The translations under genes were made by a program, and so were the position numbers. DNA of 64,000 nucleotides from Pseudomonas versuta (GTDB lineage: Bacteria; Pseudomonadota; Gammaproteobacteria; Pseudomonadales; Pseudomonadaceae), in the NCBI RefSeq assembly GCF_001294575.1, contig NZ_CP012676.1:1488001-1552000 (forward strand). Direction: 5' to 3'. Position 1 is the first letter of the stretch, and each line of letters begins with the position of its first letter. Shown one piece after another: positions 1 through 64,000 of the stretch. The notes beneath the pieces were generated by a model that worked only from the letters and a program-made list of their open reading frames with translations, was not told the origin of the DNA and searched no databases.

Positions 1-335
1 CGCGGGCCGGACAGCCCGGCCGCGACCATGCCGCCGACTGTTGCTGCCGGGCTGAAGGAGGGTGGCTCGCAGGGCAGCATTTGCCCGGCTGCGGCCAGGG
101 TTGCGGACAATTCAGCCAGCGGGGTGCCGGCGCGGGCGGTGATCACCAGCTCGGTGGGGTCGTAACTGACGATGCCACGGTGCCCCCGGGTGTCGAGGAC
201 TTCCCCGGCCACCGCACGCCCGAGAAAGGCCTTGCTGTTGGACCCCTGGATCAGCAGCGGGGTGGCATTGGCCAGCGCCCGGTTGACCTGCTCCAGCAGC
301 GCCTGGCTGTCATCGACATTGTGTTCAGTCTCCAT
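1..335 (-). CDS. glcE: Glycolate oxidase FAD-binding subunit GlcE (partial, 3' end outside window)
   Basis: Only the first ~111 codons are present; the gene continues past the left edge. The product begins METEHNVDDSQALLEQVN and carries the N-terminal half of an FAD_binding_4 (PCMH) domain, with SYDPTELVITARAGT and a glycine-rich AATVGGMVAAGLSGP segment at about residues 55-110. GlcE is the smaller flavin subunit of glycolate oxidase, which with GlcD and GlcF oxidises glycolate to glyoxylate at the cytoplasmic membrane. Its ATG overlaps the glcD stop in a TAATG junction, so the two are translationally coupled. Family assignment is firm from domain and synteny. Confidence 0.9.
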   Translation of the reverse strand, partial: METEHNVDDSQALLEQVNRALANATPLLIQGSNSKAFLGRAVAGEVLDTRGHRGIVSYDPTELVITARAGTPLAELSATLAAAGQMLPCEPPSFSPAATVGGMVAAGLSGP

Positions 336-1834
336 TAAAAACGCTCCAGTTCAGGGAAGGGCAACTGGCCCATGTGCACATGCATGGCTCCGAACTCGGC
401 GCAGCGATGCAGGGTAGGGATATTTTTGCCGGGGTTGAGCAGCCCGCCCGGGTCGAATGCGGCCTTGACCCCATGGAACAGGGTCAACTCATCGCTGTTG
501 AACTGGGCACACATCTGGTTGATTTTTTCGCGCCCGACCCCGTGTTCGCCGGTGATGCTGCCACCCACCTTGACGCACAGCTCGAGGATCTTGCCGCCCA
601 GGGCTTCGGCGCGGTCCAGTTCGCCGGGCTGATTGGCATCGAACAGAATCAGCGGGTGCATGTTGCCGTCACCGGCGTGAAACACGTTGGCGACCCGCAG
701 CCCGTATTCGTCGGCCAACTCGGCGATCCTCTTGAGCACGCCGGGTAACGCGCGGCGGGGGATGGTGCCGTCCATGCAGTAATAGTCCGGCGACAACCGG
801 CCCACGGCCGGAAAGGCGTTTTTGCGTCCGGCCCAGAAGCGCACCCGTTCGGCCTCGTCCCGGGCCTGGCGTACTTCGGTAGCACCGGCCAGTTCCAGGA
901 CCCGCCGCACCCGTACGCAATCGTCATGCACATCGGCTTCGACGCCGTCCAGCTCGCACAACAGAATGGCCTCGGCGTCTACCGGGTAGCCGGCATGAAT
1001 GAAATCCTCAGCGGCTCGGATCGCCAGGTTGTCCATCATCTCAAGGCCGCCGGGAATGATGCCCTCGGCAATGATGTCGGCCACTGCACGCCCGGCTTTT
1101 TCCACGCAGTCGAAAGCTGCCAGCAGTACTTTGGCAACTTGCGGTTTGGGCAGCAGTTTGACCGTGACCTCAGTGATGATCCCGAGCATGCCTTCGGAGC
1201 CGGTGAAGAGCGCCAGCAGGTCGAAACCCGGTGAGTCGAGGGCATCCGAACCCAGGGTCAGGTGTTCTCCCTCGACGGTCAGAATCTCGACCTTGAGCAG
1301 GTTGTGCACGGTCAGTCCGTATTTCAGGCAATGCACGCCACCGGCGTTCTCGGCCACATTGCCGCCGATGGAGCAGGCGATCTGGGAAGAAGGGTCCGGC
1401 GCGTAATACAAACCAAAAGGGGCGGCCGCCTGGGAGATTGCCAGGTTGCGCACACCGGGCTGAACCCGTGCGCTGCGGGCGGCAGGGTCGATATGCAGAA
1501 TGCGGTTCAAGCGCGCCATCACCAGTAGCACGCCTTTCTCCAGCGGCAATGCCCCCCCGGAAAGCCCGGTACCGGCACCCCGTGCGACCACCGGCACCCG
1601 GCGTTCATGGCAGAGTTGGAGCAGGCCTTGTACCTGTTCGAGGGTGCTGGGTAACGCCACCAGCATCGGTGTGGTGCGGTAGGCCGACAGGCCGTCGCAC
1701 TCGTAAGGCTTCAGATCTTCTTCCTGATGGAGGATGTCCAGATCGGGCAAGCGTTGTTGCAGAGCCTGTAGCAGCGAACCTTTATCGACGGCAGGCAGAT
1801 AACCGTCAACGCGTTCGTCGTAGAGAATATTCAT
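335..1834 (-). CDS. glcD: Glycolate oxidase catalytic subunit GlcD
   Basis: FAD-linked oxidase of 499 aa, the usual GlcD length. The N-terminal PCMH FAD-binding domain includes VVARGAGTGLSGGALP and CSIGGNVAENAGG; the C-terminal FAD-oxidase domain contains NVFHAGDGNMHP and GGSITGEHGVG, both characteristic of GlcD/D-lactate dehydrogenases. It transfers electrons from glycolate into the GlcDEF membrane complex. I chose the ATG giving MNILYDERVDG because GlcD homologues start there. An in-frame upstream pair of ATGs (1900 and 1897) lies 4-7 nt after a GGAG and would add 21-22 residues, so the start is not settled. glcE follows with a one-base overlap. Confidence 0.93.
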   Translation of the reverse strand: MNILYDERVDGYLPAVDKGSLLQALQQRLPDLDILHQEEDLKPYECDGLSAYRTTPMLVALPSTLEQVQGLLQLCHERRVPVVARGAGTGLSGGALPLEKGVLLVMARLNRILHIDPAARSARVQPGVRNLAISQAAAPFGLYYAPDPSSQIACSIGGNVAENAGGVHCLKYGLTVHNLLKVEILTVEGEHLTLGSDALDSPGFDLLALFTGSEGMLGIITEVTVKLLPKPQVAKVLLAAFDCVEKAGRAVADIIAEGIIPGGLEMMDNLAIRAAEDFIHAGYPVDAEAILLCELDGVEADVHDDCVRVRRVLELAGATEVRQARDEAERVRFWAGRKNAFPAVGRLSPDYYCMDGTIPRRALPGVLKRIAELADEYGLRVANVFHAGDGNMHPLILFDANQPGELDRAEALGGKILELCVKVGGSITGEHGVGREKINQMCAQFNSDELTLFHGVKAAFDPGGLLNPGKNIPTLHRCAEFGAMHVHMGQLPFPELERF

Positions 1835-1977
1835 CGGCGACCAAGGACCCCAGGTTGTTTTTATTAGAGGTCTGTTCACGGGAACAGTTGCCTTCATCAT
1901 TGGCTCCAGGGGGCCTGCTGTCCATGTGTTGTGCGTCGGGGGTAGCGGTTTTTTAAAATTCGAATTTAATAGTCATA

Positions 1978-2242
1978 TTATTCAGCCGGTTGCTGATTTC
2001 GCCCGGCCGCCTCAAGGAACGCGCTCAGCAAGGGATGGGGCCGGTTTGTCCGCGAGCCTTGTTCCGGGTGGCCCCAGCTGCGGGGCGAATTCGCTTGGCA
2101 AATGCAGCAGCTCGCCTTGCTGGCGATGGGCAACGACAGCAGCCATGGCGCCGAACAGGGCCGGCTCGTCGGTGGTGTGGGTCACTATGGTCAAAGGGAT
2201 ATGCCGCTCCGTCAAAGGGTTGATCGCCGAGGCTGGGGGCCG
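1978..2242 (-). pseudogene. Decayed C-terminal remnant, possibly a CTP synthase-like glutamine amidotransferase
   Basis: Directly after the VOC stop, the minus strand reads in one frame INPLTERHIPLTIVTHTTDE...LLHLPSEFAPQLG. After a shift of frame near 2060-2075 it continues HPEQGSRTNRPHPLLSAFLEAA and ends at a TAA at 1978. The ending 'HPEQ..R...HPLLSAFLEAA' resembles the C-terminus of CTP synthase-like class I glutamine amidotransferases. No start codon or catalytic part remains. Codon use matches neighbouring coding DNA, so this looks like a gene stump rather than noise. The family call is tentative. Confidence 0.35.
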
Positions 2243-2656
2243 TTATTTCGAGTAAAGACTGTTGCTGTCGGTGAAACCCTTGATCTCTATCGGGTTGCCC
2301 GAGGGGTCGAGAAAGAACATCGTTGCCTGCTCGCCCGGTTCACCTACGAAGCGTCTGGTCGGCGCCAGCACGAACTCGATGGCGCGAGACTGCAGGTGTT
2401 CGGCCAGGGCTTGCCAGTCGGGCATTGGTAGAATGATCCCCAGGTGCGGCATGGGCACCCAGTGGTCGCCGACCTTGCCGGTGTTGGTCACGGTAAATGG
2501 CTCTCCCAAGTGCAACGACAACTGGTGCCCGTAGAAGCTCACATCCAGCCAGGTGTCGGTACTGCGCCCCTCTTCACATCCGAGCAGGTCGCAGTAGAAA
2601 TATCGTGCCTGCTTGAGGTCGCGAACGTGGTAAGCCAAATGAAACAGTGCCTGCAT
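2243..2656 (-). CDS. VOC family (glyoxalase/bleomycin-resistance/dioxygenase fold) protein
   Basis: A 137-aa single-domain protein of the vicinal-oxygen-chelate superfamily. It starts MQALFHLAYHVRDLKQARYFYCDLLG, the usual betaalphabetabetabeta entry with a metal-binding His, and ends with FFLDPSGNPIEIKGF, where the metal-ligand Glu lies in the 'GNPIEIKGF' strand. Such proteins use a divalent metal to act on small substrates such as methylglyoxal adducts, catechols or antibiotics; nothing here fixes the substrate. It is divergent from the LysR regulator 107 bp away, which suggests that regulator controls it. Confidence 0.82.
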   Translation of the reverse strand: MQALFHLAYHVRDLKQARYFYCDLLGCEEGRSTDTWLDVSFYGHQLSLHLGEPFTVTNTGKVGDHWVPMPHLGIILPMPDWQALAEHLQSRAIEFVLAPTRRFVGEPGEQATMFFLDPSGNPIEIKGFTDSNSLYSK

Positions 2657-2763
2657 GGGGGGTCTCCTCGGTGATCAATGCCGATTGCCAGCTGCCGCCA
2701 GAGTGTTGCTTTTGGTTCGATAGAGATAGCATGTAATTTTATCTGTATTCGAAAGGGATTCTT

Positions 2764-3630
2764 ATGGATAGCCGTTACCTCAAGAGCCTGATCATGGTCA
2801 TCGATTGTGGCTCTATCGCCGATGCGGCGCGCAGCGAGGGGCTAACGGCTGCAGCAGTCAGCCAGCGGATACAGGCGCTGGAGCGTCAGCTCGGATTTGC
2901 CCTGTTGTCGCGTGCCGGTCATGCGGCCATGCCCAATCCGGCGTGCCTGGCGCTGTTACCACGGGCACGGCGGATCGTCCGGGAGGTGAGCTTGCTGGCC
3001 GGTGATGCCGATCTGGACGGTCTGACCGGTACCCTGCGAATCGGTGCGATTTCGACCATGCTCACGGGGCTCCTGCCCAGAGCCTTGCTAGAATTGACCC
3101 GGCTGGCCCCGGGTATCAAGCCCGCGATTGAGCCAGGTACTTCCCGTTCGCTGTACCAGGCACTGCAAGCCGATGAACTGGACGCCGCGATCCTGGTGGC
3201 TCCGCCGTTCGAATTGCCAAAGTTATTGCGCAGCGTGTCGCTGCATAGCGAAAGCCTGGTGCTGCTGTCGCGGCATCCGCCAGCCGGCAGCATCGCCCGG
3301 GCGCTGCAAACTCAGGCGTACATCCGCTATGACCCCAGTTCATGGGGCGGGCGCCACGCCGAGCGCTACCTGAACGATACCGGCCTGGCGCCGACCTCAC
3401 TGTTCGACCTGGACGGGCTTGAGGCCATTGCCATGTTGGTGGCCGACGACGTAGGGGTGAGCCTGGTGCCGTCGTGGTCCGGGCTGGATAGTCTGAGTGA
3501 CAATTTCACCTTGACCCCGGTCGGGACGGGTTATGACCGGGAGATCGTGCTGGTCACGCGGGTACAGACCGAACGCCCGCAAATGATCGCTGCGCTGGTG
3601 CAGGCACTTACCCCGCGTATCGTCGGGTAA
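2764..3630 (+). CDS. LysR family transcriptional regulator
   Basis: A 288-aa LysR-type regulator. The N-terminal winged HTH is clear in residues 1-60 (SLIMVIDCGSIADAARSEGLTAAAVSQRIQALERQLGFALLSR), followed by the periplasmic-binding-like effector domain (GTLRIGAISTMLTGLLPRAL onward). Its length is typical. It starts 107 bp from the divergently transcribed VOC gene, the usual layout for a LysR protein that controls its neighbour and itself. The AT-rich TAGAGATAGCATGTAATTTTATC tract around 2720-2745 lies where the operator would be. The inducer is unknown. Confidence 0.9.
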   Translation: MDSRYLKSLIMVIDCGSIADAARSEGLTAAAVSQRIQALERQLGFALLSRAGHAAMPNPACLALLPRARRIVREVSLLAGDADLDGLTGTLRIGAISTMLTGLLPRALLELTRLAPGIKPAIEPGTSRSLYQALQADELDAAILVAPPFELPKLLRSVSLHSESLVLLSRHPPAGSIARALQTQAYIRYDPSSWGGRHAERYLNDTGLAPTSLFDLDGLEAIAMLVADDVGVSLVPSWSGLDSLSDNFTLTPVGTGYDREIVLVTRVQTERPQMIAALVQALTPRIVG

Positions 3631-4407
3631 ATGCTCTATAAACAGCAGTGCGCCTGGCGGGTTGAGCGGTTTTCAGGAAGCCGTGTCAAGCAGTGAGCGG
3701 CGATGGTGCAGCAAGGGAGCTTGCTCGATTCTGGTGTCGCCCGGGGAATAAATCCCGCAGCCGGCGTCCCGGTTCACTGGCTGAAGATTTCCATTTTCTT
3801 TTTCGGCATGCGTGAGAGGCGAATCTTGGCCCATCTGTTTTCACTTTTGACATGCCCGGTGTCACCGCATACGAGATACAAGGTTGCCTTGTAGCAGGAG
3901 GTGATGCGGGAGCAATGATGACGGCGAAGTTTTCGGTAAGCCCAGATCCACCCATGATGAGTCGTTTTATACATACTGCTCTCTACGTGACTTAGTGAAT
4001 ATGCACGAATGCCTTAACGACATTCCTGCTGGCCACGCACAGTAAAGGGGAACGATGTATTGGTATGTAAGACAAGTCTTAAAATGTAAGAGTTGGATGT
4101 TTTTAAGGCGCGGTACGGATATTAATCGGCAACACTCAGCACGGTGTAATGCGACATTAACCAGCGGTTATAAAACATCTGTATTTTCGGGTCGGCTGGC
4201 ATTATTGAAGTCCCGGTTTATTAATAAAGCGGATACTACTTGCGCCGTTGCGCCAAGTTGCTAAAACGGCGGGTAGAGGGGGGTTAAAGTGGCGATCGAG
4301 TGTAACAACTGTCGATCGCTAAAAGGTTGATTTGTTTAAGCCGCGAGCCTGGTGTCGCGGTGGCCGGGCGGTCCGGGCACTGACAGTGCAGGCCCGGTGT
4401 TTTTGTA
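3631..4407. other. Long intergenic region, AT-richer than its surroundings
   Basis: About 780 bp without a convincing gene. From ~3780 to ~4270 the sequence is visibly AT-richer than the flanking coding DNA. A 66-codon reading frame on the minus strand (3774-3974, beginning MYKTTHHGWIWAYRKLRR) has only a weak AGAG ribosome-binding candidate, and I do not accept it as a gene. Near the gltS end, GCGATCGA-N12-TCGATCGC (around 4291-4319) and a GC-rich hairpin, GTCCGGGC to GCCCGG followed by TTTTTG (~4370-4402), are present; the T-run faces the plus strand, so it is not an obvious gltS terminator. Confidence 0.5.
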
Positions 4408-5616
4408 TCAGGCGCCGGCGCCGAGGAACGGCAGCAACAGGTACAACTTGATCACAATGACGTTGATGATGTCGATGAAGAACGCCCCCACCATTGGCAC
4501 AACCAGGAACGCGAGTTGCGAAGGTCCGTAGCGCTGTGTCACCGCTTGCATGTTGGCGATGGCGGTAGGTGTGGCACCCAGTCCGAAACCACAATGGCCT
4601 GCCGCCAGTACTGCGGCATCGTAGTTGCTGCCCATGACCCTGAAGGTCACGAAAATGGCATACAGGGCCATGACCAGGGTCTGTGCCAACAGCAGGATGA
4701 AAATAGGCAACGCCAGGGCGGCCAGATCCCAGAGTTTGAGCGACATCAAGGCGATGGCCAGGAACAGCGACAGGCTGACGTTGCCCAGGACCGAGACTTC
4801 ACGCTCGAACACTTGATACAGACCCAGCGCCGAAAGGCCGTTGCGCAATATCACGCCCACGAACAACACGCAGACGAAGGTCGGTAGCTCTAATGCGGTA
4901 CCCAGCAGCAGGCCACTGAGCAGGGAACCTGCCAGCAGGCTGACGGAGATCAGCGCCAGGGTTTCGATAAACGAAAACGGGGTTATCGAACGTTCTTCGT
5001 TGGGTTGCTCAAAGCCCTTTGGCAACTGCACCTCTTCATGGCCAAGACCGGGGGTCTTGACGCGCTTGATCAGCAGGCGCGCAACCGGGCCGCCAATCAG
5101 GCCACCCAGCACCAGACCGAAGGTTGCAGAGGCCATGGCCAGTTCCGAAGCAGAAGCCAGGCCGTATTTTTCACTGAATGTCGCACCCCATGCAGCCCCG
5201 GTACCGTGGCCGCCGGACAAGGTCACGGAGCCGGTCAGCAGGCCCATCAGGGGGTCGAGCCCCAAAGCCGTTGCGAGGCCGATCCCCATGGCGTTCTGGA
5301 CGATCAGAAGTCCTCCCACCACCAGCAGGAAAATGCCTACAACGCGTCCGCCTTTTTTCAGGCTGGCGAAATCGGCATTCAGGCCGATCGTGGCGAAAAA
5401 AGCCAACATCAGGGGCATCTGCAACGACGTATCAAATTGCACTTTAATGTCGAACAGACGCAGGACCAGAAGTAACAGAGCAACCACCAGGCCGCCTGCA
5501 ACGGGTTCGGGAATATTGTAGGTACGCAAAAATCCGACACGAGACACGAGTCCGCGTCCCAGTAACAGCACCAAAGAGGCAGCCACAAGCGTTCCATAAA
5601 AATCAAGCTGAAACAT
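4408..5616 (-). CDS. gltS: Sodium/glutamate symporter GltS
   Basis: A 402-aa polytopic inner-membrane protein matching the GltS family (E. coli GltS is of near-identical length). It starts MFQLDFYGTLVAASLVLLLGR and contains the conserved stretches LTGSVTLSGGHGTGAAWG (about residues 130-147) and AGHCGFGLGATPTAIANMQ in the second half, which form the inverted-repeat substrate pore loops. It takes up glutamate with Na+. It stands alone on the minus strand with a ~420-bp upstream region containing a perfect palindrome at 5777-5793. Confidence 0.95.
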   Translation of the reverse strand: MFQLDFYGTLVAASLVLLLGRGLVSRVGFLRTYNIPEPVAGGLVVALLLLVLRLFDIKVQFDTSLQMPLMLAFFATIGLNADFASLKKGGRVVGIFLLVVGGLLIVQNAMGIGLATALGLDPLMGLLTGSVTLSGGHGTGAAWGATFSEKYGLASASELAMASATFGLVLGGLIGGPVARLLIKRVKTPGLGHEEVQLPKGFEQPNEERSITPFSFIETLALISVSLLAGSLLSGLLLGTALELPTFVCVLFVGVILRNGLSALGLYQVFEREVSVLGNVSLSLFLAIALMSLKLWDLAALALPIFILLLAQTLVMALYAIFVTFRVMGSNYDAAVLAAGHCGFGLGATPTAIANMQAVTQRYGPSQLAFLVVPMVGAFFIDIINVIVIKLYLLLPFLGAGA

Positions 5617-5776
5617 CGAGGCATTCCTATTATTCGTTCACAAGCAGACAGTCCCTGGCCATGCTTGCAGAGCGGACTGAGTGGCCTCAGCCCTGATTGA
5701 TATAGAGATTCAAGCCGCCATCACTGGCCTGCCTGGTAAATTGAAGCGCGCGATAATAGTGGAGTGAGACTAGTTG

Positions 5777-5793
5777 TGACTTAACTTAAGTCA
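5777..5793. promoter_or_regulatory. 17-bp palindrome upstream of gltS, candidate operator
   Basis: TGACTTAA-C-TTAAGTCA is a perfect inverted repeat with 8-bp arms, 160 bp upstream of the gltS start and in AT-rich non-coding DNA. Size and symmetry fit a dimeric repressor or activator site. No cognate regulator lies next to it, so its role is inferred only from position. Confidence 0.4.
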
Positions 5794-5933
5794 AACAAAA
5801 TGTTTCCATGAGGAAAATGTAGTTTGTCCCTAAGCAAAATCAATAACCACGCATCGGATTTAATACCCGTAAATGGAGGCGGTTACAGTCGTTGCAACGC
5901 CTGAGGTGGTCGTGTCTAAAACAGGGTATTAAC

Positions 5934-5953
5934 TGGCCCCCGGCTGGGGGCCA
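5934..5953 (-). terminator. GC-rich hairpin downstream of the DUF1523 gene
   Basis: TGGCCCCC and GGGGGCCA flank a short GGCT-type loop about 90 bp past the DUF1523 stop. On the minus strand it is followed after several bases by TGTTTTAG, a poor T-run, so it is only a weak candidate for an intrinsic terminator. Confidence 0.35.
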
Positions 5954-6040
5954 TATTCGAGAAGTGAGGGTGTTTGAAGTTAGTGGCTATATATTTAAAG
6001 CGTATTTTTAGGAGGTGTCTTATGTGCAAATTATAAAAAA

Positions 6041-6580
6041 TCAGGATGCCGGTACCTGATGGCGGTGCTTTAAACGACGCTTTACAAACACCGCAATGAA
6101 AATCAATCCCAACGCCAAAAAACTCAAGAACAGGGTATTGAACCAGGGGAAGGGTTCAGCGCGGCTGTTGGTGGACTCAATCGCAGTGATATTCGGGAAC
6201 ACCGACAGTATTTTGATGCGCCACCCGTAATATCGGATCAGTGCCAGTTGCTCTGGATCACGGGAGTAACCCTGGGCCTTGGCCTGGATGTCGGCCGAGT
6301 CGAACTTGAAGTACCAGGGGAAAGACCAGCCCGTGTCCTCGTTGCGATAGACCATGACATTTTTGGTATCAGGGCTCTCGGTATTAATGAAATACACATC
6401 ACGGGTCGGGCCATCCGCCGGGTTTTCAGCATTGATGACGCCATTGTGGTCGACCCGTTTGACTTCAACCCCCGTGACCATCACCACATCGTGTTGCGGT
6501 AAAAAGTAGAACAGCCCCAATGCGACAGCGCCCACTGCCAGCAGTGCTGTACCCAGAATTATTCCCTTGAGCCACTTCAT
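6041..6580 (-). CDS. DUF1523 family membrane protein
   Basis: A 179-aa protein with an N-terminal membrane segment (about residues 7-27, GIILGTALLAVGAVALGLFYFL), a soluble middle with VTGVEVKRVDHNG and DVYFINTESPDTKNVMVYRNEDTGWSFPWYF, and a C-terminal membrane segment (~148-167). It ends in a basic tail, KRRLKHRHQVPAS. This matches the conserved DUF1523 family, whose function I do not know. The soluble part probably faces the periplasm, by the positive-inside rule. It appears monocistronic. Confidence 0.8.
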   Translation of the reverse strand: MKWLKGIILGTALLAVGAVALGLFYFLPQHDVVMVTGVEVKRVDHNGVINAENPADGPTRDVYFINTESPDTKNVMVYRNEDTGWSFPWYFKFDSADIQAKAQGYSRDPEQLALIRYYGWRIKILSVFPNITAIESTNSRAEPFPWFNTLFLSFLALGLIFIAVFVKRRLKHRHQVPAS

Positions 6581-6839
6581 GCAATAACCCTGTACATAGT
6601 GTTGATTCTCGATTGCCGTTGATTAAATGCAGTGCGCCATGAACCCTGTTTGATCGGCCTTTGTAGAGGCCGGCAAAGACTGTGAACGATCCTGCAGGAA
6701 AACTGAGTGATTAAACCCGGATTTGCGCCGGCTCTTATCGCAGTCTGCGGCATCGACTACAAGTTCGGCGCATAGCTCCTACATAATTTGTTTCAGTTTA
6801 CCTGGTATCGAGCGCGTTTCCGGACGGGCCCTCATGGGG

Positions 6840-7280
6840 TTATCGGCGCCACGCCAGCAGCACCACACCGGCGGTGATCAGACTAATACCCGCCCATTGT
6901 CGCAGATCGAGCTTTTCGCCCAGCAGGGTCACGCCCAGTACCGCCACAATCACCACGCTGAGTTTGTCCACGGGCGCGACCAGGGATGCCTGGCCCAGTT
7001 GCAGGGCGCGGTAATAGCAGAGCCAGGAAGCTCCCGTGGCCAGGCCGGACAGCACTAAAAACACATAGCTGCGGGTCGAGATTGAGCCCAGTGACTGATA
7101 TTGGCCGGTGGCATACACGATCAACCCCAGGCTCACCAGGACCACGATGGTCCGGATAAACGTAGCGAAGTCGGAATTGATCCCGGTGATGCCGATTTTT
7201 CCAAAAATGGCGGTCATGGCGGCGAACACCGCAGAGAGCAGTGCCCAGAAGGTCCAGGATGAAAAGAAAGACGAGCCCAT
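6840..7280 (-). CDS. EamA family small permease
   Basis: A membrane protein of 146 aa from the ATG I prefer (MGSSFFSSWTFWALLSA); an upstream in-frame ATG at 7319 would add 13 residues, and neither start has a strong ribosome-binding site. It has about five hydrophobic helices and a single EamA/DMT repeat ending GVTLLGEKLDLRQWAGISLITAGVVLLAWRR. Half-length EamA proteins work as dimers to export small metabolites. It lies 49 bp after the sensor kinase and is probably the last gene of that operon. Substrate unknown. Confidence 0.82.
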   Translation of the reverse strand: MGSSFFSSWTFWALLSAVFAAMTAIFGKIGITGINSDFATFIRTIVVLVSLGLIVYATGQYQSLGSISTRSYVFLVLSGLATGASWLCYYRALQLGQASLVAPVDKLSVVIVAVLGVTLLGEKLDLRQWAGISLITAGVVLLAWRR

Positions 7281-7329
7281 CGGGTCAGCCTGTGTGAGGG
7301 AAGGAGGAAGGCTGAGCATACGCCAGCTT

Positions 7330-8682
7330 TCAATGCGTGGCGGTGTTCACCCAGACCGAAACGCACAGGCCGGTTTTATTGATCTCATCCGCAAACCCCA
7401 ATTCAACCCGGGCGCCACTGCGCTGCGCGATTTCCCTGACGATTGAAAGTCCCAGGCCAGATCCCGTCTCGCCTGAGCCCAGGCAGCGATAGAACGGATC
7501 AAACACCCGGGCGTATTCGTCAACACTGATGCCCGGGCCGCAATCCTTGATCTGCAGGCGGGCAGTGCCTTGCTCAAGCGTCACCCAGAGATCGATTTTT
7601 CCGCCCTCGGGGCTGTAGCGGATCGCGTTATCCACCAGGTTTTTAACCAGGGTGAAGCCGTCCATCGGGTTAATCAGGACCTGCACGTCCTCACCTTCAA
7701 CCCCGATGTCCAGATGTTTGCGCTCGGCCAGCGGCAGTAAGTCTTCCAGTACTTGTCGATAGATGTCGTGCACTGAAACGGTGGCCTGTGGACGCTGCGC
7801 AGCAGATTGCGCGGCGGCCAGGCTCAAGAGTTGGTCGATCAGTTTTCTGCTGCGCTCAATGCCCCGGGACAACGCCAGCAGACGTTCACGGGCCGCGGCC
7901 GACATGTCTGCCGTAGCCAGTCGTTCGGCTTGCAGTGACAGTGCGGTCGTGGGTGAGCGCAGTTCATGGGCAGCATCTGCGACGAAGCGGCGCTGGCTGT
8001 CCACAGACTGCGCCACCCGCCCCAGCAAGCGATTGATGGCTACCACAAACGGGCGGATTTCAGTGGGCAGATGCTGTTCGTCAACCGGGTACAGTTCCTG
8101 CTCGGCACGTCGGTCGACTTCTGCGGCAAGGCTGGCGATGGGGCGAAACAGCTTGCGCACCAGGTCGCCGATCACCAGCAGCAGGACCGGAAATAAAATC
8201 AAAAATGGCAACAAACTGCGCCAAGCACTCTCCCGGGCGTCCTTGTCACGGGCACTGACTTCCTGAGCCACGGCAATGCGCTCGCCATGGACAGTAGTCC
8301 TGACCAGTACCCGAAAGGCTTCGCCACCGATCTGCAGCGTCGACAGGCCATCGACCAGATCAGTGGGTAAAGGCAACGGGATAACCTCATCAGTGTTGCC
8401 CGTGGCATTTTTGCCATCGGCCAGGTATTGAATGATCAGTCGGGACTCTTCGTCATCACCCTCGATGCGCTGGCCTTCGGGGTACTGCAAGGTCATCTGC
8501 TGGCGATCGAACAGGACTGCCACCTGATGCAAGGTATCGTCCTGAAGCTCATGGGCTTCGTCGAAAGCTGATACGAAGGCAAAAATACCGGCGAGCACCG
8601 CCACCAATAAAATCGCCAGCGACAGGGCAACCGATAATCTGAGCTGAACCGACTCGCTCAAACGTTTTTTGAAACCATCCAT
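7330..8682 (-). CDS. Two-component sensor histidine kinase (QseC/TctE-like)
   Basis: A 450-aa inner-membrane kinase. Transmembrane helices lie at about residues 18-38 and 156-175, bracketing a ~115-residue periplasmic sensor. A HAMP-like linker follows, then the dimerisation box RRFVADAAHELRSPTTAL with the phosphoacceptor His239. The ATPase domain has the N box KNLVDNAIRYSP and the G boxes DCGPGI and GSGLGLSIV. The gene overlaps the end of the response-regulator gene by 25 bp, so the two are a cognate pair. The signal is unknown; the membrane protein and lipoprotein genes upstream may be its targets. Confidence 0.92.
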   Translation of the reverse strand: MDGFKKRLSESVQLRLSVALSLAILLVAVLAGIFAFVSAFDEAHELQDDTLHQVAVLFDRQQMTLQYPEGQRIEGDDEESRLIIQYLADGKNATGNTDEVIPLPLPTDLVDGLSTLQIGGEAFRVLVRTTVHGERIAVAQEVSARDKDARESAWRSLLPFLILFPVLLLVIGDLVRKLFRPIASLAAEVDRRAEQELYPVDEQHLPTEIRPFVVAINRLLGRVAQSVDSQRRFVADAAHELRSPTTALSLQAERLATADMSAAARERLLALSRGIERSRKLIDQLLSLAAAQSAAQRPQATVSVHDIYRQVLEDLLPLAERKHLDIGVEGEDVQVLINPMDGFTLVKNLVDNAIRYSPEGGKIDLWVTLEQGTARLQIKDCGPGISVDEYARVFDPFYRCLGSGETGSGLGLSIVREIAQRSGARVELGFADEINKTGLCVSVWVNTATH

Positions 8683-9323
8683 CCCATTCCCCTGACGTTC
8701 TTGATCACTTGGCTTCCCAACTTGCGGCGCAAGGCGTGAATCAAAAACTCGACGGCATTGCTTTCCACCTCATTGCCCCAGCCGTAGAGACGGTCTTCAA
8801 GCTCGCTGCGAGAAAGGATCGCCCCGGGATGAATCAATAATGCTTGCAGCAGGGCGAATTCCCGGCTGGTCAGGGCGATTGCAGTTTGCTCCCCGGTGCT
8901 GGCCTCTTTGGACAGCAGATCCAGCGATACCACACCGTTACTCAGCAAGGGCAGAGCGTTACCGCCCTTGCGGCGCAGTACGGCACGCATTCGTGCCAGC
9001 AGTTCGGCCATGTCGAAAGGCTTTAGCAGATAGTCATCGGCGCCGCCGTCCAGACCGCGCAGGCGGTCATCGAGACTGTCCCTGGCGGTAATGATGAGCA
9101 GGGGCACCGGGTTGTTGCGCGCCCGGATACGGCTCAGTACTTGCAGTCCGTCCTTGCCGGGCAGGCCCAGATCCAGCAGCACCAGGTCGTAGTGTTGGGT
9201 GTCCAGCGCACTCAGGGCACTCAGGCCGTCCTGCACCCAGTCGGCGGCATAGCTGGCATCGGTGAGTACGCCCTGGATTGCATCACCAATCATGGAATCA
9301 TCTTCGACCAGCAATATGCGCAT
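8658..9323 (-). CDS. OmpR-family response regulator
   Basis: A 221-aa two-domain regulator. The receiver domain has the acidic pair EDD at residues 7-9, the phosphoacceptor Asp51 (LVLLDLGLPGKDGL) and the conserved Lys101 (DYLLKPFDM). The C-terminal winged helix includes LTSREFALLQALLIHPGAILSRSELEDRLYGW, and the protein is close to QseB/PmrA. I chose the ATG at 9323, 7 nt after GGAG. It overlaps the kinase gene and lies 80 bp after the lipoprotein gene in the same direction. Confidence 0.93.
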   Translation of the reverse strand: MRILLVEDDSMIGDAIQGVLTDASYAADWVQDGLSALSALDTQHYDLVLLDLGLPGKDGLQVLSRIRARNNPVPLLIITARDSLDDRLRGLDGGADDYLLKPFDMAELLARMRAVLRRKGGNALPLLSNGVVSLDLLSKEASTGEQTAIALTSREFALLQALLIHPGAILSRSELEDRLYGWGNEVESNAVEFLIHALRRKLGSQVIKNVRGMGWMVSKNV

Positions 9324-9403
9324 GTCCGGCTCCAGAAAATACAGACGCAACGGTCATGGCCGTCGCGTCTGTATTGAAGCACCTGCGCAGCGGTTTGTCC
9401 GTG

Positions 9404-9832
9404 TTAGCCGCGCATCGAATCAAAGGCCTTAAGCAGATTATCCATGGCCGCCTTGCAGTCGCCAGGGTTCGGGGTGCTGGCGCGCAAGGCATCCAGTGCG
9501 TGGTCAATTGCCTTGTCCAGCACATGCCAGTCACCTGCTGCGCGTGGCTTGATGCCGGCCTCGGCGGAATCCCAGCTGGTTTCGAGATCCTTGATCCGGG
9601 TTTTGGCGCCGGGTAGATCATTGTTGTCGACGTGTGCGGCAACGTCTGCGGCGATGCTGCGAAACTCGGACAGATCACCCAGTTTCGAGGCCGCATGGCC
9701 CTGAGTGCTGGCTGAACCCGGTGCGACATTAGCGGGTTTGTCAGCCGTTTTTGAGCAGCCGGTGGCGATGCCCAGTAAAAAAATAGCCGAAATAATGGCG
9801 GTGTGACGGATGAAGTTTTTAACCGGTTGCAT
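9404..9832 (-). CDS. Putative lipoprotein
   Basis: A 142-aa protein with a lipoprotein signal: basic [11 protein letters not shown], a hydrophobic core and the lipobox LGIATGC, with the lipidated Cys at about residue 26. The mature part is a small helical domain with repeated Asp/Ala-rich helices ([19 protein letters not shown]...[12 protein letters not shown]...ALDALRAS) and one further Cys. I do not recognise a named family. It lies 29 bp after the COG4705 membrane protein gene and before the two-component genes, so all are probably co-transcribed. Confidence 0.75.
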
Positions 9833-9861
9833 ACGGATGTCCTTGATTGACGGGTAAGGGC

Positions 9862-10626
9862 TTATTGAGTGACAGCTTTGCGGTTGTCGACACTGATTTG
9901 CGCGGCAGCCACCAGCAGCACGATCACGCAGAGGAACATGGCGCTGGTCCAGGTGGCACCCAGGCCCAGGCCGCCGTAGGTCTTGGCCTGGGTCAGCAAA
10001 TCGCCCAGAGAGGCGCCGAATGGCCGGGTCAGAATGTAGGCGATCCAGAAGGTCGGTACTGCATTGGCACCCATGCGCCAGGCCATCAGGGTGGCGGCGA
10101 TCAGCGCTGCGAAGATCACCGCGCCAAGGGTGAAGCCCAGGCCCAGGGCTTCGGTCGCCAGATCGCCTGCAGCCGTACCGAGGGCAAAGGTGCAGAGCAC
10201 CGTTGCCCAGTAAAAAATCTCGCGCCGGGGAGTGACGATGTCGCGAATCGACAGGCTGTGTTCCGTGCGGTACCAGAGCGCAAAGTTGGCCGCCAGTAAC
10301 ACTGAAAACAGCGCGGTACTGGTGTACAGGCTGACATCCAGCTGATCGGTGAGAATATCGGTGATCTGGGTTCCTGTAATGCTCACCAGAACCACGGTCA
10401 ACCAGTAAATCCAGGGGGTGTAGGCCTTGGTGCGCAATTGGAAGAACAATGCGATACCCAGCAGAGCGGCCATGCCGATGCTGGTCCAGGTGGCGCCAAA
10501 GCCGGCATCCACGGCGAGATAATCGGCGCCGGTTTCGCCAACGGTGGTGGACATTATCTTGATCACCCAGAATGACAGCGTCACCTCGGGCACTTTGCTC
10601 AGCCAACGGGCTGCTGTGGCATTCAT
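9862..10626 (-). CDS. COG4705 family multi-pass membrane protein
   Basis: A 254-aa protein with about eight transmembrane helices. It contains the signature [27 protein letters not shown] near the N-terminus and a related motif ([36 protein letters not shown]) repeated in the second half. This is the COG4705 'membrane-anchored protein' family, which has internal duplication and no function I can name with confidence. The ATG at 10626 follows AGGTGA closely. It is the first gene of the apparent operon with the lipoprotein, response regulator, kinase and EamA permease. Confidence 0.82.
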
Positions 10627-10714
10627 CTGAATCACCTGTGCTGTATGGCGCCGCGGTTGGCGCAGGGCACAAGGTACGAGACAAAACTTAGCGCTGACTG
10701 AGCAACAACTAACC

Positions 10715-10788
10715 CTGTAGGAGCGAGCTGGCTCGCGAGCTCTTCGTTGCCGGGTTGAAAAGATCGCGAGACAAGCTCGCTCCTACAG
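10715..10788. repeat. REP element pair (inverted)
   Basis: CTGTAGGAGCGAGCTGGCTCGCGAGC is followed, after a short spacer, by the inverted copy ending GCTCGCTCCTACAG. The two can fold into a long hairpin. It lies between the COG4705 gene and the DszC-like gene. Confidence 0.9.
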
Positions 10789-10800
10789 TCGAGGAAGGAG

Positions 10801-12027
10801 TTATCCGGCCTTCAGGTTATTACCGATCTGCCACACATACAGCGGCTCGGTCCCGTTGATTTTCCAGTCGCCGACAATCCGTGCCTTGTAGATCCACGGG
10901 TTGTGCGAAGCGGCGGTGCGGGCGTTGCGCCAGTGACGGTCCAGGGACTTGCTGACGCTGACACCCGAGGCGCCCAAGGCATTGAACAGGTCGCTGGCCG
11001 CTCGCAGAATCAGCTCTGAGATCACCACCTGAGCCTTTGCTGTTTCGATTTCAGCATCGATATTGGCCTGGCGCTCGAGCGCTTCATCATTGCCAAACCG
11101 CGCGACATAAGCCCGCTGCAGCGGCAAGGCGCAGCGCAGGGTCGCGGCTTCGGCAGCGTACACCTGGGCGGATATCTGCCCCACCACCTGCTGGATTTGC
11201 GCGTCACCCCGGGCAGTGTCGGCATTGCCATGGCTGAACACCCGTTTGCGCTCGCGTATCTCTTGCGTCACATCGCGTTCTATCGCACGGCCGATTCCGG
11301 CCAGCACGGCCAGGAGTACCAGCTGGTAAAAGGCGGTCTGGTACTTGAAGCGGGTTTCGAAGGGGATCACGTGTTCGGCGGTCAACGGCACGTCGACATA
11401 CACCGAGGTGCCGCTGCCGGTGGTGCGCTGGCCAAAACCGTCCCAGTCATCGCTGTGGGTGACGCCGGGGTGGCGGGCATCCACTACGGCGATAACATCA
11501 GCGCCGTTATCCGAGCGCCGGGCATACACATCAATCCAGTCGGCGAAGATACTGCCGGTGCTGTAGTACTTGGCGCCGTTAAGCACAAAGCCGGCGGCCT
11601 GCGGGCTGACTTTGGTGATGACTTCGCCCAGCTTGACCGAGCCCACTTCAGTCCAGCCATTACCCACCAGCTCGCCTGCCACGAAACGTGCGAACCAGGC
11701 ATCCCGGGCCGGACCTGGCGGTGCATTGAGACGATCTTCGACAAAGGCAAAGTGGGCACGCAGTGCTTGAGGGATATTGGAGTCAGCTTCGGCCAGCTCG
11801 ATCAGCAGCTCAAACAACTGGGTCACCGAAGCACCGGCGCCGCCGTACTCGACCGGTACCCGTACCGCGCCAAAACCGGCCTGCTTGAGTATCTGGATGG
11901 ATTCACGGGGCAGGTCACGGCCCTGTTCGCGCTCGACGTTGCCGGCGGCGATTTGCCGAAACAGCGGGCGGAAGCGATTGGCCAGGGTTTCGTAGTCGGT
12001 GCCTACGGACAGAGGTGAGGTGGTCAT
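10801..12027 (-). CDS. Acyl-CoA dehydrogenase-fold flavin monooxygenase (DszC/SfnB-like), organosulfur metabolism
   Basis: A 408-aa protein with the acyl-CoA dehydrogenase fold: the N-terminal helical domain has LKQAGFGAVRVPVEYGGAGASVTQLF, the beta domain has GNGWTEVGS and GFVLNGAKYYSTGS, and the C-terminal helical domain ends SLDRHWRNARTAASHNPWIYKARIVGDW. These DszC/SfnB/MsuC relatives use FMNH2 and O2 to oxygenate sulfur compounds instead of dehydrogenating CoA esters. The ATG at 12027 has AGGAG 8 nt upstream. A strong sigma-54 promoter (12067-12083) and shared upstream palindromes link it to SfnR control. It is divergent from the LLM monooxygenase gene. The exact substrate is not determined by sequence. 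Confidence 0.82.
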   Translation of the reverse strand: MTTSPLSVGTDYETLANRFRPLFRQIAAGNVEREQGRDLPRESIQILKQAGFGAVRVPVEYGGAGASVTQLFELLIELAEADSNIPQALRAHFAFVEDRLNAPPGPARDAWFARFVAGELVGNGWTEVGSVKLGEVITKVSPQAAGFVLNGAKYYSTGSIFADWIDVYARRSDNGADVIAVVDARHPGVTHSDDWDGFGQRTTGSGTSVYVDVPLTAEHVIPFETRFKYQTAFYQLVLLAVLAGIGRAIERDVTQEIRERKRVFSHGNADTARGDAQIQQVVGQISAQVYAAEAATLRCALPLQRAYVARFGNDEALERQANIDAEIETAKAQVVISELILRAASDLFNALGASGVSVSKSLDRHWRNARTAASHNPWIYKARIVGDWKINGTEPLYVWQIGNNLKAG

Positions 12028-12066
12028 GGCAGTACTCCTGAAGAAAATGATTCCTGCCAGGGGGAT

Positions 12067-12083
12067 TGCATAGTCTGTGCCGT
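12067..12083 (-). promoter_or_regulatory. Sigma-54 (-24/-12) promoter of the DszC-like gene
   Basis: On the minus strand this reads ACGGCACAGACTATGCA, matching TTGGCACG-N4-TTGCW with the invariant GG and GC at the correct 10-nt spacing. It ends 40 bp before the start codon at 12027, a sensible leader length. Confidence 0.75.
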
Positions 12084-12182
12084 TTGCCCGGGCCTTTAAA
12101 AACACGGTATGTGCATAGCGAACTGCCCGCCAGCCAACAGCGCTGCCACAACCTGTACGCAAATCGCACAGCCCAAACCTGT

Positions 12183-12316
12183 GGCCGCTGACGAGGCTGC
12201 GTGCGGCAGCGAAGCTGTCGTTGACCCTGGCACCAGGTTTACCAGATCCATTGAGTGCCCAGGTTTGCGACTGCTTCGCAGGCGATCGCAGCCTCGTGCC
12301 TCGTCAGCGACTACAA
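12183..12316. repeat. Dispersed inverted repeat, GTAGTCGCTGACGAGG type
   Basis: GGCCGCTGACGAGGCTGCG on the left and CGCAGCCTCGTGCCTCGTCAGCGACTACA on the right form an imperfect long inverted repeat. The same unit recurs at 25492, 28402 and 55050. It sits inside the divergent sigma-54 control region. Confidence 0.8.
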
Positions 12317-12323
12317 GGCAGGT

Positions 12324-12352
12324 GTTGCCGGGGCAACAGTTGCCCGGATAAC
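12324..12352. promoter_or_regulatory. Tandem GTTGC-N4-GCAAC palindromes, candidate SfnR enhancer sites
   Basis: GTTGCCGGGGCAAC (12324-12337) is followed one base later by the imperfect copy GTTGCCCGGATAAC (12339-12352). The same double site, with the same 15-nt period, lies upstream of msuE at 20954-20982. Its position between two divergent sigma-54 promoters fits an enhancer for a sigma-54 activator; SfnR, encoded at 16628-17734, is the obvious candidate. Confidence 0.65.
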
Positions 12353-12377
12353 AGTGATTTTCTAAGGGTATTAAAAA

Positions 12378-12394
12378 CCGGCACGCCCTGTGCA
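12378..12394 (+). promoter_or_regulatory. Sigma-54 promoter of the LLM monooxygenase gene
   Basis: CCGGCACGCCCTGTGCA matches TTGGCACG-N4-TTGCW with GG and GC in register. It ends 65 bp before the ATG at 12460. Confidence 0.75.
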
Positions 12395-12459
12395 ATAGCC
12401 TCCTGGTGATTTTCATTGTCTTAACGGCGTTGCAACGCCGCAGTTCCAGGAGTAACCCG

Positions 12460-13860
12460 ATGTCCCGCGAAATCCGTCTCAACGCTTTTGACATGAACTG
12501 TGTCGGCCACCAGTCGCCCGGCCTGTGGGCGCATCCCCGAGACCGTTCGTGGCAGTACAAGGACCTCGAATACTGGACCGATCTGGCGAAAATCCTCGAG
12601 CGTGGCAAGTTCGACGGGCTGTTTATCGCCGATGTGCTGGGCATCTATGACGTTTACCGCGGCAACGGTGATGCGGCTATCCGCCAGGGCGCGCAGGTGC
12701 CGGTCAATGATCCGTTGCAGCTGATCCCGCCGATGGCTCTGGTGACCGAGCACCTGGGGTTCGGCCTGACCGCCTCACTGTCGTTCGAGCATCCCTATCC
12801 GTTCGCCCGGCGCCTGTCGACCCTGGACCACCTGACCAAGGGCCGTGCCGGCTGGAACATAGTGACCTCCTATCTGGAAAGCGGCGCCAAGAACATCGGC
12901 CAGCAAGCCCTGACCGAACACGATGCGCGCTACGACTATGCCGAGGAGTACCTCGAGGTTTGCTACAAGCTGTGGGAGGGCAGCTGGGAGGAGGGTGCCA
13001 TCTTGCGCGATCGCGAACGGCGGGTATTCAGCGACCCGAGCAAGATTCATGAAATCCGCCATGTCGGCAAACACTTCCAGGTGCCGGGGATTCACTTGTG
13101 CGAACCCTCGCCACAGCGCACGCCGCTGCTGTATCAGGCCGGCGCTTCGAGTCGCGGCCGTCAGTTCGCCGCCGAGCAGGCGGAGTGCGTATTTGTCGCC
13201 GCGCCGTCCAAGGTCTTGCTGAAGAAAACCGTCAGCGATATTCGTCGGCGTGCAGCCGAGGCGGGCCGTGATCCGGCAAAAATTCTGATCTTCAACCTGC
13301 AGACGGTCATCCTCGGTGAAACCGATGCGCTGGCCAAAGCCAAGTTTGAAGAATACAAAAGCTATGTCAGCTACGAAGGCGCGATGGCCTTGATCTCGGG
13401 CTGGACCGGCATCGATTTCAGCCAGTTCAAGCCTGATGATCCGCTTAAAAACGTGCCCACCAATGCGATCAAATCAGCGGTGGAAACCTTCTCGACAGCT
13501 GATCCGAACACCATCTGGACCCCCAACGCGCTGGCCGACTGGGTCGGTATCGGCGGCTTTGGTCCGCTGTTCGTCGGCGGCCCTGAAACCGTAGCCGACC
13601 TGCTTGAAGAATGGGTCGAGGAAACCGGAGTCGACGGCTTCAACCTGGCCTACGCGGTGACCCACGAAACCTTTATCGACGCTGTGGAGTTGCTGGTCCC
13701 GGAGTTGCAAAAACGCGGTGTGTACAAGAAGGAGTACGCCACGGGCACCTTGCGCGAGAAGCTGTTTGGCGAAGGCCCGCGCCTGGCCGACGGGCATCCG
13801 GGTGCGGCGTACCGCAACCTTGGCGAATTGAATCGCGCGCAACAAAAAGAGCGCGCCTGA
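12460..13860 (+). CDS. LLM-class flavin-dependent monooxygenase (NtaA/SnaA/DszA family)
   Basis: A 466-aa luciferase-like TIM-barrel monooxygenase. NtaA/DszA hallmarks include LFIADVLGIYDVYRG, ASLSFEHPYPFARRLSTLDHLTKGRAGWNIVTSYL (residues ~105-140), LYQAGASSRGRQFAAEQAE and GPLFVGGPETVADLLEEWVEETGVDGFNL. Enzymes of this group take FMNH2 from a separate reductase and cleave C-S or C-N bonds, for example in DszA, nitrilotriacetate monooxygenase and dimethylsulfide monooxygenase. The ATG at 12460 follows AGGAG. Its sigma-54 promoter and shared enhancer imply expression under sulfur limitation. MsuE is a possible FMN reductase partner. Confidence 0.85.
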   Translation: MSREIRLNAFDMNCVGHQSPGLWAHPRDRSWQYKDLEYWTDLAKILERGKFDGLFIADVLGIYDVYRGNGDAAIRQGAQVPVNDPLQLIPPMALVTEHLGFGLTASLSFEHPYPFARRLSTLDHLTKGRAGWNIVTSYLESGAKNIGQQALTEHDARYDYAEEYLEVCYKLWEGSWEEGAILRDRERRVFSDPSKIHEIRHVGKHFQVPGIHLCEPSPQRTPLLYQAGASSRGRQFAAEQAECVFVAAPSKVLLKKTVSDIRRRAAEAGRDPAKILIFNLQTVILGETDALAKAKFEEYKSYVSYEGAMALISGWTGIDFSQFKPDDPLKNVPTNAIKSAVETFSTADPNTIWTPNALADWVGIGGFGPLFVGGPETVADLLEEWVEETGVDGFNLAYAVTHETFIDAVELLVPELQKRGVYKKEYATGTLREKLFGEGPRLADGHPGAAYRNLGELNRAQQKERA

Positions 13861-13938
13861 GCCCCAGCGCTGGACACCACAGGATCAGCAGCAGATCCTG
13901 CCGGTCGCACTGTATAAATCCAAAAGCGAGTGAATATC

Positions 13939-15369
13939 ATGAGCGAGCCACAAGCCGGACAGGCAACCCCTGCCATCCGCGAGGCCGATATGTTGATTGT
14001 TGGCGGTGGCCTGAGCGGCACCCTGTTGGCCATGCAACTGCTGCGCCTGCCGGGTGCCCGGCGCATCGTGCTGGTTGAACCCAGGCCTGAACTGGGACGC
14101 GGCGAGGCCTACAGCGCCACGCAACTTGGGCATACCCTCAATGGCAACGCGGCGCGCATGAGCGTCGAGCCCGACGACCCGGACGACCTGACCCGCTGGC
14201 TTGCGGCGCACATCTCTGACGGCGGCTGGCCCCAGGCCGATAAACAGCTTGTGCCGGTTGCCGAGCTGTTCCCGCCACGGGGGCTGTTCGGGCTGTATGC
14301 CCAGCAGCGCCTGGCGCAAGCACTGCAAATCGGTACCGCGGCAGGTTCAACCCTGACCCACGTCCGTGATGCGGTTGTGGACCTGCAAACCCATGAACAG
14401 GGGGTCACAGTGACCCTTGGCGACGGCGGCCAATGGCAAGCCGCTGCAGCCGTGCTGGCCACTGGGATGTTCCCGGCCGCCCGTACTGCCCAGCGCCAGT
14501 CCAGCGGGCTGAATGCGGCGGCGCTGGACCCTTGGGATGTTGAAGCCTTGCGAGGCCTGGCAGTGGATGCGCGGGTGCTGATCATCGGCTCCGGGCTGAC
14601 CATGGTCGACGCCCTGGAGTCCTTGCATCAGGCCGGGCATCGCGGGCCGATCCAGGTCTACTCGCGCCACGGGCTATTGCCGCAGGTTCGACGCCAGCCG
14701 CCGGTTTGGGAAGACTTTCTGACCCTGTCACCACAGCTGCGCAGCCCCCTGCAATTGTTCCGTGAACTGCGCCGCCAATGTCGCCTGGCACAAGCCCGGG
14801 GTATCGACTGGCAAGCTCCGCTGGATACGGTGCGGGTGCATATAGGCCGGCTCTGGAGCCAGGCCAGCGATGCGCAGCGGCGCCAGTTTGTGCGTCACGT
14901 ACGGCCCTGGTGGGAAAGTCATCACCACCGCTCGCCGCCCCAGGGCAATGCGTTACTGGAACGCCTGCTCAGCGAAGGCCGTCTGACGATTACGGCGGCC
15001 TCCCTGCAAGGGGTGGATGCGGCGGGTGGTCGGCCACGGATTCGTCTGCGCTACCGGGGGCAGGCTGAATCGGTATGGATCGAAGGTGATGGGCTGATCA
15101 ACTCCACCGGCATCGAGTACGACTGGCGCCGGGTGGACAAACCATTACCGGTACAGCTGCTGCGACGTGGGCTGGTGCAGCCCGGAAATCTGGGGTTGGG
15201 GATTGCCGCCGATGCTTCAGGTGCAGTGCTGGATGCCGCCTCGCAGCCTGCGCCACGGCTGTTTGCCATGGGCCCGCCATTGCGCGGAATGTGGTGGGAG
15301 AGCACTGCCGTGACCGACGTTGCCCTGCAGGCCAAGGCCCTGGCAGAGCGGTTGGCCAGGCTGGTTTGA
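13939..15369 (+). CDS. FAD/NAD(P)-binding oxidoreductase, YdhS/COG4529-like
   Basis: A 476-aa flavoprotein that begins with a dinucleotide-binding fingerprint, MLIVGGGLSGTLLAMQLLRLPG (about residues 18-39), followed by LVEPRPELGRGEAYS. A second Rossmann motif is VLIIGSGLTMVDALESL near residue 215, and the C-terminus has GLINSTGIEYDW and LFAMGPPLRGMWWESTAV. This pattern fits the NAD_binding_9/YdhS family of uncharacterised monooxygenase-like proteins. It lies 78 bp downstream of the LLM gene on the same strand, so it is probably co-expressed in sulfur scavenging. A GTG three codons upstream is an alternative start. Confidence 0.8.
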   Translation: MSEPQAGQATPAIREADMLIVGGGLSGTLLAMQLLRLPGARRIVLVEPRPELGRGEAYSATQLGHTLNGNAARMSVEPDDPDDLTRWLAAHISDGGWPQADKQLVPVAELFPPRGLFGLYAQQRLAQALQIGTAAGSTLTHVRDAVVDLQTHEQGVTVTLGDGGQWQAAAAVLATGMFPAARTAQRQSSGLNAAALDPWDVEALRGLAVDARVLIIGSGLTMVDALESLHQAGHRGPIQVYSRHGLLPQVRRQPPVWEDFLTLSPQLRSPLQLFRELRRQCRLAQARGIDWQAPLDTVRVHIGRLWSQASDAQRRQFVRHVRPWWESHHHRSPPQGNALLERLLSEGRLTITAASLQGVDAAGGRPRIRLRYRGQAESVWIEGDGLINSTGIEYDWRRVDKPLPVQLLRRGLVQPGNLGLGIAADASGAVLDAASQPAPRLFAMGPPLRGMWWESTAVTDVALQAKALAERLARLV

Positions 15370-15381
15370 ACAAGCGATATA

Positions 15382-15522
15382 GCAGGAGCGAGCTTCTCAA
15401 GAAGGCCGCGTTCACTCGGTCATCGATACAGGCTCGATAAAAAGCTCGCGAGGCAAGCTCGCTCCTACAGGGGGGCGGGCAGCAGGGCGTTATCTGTAGG
15501 AGCGAGCTTGTCTCGCGGGCTT
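15382..15522. repeat. Cluster of three REP units
   Basis: AGCAGGAGCGAGCTTCTC (15382), the inverted AAAGCTCGCGAGGCAAGCTCGCTCCTACAG (15441-15470) and a direct CTGTAGGAGCGAGCTTGTCTCGCGGGC (15494 onward) fill the gap between the YdhS-like gene and the convergent aldo/keto reductase gene. Confidence 0.85.
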
Positions 15523-15559
15523 CTCAAGGTTGAAGGTTACAGAACCTGTGGGGGCCGGG

Positions 15560-16596
15560 TTATTCGGCCAGCGACGGTTTCTGCCAGAGGTTGATCCCGC
15601 CTTCCTGGGCAAAACGGTCGATTTCGGCCAGTTCCAGTTCGCTGAAGCTCAGGTTCTGCAAGGCGGCGACGTTCTCGATGATTTGCTCCGGGCGGCTGGC
15701 ACCGATCAGCGCTGAAGTGACCCGCGGGTCGCGCAATGTCCAGGCCAGCGCCATCTGGGCCAGGCTTTGACCTCGGCGCTTGGCAATCTCGTTCAGTGCA
15801 CGCACATGGGCGATATTGGCGTCGGACAGATGCGAGGCTTGCAGCGACCCACCCCCGGACGATTGACCCGTGCATCGGCCGGCACCCCGTTGAGGTACTT
15901 GTCGGTCAACAGGCCCTGAGCCAGGGGAGTAAAGGCAATCACGCCGGTGCCCAGCTCCTCGGTGGTGTCCAGCAGGTCCTTTTCAACCCAACGATTGAGC
16001 AGGTTGTACGCCGGCTGGTGGATCAGCAACGGTACTTTCCACTCTTTGAGCAAGGCCGCCATCTCGCGGGTTTTTACCCCGGAATACGACGAGATCCCGA
16101 TGTACAGCGCCTTGCCCTGTTGCACGGCGGTGGCCAGGGCGCTGGCGGTTTCTTCCAGTGGCGTGTCGGGGTCAAAGCGGTGCGAGTAGAAAATGTCGAC
16201 ATAGTCCAGACCCAGGCGCTGCAGGCTCTGATCCAGGCTCGCCAGTACGTACTTGCGCGAACCGCCACCCTGGCCGTAGGGGCCTGGCCACATGTCCCAT
16301 CCGGCTTTGCTGGAGATAATCAGTTCGTCGCGGTGGTGCTTGAAGTCTTCGCGCAGCAAACGGCCGAAGTTGATCTCGGCGCTGCCGTAGGGCGGGCCGT
16401 AGTTGTTGGCCAGGTCAAAGTGGTTGATGCCCAGGTCGAAGGCCGTGCGCAACAACGCGCGCTGGGTGTCGATCGGCGTACTGTCGCCAAAGTTGTGCCA
16501 CAGGCCCAGAGACAGTGCTGGCAGCAGCAGCCCGCTGCGACCTGTACGGCGATAAGGGATGGAATCGTAGCGGTTTTGGGCAGCGATATAAGTCAT
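15560..16596 (-). pseudogene. Aldo/keto reductase (YghZ/MgrA-like), single-base frameshift
   Basis: The first ~250 codons encode an aldo/keto reductase beginning MTYIAAQNRYDSIPYRRTG, with FDLGINHFDLANNYGPPYGSAE (catalytic Asp/Tyr), LIISSKAG and DYVDIFYSHRFDPDTPLEE. The frame breaks at VNRPGVG; the next frame supplies the missing end (VRALNEIAKRRGQSLAQM, RVTSALIGASRPEQI, WQKPSLAE). One additional G in the G5 run (C5 on the plus strand, 15852-15856) would restore RPGGGSLQASHL and a 345-aa protein, the length of YghZ-type L-glyceraldehyde-3-phosphate reductases. It could be a real pseudogene or a sequence error. It lies next to sfnR, on the same strand. Confidence 0.85.
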
Positions 16597-16627
16597 CGAA
16601 TCCTCATGGGGCAGGTGTTTGGACAGG

Positions 16628-17734
16628 TCAGATGCACAGGTTTAGCATTCTTTCGCTTTGCGGTGTGTCATTGGTGCGGCGTTTGTTGACCGCCAGTTCA
16701 CCGATGTTGATCAGCCGGGTGCGGGTGACGTTGCGGCTCAGGCCCAGCAGGTTGGCGGTGTGGACCTGATTGTAGTGACAGAACCGGTAGGCCGCGCGGA
16801 ACAGCACGTCTTCGACTTTTTCGTGCAGGGCTCCAGGCTGTTCTTCAAACAGTTGCTGGAAAGCACGCTCCAACAGGCCCTCGGTAGAGTTGTCAGTGGC
16901 CGTGGCGTCTTCTTGGCGTTCGATGCGCATGTTGGACAGTCGCAGGTCATCGCTCTGGATCAGGCCATCGCGGCAGATCAGCAGTGTGTGGTGGATCACG
17001 TTCTCCAGTTCGCGGATGTTGCCTGGCCAGCCATAGGCCTGCAGCTTGTTTTCCGCTGCCGGGCTCAGGCGGACTTCGCCATAGCCCAGGCGCTTGCTGT
17101 AGGCCTCGATAAAGTGCCGGATCAGCGGCAGGATGTCGCCGGGCCGCTCGCGCAACGGGCTGAGTTCAAGGTTTACCACGTCCAGGCGATAGAACAGGTC
17201 CTCGCGAAAATGCCCGGCATTGATCGCCTTTTCCAGCTGCACGTTGGTGGCCGCCAGTACCCGCACATCGATGGGGATGCTTTTGCGCGACCCCAGGCGC
17301 ACCACCTCGCGCTCCTGCAGTACGCGCAGCAGCTTGACCTGGATGGCCATCGGCAAATCACCGATTTCATCGAGAAACAGGGTGCCGCCGTTAGCTTCTT
17401 CGAACCAGCCGGCCTTGGCACTGAGTGCGCCGGTGAAGGCGCCTTTCTCGTGGCCAAACAGCTCGGCTTCTACCAGTGATTCTGAGAACGCGCCGCAGTT
17501 GACCGCAATAAACGGACGGTTACGCCGTGCGCTCAAATTATGAATATGGCGGGCGACCAGTTCTTTGCCGGTGCCGGTTTCGCCAATGATCAGCACGCTG
17601 GCTTCACTGGGTGCGACCTGCTGCAAATGCGCCAGCAAAGCCTTGGATTTCGGATCTTCGAACACTTGCGCGGTGGCGCGGATCGACGTGGCCAGGGCGG
17701 GTGAGGGCGGTAGCGTCAAAAGCTGCATAGGCAT
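16628..17734 (-). CDS. sfnR: Sigma-54-dependent activator SfnR-like
   Basis: A 368-aa enhancer-binding protein with almost no N-terminal regulatory domain, as known for SfnR. The AAA+ domain shows Walker A GETGTGKE (51-58), the sigma-54 contact loop GAFTGA (98-103) and Walker B GGTLFLDEIGDL. The C-terminus carries a Fis-type HTH (HTANLLGLSRNVTRTRLINIG). SfnR activates sulfone and sulfonate utilisation genes when sulfate is scarce. The gene starts 2 bp after the msuC stop, so it is the last gene of msuEDC-sfnR, the same order as the P. aeruginosa locus. Lacking a sensor domain, it is probably controlled by its own abundance. Confidence 0.88.
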   Translation of the reverse strand: MPMQLLTLPPSPALATSIRATAQVFEDPKSKALLAHLQQVAPSEASVLIIGETGTGKELVARHIHNLSARRNRPFIAVNCGAFSESLVEAELFGHEKGAFTGALSAKAGWFEEANGGTLFLDEIGDLPMAIQVKLLRVLQEREVVRLGSRKSIPIDVRVLAATNVQLEKAINAGHFREDLFYRLDVVNLELSPLRERPGDILPLIRHFIEAYSKRLGYGEVRLSPAAENKLQAYGWPGNIRELENVIHHTLLICRDGLIQSDDLRLSNMRIERQEDATATDNSTEGLLERAFQQLFEEQPGALHEKVEDVLFRAAYRFCHYNQVHTANLLGLSRNVTRTRLINIGELAVNKRRTNDTPQSERMLNLCI

Positions 17735-17736
17735 CT

Positions 17737-18924
17737 CTAGGAATAGAAAGTGGGAGTCGGCAGGTTCTGGTTCAGTGCCCAGTCGCCCAATTCTTGAAGC
17801 TTGTAATCCAGCGGGTCATGCAGGCTTTGGGTGCGCAGGTTGCGCCAGTGTCGGTCCAGACCGACTGCGGTGTGCGTGGCACGGGCTCCCGTGACTTCAA
17901 ACACTTTGCTACACACCTCCAGGCCGTGGCGGTTGGCGGCGACTTTGGCGGTGGCGATAGCCACTGCCACCTGGCCGCGCTCAGCGCTGCTGAGTCTCGA
18001 ACCCTTGGCCCAGGCTTTGTCCAGCAGGCCTGCGGCATGCTCGACCAGTAGCCGGGCACTTTCCAGGCCAACCCAGAAGTCGCCGTAGTGCCCCAGTACG
18101 TAAGGGTCCTGATGGTTCTGGGTGGCGCCGGATTTAAACCACGGGCGGGTTTCGGTGAGGGTGTACTGGCGCGCCTCTTCGAACGCGCCCTGGGCGATGC
18201 CGAGAAAAATATTGGCGAAATGCAGCTGTGCAATCAAAGGCCGCAGGCAGGCGAACGGCGTGCTCAACGGACCCGGATCGAGCAGCAAGTCGGACTCTTC
18301 GACCCTTACCCGCTCGAAGGTTGCGCTGCCGCTGTCGGTCTGGCGCTGGCCCATGTTGTCCCAGTCATCGTGCAAGGTAATGCCGGTCCGACTGCTGGGA
18401 ATGGCGGCAATCAACAGCTTGCCGCCGGCGCTTTCATCCACCGCCGAGGCGATCAGCATTTGTGAATCGCTGGCCCCGGAACAGAAACTTTTTTTGCCGG
18501 AAAATTCGCGCCAGCCAGCGAAGTTACGCACGGTGGTGCGGGTGTCCAGGGGGTTGAGGGCGTTGCCCCAGAACCAGTTTTTGCGTGCTGTGAGCTCGAA
18601 CCAGGGCTGCCATTGCTCGGGGCGTGCGAACAACCTGACAGTGGCGAGCATCAAGTGATGAAAGCCGAATACGTGGGCAATGGAACTGTCGACGCGGGCA
18701 AACTCGCGCACCACCTCAAAGGTTTCACGCCAGCTGGCCCCCAGCCCGCCGAACTGGACGGGAATGCTCAAGGCCAGCAGGCCGCTGGCACGCAGGGCAT
18801 CGCGTTGTGCAATTGGCGTACCGCCGCGCTCGTCACGTTCGACTGCGCTGTGAGCGAATTCGCTGGCCAGCTCCCGGGCAGTTTGCAGCGGTGAAAGAGC
18901 TGCGTCTTGTAGATGGGCTGTCAC
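17737..18924 (-). CDS. msuC: FMNH2-dependent methanesulfinate monooxygenase MsuC-like
   Basis: A 395-aa acyl-CoA dehydrogenase-fold oxygenase with SIPVQFGGLGASWRETFEVVREFARVDSS in the N-terminal domain, WREFSGKKSFCSGASDSQML and DDWDNMGQRQTDSGSATFERV in the beta domain, and GLDRHWRNLRTQSLHDPLDYK at the C-terminus. Position between msuD and sfnR identifies it as MsuC, which oxidises methanesulfinate to methanesulfonate using FMNH2 from MsuE. It uses a GTG start, supported by GGAGG 9 nt upstream. A REP pair separates it from msuD. Confidence 0.85.
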   Translation of the reverse strand: MTAHLQDAALSPLQTARELASEFAHSAVERDERGGTPIAQRDALRASGLLALSIPVQFGGLGASWRETFEVVREFARVDSSIAHVFGFHHLMLATVRLFARPEQWQPWFELTARKNWFWGNALNPLDTRTTVRNFAGWREFSGKKSFCSGASDSQMLIASAVDESAGGKLLIAAIPSSRTGITLHDDWDNMGQRQTDSGSATFERVRVEESDLLLDPGPLSTPFACLRPLIAQLHFANIFLGIAQGAFEEARQYTLTETRPWFKSGATQNHQDPYVLGHYGDFWVGLESARLLVEHAAGLLDKAWAKGSRLSSAERGQVAVAIATAKVAANRHGLEVCSKVFEVTGARATHTAVGLDRHWRNLRTQSLHDPLDYKLQELGDWALNQNLPTPTFYS

Positions 18925-18965
18925 GGGTTATGGCCTCCATTTCAAATAATCCTGCCCCAGTGTTT

Positions 18966-19056
18966 CTGTAGGAGCGAGCTTGCTCGCGAGCTGTTTGGGG
19001 CAGTTTGATATCTGCGGCGCTGCTTTGAAGAGCTCGCGAGCAAGCTCGCTCCTACA
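18966..19056. repeat. REP element pair inside the msu operon
   Basis: CTGTAGGAGCGAGCTTGCTCGCGAGCT and its inverted copy AGCTCGCGAGCAAGCTCGCTCCTACA are separated by about 37 nt, giving a near-perfect long stem between msuD and msuC. Such a structure may protect or attenuate the msuED part of the message. Confidence 0.9.
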
Positions 19057-19098
19057 TAACAACTTCGTTCCTACAGTTGGTTCGATCCAGGGCTGGCC

Positions 19099-20238
19099 TC
19101 ATGCCTTGGCGGGCAGGACGTCGTTGGCGATCATTTCGCCAAACGGGCCCGTCAGGTTGGTGATGCCGCGTCCAGCCAGGCTGGCGTAGGGCTCGGGCAA
19201 CAAGGGGAAGACCAGTTCGGCAAAACGGTAGGCCTCTTCCAGATGCGGGTAGCCGGAAAAGATGAAGCTCTCGATGCCCAGGTCTGCGTACTCCTTGATC
19301 CGTGCCGCCACTTGTTGCGGGTCGCCCACCAGCGCTGTGCCGGCGCCGCCACGAACCAGGCCGACACCGGCCCACAGGTTGGGGGCGATTTGCAGGTTGT
19401 CGCGGCGTCCGTCGTGCAGTGCCGCCATGCGGCGCTGGCCTTCAGAGTCAAAACGCGAGAAGGATTTTTGTGCGGCCGCAATGGTTTCGTCGCTGATGTG
19501 CTCGATCAGTTTGTCTGCCGCAGCCCAGGCCTCCTGTTCAGTTTCGCGCACGATTACATGCAGGCGGATACCGAAGCGTACAGTACGGCCCTGGCGGGCT
19601 GCGCGCTCGCGCACATCGGCCAGCTTCTCGGCCACGGCCGCCGGTGGCTCGCCCCAGGTCAGGTACACATCGACCTGCTCGGCAGCCAGATCATGGGCCG
19701 CTTCGGAAGAGCCGCCAAAGTACAGCGGCGGATAAGGTTTCTGCACGGGCGGGTACAGCGCCTTGGCGTTCTGAACCCGCAGGTGCTTGCCTTCGAAGTC
19801 CACGGCTTCGCCTTGCAGGACCCGGCGCCAGATTTTCAGAAATTCGTCGGTGACTTCATAACGTTCGCTGTGATCGAGGAAGCTGCCGTCGCCACGGTTC
19901 TCATCGGGGTCGCCGCCGGTCACCACATTGATCAGCAGGCGCCCGCCGGACAGTCGGTCCAAGGTAGCGGCCATGCGCGCCGAGACCGTCGGCGAAATAA
20001 TCCCCGGACGGATGGCCACCAGATAGCGTAAACGCTCGGTCAGTGGCACCAGTGCCGAGGCGATCACCCACGAGTCCTCGCACGAGCGGCCGGTGGGGAT
20101 CAGGACGCCGTGGTAGCCCAGATCGTCGGCCGCCTGGGCGACCTGTTTCAGGTAATTGAGAGTGACCGGGCGGGCCCCCTGGGTCGTACCCAGGTAATGG
20201 CCGTCGCCGTGGGTGGGAAGAAACCAGAACACATCCAT
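19099..20238 (-). CDS. msuD: FMNH2-dependent alkane/methanesulfonate monooxygenase MsuD
   Basis: A 379-aa luciferase-like TIM-barrel enzyme closely resembling SsuD/Msu[20 protein letters not shown] at the N-terminus, [42 protein letters not shown] (about residues 75-116), and [28 protein letters not shown]. It desulfonates short alkanesulfonates to sulfite and an aldehyde with FMNH2 and O2. The ATG at 20238 has AAGGA upstream. It lies 10 bp after msuE, its flavin reductase. Confidence 0.92.
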
Positions 20239-20248
20239 GACAGAGTCC

Positions 20249-20812
20249 TTAAGCGGTTTTAAGCAGGTGTTTGGCAGACACGCCGAACAGGGGCGCGGCA
20301 CGTTCTGCAGCAAGGCGGATGCGAGTCTTCAGGGGCTCACTGGTTATCTGGTAGTTGGCAAAGTCGGATTCGACGGCATACACCCCGATCGGCAGGGTCA
20401 ACGCCTGAAAGAAACCGAACAGCGGACGCAGCTGATGTTCAAGCACCAGGGCATGACGTTCACTGCCGCCGGTGGCGGCGAGCAATACCGGGGTATCGAT
20501 CAGGCCGTTGATGTCCACCAGGTCGAACAGGTGCTTGAGCAGACCCGGGTAGGAGCCGCGATAAACCGGAGTGGCAACGATCAGCAGGTCGGCGTTTTCG
20601 ATGGCCTGGATTTGTGCTTCGACCTCAGCACCCAGCTCCGCGCGTGACAGGGCACCGCCTAATTGCCGGGCGATATCGCCCAGCTCGATCAAGTGACTCT
20701 CGATGCAGAGCCGGGTTTGCAGCTCGTCGAGAATCGCCTGGGCCAGAACCAGAGTGCGTGAAGGGCTGAAGGCTCCTCCAGAAACGACAACGACTTGCAG
20801 GGCGTGAGACAT
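20249..20812 (-). CDS. msuE: NADPH-dependent FMN reductase MsuE
   Basis: A 187-aa flavodoxin-like reductase: [27 protein letters not shown] supplies the phosphate-binding loop, and [27 protein letters not shown] together with [23 protein letters not shown] is typical of the SsuE/MsuE family. It supplies FMNH2 to MsuD and MsuC, and possibly to the other oxygenases of the region. The ATG at 20812 is preceded by AAAGGA. It is first in the operon, about 52 bp downstream of a sigma-54 promoter and a pair of GTTGC-N4-GCAAC sites. Confidence 0.92.
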
Positions 20813-20864
20813 GATTGAATCCTTTGGCTGTTGTTCAGCGGACTGTGGACAGGTAATACCCTTG

Positions 20865-20881
20865 AGCAAACTCCGTACCAA
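20865..20881 (-). promoter_or_regulatory. Sigma-54 promoter of msuEDC-sfnR
   Basis: On the minus strand this reads TTGGTACGGAGTTTGCT, an almost exact match to TTGGCACG-N4-TTGCW. It lies about 52 bp upstream of the msuE ATG. Confidence 0.8.
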
Positions 20882-20953
20882 CAGGCCAAACCCCTGAATA
20901 CAGGGGCTGAGCAGGCGCTTGCTGTTGTCGTGGCAGGTATTTGCTGATCCGCT

Positions 20954-20982
20954 GTTGCTGTGGCAACAGTTGCTGTAGCAAC
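20954..20982. promoter_or_regulatory. Tandem GTTGC-N4-GCAAC palindromes upstream of msuE
   Basis: GTTGCTGTGGCAAC (20954-20967) and GTTGCTGTAGCAAC (20969-20982) are two perfect-arm palindromes separated by one base, about 75 bp upstream of the sigma-54 promoter: the expected place for an enhancer-binding protein. The same arrangement occurs at 12324-12352. Confidence 0.7.
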
Positions 20983-21194
20983 ACCAACGGCTGGATCCGG
21001 ACATAAACATTGGCCATAACTGTCCCCTTTTGGCCTGTCTCCCACTGTGCTGGGCCAGGGCTGTCGGCAAGAATCAAAAGCACCCGCCCTATAACAAGAA
21101 AGTTTGCCCAGCTTGCCCTTGGCCATTTGCAGGCCGCTGCCGTGTACAGAACATAAAAACTATCGATCTCACGCCAACTTCGGGGAACTCACGC

Positions 21195-22295
21195 ATGCAC
21201 ACAATCAAACGCTTACTGGGGGCCGGCCTCTGCGGGCTGACCCTGCTGGCCAGTGCCGTACAGGCCGAACAGCGCGAATTGCGGGTGTACAACTGGGCGG
21301 ACTACATCCTGCCGAATGTACCCAAGGACTTCGCCAAACAAACCGGGATCAAGGTGATCTGGGACACCTTTGATACCAACGAGTCCCTGGAGGCCAAACT
21401 GCTGACTGGCAACTCGGGGTATGACCTGGTGGTGCCGTCCAATCAGTTTCTCGACACTCAGATCAAGGCCGGTGTGTTTCAGAAACTGGATAAATCCAAA
21501 CTGCCCAACTGGCAGCATCAAGACCCGGCCTTGCTCAAGCTGTTGCAAACCAACGACCCCGGCAACCAGTACGCAGTGCCCTACATGTACGGCACCGTGC
21601 TGATCGGTTTCAACCCGGCCAAGGTCAAGGCCGCGCTGGGTGACAACGCACCGGTAGACAGCTGGGACCTGGTGTTCAAGCCCGAGAACATGGAGAAACT
21701 GAAGTCCTGCGGCGTGGCCATGCTCGACTCACCCTCGGAGATCTTGCCACTGGCCCTGCATTATCTGGGGCTGGACCCGAACAGCCAGAACCCGGCCGAC
21801 TATGAAAAAGCCAAGGAACTGATGTTGAAAGTTCGTCCTTACATCACCTATTTCAACTCGGCCAAGTACATGACCGACATTGCCAACGGTGACATCTGCG
21901 TGGCCATCGGTTATTCCGGCAGCTTCTACCAGTTCGGCAACCGGGCCAAAGAGTCGGGCAATGGCGTAGTGGTTGACTGGCGCTTGCCTAAAGAAGGCGC
22001 GCCCATCTGGTTTGATACCTTTGCCATCCCTAAAAGCGCGAAGAATGTCGCCGAGGCCCATGAGTTTCTCAACACCCTGCTGGACCCCAAGGTCATTGCC
22101 CCGATCAGCGACTTTCTCGGTTATCCCAACGCCAACAAAGATTCGCTGCCTTTGATCAGCAAGGACATTACCGGTAACCCGGACCTGACCCCGACCAGCG
22201 AGGCCCTGAAAAACCTCTATGTGGTGCAGCCGCTGCCGCAGAAACTCGAGCGTGTACGCACACGGGCCTGGACCAGTATCAAGTCGGACAAATAA
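21195..22295 (+). CDS. PotF-like polyamine ABC transporter substrate-binding protein
   Basis: A 366-aa periplasmic protein with a signal peptide (MHTIKRLLGAGLCGLTLLASAVQA, cleavage near AQA-EQ). The mature part matches PotF/SpuD proteins: LRVYNWADYILPNVPKDFAKQTGIKV, DTFDTNESLEAKLLTGNSGYDLVVPS, NDPGNQYAVPYMYGT and the C-terminal PLPQKLERVRTRAW. It should bind putrescine, spermidine or a related amine. No permease or ATPase genes are beside it, so it is an orphan receptor that would share a transporter. It is divergent from msuE and upstream of the P1 peptidase gene. Confidence 0.9.
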   Translation: MHTIKRLLGAGLCGLTLLASAVQAEQRELRVYNWADYILPNVPKDFAKQTGIKVIWDTFDTNESLEAKLLTGNSGYDLVVPSNQFLDTQIKAGVFQKLDKSKLPNWQHQDPALLKLLQTNDPGNQYAVPYMYGTVLIGFNPAKVKAALGDNAPVDSWDLVFKPENMEKLKSCGVAMLDSPSEILPLALHYLGLDPNSQNPADYEKAKELMLKVRPYITYFNSAKYMTDIANGDICVAIGYSGSFYQFGNRAKESGNGVVVDWRLPKEGAPIWFDTFAIPKSAKNVAEAHEFLNTLLDPKVIAPISDFLGYPNANKDSLPLISKDITGNPDLTPTSEALKNLYVVQPLPQKLERVRTRAWTSIKSDK

Positions 22296-22408
22296 AGGCC
22301 CGGATCTGCCTTCATACCCCCTTCGGGGTAGTGAATGGAGGGTATCGTCAAGTGTTGCCCGGGTTCCTACACTGGGCGCACTTTACTGACGATAGCGAGA
22401 GCAGAACG

Positions 22409-23506
22409 ATGCGTATCCGTGAGCTTGGCGTAACCATTGGCTCGGGCACCCCGGGCCTTTACAACGCAATTACCGATGTACCGGGTGTGCGAGTCGGGCA
22501 TCACACGCTGAATGTCGAAACCGCCGAAACTTCCATCCATACCGGTGTCACCGTGATCGAACCGCGTGCCGGTGCGGCGCATTTGCAGCCGTGTTTTGCC
22601 GGGGTCCATGTGTTGAACGGCAACGGTGACGCAACCGGTCTGGAGTGGATTCGCGAAGCCGGTTTGCTGACCACGCCCATTGCCTATACCAACACCCACA
22701 GCGTCGGTGTCGTGCGCGATGCGCTGGTGGCCGCCGAACGTGAAATGGGCAAGAAGCATACGTATTGGTGCATGCCTGTGGTGCTGGAAACCTACGACGG
22801 CACCTTGAATGACATCTGGGGCCAGCACGTGCGCGCCGAGCATGTGCAACTGGCGCTGCAGGATGCAACTTGCGGCCCTGTTCAGGAGGGCAATGTGGGT
22901 GGCGGTACGGGCATGATTTGCCACGAATTCAAGGGCGGTATTGGCACCTCTTCGCGGGTGCTGACGGCGGAGCAGGGCGGCTGGACCGTTGGCGCCCTGG
23001 TACAGGCCAACTACGGGGTGCGTGAAGCGCTGCGGGTGGCGGGGTATCCGGTCGGCAGAGTGCTGGATGATGTGCCGTCACCGTTCAAGGGCGAGGTCAA
23101 TGTCGGCGAGCCGGGCATGGGTTCAATCGTGATCACCATCGCGACCGATGCGCCTTTGTTACCGCATCAATGCACCCGGCTGGCACAGCGGGCCAGCGTG
23201 GGTCTGGCGCGGGTGGGCGGGGGCACCGAGGATTCCAGCGGCGATATTTTTCTGGCCTTTTCGGTGGGCAACAGCAATTTGCCGGCTGCCAATTTTGGGC
23301 ACCCCGGGGCACCGACTACCGGGTTGCACATGGTCAATAACGATTACATCTCGCCGCTGTTCGTGGCTGCCGCAGACGCGGTGGAGGAGGCCATTCTCAA
23401 TGCCATGCTGGCTGCCACAGACCTCAAGGGCTGTGCCAGCCAGGCTTTTTCACTCAAGCCCGAGCGTCTGCTTGACGCCCTGGCCAAAGTAGGCTGGCAG
23501 CCCTGA
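22409..23506 (+). CDS. P1 family peptidase (DmpA/BapA-type beta-peptidyl aminopeptidase)
   Basis: A 365-aa N-terminal-nucleophile hydrolase starting MRIRELGVTIGSGTPGLYNAITDVPGVRVGH. In the GMGSIVITIATDAPLLPHQC segment, Ser239 aligns with the autocleavage/nucleophile Ser250 of DmpA/BapA; the SSGDIF segment (Ser277, Asp279) aligns with their Ser288/Glu290 at the same offset, with Asp replacing Glu. The precursor would cleave itself before Ser239 into two subunits. Members release N-terminal amino acids or D-/beta-residues from peptides and amides. Its location between a polyamine-binding protein and a dipeptidase suggests an amide or peptide conjugate as substrate. Confidence 0.88.
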   Translation: MRIRELGVTIGSGTPGLYNAITDVPGVRVGHHTLNVETAETSIHTGVTVIEPRAGAAHLQPCFAGVHVLNGNGDATGLEWIREAGLLTTPIAYTNTHSVGVVRDALVAAEREMGKKHTYWCMPVVLETYDGTLNDIWGQHVRAEHVQLALQDATCGPVQEGNVGGGTGMICHEFKGGIGTSSRVLTAEQGGWTVGALVQANYGVREALRVAGYPVGRVLDDVPSPFKGEVNVGEPGMGSIVITIATDAPLLPHQCTRLAQRASVGLARVGGGTEDSSGDIFLAFSVGNSNLPAANFGHPGAPTTGLHMVNNDYISPLFVAAADAVEEAILNAMLAATDLKGCASQAFSLKPERLLDALAKVGWQP

Positions 23507-23553
23507 GCCCCCAGTAGTGATGATTCGCTGGCCGGGCGGGTGGGCAGGTAGAC

Positions 23554-23642
23554 CTGTAGGAGCGAGCTTGCTCGCGATGGCAGCGGCGCGGTGTACCAGG
23601 CCAATCCCGGTGTGTGCATCGCTGGCAAGCCAGCTCCCACAG
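23554..23642. repeat. REP element pair
   Basis: CTGTAGGAGCGAGCTTGCTCGCGA on the left and the degenerate inverted partner CGCTGGCAAGCCAGCTCCCACAG on the right lie between the convergent P1 peptidase and M20 dipeptidase genes. Confidence 0.85.
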
Positions 23643-23649
23643 AGGCGTG

Positions 23650-25389
23650 TCAGAGGTTCGGCAGCTGGCCGATGCGCGCCATCATTTCGGTCACGATCTG
23701 CAAGTCGAGCATGAACTGGTTCACTGTCTTGAACTCGTTGTCGTTGTGACCAGTGTATTTGACGCCCGGCATCGCCAGGCCGAATTGCACACCATTGGGC
23801 AGTTCATGGACCGAGGTTGCCCCCGAGGACGCGCCGAACTTGTGCTCCATGCCCAGGTTTTCGGTGGCCACCGCCAGCAGCGCCTTGACCCATTCGCCTT
23901 CAGGGTTGCGGTACATCGGCTCGGCAATGGAGGTCTCGAGGGTCAGCGGGATATGGTTGCTCTTGCTCCACTGGGTGAGTTTTTCGGTGATCTTGGCTTT
24001 TAGCGCCTCAGGGGATTCACCCTTGGGCACGCGCAGGTTGACTGCGAGTTTGAAGCGGTTGTCGTCCATCCCGACATAGGTCAGAGATGTGGTCAGCGGC
24101 CCCATGAAGTCATCGGAGAAACCGATCCCCAACTTGCCACCCAGATAATCCAGGCCCCAGTTGTCGGCTGCATAACGGGCCGCGTCAGTGATGTGGTTGT
24201 GCTTGAGCGCCACCTGACCTTCGAGGCTGTTGATGAAGTCCAGCATGCGCGCCACCGGGTTCACCCCGGAGTCGGGTTTGGAGGAGTGGGCGGAAACACC
24301 GGTCACGGTCAGCACCACGTCCTTGCCCACCACATTGGCGCTCACCTGGAAGTTGTCACCGTTGCGCTTGACGTATTCAGTGCCGGCTTTTTGCAGGCTG
24401 GCAGCCAGCTCGGCAGGCTTGTCAGTGACAAAGGTGGCGACTGATGTCGAGGGGATCTGGTTGGTGGCAAGGCCGCCGGTCAGCGAGGTGATTTCTGCGC
24501 CCTGGCCTTCAGCTTGGCGCCGTGCAAAGTTGGCCATCACCGTGCCGTAGCCTTTCTCGGCAATGACCACCGGGTAGCCGCCATCCAGCGCCAGGTTGTA
24601 GTTGGGCGTAGGGTTGCGTTCGAAGTAGTAAGGAATGGCGTCGCCGCTGGTTTCTTCGGTGGTGTCCACCAGTAGCTTGAAATTGCGCGCCAGTGGCAGA
24701 TTTTCTTCCTTGATCACCTTCATCGCGTACAGAGTGACCACGATGCCGTTCTTGTCATCTTCGGTGCCGCGCCCGTACATGCGGTCGCCGATCAGGGTGA
24801 CTTTGAACGGGTCAAGCCGGGTGCCGTCTTTCAACACCCAATTCTGCGGACTCACGGGCACTACGTCGGCATGGGCGTGGATACCTACTACTTCATCGCC
24901 TTTGCCTTCGAGGGAAATTTCGTAGACCCGGTCATCGACGTTGCGATAGTTCAGGTTGAAGGCCTTGGCCAGGTCCCTGATCTTGTCGCCGATTTTGATG
25001 AATTCAGGGTTCTTGTAGGTGGGGACACCCTCCACGTTTACGGTGGGGATGGCCACCAGTTCGATCAGGGTCTGGGTGGCCGCGCTGCCGTACTTGATCC
25101 GGGTATACAGGCCCAGCAGGCGATAGATCTCGTTCTGCTGGTCGGTGGACAAGGTTTTGTTGTCGAGAAAGGCATTGATCGCAGGGCCCAGGTCATCGGT
25201 TTTAGCCAGATCGCTCTTGGCCAGGCTACTCAGGAATTGCCTGAAATCCTTAACCGATTTATCACTGAAGGACTTGAGAATGATCTCGCTCTGTTGCGGG
25301 GTGATATTGGCCAGAGCTGGCGCAGTGAACGCTGTGAGGCTGGCCATCATCAGGGTTGCTGCGGCCAGTTGCTTGAGTGAAAAATCCAT
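23650..25389 (-). CDS. M20 family dipeptidase, exported
   Basis: A 579-aa zinc peptidase with an N-terminal signal peptide (MDFSLKQLAAATLMMASLTAFTAPALA). Zinc-site motifs of M20/PepV-like enzymes are present: GIHAHADVVPVSPQNW (first His/Asp), YGRGTEDDKNGIV (bridging Asp), LLVDTTEETSGDAIPYY (catalytic Glu pair), and the lid domain with GVSAHSSKPDSGVNP. The C-terminal FGASSGATSVHELPNGVQFG supplies the last ligands. It probably cleaves dipeptides in the periplasm. I used the ATG at 25389, since the signal peptide starts there. It converges with the P1 peptidase gene. Confidence 0.88.
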   Translation of the reverse strand: MDFSLKQLAAATLMMASLTAFTAPALANITPQQSEIILKSFSDKSVKDFRQFLSSLAKSDLAKTDDLGPAINAFLDNKTLSTDQQNEIYRLLGLYTRIKYGSAATQTLIELVAIPTVNVEGVPTYKNPEFIKIGDKIRDLAKAFNLNYRNVDDRVYEISLEGKGDEVVGIHAHADVVPVSPQNWVLKDGTRLDPFKVTLIGDRMYGRGTEDDKNGIVVTLYAMKVIKEENLPLARNFKLLVDTTEETSGDAIPYYFERNPTPNYNLALDGGYPVVIAEKGYGTVMANFARRQAEGQGAEITSLTGGLATNQIPSTSVATFVTDKPAELAASLQKAGTEYVKRNGDNFQVSANVVGKDVVLTVTGVSAHSSKPDSGVNPVARMLDFINSLEGQVALKHNHITDAARYAADNWGLDYLGGKLGIGFSDDFMGPLTTSLTYVGMDDNRFKLAVNLRVPKGESPEALKAKITEKLTQWSKSNHIPLTLETSIAEPMYRNPEGEWVKALLAVATENLGMEHKFGASSGATSVHELPNGVQFGLAMPGVKYTGHNDNEFKTVNQFMLDLQIVTEMMARIGQLPNL

Positions 25390-25491
25390 TGTGCAAGGCA
25401 TTCCTTTGCTGGTGAGTGAGAGTCAGAAGCGGATGAATGTAACAAAACATCTCGCCGAGTTGGCGGAAAAATAGGTTGGGTGGATGGCCAC

Positions 25492-25597
25492 CTGTAGTCG
25501 CTGCCGAAGGCTGCGATCTGGCGCGCAGCGCCAGCATCGACATGCTGTCTCAGGCTTTGCCCGCTGCAGGCATCGCGAGGCAAGCTCGCTCCTACAG
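25492..25597. repeat. Composite repeat: GTAGTCGCTG unit plus REP half
   Basis: CTGTAGTCGCTGCCGAAGGCTGCGATCTGGCGCGCAGCGCC (left) belongs to the GTAGTCGCTG repeat family, and GCGAGGCAAGCTCGCTCCTACAG (right) to the REP family. The right end supplies the stop codon of the LuxR regulator gene. Confidence 0.8.
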
Positions 25598-26380
25598 TGG
25601 TTCCTGCGCCTGCAAGAACAGGGAAAACAGTTCCGACTGGGACTTGATCCCCAGCTTGCCGTACATGTGTTTGCGATGCACTTTCACGGTCTCGGCAGAG
25701 ATAGCCAGTTTGCGGGCGATCTCCTTGTTCGAGCAGCCACTGAGCAACAGCCGTCCCACCTCCATCTCCCGGGCAGTCAGGGGCGAGCTCAACTGCGCAG
25801 TGGCTGCTTCCAGGCGGTCCTGCCAGTTAGGCGCAAGCTCCGGCGATTCACCGGGTTCGCGTTCAAACAGCAGGCGTTGGCGCATCAGCGCCGCGACCCA
25901 CGGCCGCACCAGCCCCAGCAGGGCGGTCTGCTCCAGGCTGAATCGGCACTGACTGCCCAGGGACAGGCTCAGGGTGCGCTCGTTGTCCAGTTGCAGGTTG
26001 ATATGTACTTCGTCGGTGACGATGTTGAGGCGGAAATAACGCTGGTAGTAGTCGGTCTGCTCAAAGCATTCCGGGGCCACGTCCTGCAGGCGGAACAACC
26101 CGCTTTGCAGAGACTCGCGGTTGGCGATGTAGAACGGGTCCAGCAGGTACAGGCCCTTGAGGTAGTCCTGGAACAGCGGGTCCACAGCACCGTCTTCACC
26201 GGGGGATTCGGCCAGCACCCGGGGCTTGCCGGCGCCGTAAATCAGCACCACCCAGTTGTCCACGGGCACGTAGTTGGCAAGCAAGCGCACCAGCGCGGTC
26301 CAGAAATGGGGGCGGTCGAGGGTTTCGATAATGCGGCCCATCGCGTCATGCCAGGCCACATCCTGCAGTGTCAGACTCAT
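25592..26380 (-). CDS. LuxR family transcriptional regulator
   Basis: A 262-aa regulator with a C-terminal LuxR HTH: LTAREMEVGRLLLSGCSNKEIARKLAISAETVKVHRKHMYGKLGIKSQSELFSLFL (about residues 198-255). The N-terminal ~180 residues have no receiver Asp signature and form a separate, unassigned sensing domain. It is not an acyl-homoserine-lactone receptor by obvious motif. It lies between the dipeptidase and the amidohydrolase gene, so it probably controls this cluster. The stop codon TAG comes from the adjoining REP element. Confidence 0.85.
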   Translation of the reverse strand: MSLTLQDVAWHDAMGRIIETLDRPHFWTALVRLLANYVPVDNWVVLIYGAGKPRVLAESPGEDGAVDPLFQDYLKGLYLLDPFYIANRESLQSGLFRLQDVAPECFEQTDYYQRYFRLNIVTDEVHINLQLDNERTLSLSLGSQCRFSLEQTALLGLVRPWVAALMRQRLLFEREPGESPELAPNWQDRLEAATAQLSSPLTAREMEVGRLLLSGCSNKEIARKLAISAETVKVHRKHMYGKLGIKSQSELFSLFLQAQEPL

Positions 26381-26472
26381 CTTTCTACCTAGTGGGGGTT
26401 ACCCCATCGATGTCATTTATTGGCGCGATAGCGCGTTCCATACTCGGCTCATCCCCCGTGCAAGGATCAGAG

Positions 26473-27296
26473 ATGAAGATTGAACTGATGCAACTGGCAG
26501 GCCGTGACGGCGACACCGCTTATAACCTGACGCGTACCCTCAATGCCATCGCCACTTGTGATGCCGACACCGAGCTGCTGGTGTTCCCCGAGACGCATCT
26601 GACCGGCTTTGTCGGCGCCGGTGAGCTGGCGCGCGTTGCTGAACCCTTGCATGGCCCGAGCCTGCAAAAGGTCTTGCAGGCCGTGCGCGAACGCGATGTT
26701 TCGGTGGTTGTGGGCATAGCTGAAAAGCATGACGGTAGTTACTACAACACCTCGGTGCTGGTGACCCCCGAGGGCATTGCGCTGGCTTATCGCAAGACGC
26801 ACCTGTGGCCAACCGAACGCGGGGATTTTGCCCCGGCGATCGGTTGGCCACAGTGTCATGGCGCGGGATTCGCATCGGCCTGCTGATTTGCTACGACATC
26901 GAGTTTCCGGAAACCAGCCGTGCGCTGGCGCAACTGGGGGTTGATCTGATTATCGTCACCAACGGCAACATGGACCCCTACGGTCCGGTACATCGTACTG
27001 CGATCATGGCGCGGGCCCAGGAGAACCAGGCCTTTGCCGTGATGGTCAATCGCGTCGGGGCAGGGGATGACGGCCTGGTATTTGCCGGCGCCAGTACAGT
27101 GGTCGATCCGTTTGGCCGGGTGTTGTTTGAGGCCGGGCGCGAAGAGCTGCGTCAGGGGGTGGCGCTGGAGCTGGATCAGCTCAAGGCTGCCCGCCGTGAT
27201 TACGACTATCTCCAGGACCGCCGTCTGTTGCTTGCCGGCGAACAGATCGACCACGCAGACGGGCGCCGCGAGCTGTTGACTGGAGTCGCAGGATGA
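26473..27296 (+). pseudogene. Carbon-nitrogen hydrolase (nitrilase superfamily), single-base frameshift
   Basis: The gene begins MKIELMQLAGRDGDTAYNLTRT and keeps the catalytic Glu40 (LLVFPETHLTGF) and Lys (YRKTHLWPTERGDF). The frame is then lost at the C4 run 26831-26834; the next frame continues PGDRLATVSWRGIRIGLLICYDIEFPETSRAL with the catalytic Cys, and runs to a stop at 27296. One more C would join them into a ~274-aa enzyme of the usual length. Members hydrolyse amides such as N-carbamoylputrescine. The stop overlaps the next ATG (ATGA), so the pair was built as an operon with the PotF-like protein. Decay or sequence error are both possible. Confidence 0.87.
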
Positions 27297-28393
27297 AGAC
27301 CAAGTGCAGCGTTAAATGGGCCCTGGCGACTTTGTTGAGTGTGGGGCTGGCCCAGGTGCAGGCGGCTGATACCCGGGTGCATGTCTACAACTGGTACGAC
27401 TTTATCGCCCCGGATGCGATGAAGAATTTCCAGGCCGAAACCGGCATCGGATCGGTGTATGACGTATTCGACAGCAGCGATGTCATGCAGAGCAAACTCA
27501 TGGTGGGGGGCAGCGGTTACGACGTGGTGGTTGCCAGCAACGATGTGCTGCCCAACCTGATAAAAGCCGGGGTGCTGAAGGCGCTGGACCGCTCGCAGTT
27601 GCCCAACCTGCCACACCTTGACCCGGCCATCCTGGCGAAGATGCAAAACAATGACCCCGGCAACCGCTATGCGGTGCCGTATCTGTGGGGCACCACGGGC
27701 ATTGGTTATGACGCGGACAAGGTCAGGGCGATTCTCGGACCTGACGCTGCGGTTGATTCCTGGGACCTGATCTTCAAGGAAGAAAACATCAGCAAGCTGA
27801 GCCAGTGCGGCGTGGCCATGCTCGATGCCTCCGGCGATATTATTTCCATTGCCCTGCATTACCTTGGGCTGCCTCAAAACAGCAGCAACCCCCAGGATTA
27901 CCAGAAGGCCGAGGCATTGTTGCTCAAGGTGCGGCCGTATATTCGCTACTTTGACTCGTCCCGGTTTATCACCGACCTGGCCAATGGCAATGTCTGCGTG
28001 GTGGTGGGTTGGGCAGGCGGGGTGCAGGACGCGAAGACCGCGTCGCAAGTGGCTGGCAATGGTCGCACCATTCGCTACAGCATCCCCCGCGAAGGGGCGC
28101 CGATCTGGATCGAGAACATGGTGTTGCTCAATGATGCGCCCAACCCGCAACAAGGGCTGGCGTTTATCAATTACATGCTGCGCCCCGAAGTGATCGCACA
28201 GACCTCTAACCACCTCAAATACCCCAATGGCAACCTGGATGCCAAGGAGCTGGTGGACAAAAACATTCGCGATGACACTGATATTTACCCGACCGAAGCG
28301 GTGATGGCGACCTTGTTCCCGCTGCAGCCCCTGGCACTCAAACTGGAGCGTATCCGCACCCGGTTATGGAGCAAGGTGAAAAGCGGGACCTGA
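27293..28393 (+). CDS. Second PotF-like polyamine-binding periplasmic protein
   Basis: A 366-aa protein with a signal peptide (MKTKCSVKWALATLLSVGLAQVQA) and mature sequence VHVYNWYDFIAPDAMKNFQAETGIGS, DVFDSSDVMQSKLMVGGSGYDVVVAS and LALKLERIRTRLW. It is clearly related to the protein encoded at 21195-22295 but diverged, so the two probably differ in amine specificity. It is translationally coupled to the amidohydrolase gene, suggesting binding of the amide substrate or the amine product. No transporter membrane components are nearby. Confidence 0.9.
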   Translation: MKTKCSVKWALATLLSVGLAQVQAADTRVHVYNWYDFIAPDAMKNFQAETGIGSVYDVFDSSDVMQSKLMVGGSGYDVVVASNDVLPNLIKAGVLKALDRSQLPNLPHLDPAILAKMQNNDPGNRYAVPYLWGTTGIGYDADKVRAILGPDAAVDSWDLIFKEENISKLSQCGVAMLDASGDIISIALHYLGLPQNSSNPQDYQKAEALLLKVRPYIRYFDSSRFITDLANGNVCVVVGWAGGVQDAKTASQVAGNGRTIRYSIPREGAPIWIENMVLLNDAPNPQQGLAFINYMLRPEVIAQTSNHLKYPNGNLDAKELVDKNIRDDTDIYPTEAVMATLFPLQPLALKLERIRTRLWSKVKSGT

Positions 28394-28401
28394 GCGCCAG
28401 C

Positions 28402-28508
28402 CTGTAGTCGCTGACGAGGCACGAGGCTGCGATGGGCTGCGCAGCAGACCCGCAGATTGAAGGCCCTGCGTTCCTTATCGCAGCCTCGTGCCTCGTCAGC
28501 GACTACAG
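28402..28508. repeat. Dispersed inverted repeat, GTAGTCGCTGACGAGG type
   Basis: CTGTAGTCGCTGACGAGGCACGAGGCTGCGAT and its inverted copy ATCGCAGCCTCGTGCCTCGTCAGCGACTACAG, about 43 nt apart, form a near-perfect 30-bp stem between the PotF-like gene and nikE. The right arm overlaps the 3' end of nikE. Confidence 0.9.
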
Positions 28509-29305
28509 GCGGCGGTGCGTGCGGCGACCTGCCGGGCCCTGGGCATTGCCGGCAGTACGGCTTCTTGCAGGGTGCGCGCCTCGGGATGCTCGAAATGCAT
28601 CCCTGGCGTCACTTCCCGGTCCTCCACCAGCATGCCGTCGGCCAATACCACTACCCGCTGGCAAAAGCGCCGGACCAGGCTCAGATCATGGGTGATCAGC
28701 AAGAACCCGGTCCCGGATTCGCGCCGCACGTCTGTCAGCAAGTCGAGAATTTGCACCTGCAGCACCCGGTCAAGGTTGGACAGTGCTTCGTCGAGAATTA
28801 TCAACTGCGGGCCAACCGCCATGGCTCTGGCGATCCCGGCTCTTTGCAGTTGTCCGCCACTGAGTTGCGCGGGCAGTTTGTCGATGTCACCCGGCTCGAG
28901 TTTGACCTGCTGCAACAGTTGCCCGACCCGGGCCTGGCACGCCTCGCTGTCCATGCCTGACAGGTGGCGCAACGGTTCGGCGATGCTCCAGCCAATGCTG
29001 CGCTGGGGGTTGAAGGCACTGAGGGCATCCTGAAAGACCATCTGCACCTTCTGCAAAAATTGTGGGCTGGTGCCCTGCAAGGCCTGGCCGTTGAAGTGGA
29101 TGCTGCCCTGGTCGGGTGTTTCCAGGCCCATCAGCAGGCGGGCGAGGGTGCTTTTGCCGCTGCCGCTGCCCCCCAGCAGACCCAGGTTCTGGCCCTCGGG
29201 CAGGTCCAGATTCAGTTGGTTGAGCACCTGGACCCGATGCCGTTTGCTGAACATTCCGCCAGCGGTGTAGCCGTGGCTGAGGTTGCGTACCTGGATAAAA
29301 CTCAT
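28496..29305 (-). CDS. nikE: Nickel ABC transporter ATP-binding protein NikE
   Basis: A 269-aa ABC ATPase: Walker A GGSGSGKST (45-53), signature LSGGQLQRAGIARAM, Walker B PQLIILDEALSNLD, and the H-loop in LLITHDLS. With NikD it powers nickel or metallophore uptake. Its ATG overlaps the nikD stop (ATGA). The last residues (ACSR) and the TGA come from the dispersed repeat at 28402-28508, so the original C-terminus has been replaced or trimmed. Confidence 0.9.
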   Translation of the reverse strand: MSFIQVRNLSHGYTAGGMFSKRHRVQVLNQLNLDLPEGQNLGLLGGSGSGKSTLARLLMGLETPDQGSIHFNGQALQGTSPQFLQKVQMVFQDALSAFNPQRSIGWSIAEPLRHLSGMDSEACQARVGQLLQQVKLEPGDIDKLPAQLSGGQLQRAGIARAMAVGPQLIILDEALSNLDRVLQVQILDLLTDVRRESGTGFLLITHDLSLVRRFCQRVVVLADGMLVEDREVTPGMHFEHPEARTLQEAVLPAMPRARQVAARTAACSR

Positions 29306-30075
29306 GCTGGGCAGTTCTCCATCGTCAACGAGTGATGCGCGGCAAGCAGAGTGCGCGCCTCCTGGCTCTGTGGGGCATGGAACAGGGTGTGCACATCGGC
29401 CTGCTCGACGATCCGGCCGTGGGCCATCACCGTTACCTGATCGGCGCAGCGGGCCACGACCCCCATGTCATGGGTGATCAGCAGCACCCCGAGATGACGC
29501 TGTGCAACCAGTCGTTCAAGCAGGTCCAGAAAGCGCGCCTGAGCCACTACGTCGAGATCGCTGGTGGGTTCGTCGGCCAGCAGGAAGCGGCTGTCGGCGA
29601 GCAGCGCCAGGGCAATCATCATCCGTTGCAACATGCCGCCGCTGAGCTGGAAGGCAAATGAGTCGAGCACTCGCTGGCCGTCAAACAGCCCGACCTCGAG
29701 AAGGGTGGCGTGGATCAGTCGCTCGGCTTCGGCTCCCTGTATGGATCGCGCCTGCAGGGTTTCCAGAGCGTGCTGGCGCAGGGAGCGGACCGGGTTGAAA
29801 GCACTGCGCGGGTTTTGCAGCACCAGTGCCACTTCGCGTCCGCGCAGGCTGGCGGCTTCTACCCTTTGCCCGTCCAGCAACAGGCTGGCGCCGCTGCTGT
29901 GCACGCCGGGCGGCAGCAGGTCGAGGATGCCAAGGCAGGTCAGGGATTTGCCCGAGCCGCTGGCCCCGACCAGGGCATGCACCTCGCCGGCCTTGAGGGT
30001 CAGGTCGGCCCTGTCGACCAGGGTACGTTGCCGGTGCTTGAGGGTCAGGTCGCGTATTGCCAGGGTATGTTTCAT
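29302..30075 (-). CDS. nikD: Nickel ABC transporter ATP-binding protein NikD
   Basis: A 257-aa ABC ATPase of the peptide/nickel (NikD/DppD) branch: Walker A GASGSGKS (37-44), signature LSGGMLQRMMIALAL, Walker B SRFLLADEPTSDLD, and LLITHDMGVVARCAD. It overlaps nikC upstream and nikE downstream by 4 bases, so expression is coupled. Confidence 0.9.
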   Translation of the reverse strand: MKHTLAIRDLTLKHRQRTLVDRADLTLKAGEVHALVGASGSGKSLTCLGILDLLPPGVHSSGASLLLDGQRVEAASLRGREVALVLQNPRSAFNPVRSLRQHALETLQARSIQGAEAERLIHATLLEVGLFDGQRVLDSFAFQLSGGMLQRMMIALALLADSRFLLADEPTSDLDVVAQARFLDLLERLVAQRHLGVLLITHDMGVVARCADQVTVMAHGRIVEQADVHTLFHAPQSQEARTLLAAHHSLTMENCPA

Positions 30076-30917
30076 TCCTTGATCTCCGCCAGCACGCTGG
30101 GGTCAAGCCGGTCGCGCAGTGCGTCGCCCAGCAGGTTGAAGGCCATGACCGAGATGAAAATCATCAGCCCGGGCCACAGCAACAGCTGCGGCTGGGTCCA
30201 GATAAATTCCTTGGCGTCATTGATCATCACGCCCCATTCGGGAGTCGGCGGGCTGACGCCCAGCCCCAGGAAGGACAGGCCCGAGACGTGCAGCATCATG
30301 TGGCCGATATCCATCGAGGCCAGGACCAGCAATTGCCCTACGACGTTGGGCATTACGTGCTGGCGCAGGCGGGTGAGGCGCGAAGCCCCGGCCAGCCGTG
30401 AAGCCAGTACATAGTCGCGGTTACGCTGGGCCAGCACCATGCCGCGCACCATGCGTGCATACCAGGCCCAGTGCGACAGGGCGATGGCAATGATCACGTT
30501 GGTCAGGCCGGTGCCCAGCAGCGCAATCAGGAAGAACGCCAGCACCAGCGTCGGGAAGGTCAGGAACATGTCGCACAGGCGCATCAGGAACATGTCGACC
30601 TTGCCGCCGACAATCCCGGCAATCCCGCCAATCACCACGCCCATGATCAGTACCAGGCCCAGCACCAGAACCACGCTGCCCAACGACAGCTGCGTGCCGA
30701 CGATCAAGCGTGACAGCACGTCGCGCCCCAGATGGTCGGTGCCCAGCCAGTGGCTGGCGCTGGCGGGCAGCAGGCGCTGATCCAGACTCACCAGCGTCGA
30801 GTCGTAAGGGGCAATCCAGGGCCCGAACAGCGCCATCAACATCAGCAGGCCGACCAGTAGATAGCCGACCCGCATCCCGTGTTTTTTGCCGGTGAAGGCC
30901 ATGGCTGACGTGCTCAT
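30072..30917 (-). CDS. nikC: Nickel ABC transporter permease NikC
   Basis: A 281-aa inner-membrane permease with the DppC-type start ([41 protein letters not shown]...[16 protein letters not shown]) and the EAA loop ([26 protein letters not shown]). I chose the ATG at 30917, which overlaps the nikB stop in ATGA; longer readings upstream lie inside nikB in another frame and are not real. Confidence 0.9.
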
Positions 30918-31855
30918 GCCATCACCCCCGACAGACGCGTACGTGGATCGAGCCAGGCGTAGCAGATGTCCACCACCAGATTGCACAGTACCAGCAGAGT
31001 GGTGAGCAGCAGGGTGAAGCACTGCATCACCGGGAAATCGCGGTTGAGCACGGCACTGACCGCAAAGCGCCCGACGCCGGGCCAGGCGAAGATGGTTTCG
31101 ATCACTAATGCCCCTCCCAACAGTTCGCCGATATGCATGCCGGTGGCGGTCACCAGCGGCATCCAGGCATTGCGCAGGATATGGTCGCGCCACACCCGCC
31201 GTTCGCTCAGGCCACGGGCCCGGGCGTAGAACACATGCCGGTGCTGGCGCACATCGAGCAGGCTGGCACGCAGCAGGCGGGCGTTGATCGACATCGACAT
31301 CAGGGCGATGGCCAGGACCGGCATCAGCAAGTGCTGCGGCCCGCCACGCCCCATCGGCGGCAACCAGCCCAGCCACAGGGAGAACAGGGCGATCAGCAAA
31401 AAGGCCAGCCAGAAGTTGGGCATCGAGACGCCGATAAAGGTGATGAAACGCACCACCTGATCCGGCCATCGGCCTTTCCAGCGCGCGGCAGCCAGGCCCA
31501 GCGGGATGCTCATGACCAGGGTGGTGAGCAGCGCCAGGCCACCCAGTTGCAGAGTGGCCGGCAGGTAATACAGCAGGTCATCCAGCACCGGGCGGCCGGT
31601 GATGTAGGAGGTGCCGAAATCCAGATGCAGGGCATTCCACAGCCAGCTGATGTATTGCTCGGGCAGGGGGCGATCCAGCCCCAAAGCCCGGCGTGCCTCT
31701 GCCAGGGCGATGTCGGTCGGCGGGATCTGCGACAGGCGCAGATAGTCCAGGGCCGGGTCGCCATTGCCCAGGTGCAGGAGGATGAACACGATCAGCGACA
31801 CCCCCAGGAGCACCGGGATCAGCAGTACCAGACGCAAAATGATATAGCGCAGCAT
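30914..31855 (-). CDS. nikB: Nickel ABC transporter permease NikB
   Basis: A 313-aa permease of the DppB/NikB type with about six membrane helices: [29 protein letters not shown] at the N-terminus, [16 protein letters not shown], and the ABC contact loop [28 protein letters not shown]. It starts 3 bp after the nikA stop and overlaps nikC. Confidence 0.92.
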
Positions 31856-31858
31856 GGC

Positions 31859-33417
31859 TCAGGGCTTCCCGGTGGCTGGGTGCATGACTTCAAACGGCAC
31901 ATCGAACAACGTGCTGCCGAACTGGACGTTACCCACATTGTTGCGGCTGACGCTGATGGCGGTCAGATAGGAGATCGGCAAATACACCGCCTGATCGTGC
32001 AAGGTGGTGAGGATCTCGCGGTAGCCCTCGGCCCGCTGTTGCTCGTCGGTCTGGCCCAGCACTTCGGCGATCTTGTGGTCGATGGCATCCTTCATCGGCA
32101 GGCCGCGCTGGGCCATGTAGTCAGCGTGCCCGGCATAGCGCATGGAGCTGACAAAGGAGTGCGGGTCGTAAGGCGCGCCCCAAGTGTCGGCGAAGATCAT
32201 GCCGAAGCGGCCCTCACGTTGACGCTGTACCAGCGCGCCGTCTTCCTCGGCCCGCAACTTGATCTCGATCCCGACCTTGGCCAGTTCGCCCTGAAGGATT
32301 TCGGCCAGGCTTTTTTGCAGGGCACTGGTGCCCAGAAACACCAGTTCGATGCTCAGGGGCTGGCCGTCTTTTTCGCGTATGCCCTTGCCGGAAGCCGTTT
32401 TCCAGCCGGCGGCCTCGAGGGTTGTGCGCGCCTGTTGCGGGTCGTAGGGGCGGCCTTGAGGCCAAGGTCGGTGTACGGCATGTTGTTGGAAAACAGGGCG
32501 TCGGCTCGCGGCTCCAGACCGTGCAGGACCTTGGCGATAATGGTGTCCTTGTCCACGGCCTGGTTGATCGCCTGGCGCACCGCCAGTTCGTTGGTGGGGG
32601 CCAGGCCGGTGTTCATCGCCACCGAGCGGGTGGCCAGTGGCGCGGAAATCGCGGTGTTGAAACCTGAGTCGCGCAGACGCACAAAGGTCCCGGGAGATAT
32701 TTCGCCTTCAGCGCCCTGAATCAGATCCAGTTCGCCGGTCTGCAAGGCAATGGCGCGGCTGTCGGGGTCGGAGATGACTTTCACCAGCACCGAGCCGTAA
32801 GCCGGTTTTGGCCCCCAGTAGCGCTCGTTACGCTCGAAACGGTCGTATTCGCCGCGCCGGGTTTGCGCCAGGGTCCAGGGCCCGGTGCCCACCGGAGCCC
32901 CCGGTTTGGCGTGCGGCGCGCCAAAACGCAGCGGGCGCACTTGCGCCAGCTCCATCAGGGTCGGGTAGTAAGGGTGTTTGAGCTTGAGCACCAGGGTGTG
33001 CTCGTCCGGTGCCTCGACACTTTCCAGAGTGGAGACCAGTTCCATCCACTGATGGCGCTTGCCGTTGGCCAGTACAGCGTCCAGATTGGCTTTGGCGGCG
33101 GCCGCATTGAACGGGCTGCCATCGCTGAAGGTCACGCCTTCACGCAGGGTAAAGGTGTAGGTCTTGCCGTCCGGCGATACTGTCCACCGGGTCGCGAGCC
33201 AGGGTTCGAGGGTGCCTTTGTCGGTGTAACGCACCAGGGGTTCATAAACCATGGACTGGGCGTACATCTGGTTCGGCGAGTAGCCCCGGGGGTCAAGCGG
33301 CCCGGCGTTGGTGGGCCACGAATAGGTGAGAACAGGGGCCGGCTCTGCGGCTGATACGCTGGTGATGCCAGCACTCAGGCAGGCTCCAAACATCCATATG
33401 GCAAGTTGTTTTTTCAT
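31859..33417 (-). pseudogene. nikA: Nickel-binding periplasmic protein NikA, single-base frameshift
   Basis: The first frame gives a signal peptide (MKKQLAIWMFGACLSAGITSVSA) and a NikA-type SBP_bac_5 domain (LTYSWPTNAGPLDPRGYSPNQMYAQSMVYEPLVRY). It runs to NNMPYTDLGLKA and is lost near 32450. The alternative frame resumes RPYDPQQARTTLEAAGWKTASG and continues through ALQKSLAEILQGELAKVGIEIKLR to MHPATGKP. One extra C in the GGCCGCC tract (32445-32456) restores LGLKARPYDPQQA and a ~519-aa protein of NikA length. Either the strain has lost the receptor or the sequence has an indel. The rest of the operon is intact. Confidence 0.88.
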
Positions 33418-33479
33418 CCATGACTGCTCCACACTGCGTCTCCCTCAGGTTGATGGCCGCTGGCCTGTCCACTCATTGG

Positions 33480-33507
33480 GTATGAAGTCTATGTCAAAAG
33501 ATCATAA
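33480..33507. promoter_or_regulatory. NikR operator
   Basis: GTATGA-N16-TCATAA matches the E. coli nik operator (GTATGA-N16-TCATAC) in both half-sites and spacer, with one mismatch. It lies between the divergent nikA and nikR, 16 bp upstream of the nikR ATG, so it can repress both when nickel is plentiful. Confidence 0.85.
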
Positions 33508-33523
33508 CTGCGAGGCCAATTAG

Positions 33524-33943
33524 ATGCAGAGGGTCACCATCACGCTGGACGATGCCTTGTTGACTGCGATTGACCAGCGGGTTGGCACCCACGGGTATCA
33601 GGGGCGCTCCGAAGCCATTCGCGACTTATTGCGCGCCGGGTTGCTGGAGCCGCAAAACTGCAACCCGCAGGATCCCTGCGTGGCCACCTTGAGTTATGTC
33701 TACGATCACGGCACCCGGGAACTGTCCAAACGGCTGAACACAGCCTTCCATGAGCACCATGACCTGACCCTGTCGACGCTGCATGTGCATCTGGATCAGG
33801 GCAAGTGCATGGAAGTGTCGGTGCTCAAGGGCAGCATTGCCGAAGTTTCGGAACTGACGCGGCACATCATGGCCGAACGCGGGGTCCGGCATGGCAACGC
33901 GCAGATCATTCCGCTGGGAGAGATTGAGGGCGATCAGGCCTGA
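33524..33943 (+). CDS. nikR: Nickel-responsive repressor NikR
   Basis: A 139-aa ribbon-helix-helix repressor: N-terminal MQRVTITLDDALLTAIDQRVGTHGYQGRSEAIRDLLRAGL, then an ACT-like nickel-binding domain. The nickel ligands fall at the same numbers as in E. coli NikR: His76, His87, His89 and Cys95. It is divergent from nikABCDE, with its operator between. The intact regulator suggests selection on the system until recently, despite the nikA frameshift. Confidence 0.95.
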   Translation: MQRVTITLDDALLTAIDQRVGTHGYQGRSEAIRDLLRAGLLEPQNCNPQDPCVATLSYVYDHGTRELSKRLNTAFHEHHDLTLSTLHVHLDQGKCMEVSVLKGSIAEVSELTRHIMAERGVRHGNAQIIPLGEIEGDQA

Positions 33944-34023
33944 CGCTTGCTGCGCATCAGGCTGATCTGTTGCGCACACGCTTCATGCGAGCAGCCTTGA
34001 TTCTGGGCCGGCAGCATCAACTG

Positions 34024-34053
34024 CTGCACGGTCTGCGCTGCCAGACCGTGCAG
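34024..34053. terminator. 12-bp perfect hairpin between nikR and the convergent SDR gene
   Basis: CTGCACGGTCTG-cgctgc-CAGACCGTGCAG can form a perfect 12-bp stem in the gap between the two convergent genes. No T-run follows on either strand, so it may terminate only with Rho or may be incidental to a decayed coding remnant here. Confidence 0.4.
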
Positions 34054-34086
34054 CGGCGGTCGGTATCGAGAAGTGCTCGGCGCCGG

Positions 34087-34929
34087 TCATGCTTCACCCA
34101 CTGCCAAAGGGGCGTCCGGGCGCGGGGTCGATCCGTCACCACAGCCCATCACCCCTTGCTCCAGGTCAATCACCGAGCCGGTCATCATCCCCGATTCAGC
34201 GGACAGCAAAAAAGCTACGCTGCGGGCGACTTCTTCAGGCTTGAGCAGGCGCCCGAACGGCATCGACTGTTCGACTTCGGCCAGCCATCCATCCTGTGCG
34301 CCATGGTATTGGCGCTGGATCTGGTCTTCGTGGGGCGTGTCCATCCAGCCGATGTTCAGGCCGTTGACCCGAATCCGGTTGCGCAGGGTGCTAAAGGCCA
34401 CGTTTTTGGTGAGGATCGCCAATGCACCCTTGGAGGTTGAGTAAGCCGAGAGAAACGACTGGCCGCCATGGCCGCTGACGCTCTGGATATTGACAATGGC
34501 GCCTTCCACACCCTGGCGGATCATCAGTCTGATGGCTTCTTGCATGAGGAAAAACGGTGCCCGAACATTGACCGCGAAAATGCGGTCGAACAGTTCTGGC
34601 GAGGTGTCGAGAATGCTCCCTCGATCGGACATGCCCGCGCAGTTGACCAGCCCGTGCAAGGTGCCGAAATGCTCGCGGGCGGCATCGATGACGGCGCGGC
34701 AATCTTCGACACGCTCCATGTCGGCCTCGACAAAAAAGGCCTGGCAGTCGAGTTGTGCCAGCTGGCGCACCTGCTCGGCGCCTTTGTCGCGGCTGCGCCC
34801 GCAGATAACCAGCCCGGCTGCACCGCGCCGCGCCAGGGTGTGTGCAACGGCTGCGCCAAGGCCTTGAGTACTGCCGGTAACGACAAAAAAACGGCCTGCG
34901 AACTGAGTGGAAAAATCGGCTTCAGACAT
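34087..34929 (-). CDS. Short-chain dehydrogenase/reductase (SDR)
   Basis: A 280-aa classical SDR: cofactor motif FFVVTGSTQGLGAAVAHTLARRG (TGxxxGxG, about residues 14-25), LVNCAGMSDRG, and active site with Ser in IVNIQSVSGHGG and YSTSK (Tyr/Lys pair). The C-terminal ESGMMTGSVIDLEQGVMG is typical of sugar-alcohol and cyclitol dehydrogenases. The ATG at 34929 follows AGGAG. It is divergent from a LacI-type regulator 136 bp away, which argues for a polyol or cyclitol substrate. Confidence 0.88.
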   Translation of the reverse strand: MSEADFSTQFAGRFFVVTGSTQGLGAAVAHTLARRGAAGLVICGRSRDKGAEQVRQLAQLDCQAFFVEADMERVEDCRAVIDAAREHFGTLHGLVNCAGMSDRGSILDTSPELFDRIFAVNVRAPFFLMQEAIRLMIRQGVEGAIVNIQSVSGHGGQSFLSAYSTSKGALAILTKNVAFSTLRNRIRVNGLNIGWMDTPHEDQIQRQYHGAQDGWLAEVEQSMPFGRLLKPEEVARSVAFLLSAESGMMTGSVIDLEQGVMGCGDGSTPRPDAPLAVGEA

Positions 34930-35065
34930 GAAGGGCTCCTGCGGGTTTTTATTGTTTTCGAGATCGTCGGGTGACACCTCGTGAAACCGAGACTAGCATC
35001 AGCCAAGCCTCAGAACTGGTAGAAAAGACCTCATAAAAGCCTCAAGAAAAAGGTCCGTGATCATC

Positions 35066-36097
35066 ATGCTCAGCCGTGCCAAGCGTTTCTCGATCAAGCA
35101 AATTGCCACCCAGGCCGGGGTCAGCAAAGCCACGGTCGACCGCGTGCTGCACCAGCGCGGCAGTTTTCATCAGCAGACCAGCAGGCGTATCGAACAGGCC
35201 CTGGGCGAGCTTGAAGCACAGGAAAAAAACGGCCTGGCGATGGGCCGCACTTTTTATGTCGACGTCATCCTGCACACCCCGGAGCGCTTCAGTAAGGCGG
35301 TTAAAGAAGCCATGACGGCGCAGTTGGGCAGCATGGCGCCGTTTCGCATTTCGCCGCGTTTTCATCTATTCGAAGAGATCGACCCGCAGGCCATGCACGA
35401 CCTGATCCGGCGTTGCGCTGAAAAGGGCAGCCAGGGGGTGGTGCTCAAAGCGGCCGATGAGCCGCCGATTAACCTGGCTGTCAACCGGTTGGTGGCGGCC
35501 GGGATACCGGTGGTGACCCTGGCTACGGACTTGCCGCAGAGCAATCGGATTGCCTATGTCGGTATGGACAACCGTAACGCCGGGCAAACCGCGGCGTATT
35601 TGCTGTCACGCTGGCTGGGTGCGGCGGCGCAAGAGGTTGCGGTGGTCATCAGCAGCGAGCGCTTTCGTGGCGAGGAAGAGCGCGAAATGGGCTTTCGCAT
35701 GTGGCTGCGCGGGCGGGCGCCGCACTTGCGGGTGCTCGACATCAGCGAAGGGCTAGGCGTGTACGGGCCGACCTTTGCCCGTATGACCCAGGCCCTGGAA
35801 CAGCACCCGGGCTTGAAGGCGGTGTATAGCGTGGGGGGTGGGAATCGGGCGATTGTCGATGCTTTTGCGGCACTCGGGCGACCGCTGGAAGTGTTCGTCG
35901 GGCATGATCTGGATGAAGAAAACCGGCAGTTGCTGGCCGAAGAAAAAATGGCCGCGGTCATTGATCACAATCTGCAGGTCGATGTCCGGCAGGTGTTTTT
36001 GCACATCCTGCAGTTTCACCGGGTATGCCAAGCCGGCCCGGTCATGCCGTCACAGGTGCAGATCGTGACGCCGTTCAATTTGCCGCAGGCGCACTGA
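35066..36097 (+). CDS. LacI family transcriptional regulator
   Basis: A 343-aa regulator. The N-terminal LacI HTH is FSIKQIATQAGVSKATVDRVLHQRG, followed by a periplasmic-binding-like sugar domain (VTLATDLPQSNRIAYVGMDNRNAGQTAAYLL and VFVGHDLDEENRQLLAEEKMAAVIDHN). I placed the start at ATG 35066; a GTG three codons upstream is closer to the AAAGGT ribosome-binding site and is possible. It is divergent from the SDR gene and probably controls it. It shares the unusual TVDRVL recognition helix with the LacI protein at 41465-42508. Confidence 0.88.
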   Translation: MLSRAKRFSIKQIATQAGVSKATVDRVLHQRGSFHQQTSRRIEQALGELEAQEKNGLAMGRTFYVDVILHTPERFSKAVKEAMTAQLGSMAPFRISPRFHLFEEIDPQAMHDLIRRCAEKGSQGVVLKAADEPPINLAVNRLVAAGIPVVTLATDLPQSNRIAYVGMDNRNAGQTAAYLLSRWLGAAAQEVAVVISSERFRGEEEREMGFRMWLRGRAPHLRVLDISEGLGVYGPTFARMTQALEQHPGLKAVYSVGGGNRAIVDAFAALGRPLEVFVGHDLDEENRQLLAEEKMAAVIDHNLQVDVRQVFLHILQFHRVCQAGPVMPSQVQIVTPFNLPQAH

Positions 36098-36203
36098 TGT
36101 GGCGCGCAGATGCGTATCTGCGGCCTTGAACCCTGACGCTCATGCCTGTGTAAGCGCGTGGAGCATCAAGTGTCGGGCCAAGCATAACTTGGCCCAACAG
36201 AGG

Positions 36204-39200
36204 CTACATCTGGCGGAATTCGATCATGAAGTTATTAAACCAAGTGTTGTTATTTGCGGAGCTGAGCCCTTGCAACCAACTACGATCCCACGTCGTGTAG
36301 GTATATGGATGAGGCATGCTCATCAGCTCTGGCGTGTTCCACGCCATATTCCAGGCACTCCCATTGTAGGATCCGGCCATGACCTCGGGTGACGTGATCA
36401 TCAACGAATTAGCATCAATCCCCGCTGCGTTTAAACTGGAAGGGAGGTAAGTCGGGTGATGATTTGAGGCAATCAGTCGGACCTCGTTCACATAATCCGG
36501 ATTATTGGCAAAAAACGGAATGGGCTGTGGGTCTATTGCGTTCCTCGGCACGGTTACTGAAGGGACATTATTGGCAGGTAATCGTAATGGCGTGGGATTG
36601 GATGCTGCATAGCTTCTGGCGGCATTAAACGTACGTGAATCAACGACGGCGTGGCGATTGATCGCGCCAATAACATTTCTCATGGGGCCATCAGGGTTCA
36701 TTGCTCGAGTCGCCTGCCAAAGTTCAACATGATCGGTAGCGCGTGATGCTTGTATTTGTAGGCTTAAAGGATTGCGTGTGCGCCCCGGTCGCCCTCCCGC
36801 ATGCTGCAACTTGTGCTGCCAGCCACCGACAAACTTGCCTACTTTTTTCACTCCCTTGGCCGCCGCCCCGGCGATTGACGGCGCCGCCGACGCCAGACCT
36901 GTGGCCATGCCCACAAAACCCAGAATCCGACCCGCGCTTTCATTGCCGGTGGCCAGCAAGGCTATCGAGGCCACGTCTGCGGCCAGTGACACGACGCTTA
37001 AGGTCGCGGTGGTCACTGCGGTGATGTAACTGGCGGTCAACGCCGCAGCGGGAGCCGCCAGGGCACCGAATGAGGCCACCGCGCCCATCACCCCGAACGC
37101 AATCCCTACCGCTGGCAGCAACCAGTCCAGCCATGAATGGCCCGACGGGTCGATGCGGTTCACCGGGTCGCCGGCGCAGTAGACGTAGCCATTAAGGCCG
37201 CCTTCACCGAAGGGGCTGAGGCTGTCGCGGCTGTGAAAACGCATCAGCGCCGGGTTGTAGATGCGGTAGTCGCCCAGGAAATACCAGCCGGTGACGTCCT
37301 CGCGCAGGCTCCCGGCATAGCCCAGTCGGCTGGTCCCGGCCACGCTTGAACCATAGGCGCCATAGACCGGGTGGTTGATCCCGTCCTGGGCTTCAGTGGT
37401 CACCGAGCCCTGGGCATCGGTGCCCAGCAGCATGACTTCACGCACTGCCGAAGCCAGCCGGCTTTCGGCCACTGGAACATTTCCGGCACGGACCCAGCGG
37501 GTTTGAGTGTCTTCACCCGTCTCGCAGCTGAGCTGGCCGCCGGTGTGGTAACGCCAGCGCGGCCCGCGAGCATCCTCGGTCTTGATGATGTTGCCACCGG
37601 GGCCGTAGTGCCAACGACGCTCGCCTGTAGGCAGGGTTACCCCGATCAGTCGGCCGAGGGCGTCGTAGTGCAGTGGATTACCGCGTTCGTCGCGTTTGAG
37701 ATTGCCGAGGGCGTCGTACTCCAGGGTCACCGGTGCCGGGTAATCGGCGCGGCTGTGGCGCACGCTGAGCAGTTGCGTGAGGTCGGCAGGGTTGTAGCCA
37801 AACAGGGTGACATTGTTTGCGCTGGCGTCGGCCAATACCGTTTCCAAACGGCGCACATTATCCAGCGCATCGTATTCGAAGTGCTGCTCGCGGTAGGTTT
37901 TGCCGTGGGCGTCTTCGGGAAGCGATGGGCCTGTAAGGCGATGGGAAATCATGCGGCCACGGATGTCGTAGTCGAAGGTTTCACGACGTACCAGAACACC
38001 GTCACGGGTCAATTCGCGCTGGATCAGCTTGCCGTCCTTGCGCCATTGCTGGGTCTGGATTTCAAGAGACTGTCGGGTGGGCGTACGGGTAGCAGTTTCA
38101 CGACGGGCCGGACGGCCAAGGCTGTCGTAGCCCAGGGTCACGGTCATGTCCCGCGAGCCGTCTTTTGATTGGGTGCGCTGCTGGTGAATCCGCGACGCCG
38201 CATCGTAGGTCACGCTGATGGTGACATCGGCACCTTGCTGCTGGCTCAAGCGACCCAAGGCATCGTACTGGCAGCGCTGCTCTGCGCCGTCGGCATCGGT
38301 CAGCCGTGTGACCTTGCCCGCTGGTGTGGTGGTTTGCTGTTGTGAACGAGGTTGATCACCGTGCCAGGCGTAATCGGCTTGGGTCAGCAAACCCGACGGC
38401 GACCAGTGATCTTTTTGCATGCCCAGGTTGCCTTGGGCTTCCAGCAACCGGCCACTCAGAGGATCGTACTTGTTGAACACGCTGATGCCGGGGGCTTCTA
38501 GTGACAGCATCGCACCGCCCAGTTCCGGCTGGCGTTCGGTCTGGACCTGCGTGCCGTCGGGAAGCGTCTGGGTATGGGCGTGGATTTGTCCTTCGGCGTA
38601 TTGCCATTCAGAAACACTCTGGCCGACCTTTTCCCACAGCAGTCGGCCAAGACCATCGTATTTACGCTCGCCCAGTACTACTTCGTTACTGCCCAAAGAG
38701 GGGTGAGTGATCGACACCGTGGCCGGTAATTCACCGTCATGGCCTTCGGCGTAGGTGCGCTTGATCACACTGCCGTCGGGCAGCGTGGTCGACACCAGCC
38801 GATCGCGGGCATCCCACTCCTGACGCGTCTCCCGGCCCATGGCATCGGACTGGCTGATGCAACGTCCAAGCCCGTCATAGCTCCAGCTCAGCTCATGCTG
38901 CAGCACGCCGTCGGCGCTGTACAACTGCTCGGTCAGCGGCTTGCCATCGAGGGTGTGGGTCGTCACGGTTTTGGCCCCGTCCACGCCATTGGCGTCGGTC
39001 TGCCAACGGGTGCCGGTCAGTGCCACAGGGTCGGCTTGAGTGTGTTGCGTCACCCCATCAGCCCCGGTTTCCGTCAGCACATTGCCCCAGTCGTCAAAGG
39101 TGCGTTCGGTGGTCAGGCTCAGGGCTGGAGTGTCTTCGTTACCGGGGTCGTAGCTGGTCTCACGAAATACCCGGCCCAACACGTCATATTCGCCGGTCCA

Positions 39201-41291
39201 GGCGGTATAGGTCTGACCGCTGTCGGACTGTTTCTCACGTCGTACTTCCCGACCCATACCATCCAGCCAGACCGTTTCCTTACGCCCGGAAGCGCCGATT
39301 CGGGTCTGGCAGCGTTCGTTCGCTGACAACGAATAGGCCCAATTGACCTCGGCCTCGAACGCCGAATCCGGGGCGGCGACCTCTTGTACTACACGGCCCA
39401 GGGCATCGTGGGCAAAGGCGATGCGCATTTGCTCATCGGTCTGCTCGGTGACCATCAAACCCGAGTACAGATCTTGCGAGGATTGGGAGCTGGACTCATG
39501 ACCGTCGTGCCCGGTGATGGTCACGTTTTCCTGCAACACCGTACGCTCAAGCGACCGTGCATTGCGGGCTTGGTTGAGCTGGTAGCTGTAGGAGCGGGTG
39601 GTGCTTTTACCCTGCACGGTCTGAGTTTCACTGAGCATGCGACCGTGGTGGGGCGATGCTGGATCGACGATAAAGGTCTGGCTGGAACGGCCCAGCTCGG
39701 TACGTTTTTCGCCCTCCACCAGCAACAGTTTCTCCTCGCTGCTCTGGATAAAGGTCGGCAGTGCAAACTCGGGCGCATCCTGACGTACTGGCAATGATTG
39801 ATAGCGATATTGAGTCTGCTTCACCGGACCCTCGGTGCCGGGTGGCGGACTCACTGTGCGACTTTTCAGACGGGTAATCCTGCCCAACGGATCGGCCGGG
39901 CAGTTGTCGGTCTCACCACTGACCGGGTAATACTCCGACGCTTCAATGCCACCCAATGCATTGCGGTGCCACACCGGGTTGCCCAAGTCGTCGTAACGGG
40001 TTTCTTCTTCAGTGCTCAGTTCACGCAGCACCCGCTGCCCATCCAGCCGCGCCTTGCGGGTAATCACCTTGTGCGGGAACTGGAAGTAAGGCAGTTGCCG
40101 GGCAATGGGCAGCCAGGGCTCGTCGTAATAGGTGGTCTCGGTTTCCTGCAAGGTCTGGCCCTGTAACGTGCGTTCGCGGGTCAGCAGATGGAAACGGTTA
40201 AAGGTGCGGGATACCGTTTGCAAAACAGTACCCCGGGCATCCATCAGAGTTTCGGTAGAGCCATAAAGGAAATCGCCACCCCCTGTCAGGTGATAGAGAT
40301 TGTCCTCACGGTTGCGCCACTGGCGCACCGCCGGCCAGCCGAAGTAATTGTTGGAGCCATAAAGGCCGTAGTCATAACGAACCAGCTGCACCGGCTGGCC
40401 GTCACCCGGATCCTTGCGGGTCTGACTGACCACCGGCATCCGTGGGAACGGCGCGCCCGGCGGCAACGCCAGGCCGTTGGCCTCGCTGTAGGTCACTTCC
40501 TCGGTACTGCCGGTGGGCTGGGTGCATTTGCTCAGCAACAACAAGCCCGAGCTCGCGGTGCTGTAGTCAAACTGCCAGCCGTTATTGGGCAATCCGTCCA
40601 CCGTCACCCGGCGCAACTGCCCGGAGATGCGCTGAAAAGTCATCACCATCTGTGAGGGAGTGTCGGGTTGCAGAGTCAGATGGGTAAGCTGGCCTTCGTA
40701 GGCAAGTGCCACCAGTGTACGGCCCTGGGCATCGCTGACTTGCTGCAAATAAGCCGCGTTGCCGATCGAGCGCCAGTCAAAACTCAGGGCACTGCCATCG
40801 GCTCCCACCAGGGTGCTGACCACCCACAGGCTCGGATGCCCGGCCAATGGAATCAGGCGCTCACAGGTGCCGTCGTTATGCCGCACCCACATCTCCTGGC
40901 GCTGAACCGTAACCGTCACCACCGGCAAGCGAACGTCCGGGAAGCGCATGCCCTGGCCAACAATCTCGCCGCGAAAACGCTCGCCGGAATTGAGCTGCAA
41001 CTGCTGACTGGCGCCGTCCCAGGACGTGGTGCCGAGCATCCAGCCCAGGCCAAAACCCTGATCCTCGGTCATCAAGGGGCTGTAACCCAGACGCAGCTGG
41101 CTGATCGGCCCGCGCAGATCGTTGGCGGCGCCGGTGGGCAGGCTCACCAAGGCCGAGAATGAACCGGTGCGTGGGTCGACCCCGGCACTGATGCTGCTCA
41201 TGAAGTTATAGGCCCCGGAATATACGTCGCCGCTGCTGAACAGGCTGGCGGCGGATTGGAGGTCGGGGATGTGCTCAGATGGGTCAATCAT
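36204..41291 (-). CDS. RHS repeat protein with a variable C-terminal (toxin-like) domain
   Basis: A 1695-aa protein. Residues 1-~350 form a conserved N-terminal region (SGAYNFMSSISAGVDPRTGSFSALVSLP). Residues ~350-1380 contain many YD/RHS repeats of the form YDxxGRxxxxxxxxG. The RHS core (LGDYRIYNPALMRFHSRDSLSP...YVYCAGDPVNRIDPSGH) ends near residue 1383, where the C-terminal piece is expected to be released inside the beta-shell. After a hydrophobic Ala-rich stretch (~1385-1480) comes a ~195-residue tail (HVELWQATRAMNPDG ... NNNTWFNNFMIEFRQM) that I cannot assign. This tail is AT-richer than the rest. Only 106 bp separate its stop from the convergent LacI gene, so no immunity gene follows. 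The ATG at 41291 has AGGAG 9 nt upstream. Confidence 0.93.
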   Translation of the reverse strand: MIDPSEHIPDLQSAASLFSSGDVYSGAYNFMSSISAGVDPRTGSFSALVSLPTGAANDLRGPISQLRLGYSPLMTEDQGFGLGWMLGTTSWDGASQQLQLNSGERFRGEIVGQGMRFPDVRLPVVTVTVQRQEMWVRHNDGTCERLIPLAGHPSLWVVSTLVGADGSALSFDWRSIGNAAYLQQVSDAQGRTLVALAYEGQLTHLTLQPDTPSQMVMTFQRISGQLRRVTVDGLPNNGWQFDYSTASSGLLLLSKCTQPTGSTEEVTYSEANGLALPPGAPFPRMPVVSQTRKDPGDGQPVQLVRYDYGLYGSNNYFGWPAVRQWRNREDNLYHLTGGGDFLYGSTETLMDARGTVLQTVSRTFNRFHLLTRERTLQGQTLQETETTYYDEPWLPIARQLPYFQFPHKVITRKARLDGQRVLRELSTEEETRYDDLGNPVWHRNALGGIEASEYYPVSGETDNCPADPLGRITRLKSRTVSPPPGTEGPVKQTQYRYQSLPVRQDAPEFALPTFIQSSEEKLLLVEGEKRTELGRSSQTFIVDPASPHHGRMLSETQTVQGKSTTRSYSYQLNQARNARSLERTVLQENVTITGHDGHESSSQSSQDLYSGLMVTEQTDEQMRIAFAHDALGRVVQEVAAPDSAFEAEVNWAYSLSANERCQTRIGASGRKETVWLDGMGREVRREKQSDSGQTYTAWTGEYDVLGRVFRETSYDPGNEDTPALSLTTERTFDDWGNVLTETGADGVTQHTQADPVALTGTRWQTDANGVDGAKTVTTHTLDGKPLTEQLYSADGVLQHELSWSYDGLGRCISQSDAMGRETRQEWDARDRLVSTTLPDGSVIKRTYAEGHDGELPATVSITHPSLGSNEVVLGERKYDGLGRLLWEKVGQSVSEWQYAEGQIHAHTQTLPDGTQVQTERQPELGGAMLSLEAPGISVFNKYDPLSGRLLEAQGNLGMQKDHWSPSGLLTQADYAWHGDQPRSQQQTTTPAGKVTRLTDADGAEQRCQYDALGRLSQQQGADVTISVTYDAASRIHQQRTQSKDGSRDMTVTLGYDSLGRPARRETATRTPTRQSLEIQTQQWRKDGKLIQRELTRDGVLVRRETFDYDIRGRMISHRLTGPSLPEDAHGKTYREQHFEYDALDNVRRLETVLADASANNVTLFGYNPADLTQLLSVRHSRADYPAPVTLEYDALGNLKRDERGNPLHYDALGRLIGVTLPTGERRWHYGPGGNIIKTEDARGPRWRYHTGGQLSCETGEDTQTRWVRAGNVPVAESRLASAVREVMLLGTDAQGSVTTEAQDGINHPVYGAYGSSVAGTSRLGYAGSLREDVTGWYFLGDYRIYNPALMRFHSRDSLSPFGEGGLNGYVYCAGDPVNRIDPSGHSWLDWLLPAVGIAFGVMGAVASFGALAAPAAALTASYITAVTTATLSVVSLAADVASIALLATGNESAGRILGFVGMATGLASAAPSIAGAAAKGVKKVGKFVGGWQHKLQHAGGRPGRTRNPLSLQIQASRATDHVELWQATRAMNPDGPMRNVIGAINRHAVVDSRTFNAARSYAASNPTPLRLPANNVPSVTVPRNAIDPQPIPFFANNPDYVNEVRLIASNHHPTYLPSSLNAAGIDANSLMITSPEVMAGSYNGSAWNMAWNTPELMSMPHPYTYTTWDRSWLQGLSSANNNTWFNNFMIEFRQM

Positions 41292-41464
41292 GTTTGCCAC
41301 TCCTTGGTTCTCTGAAAAGGAGTGGCAAAATAGAAGCGCTGACTTATGAGAAACAATGAGCAAGGGCTGTAGGTGTCTTCGTGACAAAAAGCTGCATGAA
41401 TACCGCTAAGGCACAGCTGCAAAGCTATATGGATGTCGCACTTTGGTTGCTCGCGATGGGCGCG

Positions 41465-42508
41465 TCACAGGTTCTCGCTGGTGACGATCTGCAACGGCAC
41501 ATGGATGCGGTGACGCAACGGATCAAACTGCGGCGCGGTTTGCAGTTCTACCAGCAAGTCCATCAGCGCCGCCGCAATCAGCTTCGGCTGGGAGTCTACC
41601 ACCAGGCTGATCAACCCCTGTTTCAGCGCCTGATGCGACAGTTCGGTGGATTCCGGCAGGATGCTGCACAGACCCGGGCGCCCGGGCAGTTGTGCCAGCG
41701 CGCGGATAATGCCGTCGCCACCGCCACCCACCACGCACAGGCCGCGTAAATCGGCATGCCGGGCCAGCAGATCGAGTGCTGCTTCTTCGGTCACGTCATC
41801 GTTGTCCATGTTAATCAGTGGATCGAGCAGTTTGAGCCCAGGTGCGTGTTCCGTAAGGTAGCTGCGCAAGCCATCGATCCGCGCCTGGTGCCCCTGGAAC
41901 CGGTGCCCGCCCAGCATCACGCCGATGCTGCCCTTGCGTGCGCTGCAGGTGTGCGCCAGCAACCAGCCCATAGTGCGCCCCACCTTGTGATTGTCGACGC
42001 CGACGTAGGCCTCGTGCCCTTGCTCATGAATGTCGGACAGCAGCGCAATGACCGGCACGCCGGCTTCGCGGATCTGGGCAAGGCAGGCATTGATCTGCGG
42101 GTGGGTGAAGCTGACCACCGCCAGGCCATCGTATTGCACGGCCATGTGCTCGATTTGCGCCACGATGGCGGCCGGGCTGCGGTCGACTATGTACTCGAAG
42201 TGGCAGCTCAGGTTGGCCTCGAGCTGGCGCCGGGCGGCCTCGGTAATGGCAGCTGCCAGGTTGCCGTAGAACGCTTGGGCGGTGCCCAGCAACAGAATGC
42301 CGAAGCGATAAGCGGGGCGCCGCTCGCGGATGCGCTGGCCAATCAGGCGGGCGGCGAAATAGCCGACCGCTTCGGCGGCCTGGAACACCTGTTCGGCAGT
42401 GTCCGGATTGACCGGCGCCCGGGCGTTGAGCACCCGGTCTACGGTGGCCACACTCAGCCCCGCATGGGCGGCGACAGTGGCGATAGTCGGGCGTTTATTG
42501 TTGTTCAT
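41465..42508 (-). CDS. LacI family transcriptional regulator
   Basis: A 347-aa LacI-type regulator: HTH PTIATVAAHAGLSVATVDRVLNARAPVNPDT, then a sugar-binding domain (FGILLLGTAQAFYGNLAAAI, VPVIALLSDIHEQGHEAYVGVDNHKVGRTMGWLL). It is divergent from the mocD-like gene, with a palindrome at 42528-42547 between them, and so probably represses the mocDEF-like operon in response to a sugar or cyclitol. The ATG at 42508 follows AGGG. Confidence 0.9.
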   Translation of the reverse strand: MNNNKRPTIATVAAHAGLSVATVDRVLNARAPVNPDTAEQVFQAAEAVGYFAARLIGQRIRERRPAYRFGILLLGTAQAFYGNLAAAITEAARRQLEANLSCHFEYIVDRSPAAIVAQIEHMAVQYDGLAVVSFTHPQINACLAQIREAGVPVIALLSDIHEQGHEAYVGVDNHKVGRTMGWLLAHTCSARKGSIGVMLGGHRFQGHQARIDGLRSYLTEHAPGLKLLDPLINMDNDDVTEEAALDLLARHADLRGLCVVGGGGDGIIRALAQLPGRPGLCSILPESTELSHQALKQGLISLVVDSQPKLIAAALMDLLVELQTAPQFDPLRHRIHVPLQIVTSENL

Positions 42509-42527
42509 GATCAGCCCTGAAGGAGGC

Positions 42528-42547
42528 CTTGATAGAAAACTATCAAG
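42528..42547. promoter_or_regulatory. Candidate LacI-type operator
   Basis: CTTGATAG-AAAA-CTATCAAG has perfect 8-bp arms and lies 20 bp upstream of the regulator start. A second, weaker inverted repeat (CTTGAA ... TTCAAG, 42570-42591) lies closer to the mocD-like gene. Two sites in a short divergent region fit looping repression by a LacI protein. Confidence 0.55.
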
Positions 42548-42661
42548 CTGCACTGGGGCTCGATGATAGCTTGAAAGGGAATCTATTCAAGGCATTGAGG
42601 GCCATGGCATGGCTGCTTATATTTTCCCCAGAACAATAAACAAGCCTGCGGAGAACCTTCC

Positions 42662-43741
42662 ATGTCTCAATCCAGTTCAACCGAACGCCGCGACTATCGA
42701 TTGACCGGCCCTGAAGCTGCGCGGGCCGCCGACAAAGGCCTGGTCTCGGCCAGTTGGTATCAATGCCCGATTTCCCGTAAACGCCTCAAGGAGCTGATGC
42801 AGCGCCGCGACGGCCCGGCCCTGCGCGACACTGCATTGTGGGTGCTGGCTTTGCTGGTGACCGGGTTTGGCGGCTACTGGTTCTGGGGCTCCTGGGCCTG
42901 CGTTCCATTCTTTATGGCCTATGGGGTGCTGTATGGCACTGCCTCCAATGCGCGCTGGCATGAAATGGGCCATGGCACGGCATTCAAAACCCGCTGGATG
43001 AACGACGCGGTGTATCAGGTAGCGAGCTTCATGTGCCTGTTCGAGCCCCATGTCAGGCGCTGGAGCCATACCCGTCATCACACTGACACCATCGTCGTGG
43101 GGCGCGATCCGGAAATCGTCGAGCCGCGTCCGCCAAGTCTGGTACGTATGGCCCTGAGCCTGTTCAACCTGCCCCATGGGTTCAATACTCTGCGCTCGGT
43201 ATTTCGCCATGCAGCCGGGCAGATGGATGATGAAGAGAAGACCTATATTCCTGAATCCGAATGGCCGGGGGTGGTGCGTACAGCGCGGATCTGGCTGGTG
43301 ATTTACGCACTGGTGATCGGCCTGGCGCTGTATCAGCACAGTTGGTTGCCATTGATGTTTATCGGCCTGCCGAGCCTGTATGGCGCGTGGCTGTCCTACC
43401 TGTTCGGGCTGTCGCAGCATGTGGGGCTGGCCGAGGACTCGCTGGATCACCGCAGCAACTGCCGCACTATTTACATGAACCCGCTGCTGCGCTTTATCTA
43501 CATGAACATGAACTATCACCTCGAGCATCACATGTACCCGATGGTGCCTTACCACGCACTGGCGCAGTTGCATGAGGAAATCCGCCACGACTGCCCGCCG
43601 CCGTATCCCGATCTGCTTGGCGCTTTCAAGGAAATCATTCCGGCCATCCTGCGCCAGCGCAAAGACCCGGGTTATTTCATTCGTCGCCCCACAGGGCCAC
43701 GCGCTGATGCTGCACCTCAAAGCCAGGCCGTGACCGGCTGA
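42662..43741 (+). CDS. Membrane di-iron oxygenase/desaturase-family protein, MocD-like
   Basis: A 359-aa membrane protein of the fatty-acid desaturase/alkane hydroxylase superfamily. The three histidine boxes for the di-iron site are present: HEMGH (100-104), HTRHH (136-140) and HLEHH (286-290), with an additional SQH at 251-253. Hydrophobic helices lie at about 57-95 and 205-250. It is followed by Rieske ferredoxin and ferredoxin reductase genes in the same order as rhizobial mocDEF, where MocD is the oxygenase that demethylates the rhizopine 3-O-methyl-scyllo-inosamine. Substrate here is inferred only by synteny; a lipid desaturase role is possible. Confidence 0.82.
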   Translation: MSQSSSTERRDYRLTGPEAARAADKGLVSASWYQCPISRKRLKELMQRRDGPALRDTALWVLALLVTGFGGYWFWGSWACVPFFMAYGVLYGTASNARWHEMGHGTAFKTRWMNDAVYQVASFMCLFEPHVRRWSHTRHHTDTIVVGRDPEIVEPRPPSLVRMALSLFNLPHGFNTLRSVFRHAAGQMDDEEKTYIPESEWPGVVRTARIWLVIYALVIGLALYQHSWLPLMFIGLPSLYGAWLSYLFGLSQHVGLAEDSLDHRSNCRTIYMNPLLRFIYMNMNYHLEHHMYPMVPYHALAQLHEEIRHDCPPPYPDLLGAFKEIIPAILRQRKDPGYFIRRPTGPRADAAPQSQAVTG

Positions 43742-43770
43742 TCGCAACCACAACGACAAGAGAGAAGATC

Positions 43771-44091
43771 ATGAGCGAGCAATGGATCGACGTCTGCGCC
43801 GTGGACGATATAGATGAAGAAGATGTGATGCGCTTTGACCATGGCCCGCACACCTATGCCGTGTACCGGTCGGCCGAGAGCGAGTTTTTCGCCACTGCCG
43901 GCCTGTGCACCCACGAGTCCATCCACCTGGCCGACGGGCTGGTGATGGACCACGTCATCGAGTGCCCCAAGCATAACGGGCGTTTTGATTACCGTTCGGG
44001 CAAGGCGCTGGGTGCTCCTGTCTGCGTCAACCTCAAGACCTATCCGGTGCGGGTCGAGGCCGGTCGTTTGTTTCTTGCCGTACCGGCTTGA
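43771..44091 (+). CDS. Rieske-type [2Fe-2S] ferredoxin, MocE-like
   Basis: A 106-aa small ferredoxin with a complete Rieske motif: C46-T-H48 and C65-P-K-H68, spaced as in NirD/BphA3-type ferredoxins. It would carry electrons from the FAD reductase encoded next to the di-iron oxygenase encoded before it. It lies 29 bp after the mocD-like gene. Confidence 0.9.
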   Translation: MSEQWIDVCAVDDIDEEDVMRFDHGPHTYAVYRSAESEFFATAGLCTHESIHLADGLVMDHVIECPKHNGRFDYRSGKALGAPVCVNLKTYPVRVEAGRLFLAVPA

Positions 44092-44108
44092 GAGCGGGGA
44101 GCCAGACC

Positions 44109-45350
44109 ATGAATACAGCCAACGCTCCACTGGTGATTATCGGTGCCGGGCATGCCGGCGGGCGTGCGGCCCTGACCTTGCGCAGCGAGGGATACGGCGG
44201 GCGGCTGATCCTGATCGGCGACGAAGCCCATGCACCTTATGAACGGCCACCACTGTCCAAGGGGTTGCTGCAAGGCACCACCGATCTGGCGGGGTGTAGC
44301 CTGTGCGACAGCACCCGGCTGGATGAGCTGGAAATCGAGCACTGGACCGCCAGGCCGGTGCAGTCTCTGGCGCCGCAACAGCACCGGCTACAACTGGCCG
44401 ATGGCAGCTGGTTGCCCTATGGGCGGTTGTTGCTGGCAACCGGCGGCCGGGCACGGCGCCTGCCCAATGTTCCGGAGCATATGAGCAATGTGTTGTATTT
44501 GCGCACCCACGATGAAGCCCTGGCCCTGCGCGGCGGCTTGCACCCCGGCGCCCGGGTGGTGATTGTCGGCGGCGGCTTTATTGGCCTGGAAGTGGCTGCC
44601 ACGGCTCGGGCCCTGGGCTGCAATGTGACCCTGCTTGAAGCGGGGCCGCGCCTGGCCGGGCGGGTGCTGCCCGAGCGCTTGTCCGGCGTATTGCTGGACC
44701 TGCATCGGGCCCGGGGTGTTGACGTGCGCCTGAACGTGGTCATTGAAGCGGTGCTGGGTAGCGAGCGTGCCGAGGCCGTGCAATTGGTCGACGGCCAGCG
44801 CTTGCCCTGTGATCTGCTGGTAGTGGGCATCGGCATGCAACCCAACGTCGAACTGGCCAGGGCTGCCGGGCTGGAGGTGGGGCAGGGCATCCGGGTCGAT
44901 GCCCGGTTGCAGACCAGTGCGCCGGACATTTTTGCGGCGGGTGATGTGTGTGAATTCCGTTTGCACGCGCAAGGTCCGTACCAGCGTCAGGAAACCTGGC
45001 GCAATGCCGAACATCAGGGCCATCACGCGGCTCTCAATCTGCTGGGCGCCGAACTGCCCTTCGACAGCATTCCGGGGTTCTGGTCCGATCACTATGACTG
45101 GGGTTTGCAAACCTGTGGCCAGATCAGCAGCGCCGAACCTTCTGCCCTGCGAGTGACAGCAGACGGCGGATTTCTGATGTTTTACCTCGATGCCGAGCAA
45201 CATTTGCAAGGTGCCTGCAGCTGGGGCCAGGGCACCAGCATGGCCCGGGACATCAAACTCTGCGAACGCCTGATCGCCAGCCGCACAGTGCTGCTGGTGC
45301 CTGGGCTGATGGACGCCAATATGTCGCTCAAACAACTGTTGAGGAACTGA
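44109..45350 (+). CDS. FAD-dependent ferredoxin reductase, MocF-like
   Basis: A 413-aa flavoprotein of the BphA4/putidaredoxin reductase type: FAD motif LVIIGAGHAGGRAALTLRSEGYGG (about residues 8-30), YERPPLSKGLL, NAD motif VVIVGGGFIGLEVAATARALG near residue 155, and APDIFAAGDVCEF at ~275. It transfers electrons from NAD(P)H to the Rieske ferredoxin. The ATG at 44109 has GGGGAG upstream. The next gene starts one base after its TGA. Confidence 0.9.
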   Translation: MNTANAPLVIIGAGHAGGRAALTLRSEGYGGRLILIGDEAHAPYERPPLSKGLLQGTTDLAGCSLCDSTRLDELEIEHWTARPVQSLAPQQHRLQLADGSWLPYGRLLLATGGRARRLPNVPEHMSNVLYLRTHDEALALRGGLHPGARVVIVGGGFIGLEVAATARALGCNVTLLEAGPRLAGRVLPERLSGVLLDLHRARGVDVRLNVVIEAVLGSERAEAVQLVDGQRLPCDLLVVGIGMQPNVELARAAGLEVGQGIRVDARLQTSAPDIFAAGDVCEFRLHAQGPYQRQETWRNAEHQGHHAALNLLGAELPFDSIPGFWSDHYDWGLQTCGQISSAEPSALRVTADGGFLMFYLDAEQHLQGACSWGQGTSMARDIKLCERLIASRTVLLVPGLMDANMSLKQLLRN

Positions 45351-45351
45351 T

Positions 45352-46221
45352 ATGCGTGAATTTCTGGTGTTTCAGTCTCTCTGGGCCATGCAGGACCACA
45401 ACGGTCAAACCGACCAGCCTCTGGAAGCCCAGCTGGATAAAATAGTGGCCGCCGGGTTTGATGGCGTCACCGATCACTTTTGGCTGCCACAGCCTGCTGC
45501 GCGCCTGCACCAGGCAGCCAGAGACCGGGGGTTACAGATCGAAGGTCAGGTATTTCCGCGTTCGGTGGATGATCTGGCGGCAGCACTCGACGTGGCCACT
45601 CAATACGGTTGCCATCACCTGACGCTACAGGCCGATGTGCGCCCGCGCAGCCTGTCGCAGGCAGTCAAACTGGCCGAAGGCTGGCAGCGGCTGGCCGAGC
45701 AGGTGGACTTTCCCGTACTGCTGGAAACCCATCGTTATCGCCTGACCAACGATCTGTTCTTTACCCTCGATCTGCTGGCCGAAATGCCGGATCTCAAGCT
45801 GCTGGCGGACTTGTCCCACTACGTGGTGGGGCGTGAACTGCCGGTGCAGGCCAGCGCCGAAGACGACGCCATGATCCACACCATTTTGCGTAATAGTTGG
45901 GGCTTTCACGGCCGTGTCGCCTGTAGCGAACAGGTGCAGGTCCCCATCAGCTTTGCCCAGCATCAGCCCTGGTTGCAGCGCTTTTTGGGCTGGTGGCAGT
46001 ACGGCATAGAGGACTGGCTGGCCCGCAAGGACACGCCGCAGAGCCTGTCCTTTACCTGTGAGCTGGGCCCGCCGCCCTATGCCATTACCGGGGCGGACGG
46101 GCGCGATATCAGTGATCGCTGGGCTGAAGCCCTGATGCTCAAGACGCTGATGCGCGAGGTTTGGCAGGGCTGCCGCGCTCGTTCAGAGCAAGGCGTCGCC
46201 ACAGCAACCGACCGAGGGTAA
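45352..46221 (+). CDS. Xylose isomerase-like TIM-barrel protein
   Basis: A 289-aa AP-endonuclease-2/xylose-isomerase-fold protein: MREFLVFQSLWAMQ, IVAAGFDGVTDHF, CHHLTLQADVRP, VLLETHRYRLTND (metal-binding Glu), LKLLADLSHYVVGREL and FTCELGPPPYAI. Sugar or cyclitol isomerases and dehydratases of the IolE/MocC type share this fold. It is the fourth gene of the mocDEF-like operon, and its last 83 bp overlap the convergent MFS gene. Confidence 0.82.
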   Translation: MREFLVFQSLWAMQDHNGQTDQPLEAQLDKIVAAGFDGVTDHFWLPQPAARLHQAARDRGLQIEGQVFPRSVDDLAAALDVATQYGCHHLTLQADVRPRSLSQAVKLAEGWQRLAEQVDFPVLLETHRYRLTNDLFFTLDLLAEMPDLKLLADLSHYVVGRELPVQASAEDDAMIHTILRNSWGFHGRVACSEQVQVPISFAQHQPWLQRFLGWWQYGIEDWLARKDTPQSLSFTCELGPPPYAITGADGRDISDRWAEALMLKTLMREVWQGCRARSEQGVATATDRG

Positions 46222-47380
46222 TCGACCAGTTGCACAGGGCAATCATCAGAATGATCGACAGCAGTGCAGGGATGCCGTAGTCGACGATCACGTGCCCGGC
46301 CAGCCATGGAAAGCCGAAGACCCCGACAAAATAAGCCAGGCTGAACAGCACCAGTGATTGCGCCGTGTGCCCGGCGGGTGCCTCGTTGGCGGCCAGGCCA
46401 TTGATCACCGAGTAGGTCAGGCCGTATCCGACACCCAGGGTCATCGCGGCTAGCAAGTAAGTGCTGGCCGAACTGACGCAGAACATGAACATCAACACCG
46501 CGGCTACGATCATGGCCGTCAGAATGGAGGCCATCACGTAGGGGTCGCGCTTGACGATAAAGCCTGCGATCAACAGCCGGCACGCGATGGCTGCGCCCAT
46601 GAACCCGAGGAAGAACAGCGAGTAATCCAGATGATTGAGGCTGGCGTAAGACGTTTGAAAACTCGACAGCCCGCCGAAGATGGCACCGCCCAGGCCGACC
46701 ATGACAATCGCGAATACAGCCTTTGAGCGCAGCACCAGGCGGGCGGCCGGCAGGGTGATTTTGCACACACTGACGGGGCCGACGGCGGCGCTCTGGCGTT
46801 TGATTTTCGGGCCGATCAGCACAAACACCAGGCCGCCCAGCAGGCTGGCAACGGTAGCCACTACAAAGGCCGATTCCACTGGATACCCCAGTGCCTGAGC
46901 CGCGCGTCCTGTCAGGGGGCCGCTACCGATGCCGCTCATCATGCTGCCAGACAGCAGGGCGAAGTATTTAACCCGGCGCGCAGGCTCAATCATCATCGCC
47001 ACGATGATCGGCCCCAGGGTGTAAAACACCCCCCAGCCAAAGCCCAGCAGCAAGCCGGATACCAGCACCGCAACGCCATAGGCCGGAACCGTTGCGAAGC
47101 CCAGGCACGCTGCCGCCAGCAACACGGCGCCAGCGGCAATCGCCTTTGGTGCACCGAACAGATCGGTCAGATGCCCGGAAAAAATCACCGCGCCAAAGGT
47201 ACTGAGCATGGCCAGCGAAATGATCGTGCCGGCATCGGACTCGCTGCCGCCGTGGGCGCTGAGCACCATGGCCAATAAAAACGTGGTGCCGTAAGACACC
47301 GACAGTAAGTAACTGCCCAGGCAGAAGAGGCCGAACACACCATGGGTTGGCGGCGGAGCAGCAGATGCAGTGGATGGCAT
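46139..47380 (-). CDS. MFS transporter
   Basis: A 413-aa major-facilitator protein with twelve predicted helices: GVFGLFCLGSYLLSVSYGTTFLLAMVL, GHLTDLFGAPKAIAAGAVLL (loop 2-3 motif region), LLGFGWGVFYTLGPIIVAMM. Its 3' end overlaps the TIM-barrel gene by 83 bp in the convergent sense. Its promoter region, shared with vanK, contains two TGGATCCA sites, so it may belong to the vanillate regulon instead of the moc-like operon. Substrate unknown. Confidence 0.85.
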   Translation of the reverse strand: MPSTASAAPPPTHGVFGLFCLGSYLLSVSYGTTFLLAMVLSAHGGSESDAGTIISLAMLSTFGAVIFSGHLTDLFGAPKAIAAGAVLLAAACLGFATVPAYGVAVLVSGLLLGFGWGVFYTLGPIIVAMMIEPARRVKYFALLSGSMMSGIGSGPLTGRAAQALGYPVESAFVVATVASLLGGLVFVLIGPKIKRQSAAVGPVSVCKITLPAARLVLRSKAVFAIVMVGLGGAIFGGLSSFQTSYASLNHLDYSLFFLGFMGAAIACRLLIAGFIVKRDPYVMASILTAMIVAAVLMFMFCVSSASTYLLAAMTLGVGYGLTYSVINGLAANEAPAGHTAQSLVLFSLAYFVGVFGFPWLAGHVIVDYGIPALLSIILMIALCNWSITLGRLLWRRLALNERGSPAKPRASAS

Positions 47381-47562
47381 TCAGGGTGATCCTTGGGGTT
47401 CGGTTTTTGTTGTACGTAAGCGTCGAACCTTAATAGCAGACAGCAGCGCGAAGTCAGGTTGCAAACCTTTGGATCCTGACATCGCCAAGCTCTAAACAAA
47501 GCGGATTTCTTCACCTCTGACACCACCTTTTTCGGCTGCGATCTAACCAGTGGTTCAGGTTT

Positions 47563-47574
47563 AGTGGATCCAAT
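47563..47574. promoter_or_regulatory. VanR-like operator, site 1
   Basis: AGTGGATCCAAT is one mismatch from the Caulobacter VanR operator ATTGGATCCAAT. It lies 183 bp upstream of the minus-strand MFS gene. Confidence 0.55.
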
Positions 47575-47776
47575 TGGCCGGGATGTCGGCCTGAAAACCT
47601 GGCGATATCGCCCTTTGCCCCGAATATAAGGAGATTGGTCGATAATCGCACGCTAATCGTGAGGATTTTGGCTTTGTTTAACCTGTTGAAAAGTATAATA
47701 AATATTGATTTATGTTTTCAGTAAAGGCCATTTTTTTGAAGTAAATTCAGTCCATACACGGTCGCCTCATATTGCC

Positions 47777-47788
47777 TGTGGATCCATT
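47777..47788. promoter_or_regulatory. VanR-like operator, site 2
   Basis: TGTGGATCCATT contains the palindromic core TGGATCCA and lies 190 bp upstream of the vanK start. Confidence 0.55.
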
Positions 47789-47977
47789 AACGGGTTGACT
47801 AGCGCAAGGTGATGGCAGGATCCCCTCCTGAACGTCCCCCATAAAAACTACAAAAAAGGGTCTCGTCATGAATGGCTTATCCAGGGCGCAGAACTGCCTG
47901 AGTTCTGCTGACTTTACGTCGGTGTGCACTACCGTTTTTTTCGTGGTCCCGGTCTTTAGCGACACGGAGGCACAGCC

Positions 47978-49309
47978 ATGTCTATGGATCTGAAAGCCGC
48001 CGTGGATAACGGTCCGATGAGTCGCTTTCAGTTGCTGGCGATCGGAATTTGCATTGTGTTGAACATGATTGACGGGTTTGACGTGCTGGTGATGGCGTTC
48101 ACGGCGGCTTCGGTATCGGCCGAGTGGGCACTCAACGGTGCGCAGATCGGTTTGCTGCTCAGTGCCGGTTTGTTCGGTATGGCCGCAGGTTCCTTGTTTA
48201 TCGCGCCCTGGGCTGACCGCATCGGTCGTCGGCCTTTGATCCTGTTGTGTCTGGTGATCTCGGGCACCGGCATGCTGCTTTCAGCCATGAGTCAGAGCCC
48301 GGTGCAACTGGCTTTGTTGCGTGGACTCACGGGGCTTGGGATTGGCGGGATTCTGGCGAGCAGCAACGTGATTGCCAGTGAATATGCAAGCAAGCGCTGG
48401 CGCGGCCTGGCAGTCAGTCTGCAGTCCACCGGCTATGCCCTTGGGGCAACGCTGGGCGGCTTGCTGGCGGTCTGGTTGCTGACCCGTTGGGGCTGGCGTT
48501 CGGTGTTTGTATTCGGCGGGCTCGTCACCTTTGCAGTGATTCCGCTGGTGCTGTTGTGGCTGCCCGAGTCGCTGGATTTTCTGCTGGCGCGCCGTCCGGT
48601 CACCGCTTTGCAACGCATCAACCGTCTGGCCCGGCGTTTGGGGCAGCCCGTCCTGAGTCAAATGCCGCCGGTGGTCGCAAGCGCGTCCGGCAGCCGTAAT
48701 GCCCTTGGTGCTCTGCTGGGGCCTGCAATGCGCCGCACCACGCTGGTGATCTGGCTGTTGTTCTTCCTGGTGATGTTCGGCTTCTACTTTGTGATGAGCT
48801 GGACCCCCAAGTTGCTGGTGTCTGCCGGGCTTTCCGCGCAACAGGGGATTACCGGGGGCGTACTGCTGAGTGTTGGCGGGATCTTCGGTGCGGCATTGAT
48901 TGGCGGCTTGTCATCGCGCTGGCCGCTGGCCCGGGTGCTGTCGCTATTCATGCTGATTACCGCCGGTTTGCTGGTGCTGTTTGTCGGCTCGGCGTCTTCG
49001 GTGATGGCTGCCCTGGGGCTGGGCTTGCTGATCGGGTTGTTTTCCAACGGCTGTGTTGCCGGCCTCTATGCACTGTCGCCGGTGGTGTATGACGCCTCCG
49101 TGCGGGCGACGGGGGTGGGCTGGGGCATCGGGATTGGCCGTATCGGCGCCATTGTGTCGCCAGTCGCTGCCGGGTTTTTGCTGGATGCCGGCTGGCAGCC
49201 GCTGCACTTGTACGGGGTGTTTGCCATCGTATTTGTGCTCGCCGCGGGCTGCCTGTTGCTGCTCAAGCCTTCGACCGTGCAGACGCAGCCGGTGCTGGCG
49301 TCGGCTTGA
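47978..49309 (+). CDS. vanK: MFS aromatic-acid transporter, VanK/PcaK family
   Basis: A 443-aa member of the aromatic acid:H+ symporter family. It shows NMIDGFDVLVMAFTAASV (the DGxD motif of helix 1), IAPWADRIGRRPLILLCLVISG (loop 2-3), LRGLTGLGIGGILASSNVIASEYASKRWRGLAVS (helix 4-5), and matching second-half motifs. The ATG follows GGAGG. In a cluster with vanAB, vanR and an OprD porin, vanillate uptake is the natural role. Confidence 0.87.
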   Translation: MSMDLKAAVDNGPMSRFQLLAIGICIVLNMIDGFDVLVMAFTAASVSAEWALNGAQIGLLLSAGLFGMAAGSLFIAPWADRIGRRPLILLCLVISGTGMLLSAMSQSPVQLALLRGLTGLGIGGILASSNVIASEYASKRWRGLAVSLQSTGYALGATLGGLLAVWLLTRWGWRSVFVFGGLVTFAVIPLVLLWLPESLDFLLARRPVTALQRINRLARRLGQPVLSQMPPVVASASGSRNALGALLGPAMRRTTLVIWLLFFLVMFGFYFVMSWTPKLLVSAGLSAQQGITGGVLLSVGGIFGAALIGGLSSRWPLARVLSLFMLITAGLLVLFVGSASSVMAALGLGLLIGLFSNGCVAGLYALSPVVYDASVRATGVGWGIGIGRIGAIVSPVAAGFLLDAGWQPLHLYGVFAIVFVLAAGCLLLLKPSTVQTQPVLASA

Positions 49310-49320
49310 TCCTGTTTCAT

Positions 49321-49389
49321 CTGTAGAAGCGAGCTTGCTCGCGAGCTTTTAAATCGCACACGGCTCGCGAGGCAAACTCGCTCCTACAG
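49321..49389. repeat. REP element pair
   Basis: CTGTAGAAGCGAGCTTGCTCGCGAGCTTTT and its inverted partner GGCTCGCGAGGCAAACTCGCTCCTACAG lie in the 158-bp gap between vanK and the porin gene. Confidence 0.88.
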
Positions 49390-49467
49390 TTTTAAATAAC
49401 AATAAAAACGGGCGGGCTGTATCAGCTGCGGGGAGCGGCTGCGCCCGATAATCGGAGAACAATAATA

Positions 49468-50694
49468 ATGAAGATGATCACAGGCTTGCTTTCGTTGACC
49501 TTTTGCACCTCGGCGCTGGCGCAGCAAGAGGGTTTTTTTGAAGGGGCCACCACCGATTTGCTGCTGCGCAATTACTATTTCAACCGTGACTTCCGTGATC
49601 CGGGCGCCACTAAAAGCAAGGTGGATGAGTGGGCGCAGGGTTTTATTCTCAAGTTCAACTCGGGCTACACCCCGGGGCCGGTGGGCTTTGGTCTGGAGGG
49701 GATAGCCATGTTCGGGGTCAAGCTGGACAGCAGCCGGCTGGCCAGCGGTTCGGAATTGCTGCCGGTACATGATGACGGTCGCGCCGCTGACAATTTCGGC
49801 CGTGCCGGTGTGGCGGCGAAGGCGCGTTTTTCCGCGACAGAGTTGAAGCTCGGTGAGCTGCTGCCGGATGTTCCAGTGTTGCGTTACGACGATGGTCGCT
49901 TGCTGCCGCAGACTTTCAGCGGTGCCATGCTGGTTTCCAAAGAGATCGAAGGGCTGGGGTTGCAGGCGGGTCAGTACAGATCCGTCAGCTTGCGCAACTC
50001 TTCGGATATGCAGGACCTATCGGCCTGGGCTGCGCCGGGCGTCACCTCCGACCGCTTCAATTACGCGGGTGCCGAGTACCGTTTCAATCAGCAGCGCACC
50101 CAGGTGGGGCTGTGGCATTCGCAGCTGGAAGATATCTACCAGCAAAGCTATGTCAATCTGCTGCACAAACAACCGGTGGGCGACTGGGTGCTGGGGGCCA
50201 ATCTTGGTTACTTCATTGACAAGGACGATGGCAGTGCCCGCATCGGCAAGGTCAGCAGCCACACGGCCTATGGCCTGTTTTCGGCAGCAACCGGCGGCCA
50301 TACCGTGTACCTGGGGTTGCAGCGGGTGAGTGGCGACACCGGCTGGATGTCGGTGTACGGCAGCAGTGGGCGTACCCTGGGCAACGATATGTTCAACGGT
50401 AACTTCAGTAACGCCGATGAACGTTCCTGGCAGGCGCGCTATGACTACAACTTTGCCGCACTGGGAGTGCCGGGGTTGATGGCCATGGTCCGTTATGGTC
50501 ATGGTGACAACGCTACCACCAGGCAGGGCACCAACGGCAAGGAGTGGGAGCGTGATACCGAGGTCAGTTACACCTTTCAGAGCGGTGCCCTGAAAAACCT
50601 CGGCCTGCGCATCAATAACGCCACCAACCGGCGCAGCTTCAACAGCGACTTTGACCAGACCCGGGTGATCGTGAGTTACCCATTGTCGATATAA
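49468..50694 (+). CDS. OprD family outer-membrane porin
   Basis: A 408-aa protein with a signal peptide (MKMITGLLSLTFCTSALA) and OprD-family features: GFFEGATTDLLLRNYYFNRDF at the mature N-terminus, WAQGFILKFNSGYTPGPVGFGLEGIAMFGVKLD, LGELLPDVPVLRYDDGRLLPQTF, and a C-terminal beta-strand ending in VSYPLSI. Members of the OpdK/VanP type admit vanillate and other aromatic acids, and the location between vanK and vanR supports that. Confidence 0.9.
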   Translation: MKMITGLLSLTFCTSALAQQEGFFEGATTDLLLRNYYFNRDFRDPGATKSKVDEWAQGFILKFNSGYTPGPVGFGLEGIAMFGVKLDSSRLASGSELLPVHDDGRAADNFGRAGVAAKARFSATELKLGELLPDVPVLRYDDGRLLPQTFSGAMLVSKEIEGLGLQAGQYRSVSLRNSSDMQDLSAWAAPGVTSDRFNYAGAEYRFNQQRTQVGLWHSQLEDIYQQSYVNLLHKQPVGDWVLGANLGYFIDKDDGSARIGKVSSHTAYGLFSAATGGHTVYLGLQRVSGDTGWMSVYGSSGRTLGNDMFNGNFSNADERSWQARYDYNFAALGVPGLMAMVRYGHGDNATTRQGTNGKEWERDTEVSYTFQSGALKNLGLRINNATNRRSFNSDFDQTRVIVSYPLSI

Positions 50695-50704
50695 CCTCGA
50701 CAGG

Positions 50705-50778
50705 CCCGTAGGAGCGAGCTTGCTCGCGAGCTCTTCATCACGCAAAGCTCGCGAGCAAGCTCGCTCCTACGGGTTTTT
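50705..50778 (+). terminator. REP hairpin with T-run, terminator after the porin gene
   Basis: CCCGTAGGAGCGAGC...GCGAGCT and its exact inverted copy ending GCTCCTACGGG form a ~28-bp stem, immediately followed by TTTTTGG on the plus strand, 10 bp past the porin stop. It is a REP pair that also has the form of an intrinsic terminator. Confidence 0.7.
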
Positions 50779-50826
50779 GGGTGTGCCTGTTACTATGGCC
50801 GCCCCTGTTTTCTGGAAGTTGTCTGG

Positions 50827-51540
50827 ATGAGCAAGCCCGGTCAATTAGTGCTGATCGCACTGCGCAAAATGATTGCCTCAGGCGAACTGGCCGCAGGCGA
50901 ACGCCTGATGGAAATTCCTACCGCTGAATTGTTCGGTGTGTCCCGGATGCCGGTGCGCATGGCATTTCGCACCCTGGAGCAGGAAGGCTTGCTGGTGCGT
51001 TTTGGCGGTCGCGGCTTTCAGGTGCGCTCGGTGAGTGCCGATGATATTGCCGGTGCGGTCGAGGTGCGCGGTGTGCTGGAAGGGTTGGCGGCACGCCAGA
51101 CCGCCGAGCGCGGGCTGTCGGCCGAAGGGTGCAAGGTCCTCGAACTGTGCCTGATGCAAGGCGATGAGCTGTTTGAAAAGGGCTTTGTGACCGAAGACGA
51201 TCTCGAGATCTATCACGATCTCAACATGCGTTTTCATCAGGTGATTGTCGAGGGTAGCCATAACCCGGCGATTGCCGATGCGCTGGCGCGCAATGATCAC
51301 TTGCCGTTTGCTTCGGTGACCGCGCTGGCGGTCGATCGCAAGGACATGGTGCGCGAGTACCGGCGCTTCAACTACGCGCACATGCAGCATCATTCGGTGT
51401 TCGATGCCCTGGTCAGTGGCCAGGGTGCCCGCGCCGAAGCCATCATGCGCGAGCACGCCAACGCGACCTTGCGTTACGCCGAAATCTTTGGCTCGGCAGT
51501 GGCCAGTGAGCGGATGAAAGTGATTCACCGCCCGGACTGA
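50827..51540 (+). CDS. vanR: GntR/FCD family regulator VanR
   Basis: A 237-aa FadR-type regulator. The GntR winged HTH is LIALRKMIASGELAAGERLMEIPTAELFGVSRMPVRMAFRTLEQEGLLVRFGGRGFQV, followed by an FCD ligand domain with the metal-ligand pattern (DLNMRFHQVIVEGSHNP and HHSVFDALVSGQGARAEAIMREH). Gene neighbours identify it as VanR, repressor of vanillate demethylase released by vanillate. It converges with vanB, with 2 bp between the stops. Confidence 0.9.
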   Translation: MSKPGQLVLIALRKMIASGELAAGERLMEIPTAELFGVSRMPVRMAFRTLEQEGLLVRFGGRGFQVRSVSADDIAGAVEVRGVLEGLAARQTAERGLSAEGCKVLELCLMQGDELFEKGFVTEDDLEIYHDLNMRFHQVIVEGSHNPAIADALARNDHLPFASVTALAVDRKDMVREYRRFNYAHMQHHSVFDALVSGQGARAEAIMREHANATLRYAEIFGSAVASERMKVIHRPD

Positions 51541-51542
51541 GT

Positions 51543-52493
51543 TTAGAGATCCAGCACCAGCAGCGGCGATTTCGAGCGTGAGCAGCAGGGAGTGAACTGA
51601 TCGTTGCAGGCTTGCTCCTGCTCGGTGAGGAACATGTCGCGGTGATCCGGCACGCCCTCAAGTACGCGGGTCAGGCAAGTTCCGCAGACGCCCTGTTCGC
51701 AAGACATGGGGATGTCGATGCCATGGCTTTCCAGGACCTGGACCACGGTTTTGTCGGCCGGAATCTCGAAGACCTGGCCGCTGCTGCCCAGCTTGACGGA
51801 AAAACTGCCGTCGTTGCTGCTGTCCATGGGGGCTGCGGCGAAATACTCGCGGTGCAGCGCCGCTTCCTCCCAGCCCTGGGCCCGGGCGCTGTCCAGAATG
51901 TGCTGCATGAAGCCCCCCGGGCCGCATACATAGAGGTGAGTGTCGTGCTGCGGGTCGGCCAGTACCTGGGCGGCGTTCAGAGCGGTTTCGGCCTGTTCGT
52001 CGAAGTGCAGAAACACCCGGTCTGCAAAAGGCGAATTGCGCAGGCGCTCAACAAAGGCGGCGCGAGCACTGGAGCGGGCGCAGTAATGCAGTTCGAAATC
52101 TGCACCGCTATGGGCCAGGCGCTCGGCCATGCACAGAATCGGGGTAATCCCGATCCCGCCGGCGAACAGCAGGCTGCGGCGGGCATCGCGGGTCAGCGCG
52201 AACAGATTGCGCGGCTCGCTGATGCGCAGGCGATCGCCGGGCTTGATCTGTTCGTGCAGGCGTTGCGAACCGCCCCGTGAAGCCGGGTCCTTGAGCACGC
52301 CGATCACATAGCGATGGCGCTCGTCGGGATGGTTGCAAAGGGAGTACTGGCGGATCAGCCCGCCGGGCAGATGCACATCAATATGCGCGCCGGCGCTGAA
52401 CCCGGGCAGGGCGCTGTCATCGACACTGGCCAGCTCATAGCTGCAGATGTCTTGTGCTTCGTTTTTGCGTGAAATCACCACCACATCAATCAT
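51543..52493 (-). CDS. vanB: Vanillate O-demethylase reductase subunit VanB
   Basis: A 316-aa class IA oxygenase reductase: FMN/NAD domain with RQYSLCN (flavin binding), FAGGIGITPILCMAERL (NAD binding) and HLYVCGPGGFMQHIL, then a C-terminal plant-type [2Fe-2S] domain with MSCEQGVCGTCLTRVLEG and a distal Cys in FTPCC. It passes electrons from NADH to VanA. It lies 58 bp after vanA. Confidence 0.94.
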   Translation of the reverse strand: MIDVVVISRKNEAQDICSYELASVDDSALPGFSAGAHIDVHLPGGLIRQYSLCNHPDERHRYVIGVLKDPASRGGSQRLHEQIKPGDRLRISEPRNLFALTRDARRSLLFAGGIGITPILCMAERLAHSGADFELHYCARSSARAAFVERLRNSPFADRVFLHFDEQAETALNAAQVLADPQHDTHLYVCGPGGFMQHILDSARAQGWEEAALHREYFAAAPMDSSNDGSFSVKLGSSGQVFEIPADKTVVQVLESHGIDIPMSCEQGVCGTCLTRVLEGVPDHRDMFLTEQEQACNDQFTPCCSRSKSPLLVLDL

Positions 52494-52551
52494 GCCGGTT
52501 CCTTGTTCTTATGAGGGGGCTGGCACGCCAGCGAGTGCCGAGCGCGGGTGT

Positions 52552-53610
52552 TTACTGTGCGCTGGCGATCAGTTGTGGTTCGGGGGAGCGTTCGCTGGCG
52601 ATGATGCGCTCCAGTACCCGGCGTGACTGCACACCGCCCGAGTCGATATTGAGTTTGAGCAGGGCGCGGTGTGGATGGTCCAGCAGGTTTTGTTGCTGGC
52701 GCTCGAGCATTTCCAGGTCTTCGCTGAAAATCTGCCCCTGACCTTCGCGGATCGTATCGGTGAGGGTCTGGTCCCGGGGGTTGAAGTTGCGCGCCATGCC
52801 CCAGAAGTACCAGATCGAGGTTTCGGTTTCGGGGGTGATGAAGTCGACCACGATGCTCGACGCCTTGAACTCGGGGGCTGCGTGATAGCCGCCTTTGCCC
52901 GCGTGGGCCACGCCCACTTCAATCAGTACATGGCTGGGCGGTGAAAAGCGGCAAATCTGCCAGCGGTCCACGGGTACGTCGTCAGCCAGGTCATTGCCGC
53001 GCAAGGCCATGCGCCAGAAGGGTGGAGGCATGATGTTTTCCATGTGCCGCGCAGTGACCACCTCATGACCTTCGACGGTGGTGGTCGGGGCAACTTCGTC
53101 GATTTCTTTCTGGCCGATGCTGGAGGCGTGAACGTAGGTCTCGTGGGTCAGGTCCATCAGGTTGTCGATCATCAGGCGATAATCGCAATGGATATGAAAC
53201 AGCCCGCCGCCGTAGGCCCATTCATCGCTAACAGCCCATTCCAGATGATGGATCAGTGCGGGGTCGGCCAGGTCCTGATCGCCGGGCCAGACCCAGACAA
53301 AGCCATAGCGCTCGACCGCGGCGTAGGTTTTGTTGCACGGAAAACCGCGAACCCGTTGCCCGGGCATCTCGACGGTCTTGCCGTCGCAGCCCATGACCAG
53401 GCCGTGATAGCCGCAGACCAGATTGCCGTTATCGACATACCCCAATGACAGCGGAGCGCCGCGATGGGGGCAAAAGTCCTCGACCGCGGCAACCCGGTTT
53501 TCTGCGGCGCGATAGAAGACGATTTTTTCACCACAAATTTGCCGGCCCAGGGGTTTGTCGGCAATTTCATCGGGGGTGCACGCGACGTACCAGGTGTTTT
53601 TTGGGTACAT
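52552..53610 (-). CDS. vanA: Vanillate O-demethylase oxygenase subunit VanA
   Basis: A 352-aa Rieske non-heme iron oxygenase beginning MYPKNTWYVACTPDEI. The Rieske ligands are C47/H49 (CPH) and C66/H69 (CGYH); the mononuclear iron site lies in LMDLTHETYVHASS. It removes the methyl group of vanillate as formaldehyde to give protocatechuate. I chose the ATG at 53610, with GGAG 8 nt upstream. Two TGGATCCA palindromes lie in its promoter region. Confidence 0.95.
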   Translation of the reverse strand: MYPKNTWYVACTPDEIADKPLGRQICGEKIVFYRAAENRVAAVEDFCPHRGAPLSLGYVDNGNLVCGYHGLVMGCDGKTVEMPGQRVRGFPCNKTYAAVERYGFVWVWPGDQDLADPALIHHLEWAVSDEWAYGGGLFHIHCDYRLMIDNLMDLTHETYVHASSIGQKEIDEVAPTTTVEGHEVVTARHMENIMPPPFWRMALRGNDLADDVPVDRWQICRFSPPSHVLIEVGVAHAGKGGYHAAPEFKASSIVVDFITPETETSIWYFWGMARNFNPRDQTLTDTIREGQGQIFSEDLEMLERQQQNLLDHPHRALLKLNIDSGGVQSRRVLERIIASERSPEPQLIASAQ

Positions 53611-53641
53611 GACCAATCTCCAGATCAGGTGTTATTGCTTT

Positions 53642-53653
53642 TATGGATCCATT
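53642..53653. promoter_or_regulatory. VanR-like operator, site 3
   Basis: TATGGATCCATT, with the core TGGATCCA, lies 31 bp upstream of the vanA start, where bound protein would block transcription or initiation. Confidence 0.65.
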
Positions 53654-53735
53654 AAGAATCACGCCGGCCTGTCTGGTCAATGTTGTTTGTCGTTAATAGC
53701 CGATTATCGAACGGATAATCTTTTTTTTTTGGGTT

Positions 53736-53749
53736 TAATGGATCCATTA
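53736..53749. promoter_or_regulatory. VanR-like operator, site 4
   Basis: TAATGGATCCATTA is a perfect 14-bp palindrome and the best of the four sites, about 125 bp upstream of vanA. A run of ten T follows the upstream ATAATC tract next to it. Confidence 0.65.
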
Positions 53750-53890
53750 GGCGATATTCTGGTCTTGGATACATTCTGTAAGCATTGCCGTTTGCACTGA
53801 TACGACCGGGTTGTCAGGCTCGCGTGCAAATCGGTCTCGCCTGCGCCAGAGTGCGCGAGTCAGACGTATAGGCTTATGGCAGGAGTAGAC

Positions 53891-55054
53891 ATGTTTCATA
53901 TCATCACCGCGTTCATTGCTCTTTATGTGATCTGGCGCTTTGTCTGGCCGCTCCCGATAAGCAAGGCCTGCAGGTCCGGTTTGGGCGTTGTGCTGCTATT
54001 GATCGCCGAGCACCACCTTGTCACCCGTACCTTCTTTGGCAGCATGGCGTCGCCCGAAGTGCCGGGTGAGGTGCTTGTGGTGTTGGGGTGGGCATTTGCC
54101 AGCCTGATACTGTTGGTGCTGCTGTTGTTGATTCGGGACCTGGCGGGCATTGCGGTCTGGCCGCTGTCGCGTAAAACCGCTCGGGCCTTGCTGGGCGGGC
54201 GACGTCTGGGGATTGCCCTTGGCCTGATCAGCATGGGCTTGGCGGCTGTCGGTGTGTGGCAGGCGATTCGCGTGCCTGAGGTCAAGACCATGGAGATCGT
54301 GTTGCCGAGCCTGCCTGAAGAGCTCGACGGGTTGCGCATTGTGCAGCTCACCGACCTGCATGCCAGCCGACTGTTGCAAGCGCCCTGGCTCCAGGCCGTG
54401 GTGGACAAAACCAATGCACTGAAACCGGATCTGATCCTGATCACCGGCGACCTGGTGGACGGTTCGCCCCAGGCCCGGGTCGAGGATGTTCAACCGCTCA
54501 AAGACCTGCGCGCCCGCCATGGTGTGTTTGCCATCCCGGGCAACCACGAATACTACGTCGACTACGTGCACTGGTTGCCGGCCTTTGAGCACCTGGGTTT
54601 GCATATGCTGCTCAACGAACATGAGCGGATCACTCATAACGGGCGTGACCTGATACTGGCCGGGGTCACCGACAAAGCGGCGCAACCGTTCAAACTGCCG
54701 GAGCCGGATATCTTCAAGGCCCTCAAAGGTGTCCCGGCGGGTGATCCGGTCATATTGCTCAGCCATCGACCGGGCGGTGCGCTGGCCAACGCGGGGCAGG
54801 GTGTTGACCTGCAATTGTCGGGGCATACCCATGGCGGGCAGATACTGGGTCCGCATGTCATTGCAAAGTGGGCCAATGAAGGCTTTGTCTCGGGCCTGTA
54901 TCAAGTGGACGGCATGAAACTTTATGTGAGTAACGGCACAGGGTTGTGGAACGGTTTCCCGGTTCGACTGGGTCGGCCTTCAGAAATCACCGAGATAGTG
55001 TTGCGTGCGCCGAAGGTGCAGCCGGGGTCATCCGTTACCGGCCCCGGGTTGTAG
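53891..55054 (+). CDS. Membrane-anchored metallophosphoesterase (YkuE-like)
   Basis: A 387-aa protein with four N-terminal membrane helices (about residues 1-20, 28-48, 60-85 and 105-128), then a calcineurin-like phosphoesterase domain: LRIVQLTDLHASR (metal Asp/His), PDLILITGDLVDG, VFAIPGNHEYYVD, ILLSHRPG and LQLSGHTHGGQI complete the di-metal site. The catalytic domain probably lies in the periplasm. AGGAG precedes the ATG at 53891 by 6 nt. The stop codon TAG is supplied by the dispersed repeat that begins at 55050. Confidence 0.9.
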   Translation: MFHIITAFIALYVIWRFVWPLPISKACRSGLGVVLLLIAEHHLVTRTFFGSMASPEVPGEVLVVLGWAFASLILLVLLLLIRDLAGIAVWPLSRKTARALLGGRRLGIALGLISMGLAAVGVWQAIRVPEVKTMEIVLPSLPEELDGLRIVQLTDLHASRLLQAPWLQAVVDKTNALKPDLILITGDLVDGSPQARVEDVQPLKDLRARHGVFAIPGNHEYYVDYVHWLPAFEHLGLHMLLNEHERITHNGRDLILAGVTDKAAQPFKLPEPDIFKALKGVPAGDPVILLSHRPGGALANAGQGVDLQLSGHTHGGQILGPHVIAKWANEGFVSGLYQVDGMKLYVSNGTGLWNGFPVRLGRPSEITEIVLRAPKVQPGSSVTGPGL

Positions 55055-55192
55055 TCGCTGACGAGGCACGAGGCTGCGATCGGCCAAGGCCCGTAGTCCT
55101 CCAGCCTTGATGTACCTGACACACCAGGGATGGACGGTTTGCGAAGGCTACGCCGTCGATCGCAGCCTCGCATAGCTCGTCAGCGACTACAG
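55050..55192. repeat. Dispersed inverted repeat, GTAGTCGCTGACGAGG type
   Basis: TTGTAGTCGCTGACGAGGCACGAGGCTGCGATCG and the inverted GATCGCAGCCTCGCATAGCTCGTCAGCGACTACAG flank about 80 nt. It is the most complete copy and directly abuts the phosphoesterase gene. Confidence 0.88.
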
Positions 55193-55535
55193 GGTCGTTT
55201 TTCCGGCATGTGATGGGCCTGCGGGTCGCTACGGATATTGAGTGGTCGCAGCAGCACCGTCTTTTAAAGCACAAACCGGCAACAACACCTAACCTTGATC
55301 CAGAACCGGGCACTGCAAATACCTGGCTGAACTTCACCCCTCGGGTGCGGCCATATGTCTCGGTTTTGAATTTCGATGTGCTCCAACTGTCACTGAATAA
55401 GTCTATAGAATGCCGCCCCTGTGGTTCGGGCCCGAAGCGTCCAGATGGCGCCTGTTGTGTATGCAACATGGCGCATCAGGGCAGGTCGGATCCCGGGCCT
55501 CTCATACCATCGCTAGCGAGTAGTTCACCCCTTAA
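55193..55535 (+). other. Leader region of sotB
   Basis: About 340 bp without a gene. A promoter-like TGTCAC-N17-TATAGA is centred near 55400. Between it and the ATG is a possible structured leader, including the bulged hairpin GATGGCGCCTGTTG...CAACATGGCGCATC (55444-55477) and GC-rich arms around it. I do not recognise a known riboswitch class. Confidence 0.4.
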
Positions 55536-56720
55536 ATGAGCAACCCCACTTCTGCATCCCAGGCTAACTGGCAACCGGTCATCGCACTGGCACTGGCCGC
55601 GTTCGTGTTCAATACCACCGAATTTGTCCCGGTCGGGCTGCTGAGCGCGATCGGCGCCAGCTTCGACATGACCACGGCCAGCGTCGGGCTGATGCTCACG
55701 ATTTATGCGTGGGTGGTGTCGCTGGCCTCGCTGCCCATCATGTTGCTGACGCGAAATGTCGAGCGCCGCAAGCTGCTGCTCATCCTGTTCGGGCTGTTTA
55801 TCGTCAGTCATGTGCTGTCGAGCCTGGCCACCAACTTCGGCATTTTGTTACTCAGCCGAATAGGGGTAGCGTTGTCTCACGCCCTGTTCTGGTCCATTAC
55901 CGCCTCCCTGGCCGTGCGTCTGGCCCCCGAGGGCAAGCAGGTTCAAGCCTTGGGTCTGCTCGCCACCGGTACCTCGCTGGCGATGGTGCTGGGGGTGCCG
56001 CTGGGTCGTTTGCTCGGTGAAGCCATGGGCTGGCGCACCACGTTTATTGTGATTGCCGGGCTGGCCGGATTGCTGGTGTTCTGGTTGACCCGCACGCTAC
56101 CGCTGTTGCCGAGCCAGAACTCGGGCTCGCTCAGAAGCCTGCCGATCCTGTTCAAGCGTCCGGCGCTGGTGGCGATCTATGTGCTGACGGCGGTGGTGGT
56201 GACTGCGCAGTTCACGGCTTACAGCTACATTGAACCCTTCGTCCAGGGCGTTGCCGGCATGAGTAGCAGCATGGTGACGTTGATCCTGTTGCTGTTCGGC
56301 GGTGCCGGAATTATTGGCTCCCTGTGCTTCAGCTGGTTCCACAAGCACAATCCGCAGCGGTTCTTGCTGGGGGCAGTTGGCTTGCTGACGTGTTGCCTGT
56401 TGTTGCTGCTGCCTGCCAGCGGCTGGATTGAGTCCCTGGGGGTGCTGAGCATTTTCTGGGGCATGGCGATCATGGGCTTCGGCCTGGCGTTGCAGTCCAA
56501 GGTACTGACGCTGGCGCCAGATGCTACAGATGTGGCGATGGCGATGTTTTCGGGGATTTACAACATCGGTATCGGCGGCGGCGCATTGCTGGGCAGTTAT
56601 GTCGGCGGCCATCTCGGTTTTGCCTGGATCGGCCTGGTGGGCGGCGCGTTGGCTGGCCTGGCGCTGGCCTTTTACAGCTGGTCACTGTATCGCATCAACC
56701 GTACTGCCACGGCGGACTGA
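55536..56720 (+). CDS. sotB: Sugar efflux MFS transporter SotB
   Basis: A 394-aa MFS protein matching the SotB/YdeA family in length and sequence: [104 protein letters not shown]. Twelve helices are expected. It exports arabinose, IPTG-like sugars and other small molecules. A strong hairpin terminator follows. Confidence 0.9.
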
Positions 56721-56724
56721 TCAG

Positions 56725-56763
56725 CACCGGTATCTGACGCAACGCCTGCGTCAGATACCGGTG
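56725..56763. terminator. Bidirectional hairpin terminator between sotB and mntP
   Basis: CACCGGTATCTGACGCA-acgcc-TGCGTCAGATACCGGTG gives a perfect 17-bp stem with a 5-nt loop. It occupies almost all of the 47-bp gap between two convergent genes. T-runs are weak on both sides (GGTTTAAA on the plus strand). Confidence 0.8.
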
Positions 56764-56767
56764 AGGT

Positions 56768-57337
56768 TTAAACGGCGCTCAGGTGTTCATAGAGGATCGT
56801 TGCACCCACGATAATCAGCACCACGCCACCGACGATTTCCGCGCGCTTGCCCACCAGACTGCCGAGTGCTCGCCCCAGCATGGTGCCGATGATCACCATG
56901 GTCATGGTGGCCAGACCGATGGCCCCGGCGGCCATCCAGATATTCACGTCGACAAATGCCAGGCCAACCCCGACCGCCAGCGCGTCGATGCTGGTGGCGA
57001 TGGCGGTGATCACCAGAATCCAGAATGAGTGCTGCGTCGGTTTCTCTTCGGCTTCTTCTTCATCGGGTTTGACCCCGTTGTAGATCATGTACAGGCCCAG
57101 GCCCAGCAGCAGGGTGAAGGCGATCCAGTGATCCCATTGGGTGACATAGCTGCTGGCGGCGTTGCCGATGGCCCAGCCGATCACCGGGGTAATTGCTTCA
57201 ATCACGCCGAAGATAAGGCCGGTGCGCAGGGCTTCTGTGAAACGTGGTTTGTGCAGGCTGGAGCCTTTGCCGATGGCTGCCGCGAAGGCATCTGTCGACA
57301 TGGCGAAAGCGAGGAGAATCAGGGCAATCGGGTTCAT
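56768..57337 (-). CDS. mntP: Manganese efflux pump MntP
   Basis: A 189-aa six-helix membrane protein. Paired motifs [13 protein letters not shown] (helix 1) and [14 protein letters not shown] (helix 4) carry the conserved Asp residues of the MntP family, with [15 protein letters not shown] between them. It exports excess Mn2+. The ATG at 57337 lies downstream of a yybP-ykoY riboswitch. Confidence 0.93.
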
Positions 57338-57404
57338 GTTTATTATCCAGTCGGGCTCAAGACAACGGCATAACACTGTGCGCCCGACTTCAGCACAGGT
57401 ATGT

Positions 57405-57515
57405 CGTTGGTCTCGCAAATCCTGACGGATGCCATGGCCACGGCAGGTTGCCGAGAATGTTGACCAGAGCGCCGCCACACGTGTGACGGCCAGCTACTCC
57501 CCAAAGAGGCGCGCA
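57405..57515 (-). promoter_or_regulatory. yybP-ykoY manganese riboswitch upstream of mntP
   Basis: On the minus strand the leader contains CTTTGGGGAGTAGC (~57493-57508), GTCAACATTCTCGG (57451-57464) and GAGACC (57409-57414), in the order and spacing of the yybP-ykoY motif. Downstream, AGTCGGGC and GCCCGACT can pair just before the start codon, a likely expression platform that hides the ribosome-binding site unless Mn2+ is bound. Confidence 0.87.
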
Positions 57516-57567
57516 GGATAGCAGCTGAATGTGAAAAAAACGTGAAATCCTTGATTGCCCTTGTCTT

Positions 57568-57621
57568 CTGTAGGAGAGAGCTTGCTCGCGAGCTGTTGGC
57601 TGGTCGAAAAGCTCGCTCCTA
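57568..57621. repeat. REP element pair
   Basis: CTGTAGGAGAGAGCTTGCTCGCGAGCTGTT and the shorter inverted AAAGCTCGCTCCTA lie just past the stop of the response-regulator gene. Confidence 0.85.
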
Positions 57622-57632
57622 AAGGTTGCGGT

Positions 57633-58376
57633 TCAATGGCGCAGGTAGTTGAACCGCGGGTCTTTGAGCCATTCCTGCAATTCGATCTCGGCTTGCTCCA
57701 GGGCCGTGCGGTTCAGCAGTTTGCGCAGCAGTGCCACGTTGACTGCTCTTGAGCGCAGGTTGAAGGCCGGGGTGCTGTCGCTGTCGGTCGAGGGCTGGCG
57801 CACGCCGAGCTTTTCATACAGTTGCTGCAGGCGGTTTTGCACGCTGCGCAACGACAGGTTGCGACGCTGGGCGATGATCCGGTCTGTCAGGCCCAGGGCG
57901 ATGTCCTGCAACACTTCGTATTCGGTATCGGTCAGGCCCAGCAACTGGTTCTGGCTCTTTTGCTGCACACCGCGCACTTCGCGATCGATCACGCATTGCT
58001 GCTCGATAAACAGGCTGCGCAGCGCCAGACGCAGGCGATCCTCGCTAGCGGTCTTGAGGATGTAGCCGTACGCCGCACCCTCGGGAACGATGCGCGAGAT
58101 GCCCCGCACGTAGGCTTCGTCGGCATAGTTGGACCAGAACATGATGGAGGTGTGCGGGCGCTCGCGCCAGATCGCCCGTGCGGCTTCGACCCCGGTGCGC
58201 TTGGGCATTTGCAGGTCCATGACCACCGAGGCAATGGCAAATTCATGGGCCAGACGCTCGCCGGCCAGACCGTCTTCGGCTTCATGCAGGCGCTCGCATT
58301 CCGGCAGCGCGACCTCGATCACTTCCCTGAAAAAGGCGCGATGCACCGGGTCGTCTTCGATCAACAGGATTTCCAT
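57633..58376 (-). CDS. Response regulator with LuxR/NarL-type HTH
   Basis: A 247-aa regulator. The receiver domain begins MEILLIEDDPVHRAFFREV, with the phosphoacceptor in SVVMDLQMPKRTGVEAARAIW and the conserved Lys in AYGYILKTAS. The HTH is LTDTEYEVLQDIALGLTDRIIAQRRNLSLRSVQNRLQQLYEKLGV. A further ~60 residues follow the HTH (NLRSRAVNVALLRKLLNRTALEQAEIEL), which is longer than usual. It lies 14 bp after the kinase gene, its evident partner. Confidence 0.9.
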   Translation of the reverse strand: MEILLIEDDPVHRAFFREVIEVALPECERLHEAEDGLAGERLAHEFAIASVVMDLQMPKRTGVEAARAIWRERPHTSIMFWSNYADEAYVRGISRIVPEGAAYGYILKTASEDRLRLALRSLFIEQQCVIDREVRGVQQKSQNQLLGLTDTEYEVLQDIALGLTDRIIAQRRNLSLRSVQNRLQQLYEKLGVRQPSTDSDSTPAFNLRSRAVNVALLRKLLNRTALEQAEIELQEWLKDPRFNYLRH

Positions 58377-58390
58377 GGTGTCTTCTCTAC

Positions 58391-59629
58391 CTATTCGGCC
58401 TGCGCTGGCAGTGGCAGGCTGACTTGCACGCAGGTGCCTTTATCATGCGGACCTTTCTCGATCTGCACCTGCGCGCCAAGCAGTTGTGCGCGTATGCGCA
58501 TGTTTTTGATGCCGCCGGTTTCCAGTCGACTGACGCTGTCCAGCCCGGGGCCGTCGTCAACAATGGTCAGTTGCAAGTGGCTGCCGGAGGCGGTGATTTC
58601 GACGATGATCACATTCGGTGCCGCATGCTTGATCGCATTATTGACCGCTTCCTGAATGATCCGGAACAGGGCGATCTGCTGGGGTTCAGCCAGGTCGTTG
58701 GCCAGCCCGCCGGTGTTGTCACGCAGGCGCGTGACAATGTTTAAACCGCTGTTGCGAACGCTGCGCAGCAGCAGGTCTTCGAGCCCTTCGACAAAACCGA
58801 ACAGCTGCAACACGGTAGGTTTGACCGCATCAATGATCAGTCTTAGCTCCTGCATGCTTTCTTGCAGGGCCTGGCCGACCGGGACCAACTCTGTCGCCGG
58901 GATCTGCTCCAGCAGTTGCAGGCGGGCAATACGCCGGTGCAGGCGGGTCATGTCGGCCAGGGTCTGGTCGTGAAGGTCCATGCCGATGCGCTGTCGCTCG
59001 TTTTCCAGTTCTTCGGTCAGGCGCAGCACACCCAGGCGCAGGCCTTCTTCGCGGGCCCGGATCTGCGCTTCGGCGATTGCCAGGTGCTTGGCCTGTTCGG
59101 TCTGGCGCAGGGCATATAGATAAGACGCCAGCAAGTCGGCTACATGCTGGGTGTGGCGCACATCATCGAGGGTGTAGAAGTTGGCAGCGTGGGTTGAGCA
59201 ACTCAGGGCGCCGATCACTTCTCCCCGGGCACGCAACGGGACGTGCAGGCGGCTGCGTAAATTGGCATCGAAAATCGGGTGATTGAGCGCACCGGGGAAC
59301 TGGAAGCGTTGGTCATTCATCGCATCATCGCTGAGGATATACGGCTCCATTCCCAGCAACAGCGCGCGGATGGGGCTGCGGGCAATCTCCAGCGGATGAA
59401 ATGCAAAATCGCTCCAGGAGGTGTGCAAACCCGTTTCGTAGGCCGACAGGTGACTGTCGTCATCCAGCAACAGGCTGACGTCAAGATGATCGTGGGGCAG
59501 GATAAAACGGATCTCTTCGGAGACCGCTTCGATCATTGACTGAAAGTCCAGGCGCCCGGCCAGCGCGCGGGAAATCCCGAGAAAATGATGCAATACGTTT
59601 TCAGCTGCAATGGGGACTCTTTGGCTCAT
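58391..59629 (-). CDS. GAF-domain sensor histidine kinase (HisKA_3 type)
   Basis: A 412-aa cytoplasmic-looking kinase from the ATG at 59629; an upstream in-frame ATG at 59722 would add 31 residues, and neither start has a clear ribosome-binding site. An N-terminal GAF domain (about residues 15-170) is followed by a coiled linker, the HisKA_3 box ENERQRIGMDLHDQTLADMTRLHRR with the phosphoacceptor His, and an ATPase domain with RIIQEAVNNAIKHAAPN, DDGPGL and TGGIKNMRIRAQLLGA. No transmembrane segment is seen, so it senses an internal signal or a partner. It is divergent from the sugar ABC operon and probably controls it. Confidence 0.88.
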   Translation of the reverse strand: MSQRVPIAAENVLHHFLGISRALAGRLDFQSMIEAVSEEIRFILPHDHLDVSLLLDDDSHLSAYETGLHTSWSDFAFHPLEIARSPIRALLLGMEPYILSDDAMNDQRFQFPGALNHPIFDANLRSRLHVPLRARGEVIGALSCSTHAANFYTLDDVRHTQHVADLLASYLYALRQTEQAKHLAIAEAQIRAREEGLRLGVLRLTEELENERQRIGMDLHDQTLADMTRLHRRIARLQLLEQIPATELVPVGQALQESMQELRLIIDAVKPTVLQLFGFVEGLEDLLLRSVRNSGLNIVTRLRDNTGGLANDLAEPQQIALFRIIQEAVNNAIKHAAPNVIIVEITASGSHLQLTIVDDGPGLDSVSRLETGGIKNMRIRAQLLGAQVQIEKGPHDKGTCVQVSLPLPAQAE

Positions 59630-59862
59630 GTGCTGCAATCCGTCAGAGGCACACCCGCTGGCGGCCCGATACCCGAGTATGACCCAAAGCAGCGTCCGGT
59701 CAGGGGCAATAACCCTGCACATTTACGCGTTTCTTTTGCGGGTTCCCGCAGGTTATTTGCGCGCAAAGGGTATCAAGTGTGCATCAACGCCCCAGACAGA
59801 GGCCCGTGGCCCGATCAGACTGAGGGTGTCAATTAGCCCACAAAAATAACAAGGGTCATGTC

Positions 59863-60885
59863 ATGGAACGTCACACGCTGCGTTGCGCCTTATTGTCCAC
59901 TGCCTTGCTGATTACCCCCTTCATGCACGCCCAGGCCGACACGGCCGACAAAACCATCGCGCTGTCCAATAACTATGCCGGTAACTCCTGGCGCCAGAGC
60001 ATGCTCAACAGCTGGCAGCAGACTACTGATCAGGCGGTCAAGGCCGGGATCATTGCCGGTGCGGACTCCTTCACCACGGGTGAAAACCAGGCCACCGAGC
60101 AGGCGGCGCAGATCCAGAATCTGATCCTGCAGGGCTACAACGCCATCGTGATCAATGCGGCTTCGCCCACGGCACTCAACGGTGCGGTCAAACAGGCCTG
60201 CGATGCGGGAATTGTTGTGGTGTCTTTCGACGGCATCGTCACTGAACCCTGCGCCTACAGAATTTCCATGGATTTCAAAAAAAGCGGCATGGATGGCATG
60301 GACTACCTGGCCAAGCGCTTCCCCGACGGCGCCAATGTGCTTGAAGTGCGCGGCCTGGCCGGGGTCTCGGTTGACGAGATGATTCACTCCGGGGTCGTTG
60401 CCGGCGCGAGCAAGCACCCGCAGTTGAAGGTCGTGGGCTCGGTCAACGGCAACTGGTCGCAGACCGCGGCCCAAAAAGCGGTGGCAGGTATCCTGCCCAG
60501 CTTGCCGAAAATCGACGCGGTGGTGACCCAGGGGGATGACGGCTTCGGTGTGGCCCAGGCCTTCACTGCAGCGGGCCGGCCACTGCCTGTGATCATTTTC
60601 GGTAACCGCGAAGAAGAACTGGCGTGGTGGAAAAAGCAGACAGACGCCAACGGCTACGAGTCGTTCTCGATCTCCAGCGCGCCGAGCATCTCCAGCCTGT
60701 CGTTCTGGGTCGCCCAGCAATTGCTCGACGGCAAACAGTTGCCCCATGACCTGCTGTCGCCCGCGATCAGCGTCACCCAGGACACCCTCGAAAGCTCGCT
60801 CAAAGGCCTGGAGAAGGGTGGGATCGTCAGTCACGTCTACAGCGTCGACGACGTTGCGCAACTGAAGAGCCCTGCACCTCAATAA
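59863..60885 (+). CDS. Sugar ABC transporter substrate-binding protein (ribose-type)
   Basis: A 340-aa periplasmic protein with a signal peptide (MERHTLRCALLSTALLITPFMHAQA) and a Peripla_BP_4 domain: IALSNNYAGNSWRQSMLNSW, AAQIQNLILQGYNAIVINAASPTALN and DAGIVVVSFDGIVTEPCAY. It is the receptor of the transporter encoded just downstream. Ligand unknown: a pentose, polyol or cyclitol is plausible for the family. Confidence 0.9.
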   Translation: MERHTLRCALLSTALLITPFMHAQADTADKTIALSNNYAGNSWRQSMLNSWQQTTDQAVKAGIIAGADSFTTGENQATEQAAQIQNLILQGYNAIVINAASPTALNGAVKQACDAGIVVVSFDGIVTEPCAYRISMDFKKSGMDGMDYLAKRFPDGANVLEVRGLAGVSVDEMIHSGVVAGASKHPQLKVVGSVNGNWSQTAAQKAVAGILPSLPKIDAVVTQGDDGFGVAQAFTAAGRPLPVIIFGNREEELAWWKKQTDANGYESFSISSAPSISSLSFWVAQQLLDGKQLPHDLLSPAISVTQDTLESSLKGLEKGGIVSHVYSVDDVAQLKSPAPQ

Positions 60886-60909
60886 GCGTGGCCGGTCGAG
60901 GAGAGTGCA

Positions 60910-62364
60910 ATGACTGTTACTCAAGCAGCGCTGGTTGACCTCAAGGGGGTCGGCAAGCGTTTTGGCGCCGTGCGCGCATTAAATGACGTAGATCTGATGT
61001 TTCACTCCGGCGAGTGTCTGGGGCTGATCGGCCACAACGGCGCGGGCAAGTCGACCCTGATGCATATTCTGGCGGGGACGCTGGGAGCCGATAGCGGCGC
61101 GGTGCTGATGGGCGGTGCGGATGTGCGCAGTGGCTACTCGGTACAGGTGGCCCGGCAACACGGGATTCGCTGCGTGTTTCAGGAACTGTCGCTGTGCCCC
61201 AACCTGACCGTGGCCGAAAATACCCGGTTGATGTGCCCCGGCCTGCGCGGCTTTGGCTGGCGGCGCAAGGCGGGGGCATTGATTGTGGCCACTCTGGACA
61301 GCATTTTTCCGGGCCACGGGATCAGCCCGGGCGATGTGGTGGCGGATTTGCCCATCGGTCAGCGGCAAATGGTCGAAATCGCCCGTGCTTTTACCTGTGT
61401 GGATGAGCATCTGGCGCTGGTGATTCTCGATGAACCCACCTCGTCGCTGGATGCGCGAGTCGCCGAACAATTGCTGCGCCACGTGCGGTGCTACGTCGAG
61501 AGTGGCGGCTGTGTGGTGCTGATCAGCCACATTCTGGGCGAGATGCTCGCCACCTGTGACCGCATTGCGGTTATGAGCGATGGCTGTGTGGTCGAGGTGC
61601 GGGCTGCCAGTGCTTTCACCCACGCCTCACTGGTGGAGTGCATGGGCACGGTGAGCAAACCCCAGGATCAGGCTCAGGCGTTTATTTCCAGGCGCAACGG
61701 GCAGGCACCGGTGGTCGAGCAGTTGCCGGCACGCCAGCAGAACGGGCAGACGGTGGCCGCCTGGCCCGGTGAGATCGTCGGTCTGGCCGGGCTTGCCGGC
61801 CAGGGCCAGAGCCAATTGCTGGTGCAGTTGCTGCGCGAGCGGGTTGCCAGCGGGCAGCGGGTGGCCATGGTGGCAGGCGACCGGCAGACCGACGGGGTGT
61901 TCAGTTTGTGGTCGATTGCCGAGAACATCACCATCAGCTCTCTGGCGGCGCTCAGGCGCGGGGTGTTGATCGACCCGCAGGCAGAACAGGCGATGGCGGC
62001 CAAGTGGCAGCAGCGGATGAACATCCGCACCCCGGACATGAACAATCCGATTCTGTCGCTCTCCGGCGGCAATCAGCAAAAGGCCCTGTTTGCCCGGGCA
62101 CTGGCCAGTGACAGCGAGCTGATTCTGATGGACGACCCCATGCGCGGGGTCGATGTGGGCACCAAGCGCGAGGTCTACGCCATCATCAAGGAAGAGGCGG
62201 CCCGCGGGCGCACCTTCATCTGGTACTCCACCGAACTTGAAGAGCTCAACCACTGTGATCACATCTACGTGTTTCGCAACGGTCAGGCTGTGGCAGACAT
62301 GCCGCGCAATGAACTGAGCGAAGCGCAAATCCTGCGCAGTTCCTTTCAGGAGGAGGTGGCATGA
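60910..62364 (+). CDS. Sugar ABC transporter ATP-binding protein (RbsA-type tandem ATPase)
   Basis: A 484-aa protein with two ABC domains. The first has Walker [10 protein letters not shown] (41-49), signature [15 protein letters not shown] and Walker [13 protein letters not shown]. The second has a degenerate Walker A ([14 protein letters not shown]), an intact signature [15 protein letters not shown] and [16 protein letters not shown], as usual for RbsA/MglA. It energises the two permeases. Its stop overlaps the next ATG (ATGA). Confidence 0.92.
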
Positions 62365-63365
62365 ACGCGCCTCAACCCATGACGTTAAAAAAACCAGCTG
62401 CGCCCAATGTTTCGGGATCGGCAACCGGGGCGGTGAATCGCGCCCGCTGGTTGCGCAACGCCTTGCCCGCCATTTCTCTGGTGGTGCTGCTGGTGACGAT
62501 TTTCATCATGCAGCCACGGGCCATGAGTTACATGGGCATGAACCTGATGCTCAACCTGGCAGTGCCGATTGCCCTGGCCACCATCGCGCAGATGTTGATC
62601 ATCACGGTCAACGACCTTGATCTGTCGCTGGGCAGTTTCATCAGCTTTGTGGCCTGCGTGGCAGCTACCTTGCTCAACGATCACCCGCTGCTGGGATGCC
62701 TGGTGCTGCTGGGCTGCATCGGGGTTTACGCGTTGCTCGGGGCGCTGATTCACACTCGCCGGTTACCGGCCATTGTGGTGACCCTGGGCATGTCGTTCAT
62801 CTGGGTCGGCGGCGCCGTGCTATTGCTGCCCGCACCCGGCGGCAGTGCGCCGCAATGGTTGCAGGCACTGGTCAAAATCAAGACCCCGGTACTGCCGTTC
62901 GCCATTGTGGTGTGCGTGGTACTGGCCGTGGCGGTACACCTGTTTTTGATGCGTTCCAGGTTTGGCGTGGTCTTGCGTGGCGCCGGCGGTAACCCGCTGG
63001 CGATGGCCAAGGCCGGCTGGTCGCTGTTGCGGATCAAGGTCACGCTGTATGCCCTGGCAGGAGGCTTCGGTGTGCTTTCCGGGTTGTTCCTGGTGGGCCT
63101 GACCACCTCGGCCGACGCCAACATGGCGTTGCGTTACACCTTGCTGTCGATCGCCGGAGTGATTCTGGGCGGTGGCGAATTTACCGGCGGCCGGGTATCC
63201 CCCGTCGGTGCCGTGCTGGGGGCGTTGACGCTGGTGCTGGCCGGGTCACTGCTGTCGTTTATACGCATATCCCCCGACTGGCAGATCGGTGCCCAGGGCG
63301 CGATTTTGATCCTGGTGCTGGCCCTGCGCACTGCCGTCAACCGTCTGGAGGTACGTCCGGTATGA
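62361..63365 (+). CDS. Sugar ABC transporter permease (RbsC-type)
   Basis: A 334-aa membrane protein of the BPD_transp_2 family: [33 protein letters not shown] (the NDxDLS motif typical of RbsC-type permeases), [16 protein letters not shown], and the C-terminal [26 protein letters not shown]. It is coupled by 4-bp overlaps to the ATPase gene and the following permease gene. Confidence 0.9.
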
Positions 63366-64000
63366 ACCTGCCCATTGCTTTGAACCGTATTCGCAGCAAA
63401 CCCTGGTTGTGGTCGTTTCTGGCGGCCTTGCTGGTATGGCTGGCCACCCTGGCGTTTACCGCCGGTGAGGGCGCGGGTGCGCTGACCTCCAGTGCGCTGT
63501 CGTTCTCGGCATTTTTTGTCATCGTCGGCGTGGGGCAGATGTTTGTCATCACCACCGGCCCCGGCAATATCGACCTGTCGATTCCGGCCAATATCGCCCT
63601 CAGTGGTGCGGTCGGCATGAAGTTGATGGACAGCCAGAACGGCCTGATTGCCTTGGGTGTGGCCGGGGTGCTGGGGGTTGGCGTGCTGGTGGGGTGCGCC
63701 AACTACGCGCTGATTCGCCTGCTGCGTATCCCGCCGATCATCGCCACCCTGTCGGCAAGCTTTCTGTTGCAGTCCATGGCCATTGCCTACGGGCGCAGCG
63801 TGCGGATCGCGCCGCCGGAGCTGTTCTACCAGTTCTCTACCGGCAAGTGGCTGGGCATTCCTTATCTGGCGCTGGCCGTCGCCTTGCTTACGGTACTCGC
63901 CGGTTACCTGTTGACGCGCACCCGCTATGGACGCTGGACCCTGGCCATCGGCCAGAACATGCGTGCTGCCGAACTGGCCGGCGTACGAGTCGAACGGGTG
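63362..64000 (+). CDS. Second sugar ABC transporter permease (partial, runs off the window)
   Basis: The 213 visible codons encode [30 protein letters not shown], then GVGQMFVITTGPGNIDLSIPANIALSGAVGMKLM (again the xNIDLS permease motif) and LLRIPPIIATLSASFLLQSMAIAYGR. It is a second BPD_transp_2 permease, so the transporter uses a heterodimeric channel. The ATG overlaps the preceding stop. Confidence 0.9.
   Translation, partial: MNLPIALNRIRSKPWLWSFLAALLVWLATLAFTAGEGAGALTSSALSFSAFFVIVGVGQMFVITTGPGNIDLSIPANIALSGAVGMKLMDSQNGLIALGVAGVLGVGVLVGCANYALIRLLRIPPIIATLSASFLLQSMAIAYGRSVRIAPPELFYQFSTGKWLGIPYLALAVALLTVLAGYLLTRTRYGRWTLAIGQNMRAAELAGVRVERV

Follow-up and report, generated by a model that had tools for sequence, protein, structure and literature searches.

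The msuE promoter of Pseudomonas versuta lies within a window of 64,000 nucleotides, the whole stretch of DNA analysed here, and heads four genes in the order msuE-msuD-msuC-sfnR with the regulator last. The genes and the elements of their promoter are as follows:

20249-20812, minus strand: msuE, FMN reductase (TIGR03566)
19099-20238, minus strand: msuD, alkanesulfonate monooxygenase (TIGR03565; start codon judged from the translation)
17737-18924, minus strand: msuC, DszC/SfnB-like oxidoreductase (scores under the cut-offs of both models)
16628-17734, minus strand: sfnR, sigma-54 activator (AAA+ residues 26-189; no sensor domain)
20881-20865, minus strand: sigma-54 element TTGGTACG-GAGT-TTGCT (T-TGGTACG-GAGT-TTGCT), read directly and found by pattern search
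20940-20972, minus strand: composite SfnR box (predicted), motif from 44 msuE promoters, 2 mismatches at this site
20954-20967, no strand assigned: palindrome copy nearer msuE, GTTGCTGTGGCAAC, perfect 5-bp arms, direct reading and pattern scan
20969-20982, no strand assigned: palindrome copy GTTGCTGTAGCAAC, perfect 5-bp arms, 15 nt from the first copy

The genome thus encodes an SfnR orthologue with a sigma-54 interaction domain, which starts at residue 26 with nothing sensor-like ahead of it. The sfnR gene starts 2 bases past msuC, and the same gap is estimated at 7-20 bases in the 14 relatives measured (L041-L054). A search of the msuD-msuC gap (18925-19098) finds no sigma-70-like promoter, terminator-like or sigma-54 site. 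On its minus strand the gap does hold a REP-like hairpin (TGTAGGAGCGAGCTTGCTCGCGAG ... CTCGCGAGCAAGCTCGCTCCTACA) that could reduce expression of msuC-sfnR, and letters resembling it also occur near 15430-15520.

The palindrome pair is GTTGC-N4-GCAAC written twice with a period of 15 nt, a single A separating the copies. It occupies part of the 382 bp of intergenic DNA separating msuE, which starts at 20812 on the minus strand, from a potF-like gene that runs divergently from 21195. An earlier note on this DNA had described two perfect-arm copies spaced 15 nt start to start, about 75 bp from the sigma-54 element; direct reading confirms the arms and the period, and the distance measures 72 bases. 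The -24/-12 element (GG-N10-GC) stands downstream of the box.

A lone GTTGC-N4-GCAAC is close to chance in the window (7 matches at ≤1 mismatch against 4.5 expected), so that the tandem arrangement carries the signal and single-palindrome statistics were dropped as evidence. The tandem pattern matches the window twice at ≤3 mismatches, at 20954-20982 (0 mismatches) and at 12324-12352 (2 mismatches). Shuffled windows give a mean of 0.02 matches, and none of 100 shuffles reaches two. Over the whole genome (5.15 Mb, one contig) there are 6 such places at ≤3 mismatches, the best two being the msuE pair and the 12324 pair, and the genome read backwards as a control has 0. The msuE pair is therefore beyond chance.

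Conservation of the msuE promoter and its composite motif

When the gap between two exact palindromes may be anything from 0 to 30, the 149 genomes surveyed in the genus yield 5 sites, all with gap 1 and all immediately upstream of msuE, against none in the control. With the period fixed at 15 nt and ≤2 mismatches allowed, 73 sites appear in 58 genomes (control, 12 sites in 10 genomes), and msuE accounts for 5/5 of those with 0 mismatches, 15/15 with 1 and 18/53 with 2. Besides 12324, 7 of the 35 non-msuE pair sites were opened: two are msu operons with a damaged msuE (L248, L249), and none of the other five (L250-L254) matches the sulfur-gene queries. At L248 (genome G087) and L249 (G058) the box and msuD are retained while msuE is damaged or partial, possibly through assembly error; in G058 sfnR is seen only as fragments. 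A wider exact-pair scan of contigs gives, among the matches listed, mostly unrelated taxa, along with at least two more perfect-pair msuE promoters, in Pseudomonas koreensis (L155) and Pseudomonas sp. RIT288 (L167). Perfect 15-nt pairs also occur in Clostridia-type MAGs (L082, L084, L092, L095, L108, L124, L128, L133, L134), where by eye they read GTT GCN NNN GCA ACN, a Val-Ala-x-Ala-Thr codon repeat in coding DNA. Such gap-1 coding repeats in other phyla call for caution in pattern scans; the msuE pair, by contrast, is intergenic.

MsuE itself gives 61 matches in 60 of the 149 genomes, and the upstream DNA of all 61 was inspected, a comparison across other pseudomonads that the earlier note had proposed. 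Pair and sigma-54 promoter are kept in all 44 orthologues at ≥74% identity. In these, 16-20 of the 20 fixed letters agree in the best 15-nt pair, which lies 141-180 bp upstream of the start codon; a TGGTAY-type sigma-54 element precedes the same codon by 59-95 bp. A gap other than 1 ties in one and is better in none. In the 17 more distant homologues (48-71% identity) the pair score drops to 12-15 of 20 and the full pair is lost.

A consensus of the 44 sites (33 distinct 29-mers, 43 distinct 63-mers) reads ACTGTT(gc)..GCAAC-T-GTT-N7-CAAC-AG-N3-TTCAACAAA. The outer letters, GTT and AAC, hardly vary while the inner GC slides, and the third half-site, TTCAACAAA, is conserved as strongly as the palindromes; in P. 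versuta it reads ATCAGCAAA (20948-20940). The "double palindrome" of the earlier note is thus real but incomplete, for the outer letters and the third half-site are conserved as well. The half-sites follow one another as GTT-11-AAC-4-GTT-11-AAC-11-AAC.

The search pattern CAACTGTT-N7-CAACAG-N3-TTCAACAAA, learned from msuE alone, finds at ≤3 mismatches 117 sites in 68 of the 149 genomes against 1 control site. They divide into 47 at msuE, 31 at sfnG, of which one points the other way, and 39 elsewhere. With a spacer one base longer the composite has 0 sites in the same genomes, at ≤2 rather than 3 mismatches. The single match of a composite variant in the P. versuta genome is the msuE site. At ≤5 mismatches the composite persists in 10 of the 17 distant MsuE homologues. 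Among 293 genomes of the order it matches in nine (control, 3 sites). Three of these (G000, G083, G135) belong to the same genus and one (G241) to a sister genus, where the site has an MsuD-like gene and a sigma-54 element at 61 bp; the five from other families have neither a sigma-54 element nor a sulfur-gene match. The distance from composite to sigma-54 element is near-fixed at msuE: of the 52 promoters having both elements, 51 show 69-74 bp. The P. versuta promoter, at 59 bp from box edge to element, is about one helical turn shorter.

The box at other sulfur genes and its co-occurrence with SfnR

The composite recurs upstream of sfnG. Of 67 sfnG matches four were left out, and 48 of the remaining 63 upstream regions carry it within 300 bp at ≤5 mismatches, while 0 of 315 shuffles match (best shuffle, 7 mismatches). 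The P. versuta sfnG has a box with 2 mismatches. Five of the 15 regions lacking it at this threshold belong to sfnF-sfnG operons, where the promoter is situated farther upstream. The box is found at stand-alone sfnG genes and is weak at sfnF-sfnG operons: where an MsuE homologue is followed by sfnG (sfnF-sfnG type, L067-L071), the composite appears only with 6-9 mismatches. It is this weak match, at the operon type that the literature names, which speaks most strongly against a simple picture. As judged by eye, L067-L069 retain GTT-N8-AAC followed by another AAC 11 nt on, an arrangement absent in L070 and L071.

All 39 sites outside msuE and sfnG were opened, and two of them belong to msu operons whose msuE is damaged. 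The other 37 lie, apart from six left unassigned, upstream of SsuA-type sulfonate binding proteins (14), TonB-type receptors (5), MsuD-like (3), SfnB-family (3) and SsuE-like (2) proteins, RbsB-like binding proteins (2), MsuC-like (1) and SfnG (1). Target genes were called with family models on six representatives and by BLAST for the others. Together with the sfnG site of reversed direction, these 37 make 38 loci. At 31 of them a sigma-54 element follows within 260 bp downstream; no locus has one within 260 bp upstream, and none has one on the other strand of that downstream stretch. Twenty-five of the 31 elements lie at 59-61 or 70-73 bp. Spacing at sfnG is more variable (60-61, 71-75, 86-88 bp and longer). 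A periodicity in the distance from box to promoter, with a best period of 11.5 bp, is suggestive and no stronger, given a crude null and the recurrence of related promoters in the sample.

SfnR is matched at E ≤1e-130 in 94 of the 149 genomes, four of which have only a 62-63% paralogue, leaving 90. Genomes bearing the composite at ≤3 mismatches have SfnR in 66 of 68 cases and composite-free genomes in 24 of 81 (Fisher p 4e-19, genomes being counted singly regardless of kinship), an association that is partly forced because sfnR belongs to the msu operon. The two composite-bearing genomes lacking SfnR are G116 and G058, the latter with the sfnR fragments.

The second tandem pair of the window has a different standing. 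Its surroundings are:

12324-12352, no strand assigned: second tandem pair (2 mismatches, with an imperfect second copy), flanked by an SfnB-family and a DmoA-family gene in divergent orientation
12379-12394, plus strand: sigma-54 element CGGCACG-CCCT-GTGCA, ahead of the DmoA-family gene (12460-13860), by pattern search
12067-12082, minus strand: CGGCACA-GACT-ATGCA, a weaker sigma-54-like element oriented towards the SfnB-family gene (10801-12027), by eye and missed by the pattern

The earlier note had taken the identical period at this pair, next to sulfur-oxygenase promoters, as hard to explain by chance. The 15-nt period is present, and the pair carries 2 mismatches. A 15-nt pair reaches at most 14 of 20 in any of 29 other DmoA orthologue promoters (drawn from 62 further matches), and 22 of these have an SfnB-like gene upstream that shares the strand of the DmoA gene instead of diverging from it. 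The geometry differs too, with about 12 bp from box edge to the DmoA sigma-54 element against the usual 59-74. Chance is contradicted for the msuE pair, and the 12324 pair lacks that support; being unique among the genomes examined and so closely spaced, it is not taken as independent proof. Upstream of another DmoA orthologue (L320) a site of the AACTGTT-N8-AACAG type, CTAACTGTTTGCCGATCAACAGTGGATAAACA, is visible by eye with a sigma-54 element, AGGCACGACTCCTGCA, downstream. This combination makes SfnR control of DmoA-family genes plausible, through a different promoter in relatives.

SfnR as the predicted activator of its own operon

The segment 20940-20982 is best read as an enhancer (upstream activating sequence) of the SfnR encoded last in the same operon, to which we assign a probability of roughly 0.85 from sequence comparison. 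The proposal of the earlier note that the pair is an SfnR box gains support from its presence in all 44 closer msuE promoters, its recurrence at sfnG and its co-occurrence with SfnR. The element is a real, conserved enhancer of a known kind, and very probably SfnR's. When sulfate runs out, SfnR would rise through a first input, most likely CysB. Its dimers would occupy the two GTT-N8-AAC palindromes with a further contact at the third half-site, and an assembled AAA+ ring would contact and remodel sigma-54 RNA polymerase at TTGGTACG-N4-TTGCT, 59 bp from the element edge. The resulting msuEDC products would be accompanied by more SfnR, so that the operon promoter would close a positive feedback loop. 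Gene order, together with the lack of a promoter, terminator or sigma-54 site between msuD and msuC, suggests this last step. The positive autoregulation that the earlier note had put forward is thus consistent with gene order and promoter anatomy. With no sensor domain, the activity of SfnR is probably set by its amount.

The pair could instead be chance or a by-product of other repeats, such as REP elements or coding repeats. Gap-1 pairs are coding repeats in other phyla, REP-like hairpins lie close by, and 35 of the 53 plain pairs with 2 mismatches are away from msuE. Yet the shuffled and backwards controls, the intergenic place, the conservation and the empty search with the one-base-longer spacer make such an origin extremely improbable. 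A somewhat better case, still a very unlikely one, can be made for another regulator, for instance CysB, whose site happens to precede a sigma-54 promoter. Published titles have CysB acting on this regulon in P. putida, and a passage of PMC12581299 considers it a putative regulator for the msu as well as the sfn operons. Against this, the box is bound to sigma-54 promoters at narrow spacing, as an enhancer-binding protein predicts, and it tracks SfnR across genomes. CysB sites are moreover long and poorly conserved, unlike the box motif.

The alternative with most in its favour, although on balance unlikely, is that the box serves mainly a second SfnR, giving a cascade rather than autoregulation. 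The P. versuta genome encodes a second SfnR-like protein, 72-75% identical to the first, whose gene adjoins sfnG and is divergent from it (second SfnR/sfnG locus L214, C1:2993218-2994282 and 2994383-2995432). The helix-turn-helix stretch NQVHTA-LLGLSRNVTRTRLI is common to both proteins except for one residue, and the second may therefore use the same sites. A published title also ties dimethyl-sulfide use in P. aeruginosa to SfnR2. Most SfnR-positive genomes, however, have one such gene at the cut-off, and at the 14 loci where the operon could be followed (L041-L054) it lies in the msu operon every time, which leaves the operon's own SfnR as the sole close candidate in those species.

Comparable systems are known. 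SfnR and sigma-54 reportedly control sfnFG, sfnA and sfnECR in Pseudomonas putida DS1 (work attributed to Endoh 2003, 2005; Habe 2007; Kouzuma 2008), SfnR2 is reported from P. aeruginosa (Lundgren 2019), and published titles name sfnG or sfnFG as an SfnR target. These systems share with the present one the activator family, sulfur-starvation genes and sigma-54 promoters; here the operator comes from genus-wide comparison and brings a third half-site and more candidate targets. PspF-type enhancer-binding proteins likewise have no sensor domain, and SfnR resembles them in carrying its AAA+ domain close to the N-terminus, ahead of a helix-turn-helix (by eye). It differs in its target genes and DNA site, and its control probably works through protein amount instead of a bound inhibitor. 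NorR enhancers comprise three sites that seed a hexamer; the likeness lies in several short inverted repeats that precede a sigma-54 promoter, the difference in two abutting palindromes at 15 nt with an extra half-site 11 nt on, as against three separate sites.

Under sulfur starvation P. aeruginosa raises msuD and msuE more than 50-fold and makes more of the SfnR1 and MsuCDE proteins, according to a passage of PMC12581299. Passages of PMC8234197, PMC13352529, PMC10256816, PMC3804575, PMC12581299, PMC7962211 and PMC10949508 state no SfnR binding motif, and a term search of PMC8041468 and PMC13086498 returns no mention of sfnR or msuE. The box definition, the third half-site and the candidate regulon are added here, and part of this may be in print in the primary SfnR papers.

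A defined box makes SfnR targets readable from sequence in pseudomonads, transport and receptor genes included, and yields a testable claim, namely that organosulfur scavenging is driven by a positive feedback loop of a sensor-less sigma-54 activator. A wider scheme is conceivable but rather doubtful. It would extend the SfnR regulon genus-wide beyond dimethyl-sulfone and methanesulfonate to SsuA-type proteins, TonB receptors, SsuE, and SfnB and MsuC paralogues. The five-half-site array would act as a template seeding an SfnR hexamer (two dimers plus the third contact), and array and feedback loop together would form the switch of a sensor-less activator. At five loci (L381, L384, L387, L392, L393) TonB-dependent receptors lie downstream of a predicted SfnR box and a sigma-54 element, and these are candidate outer-membrane receptors for organosulfur compounds.
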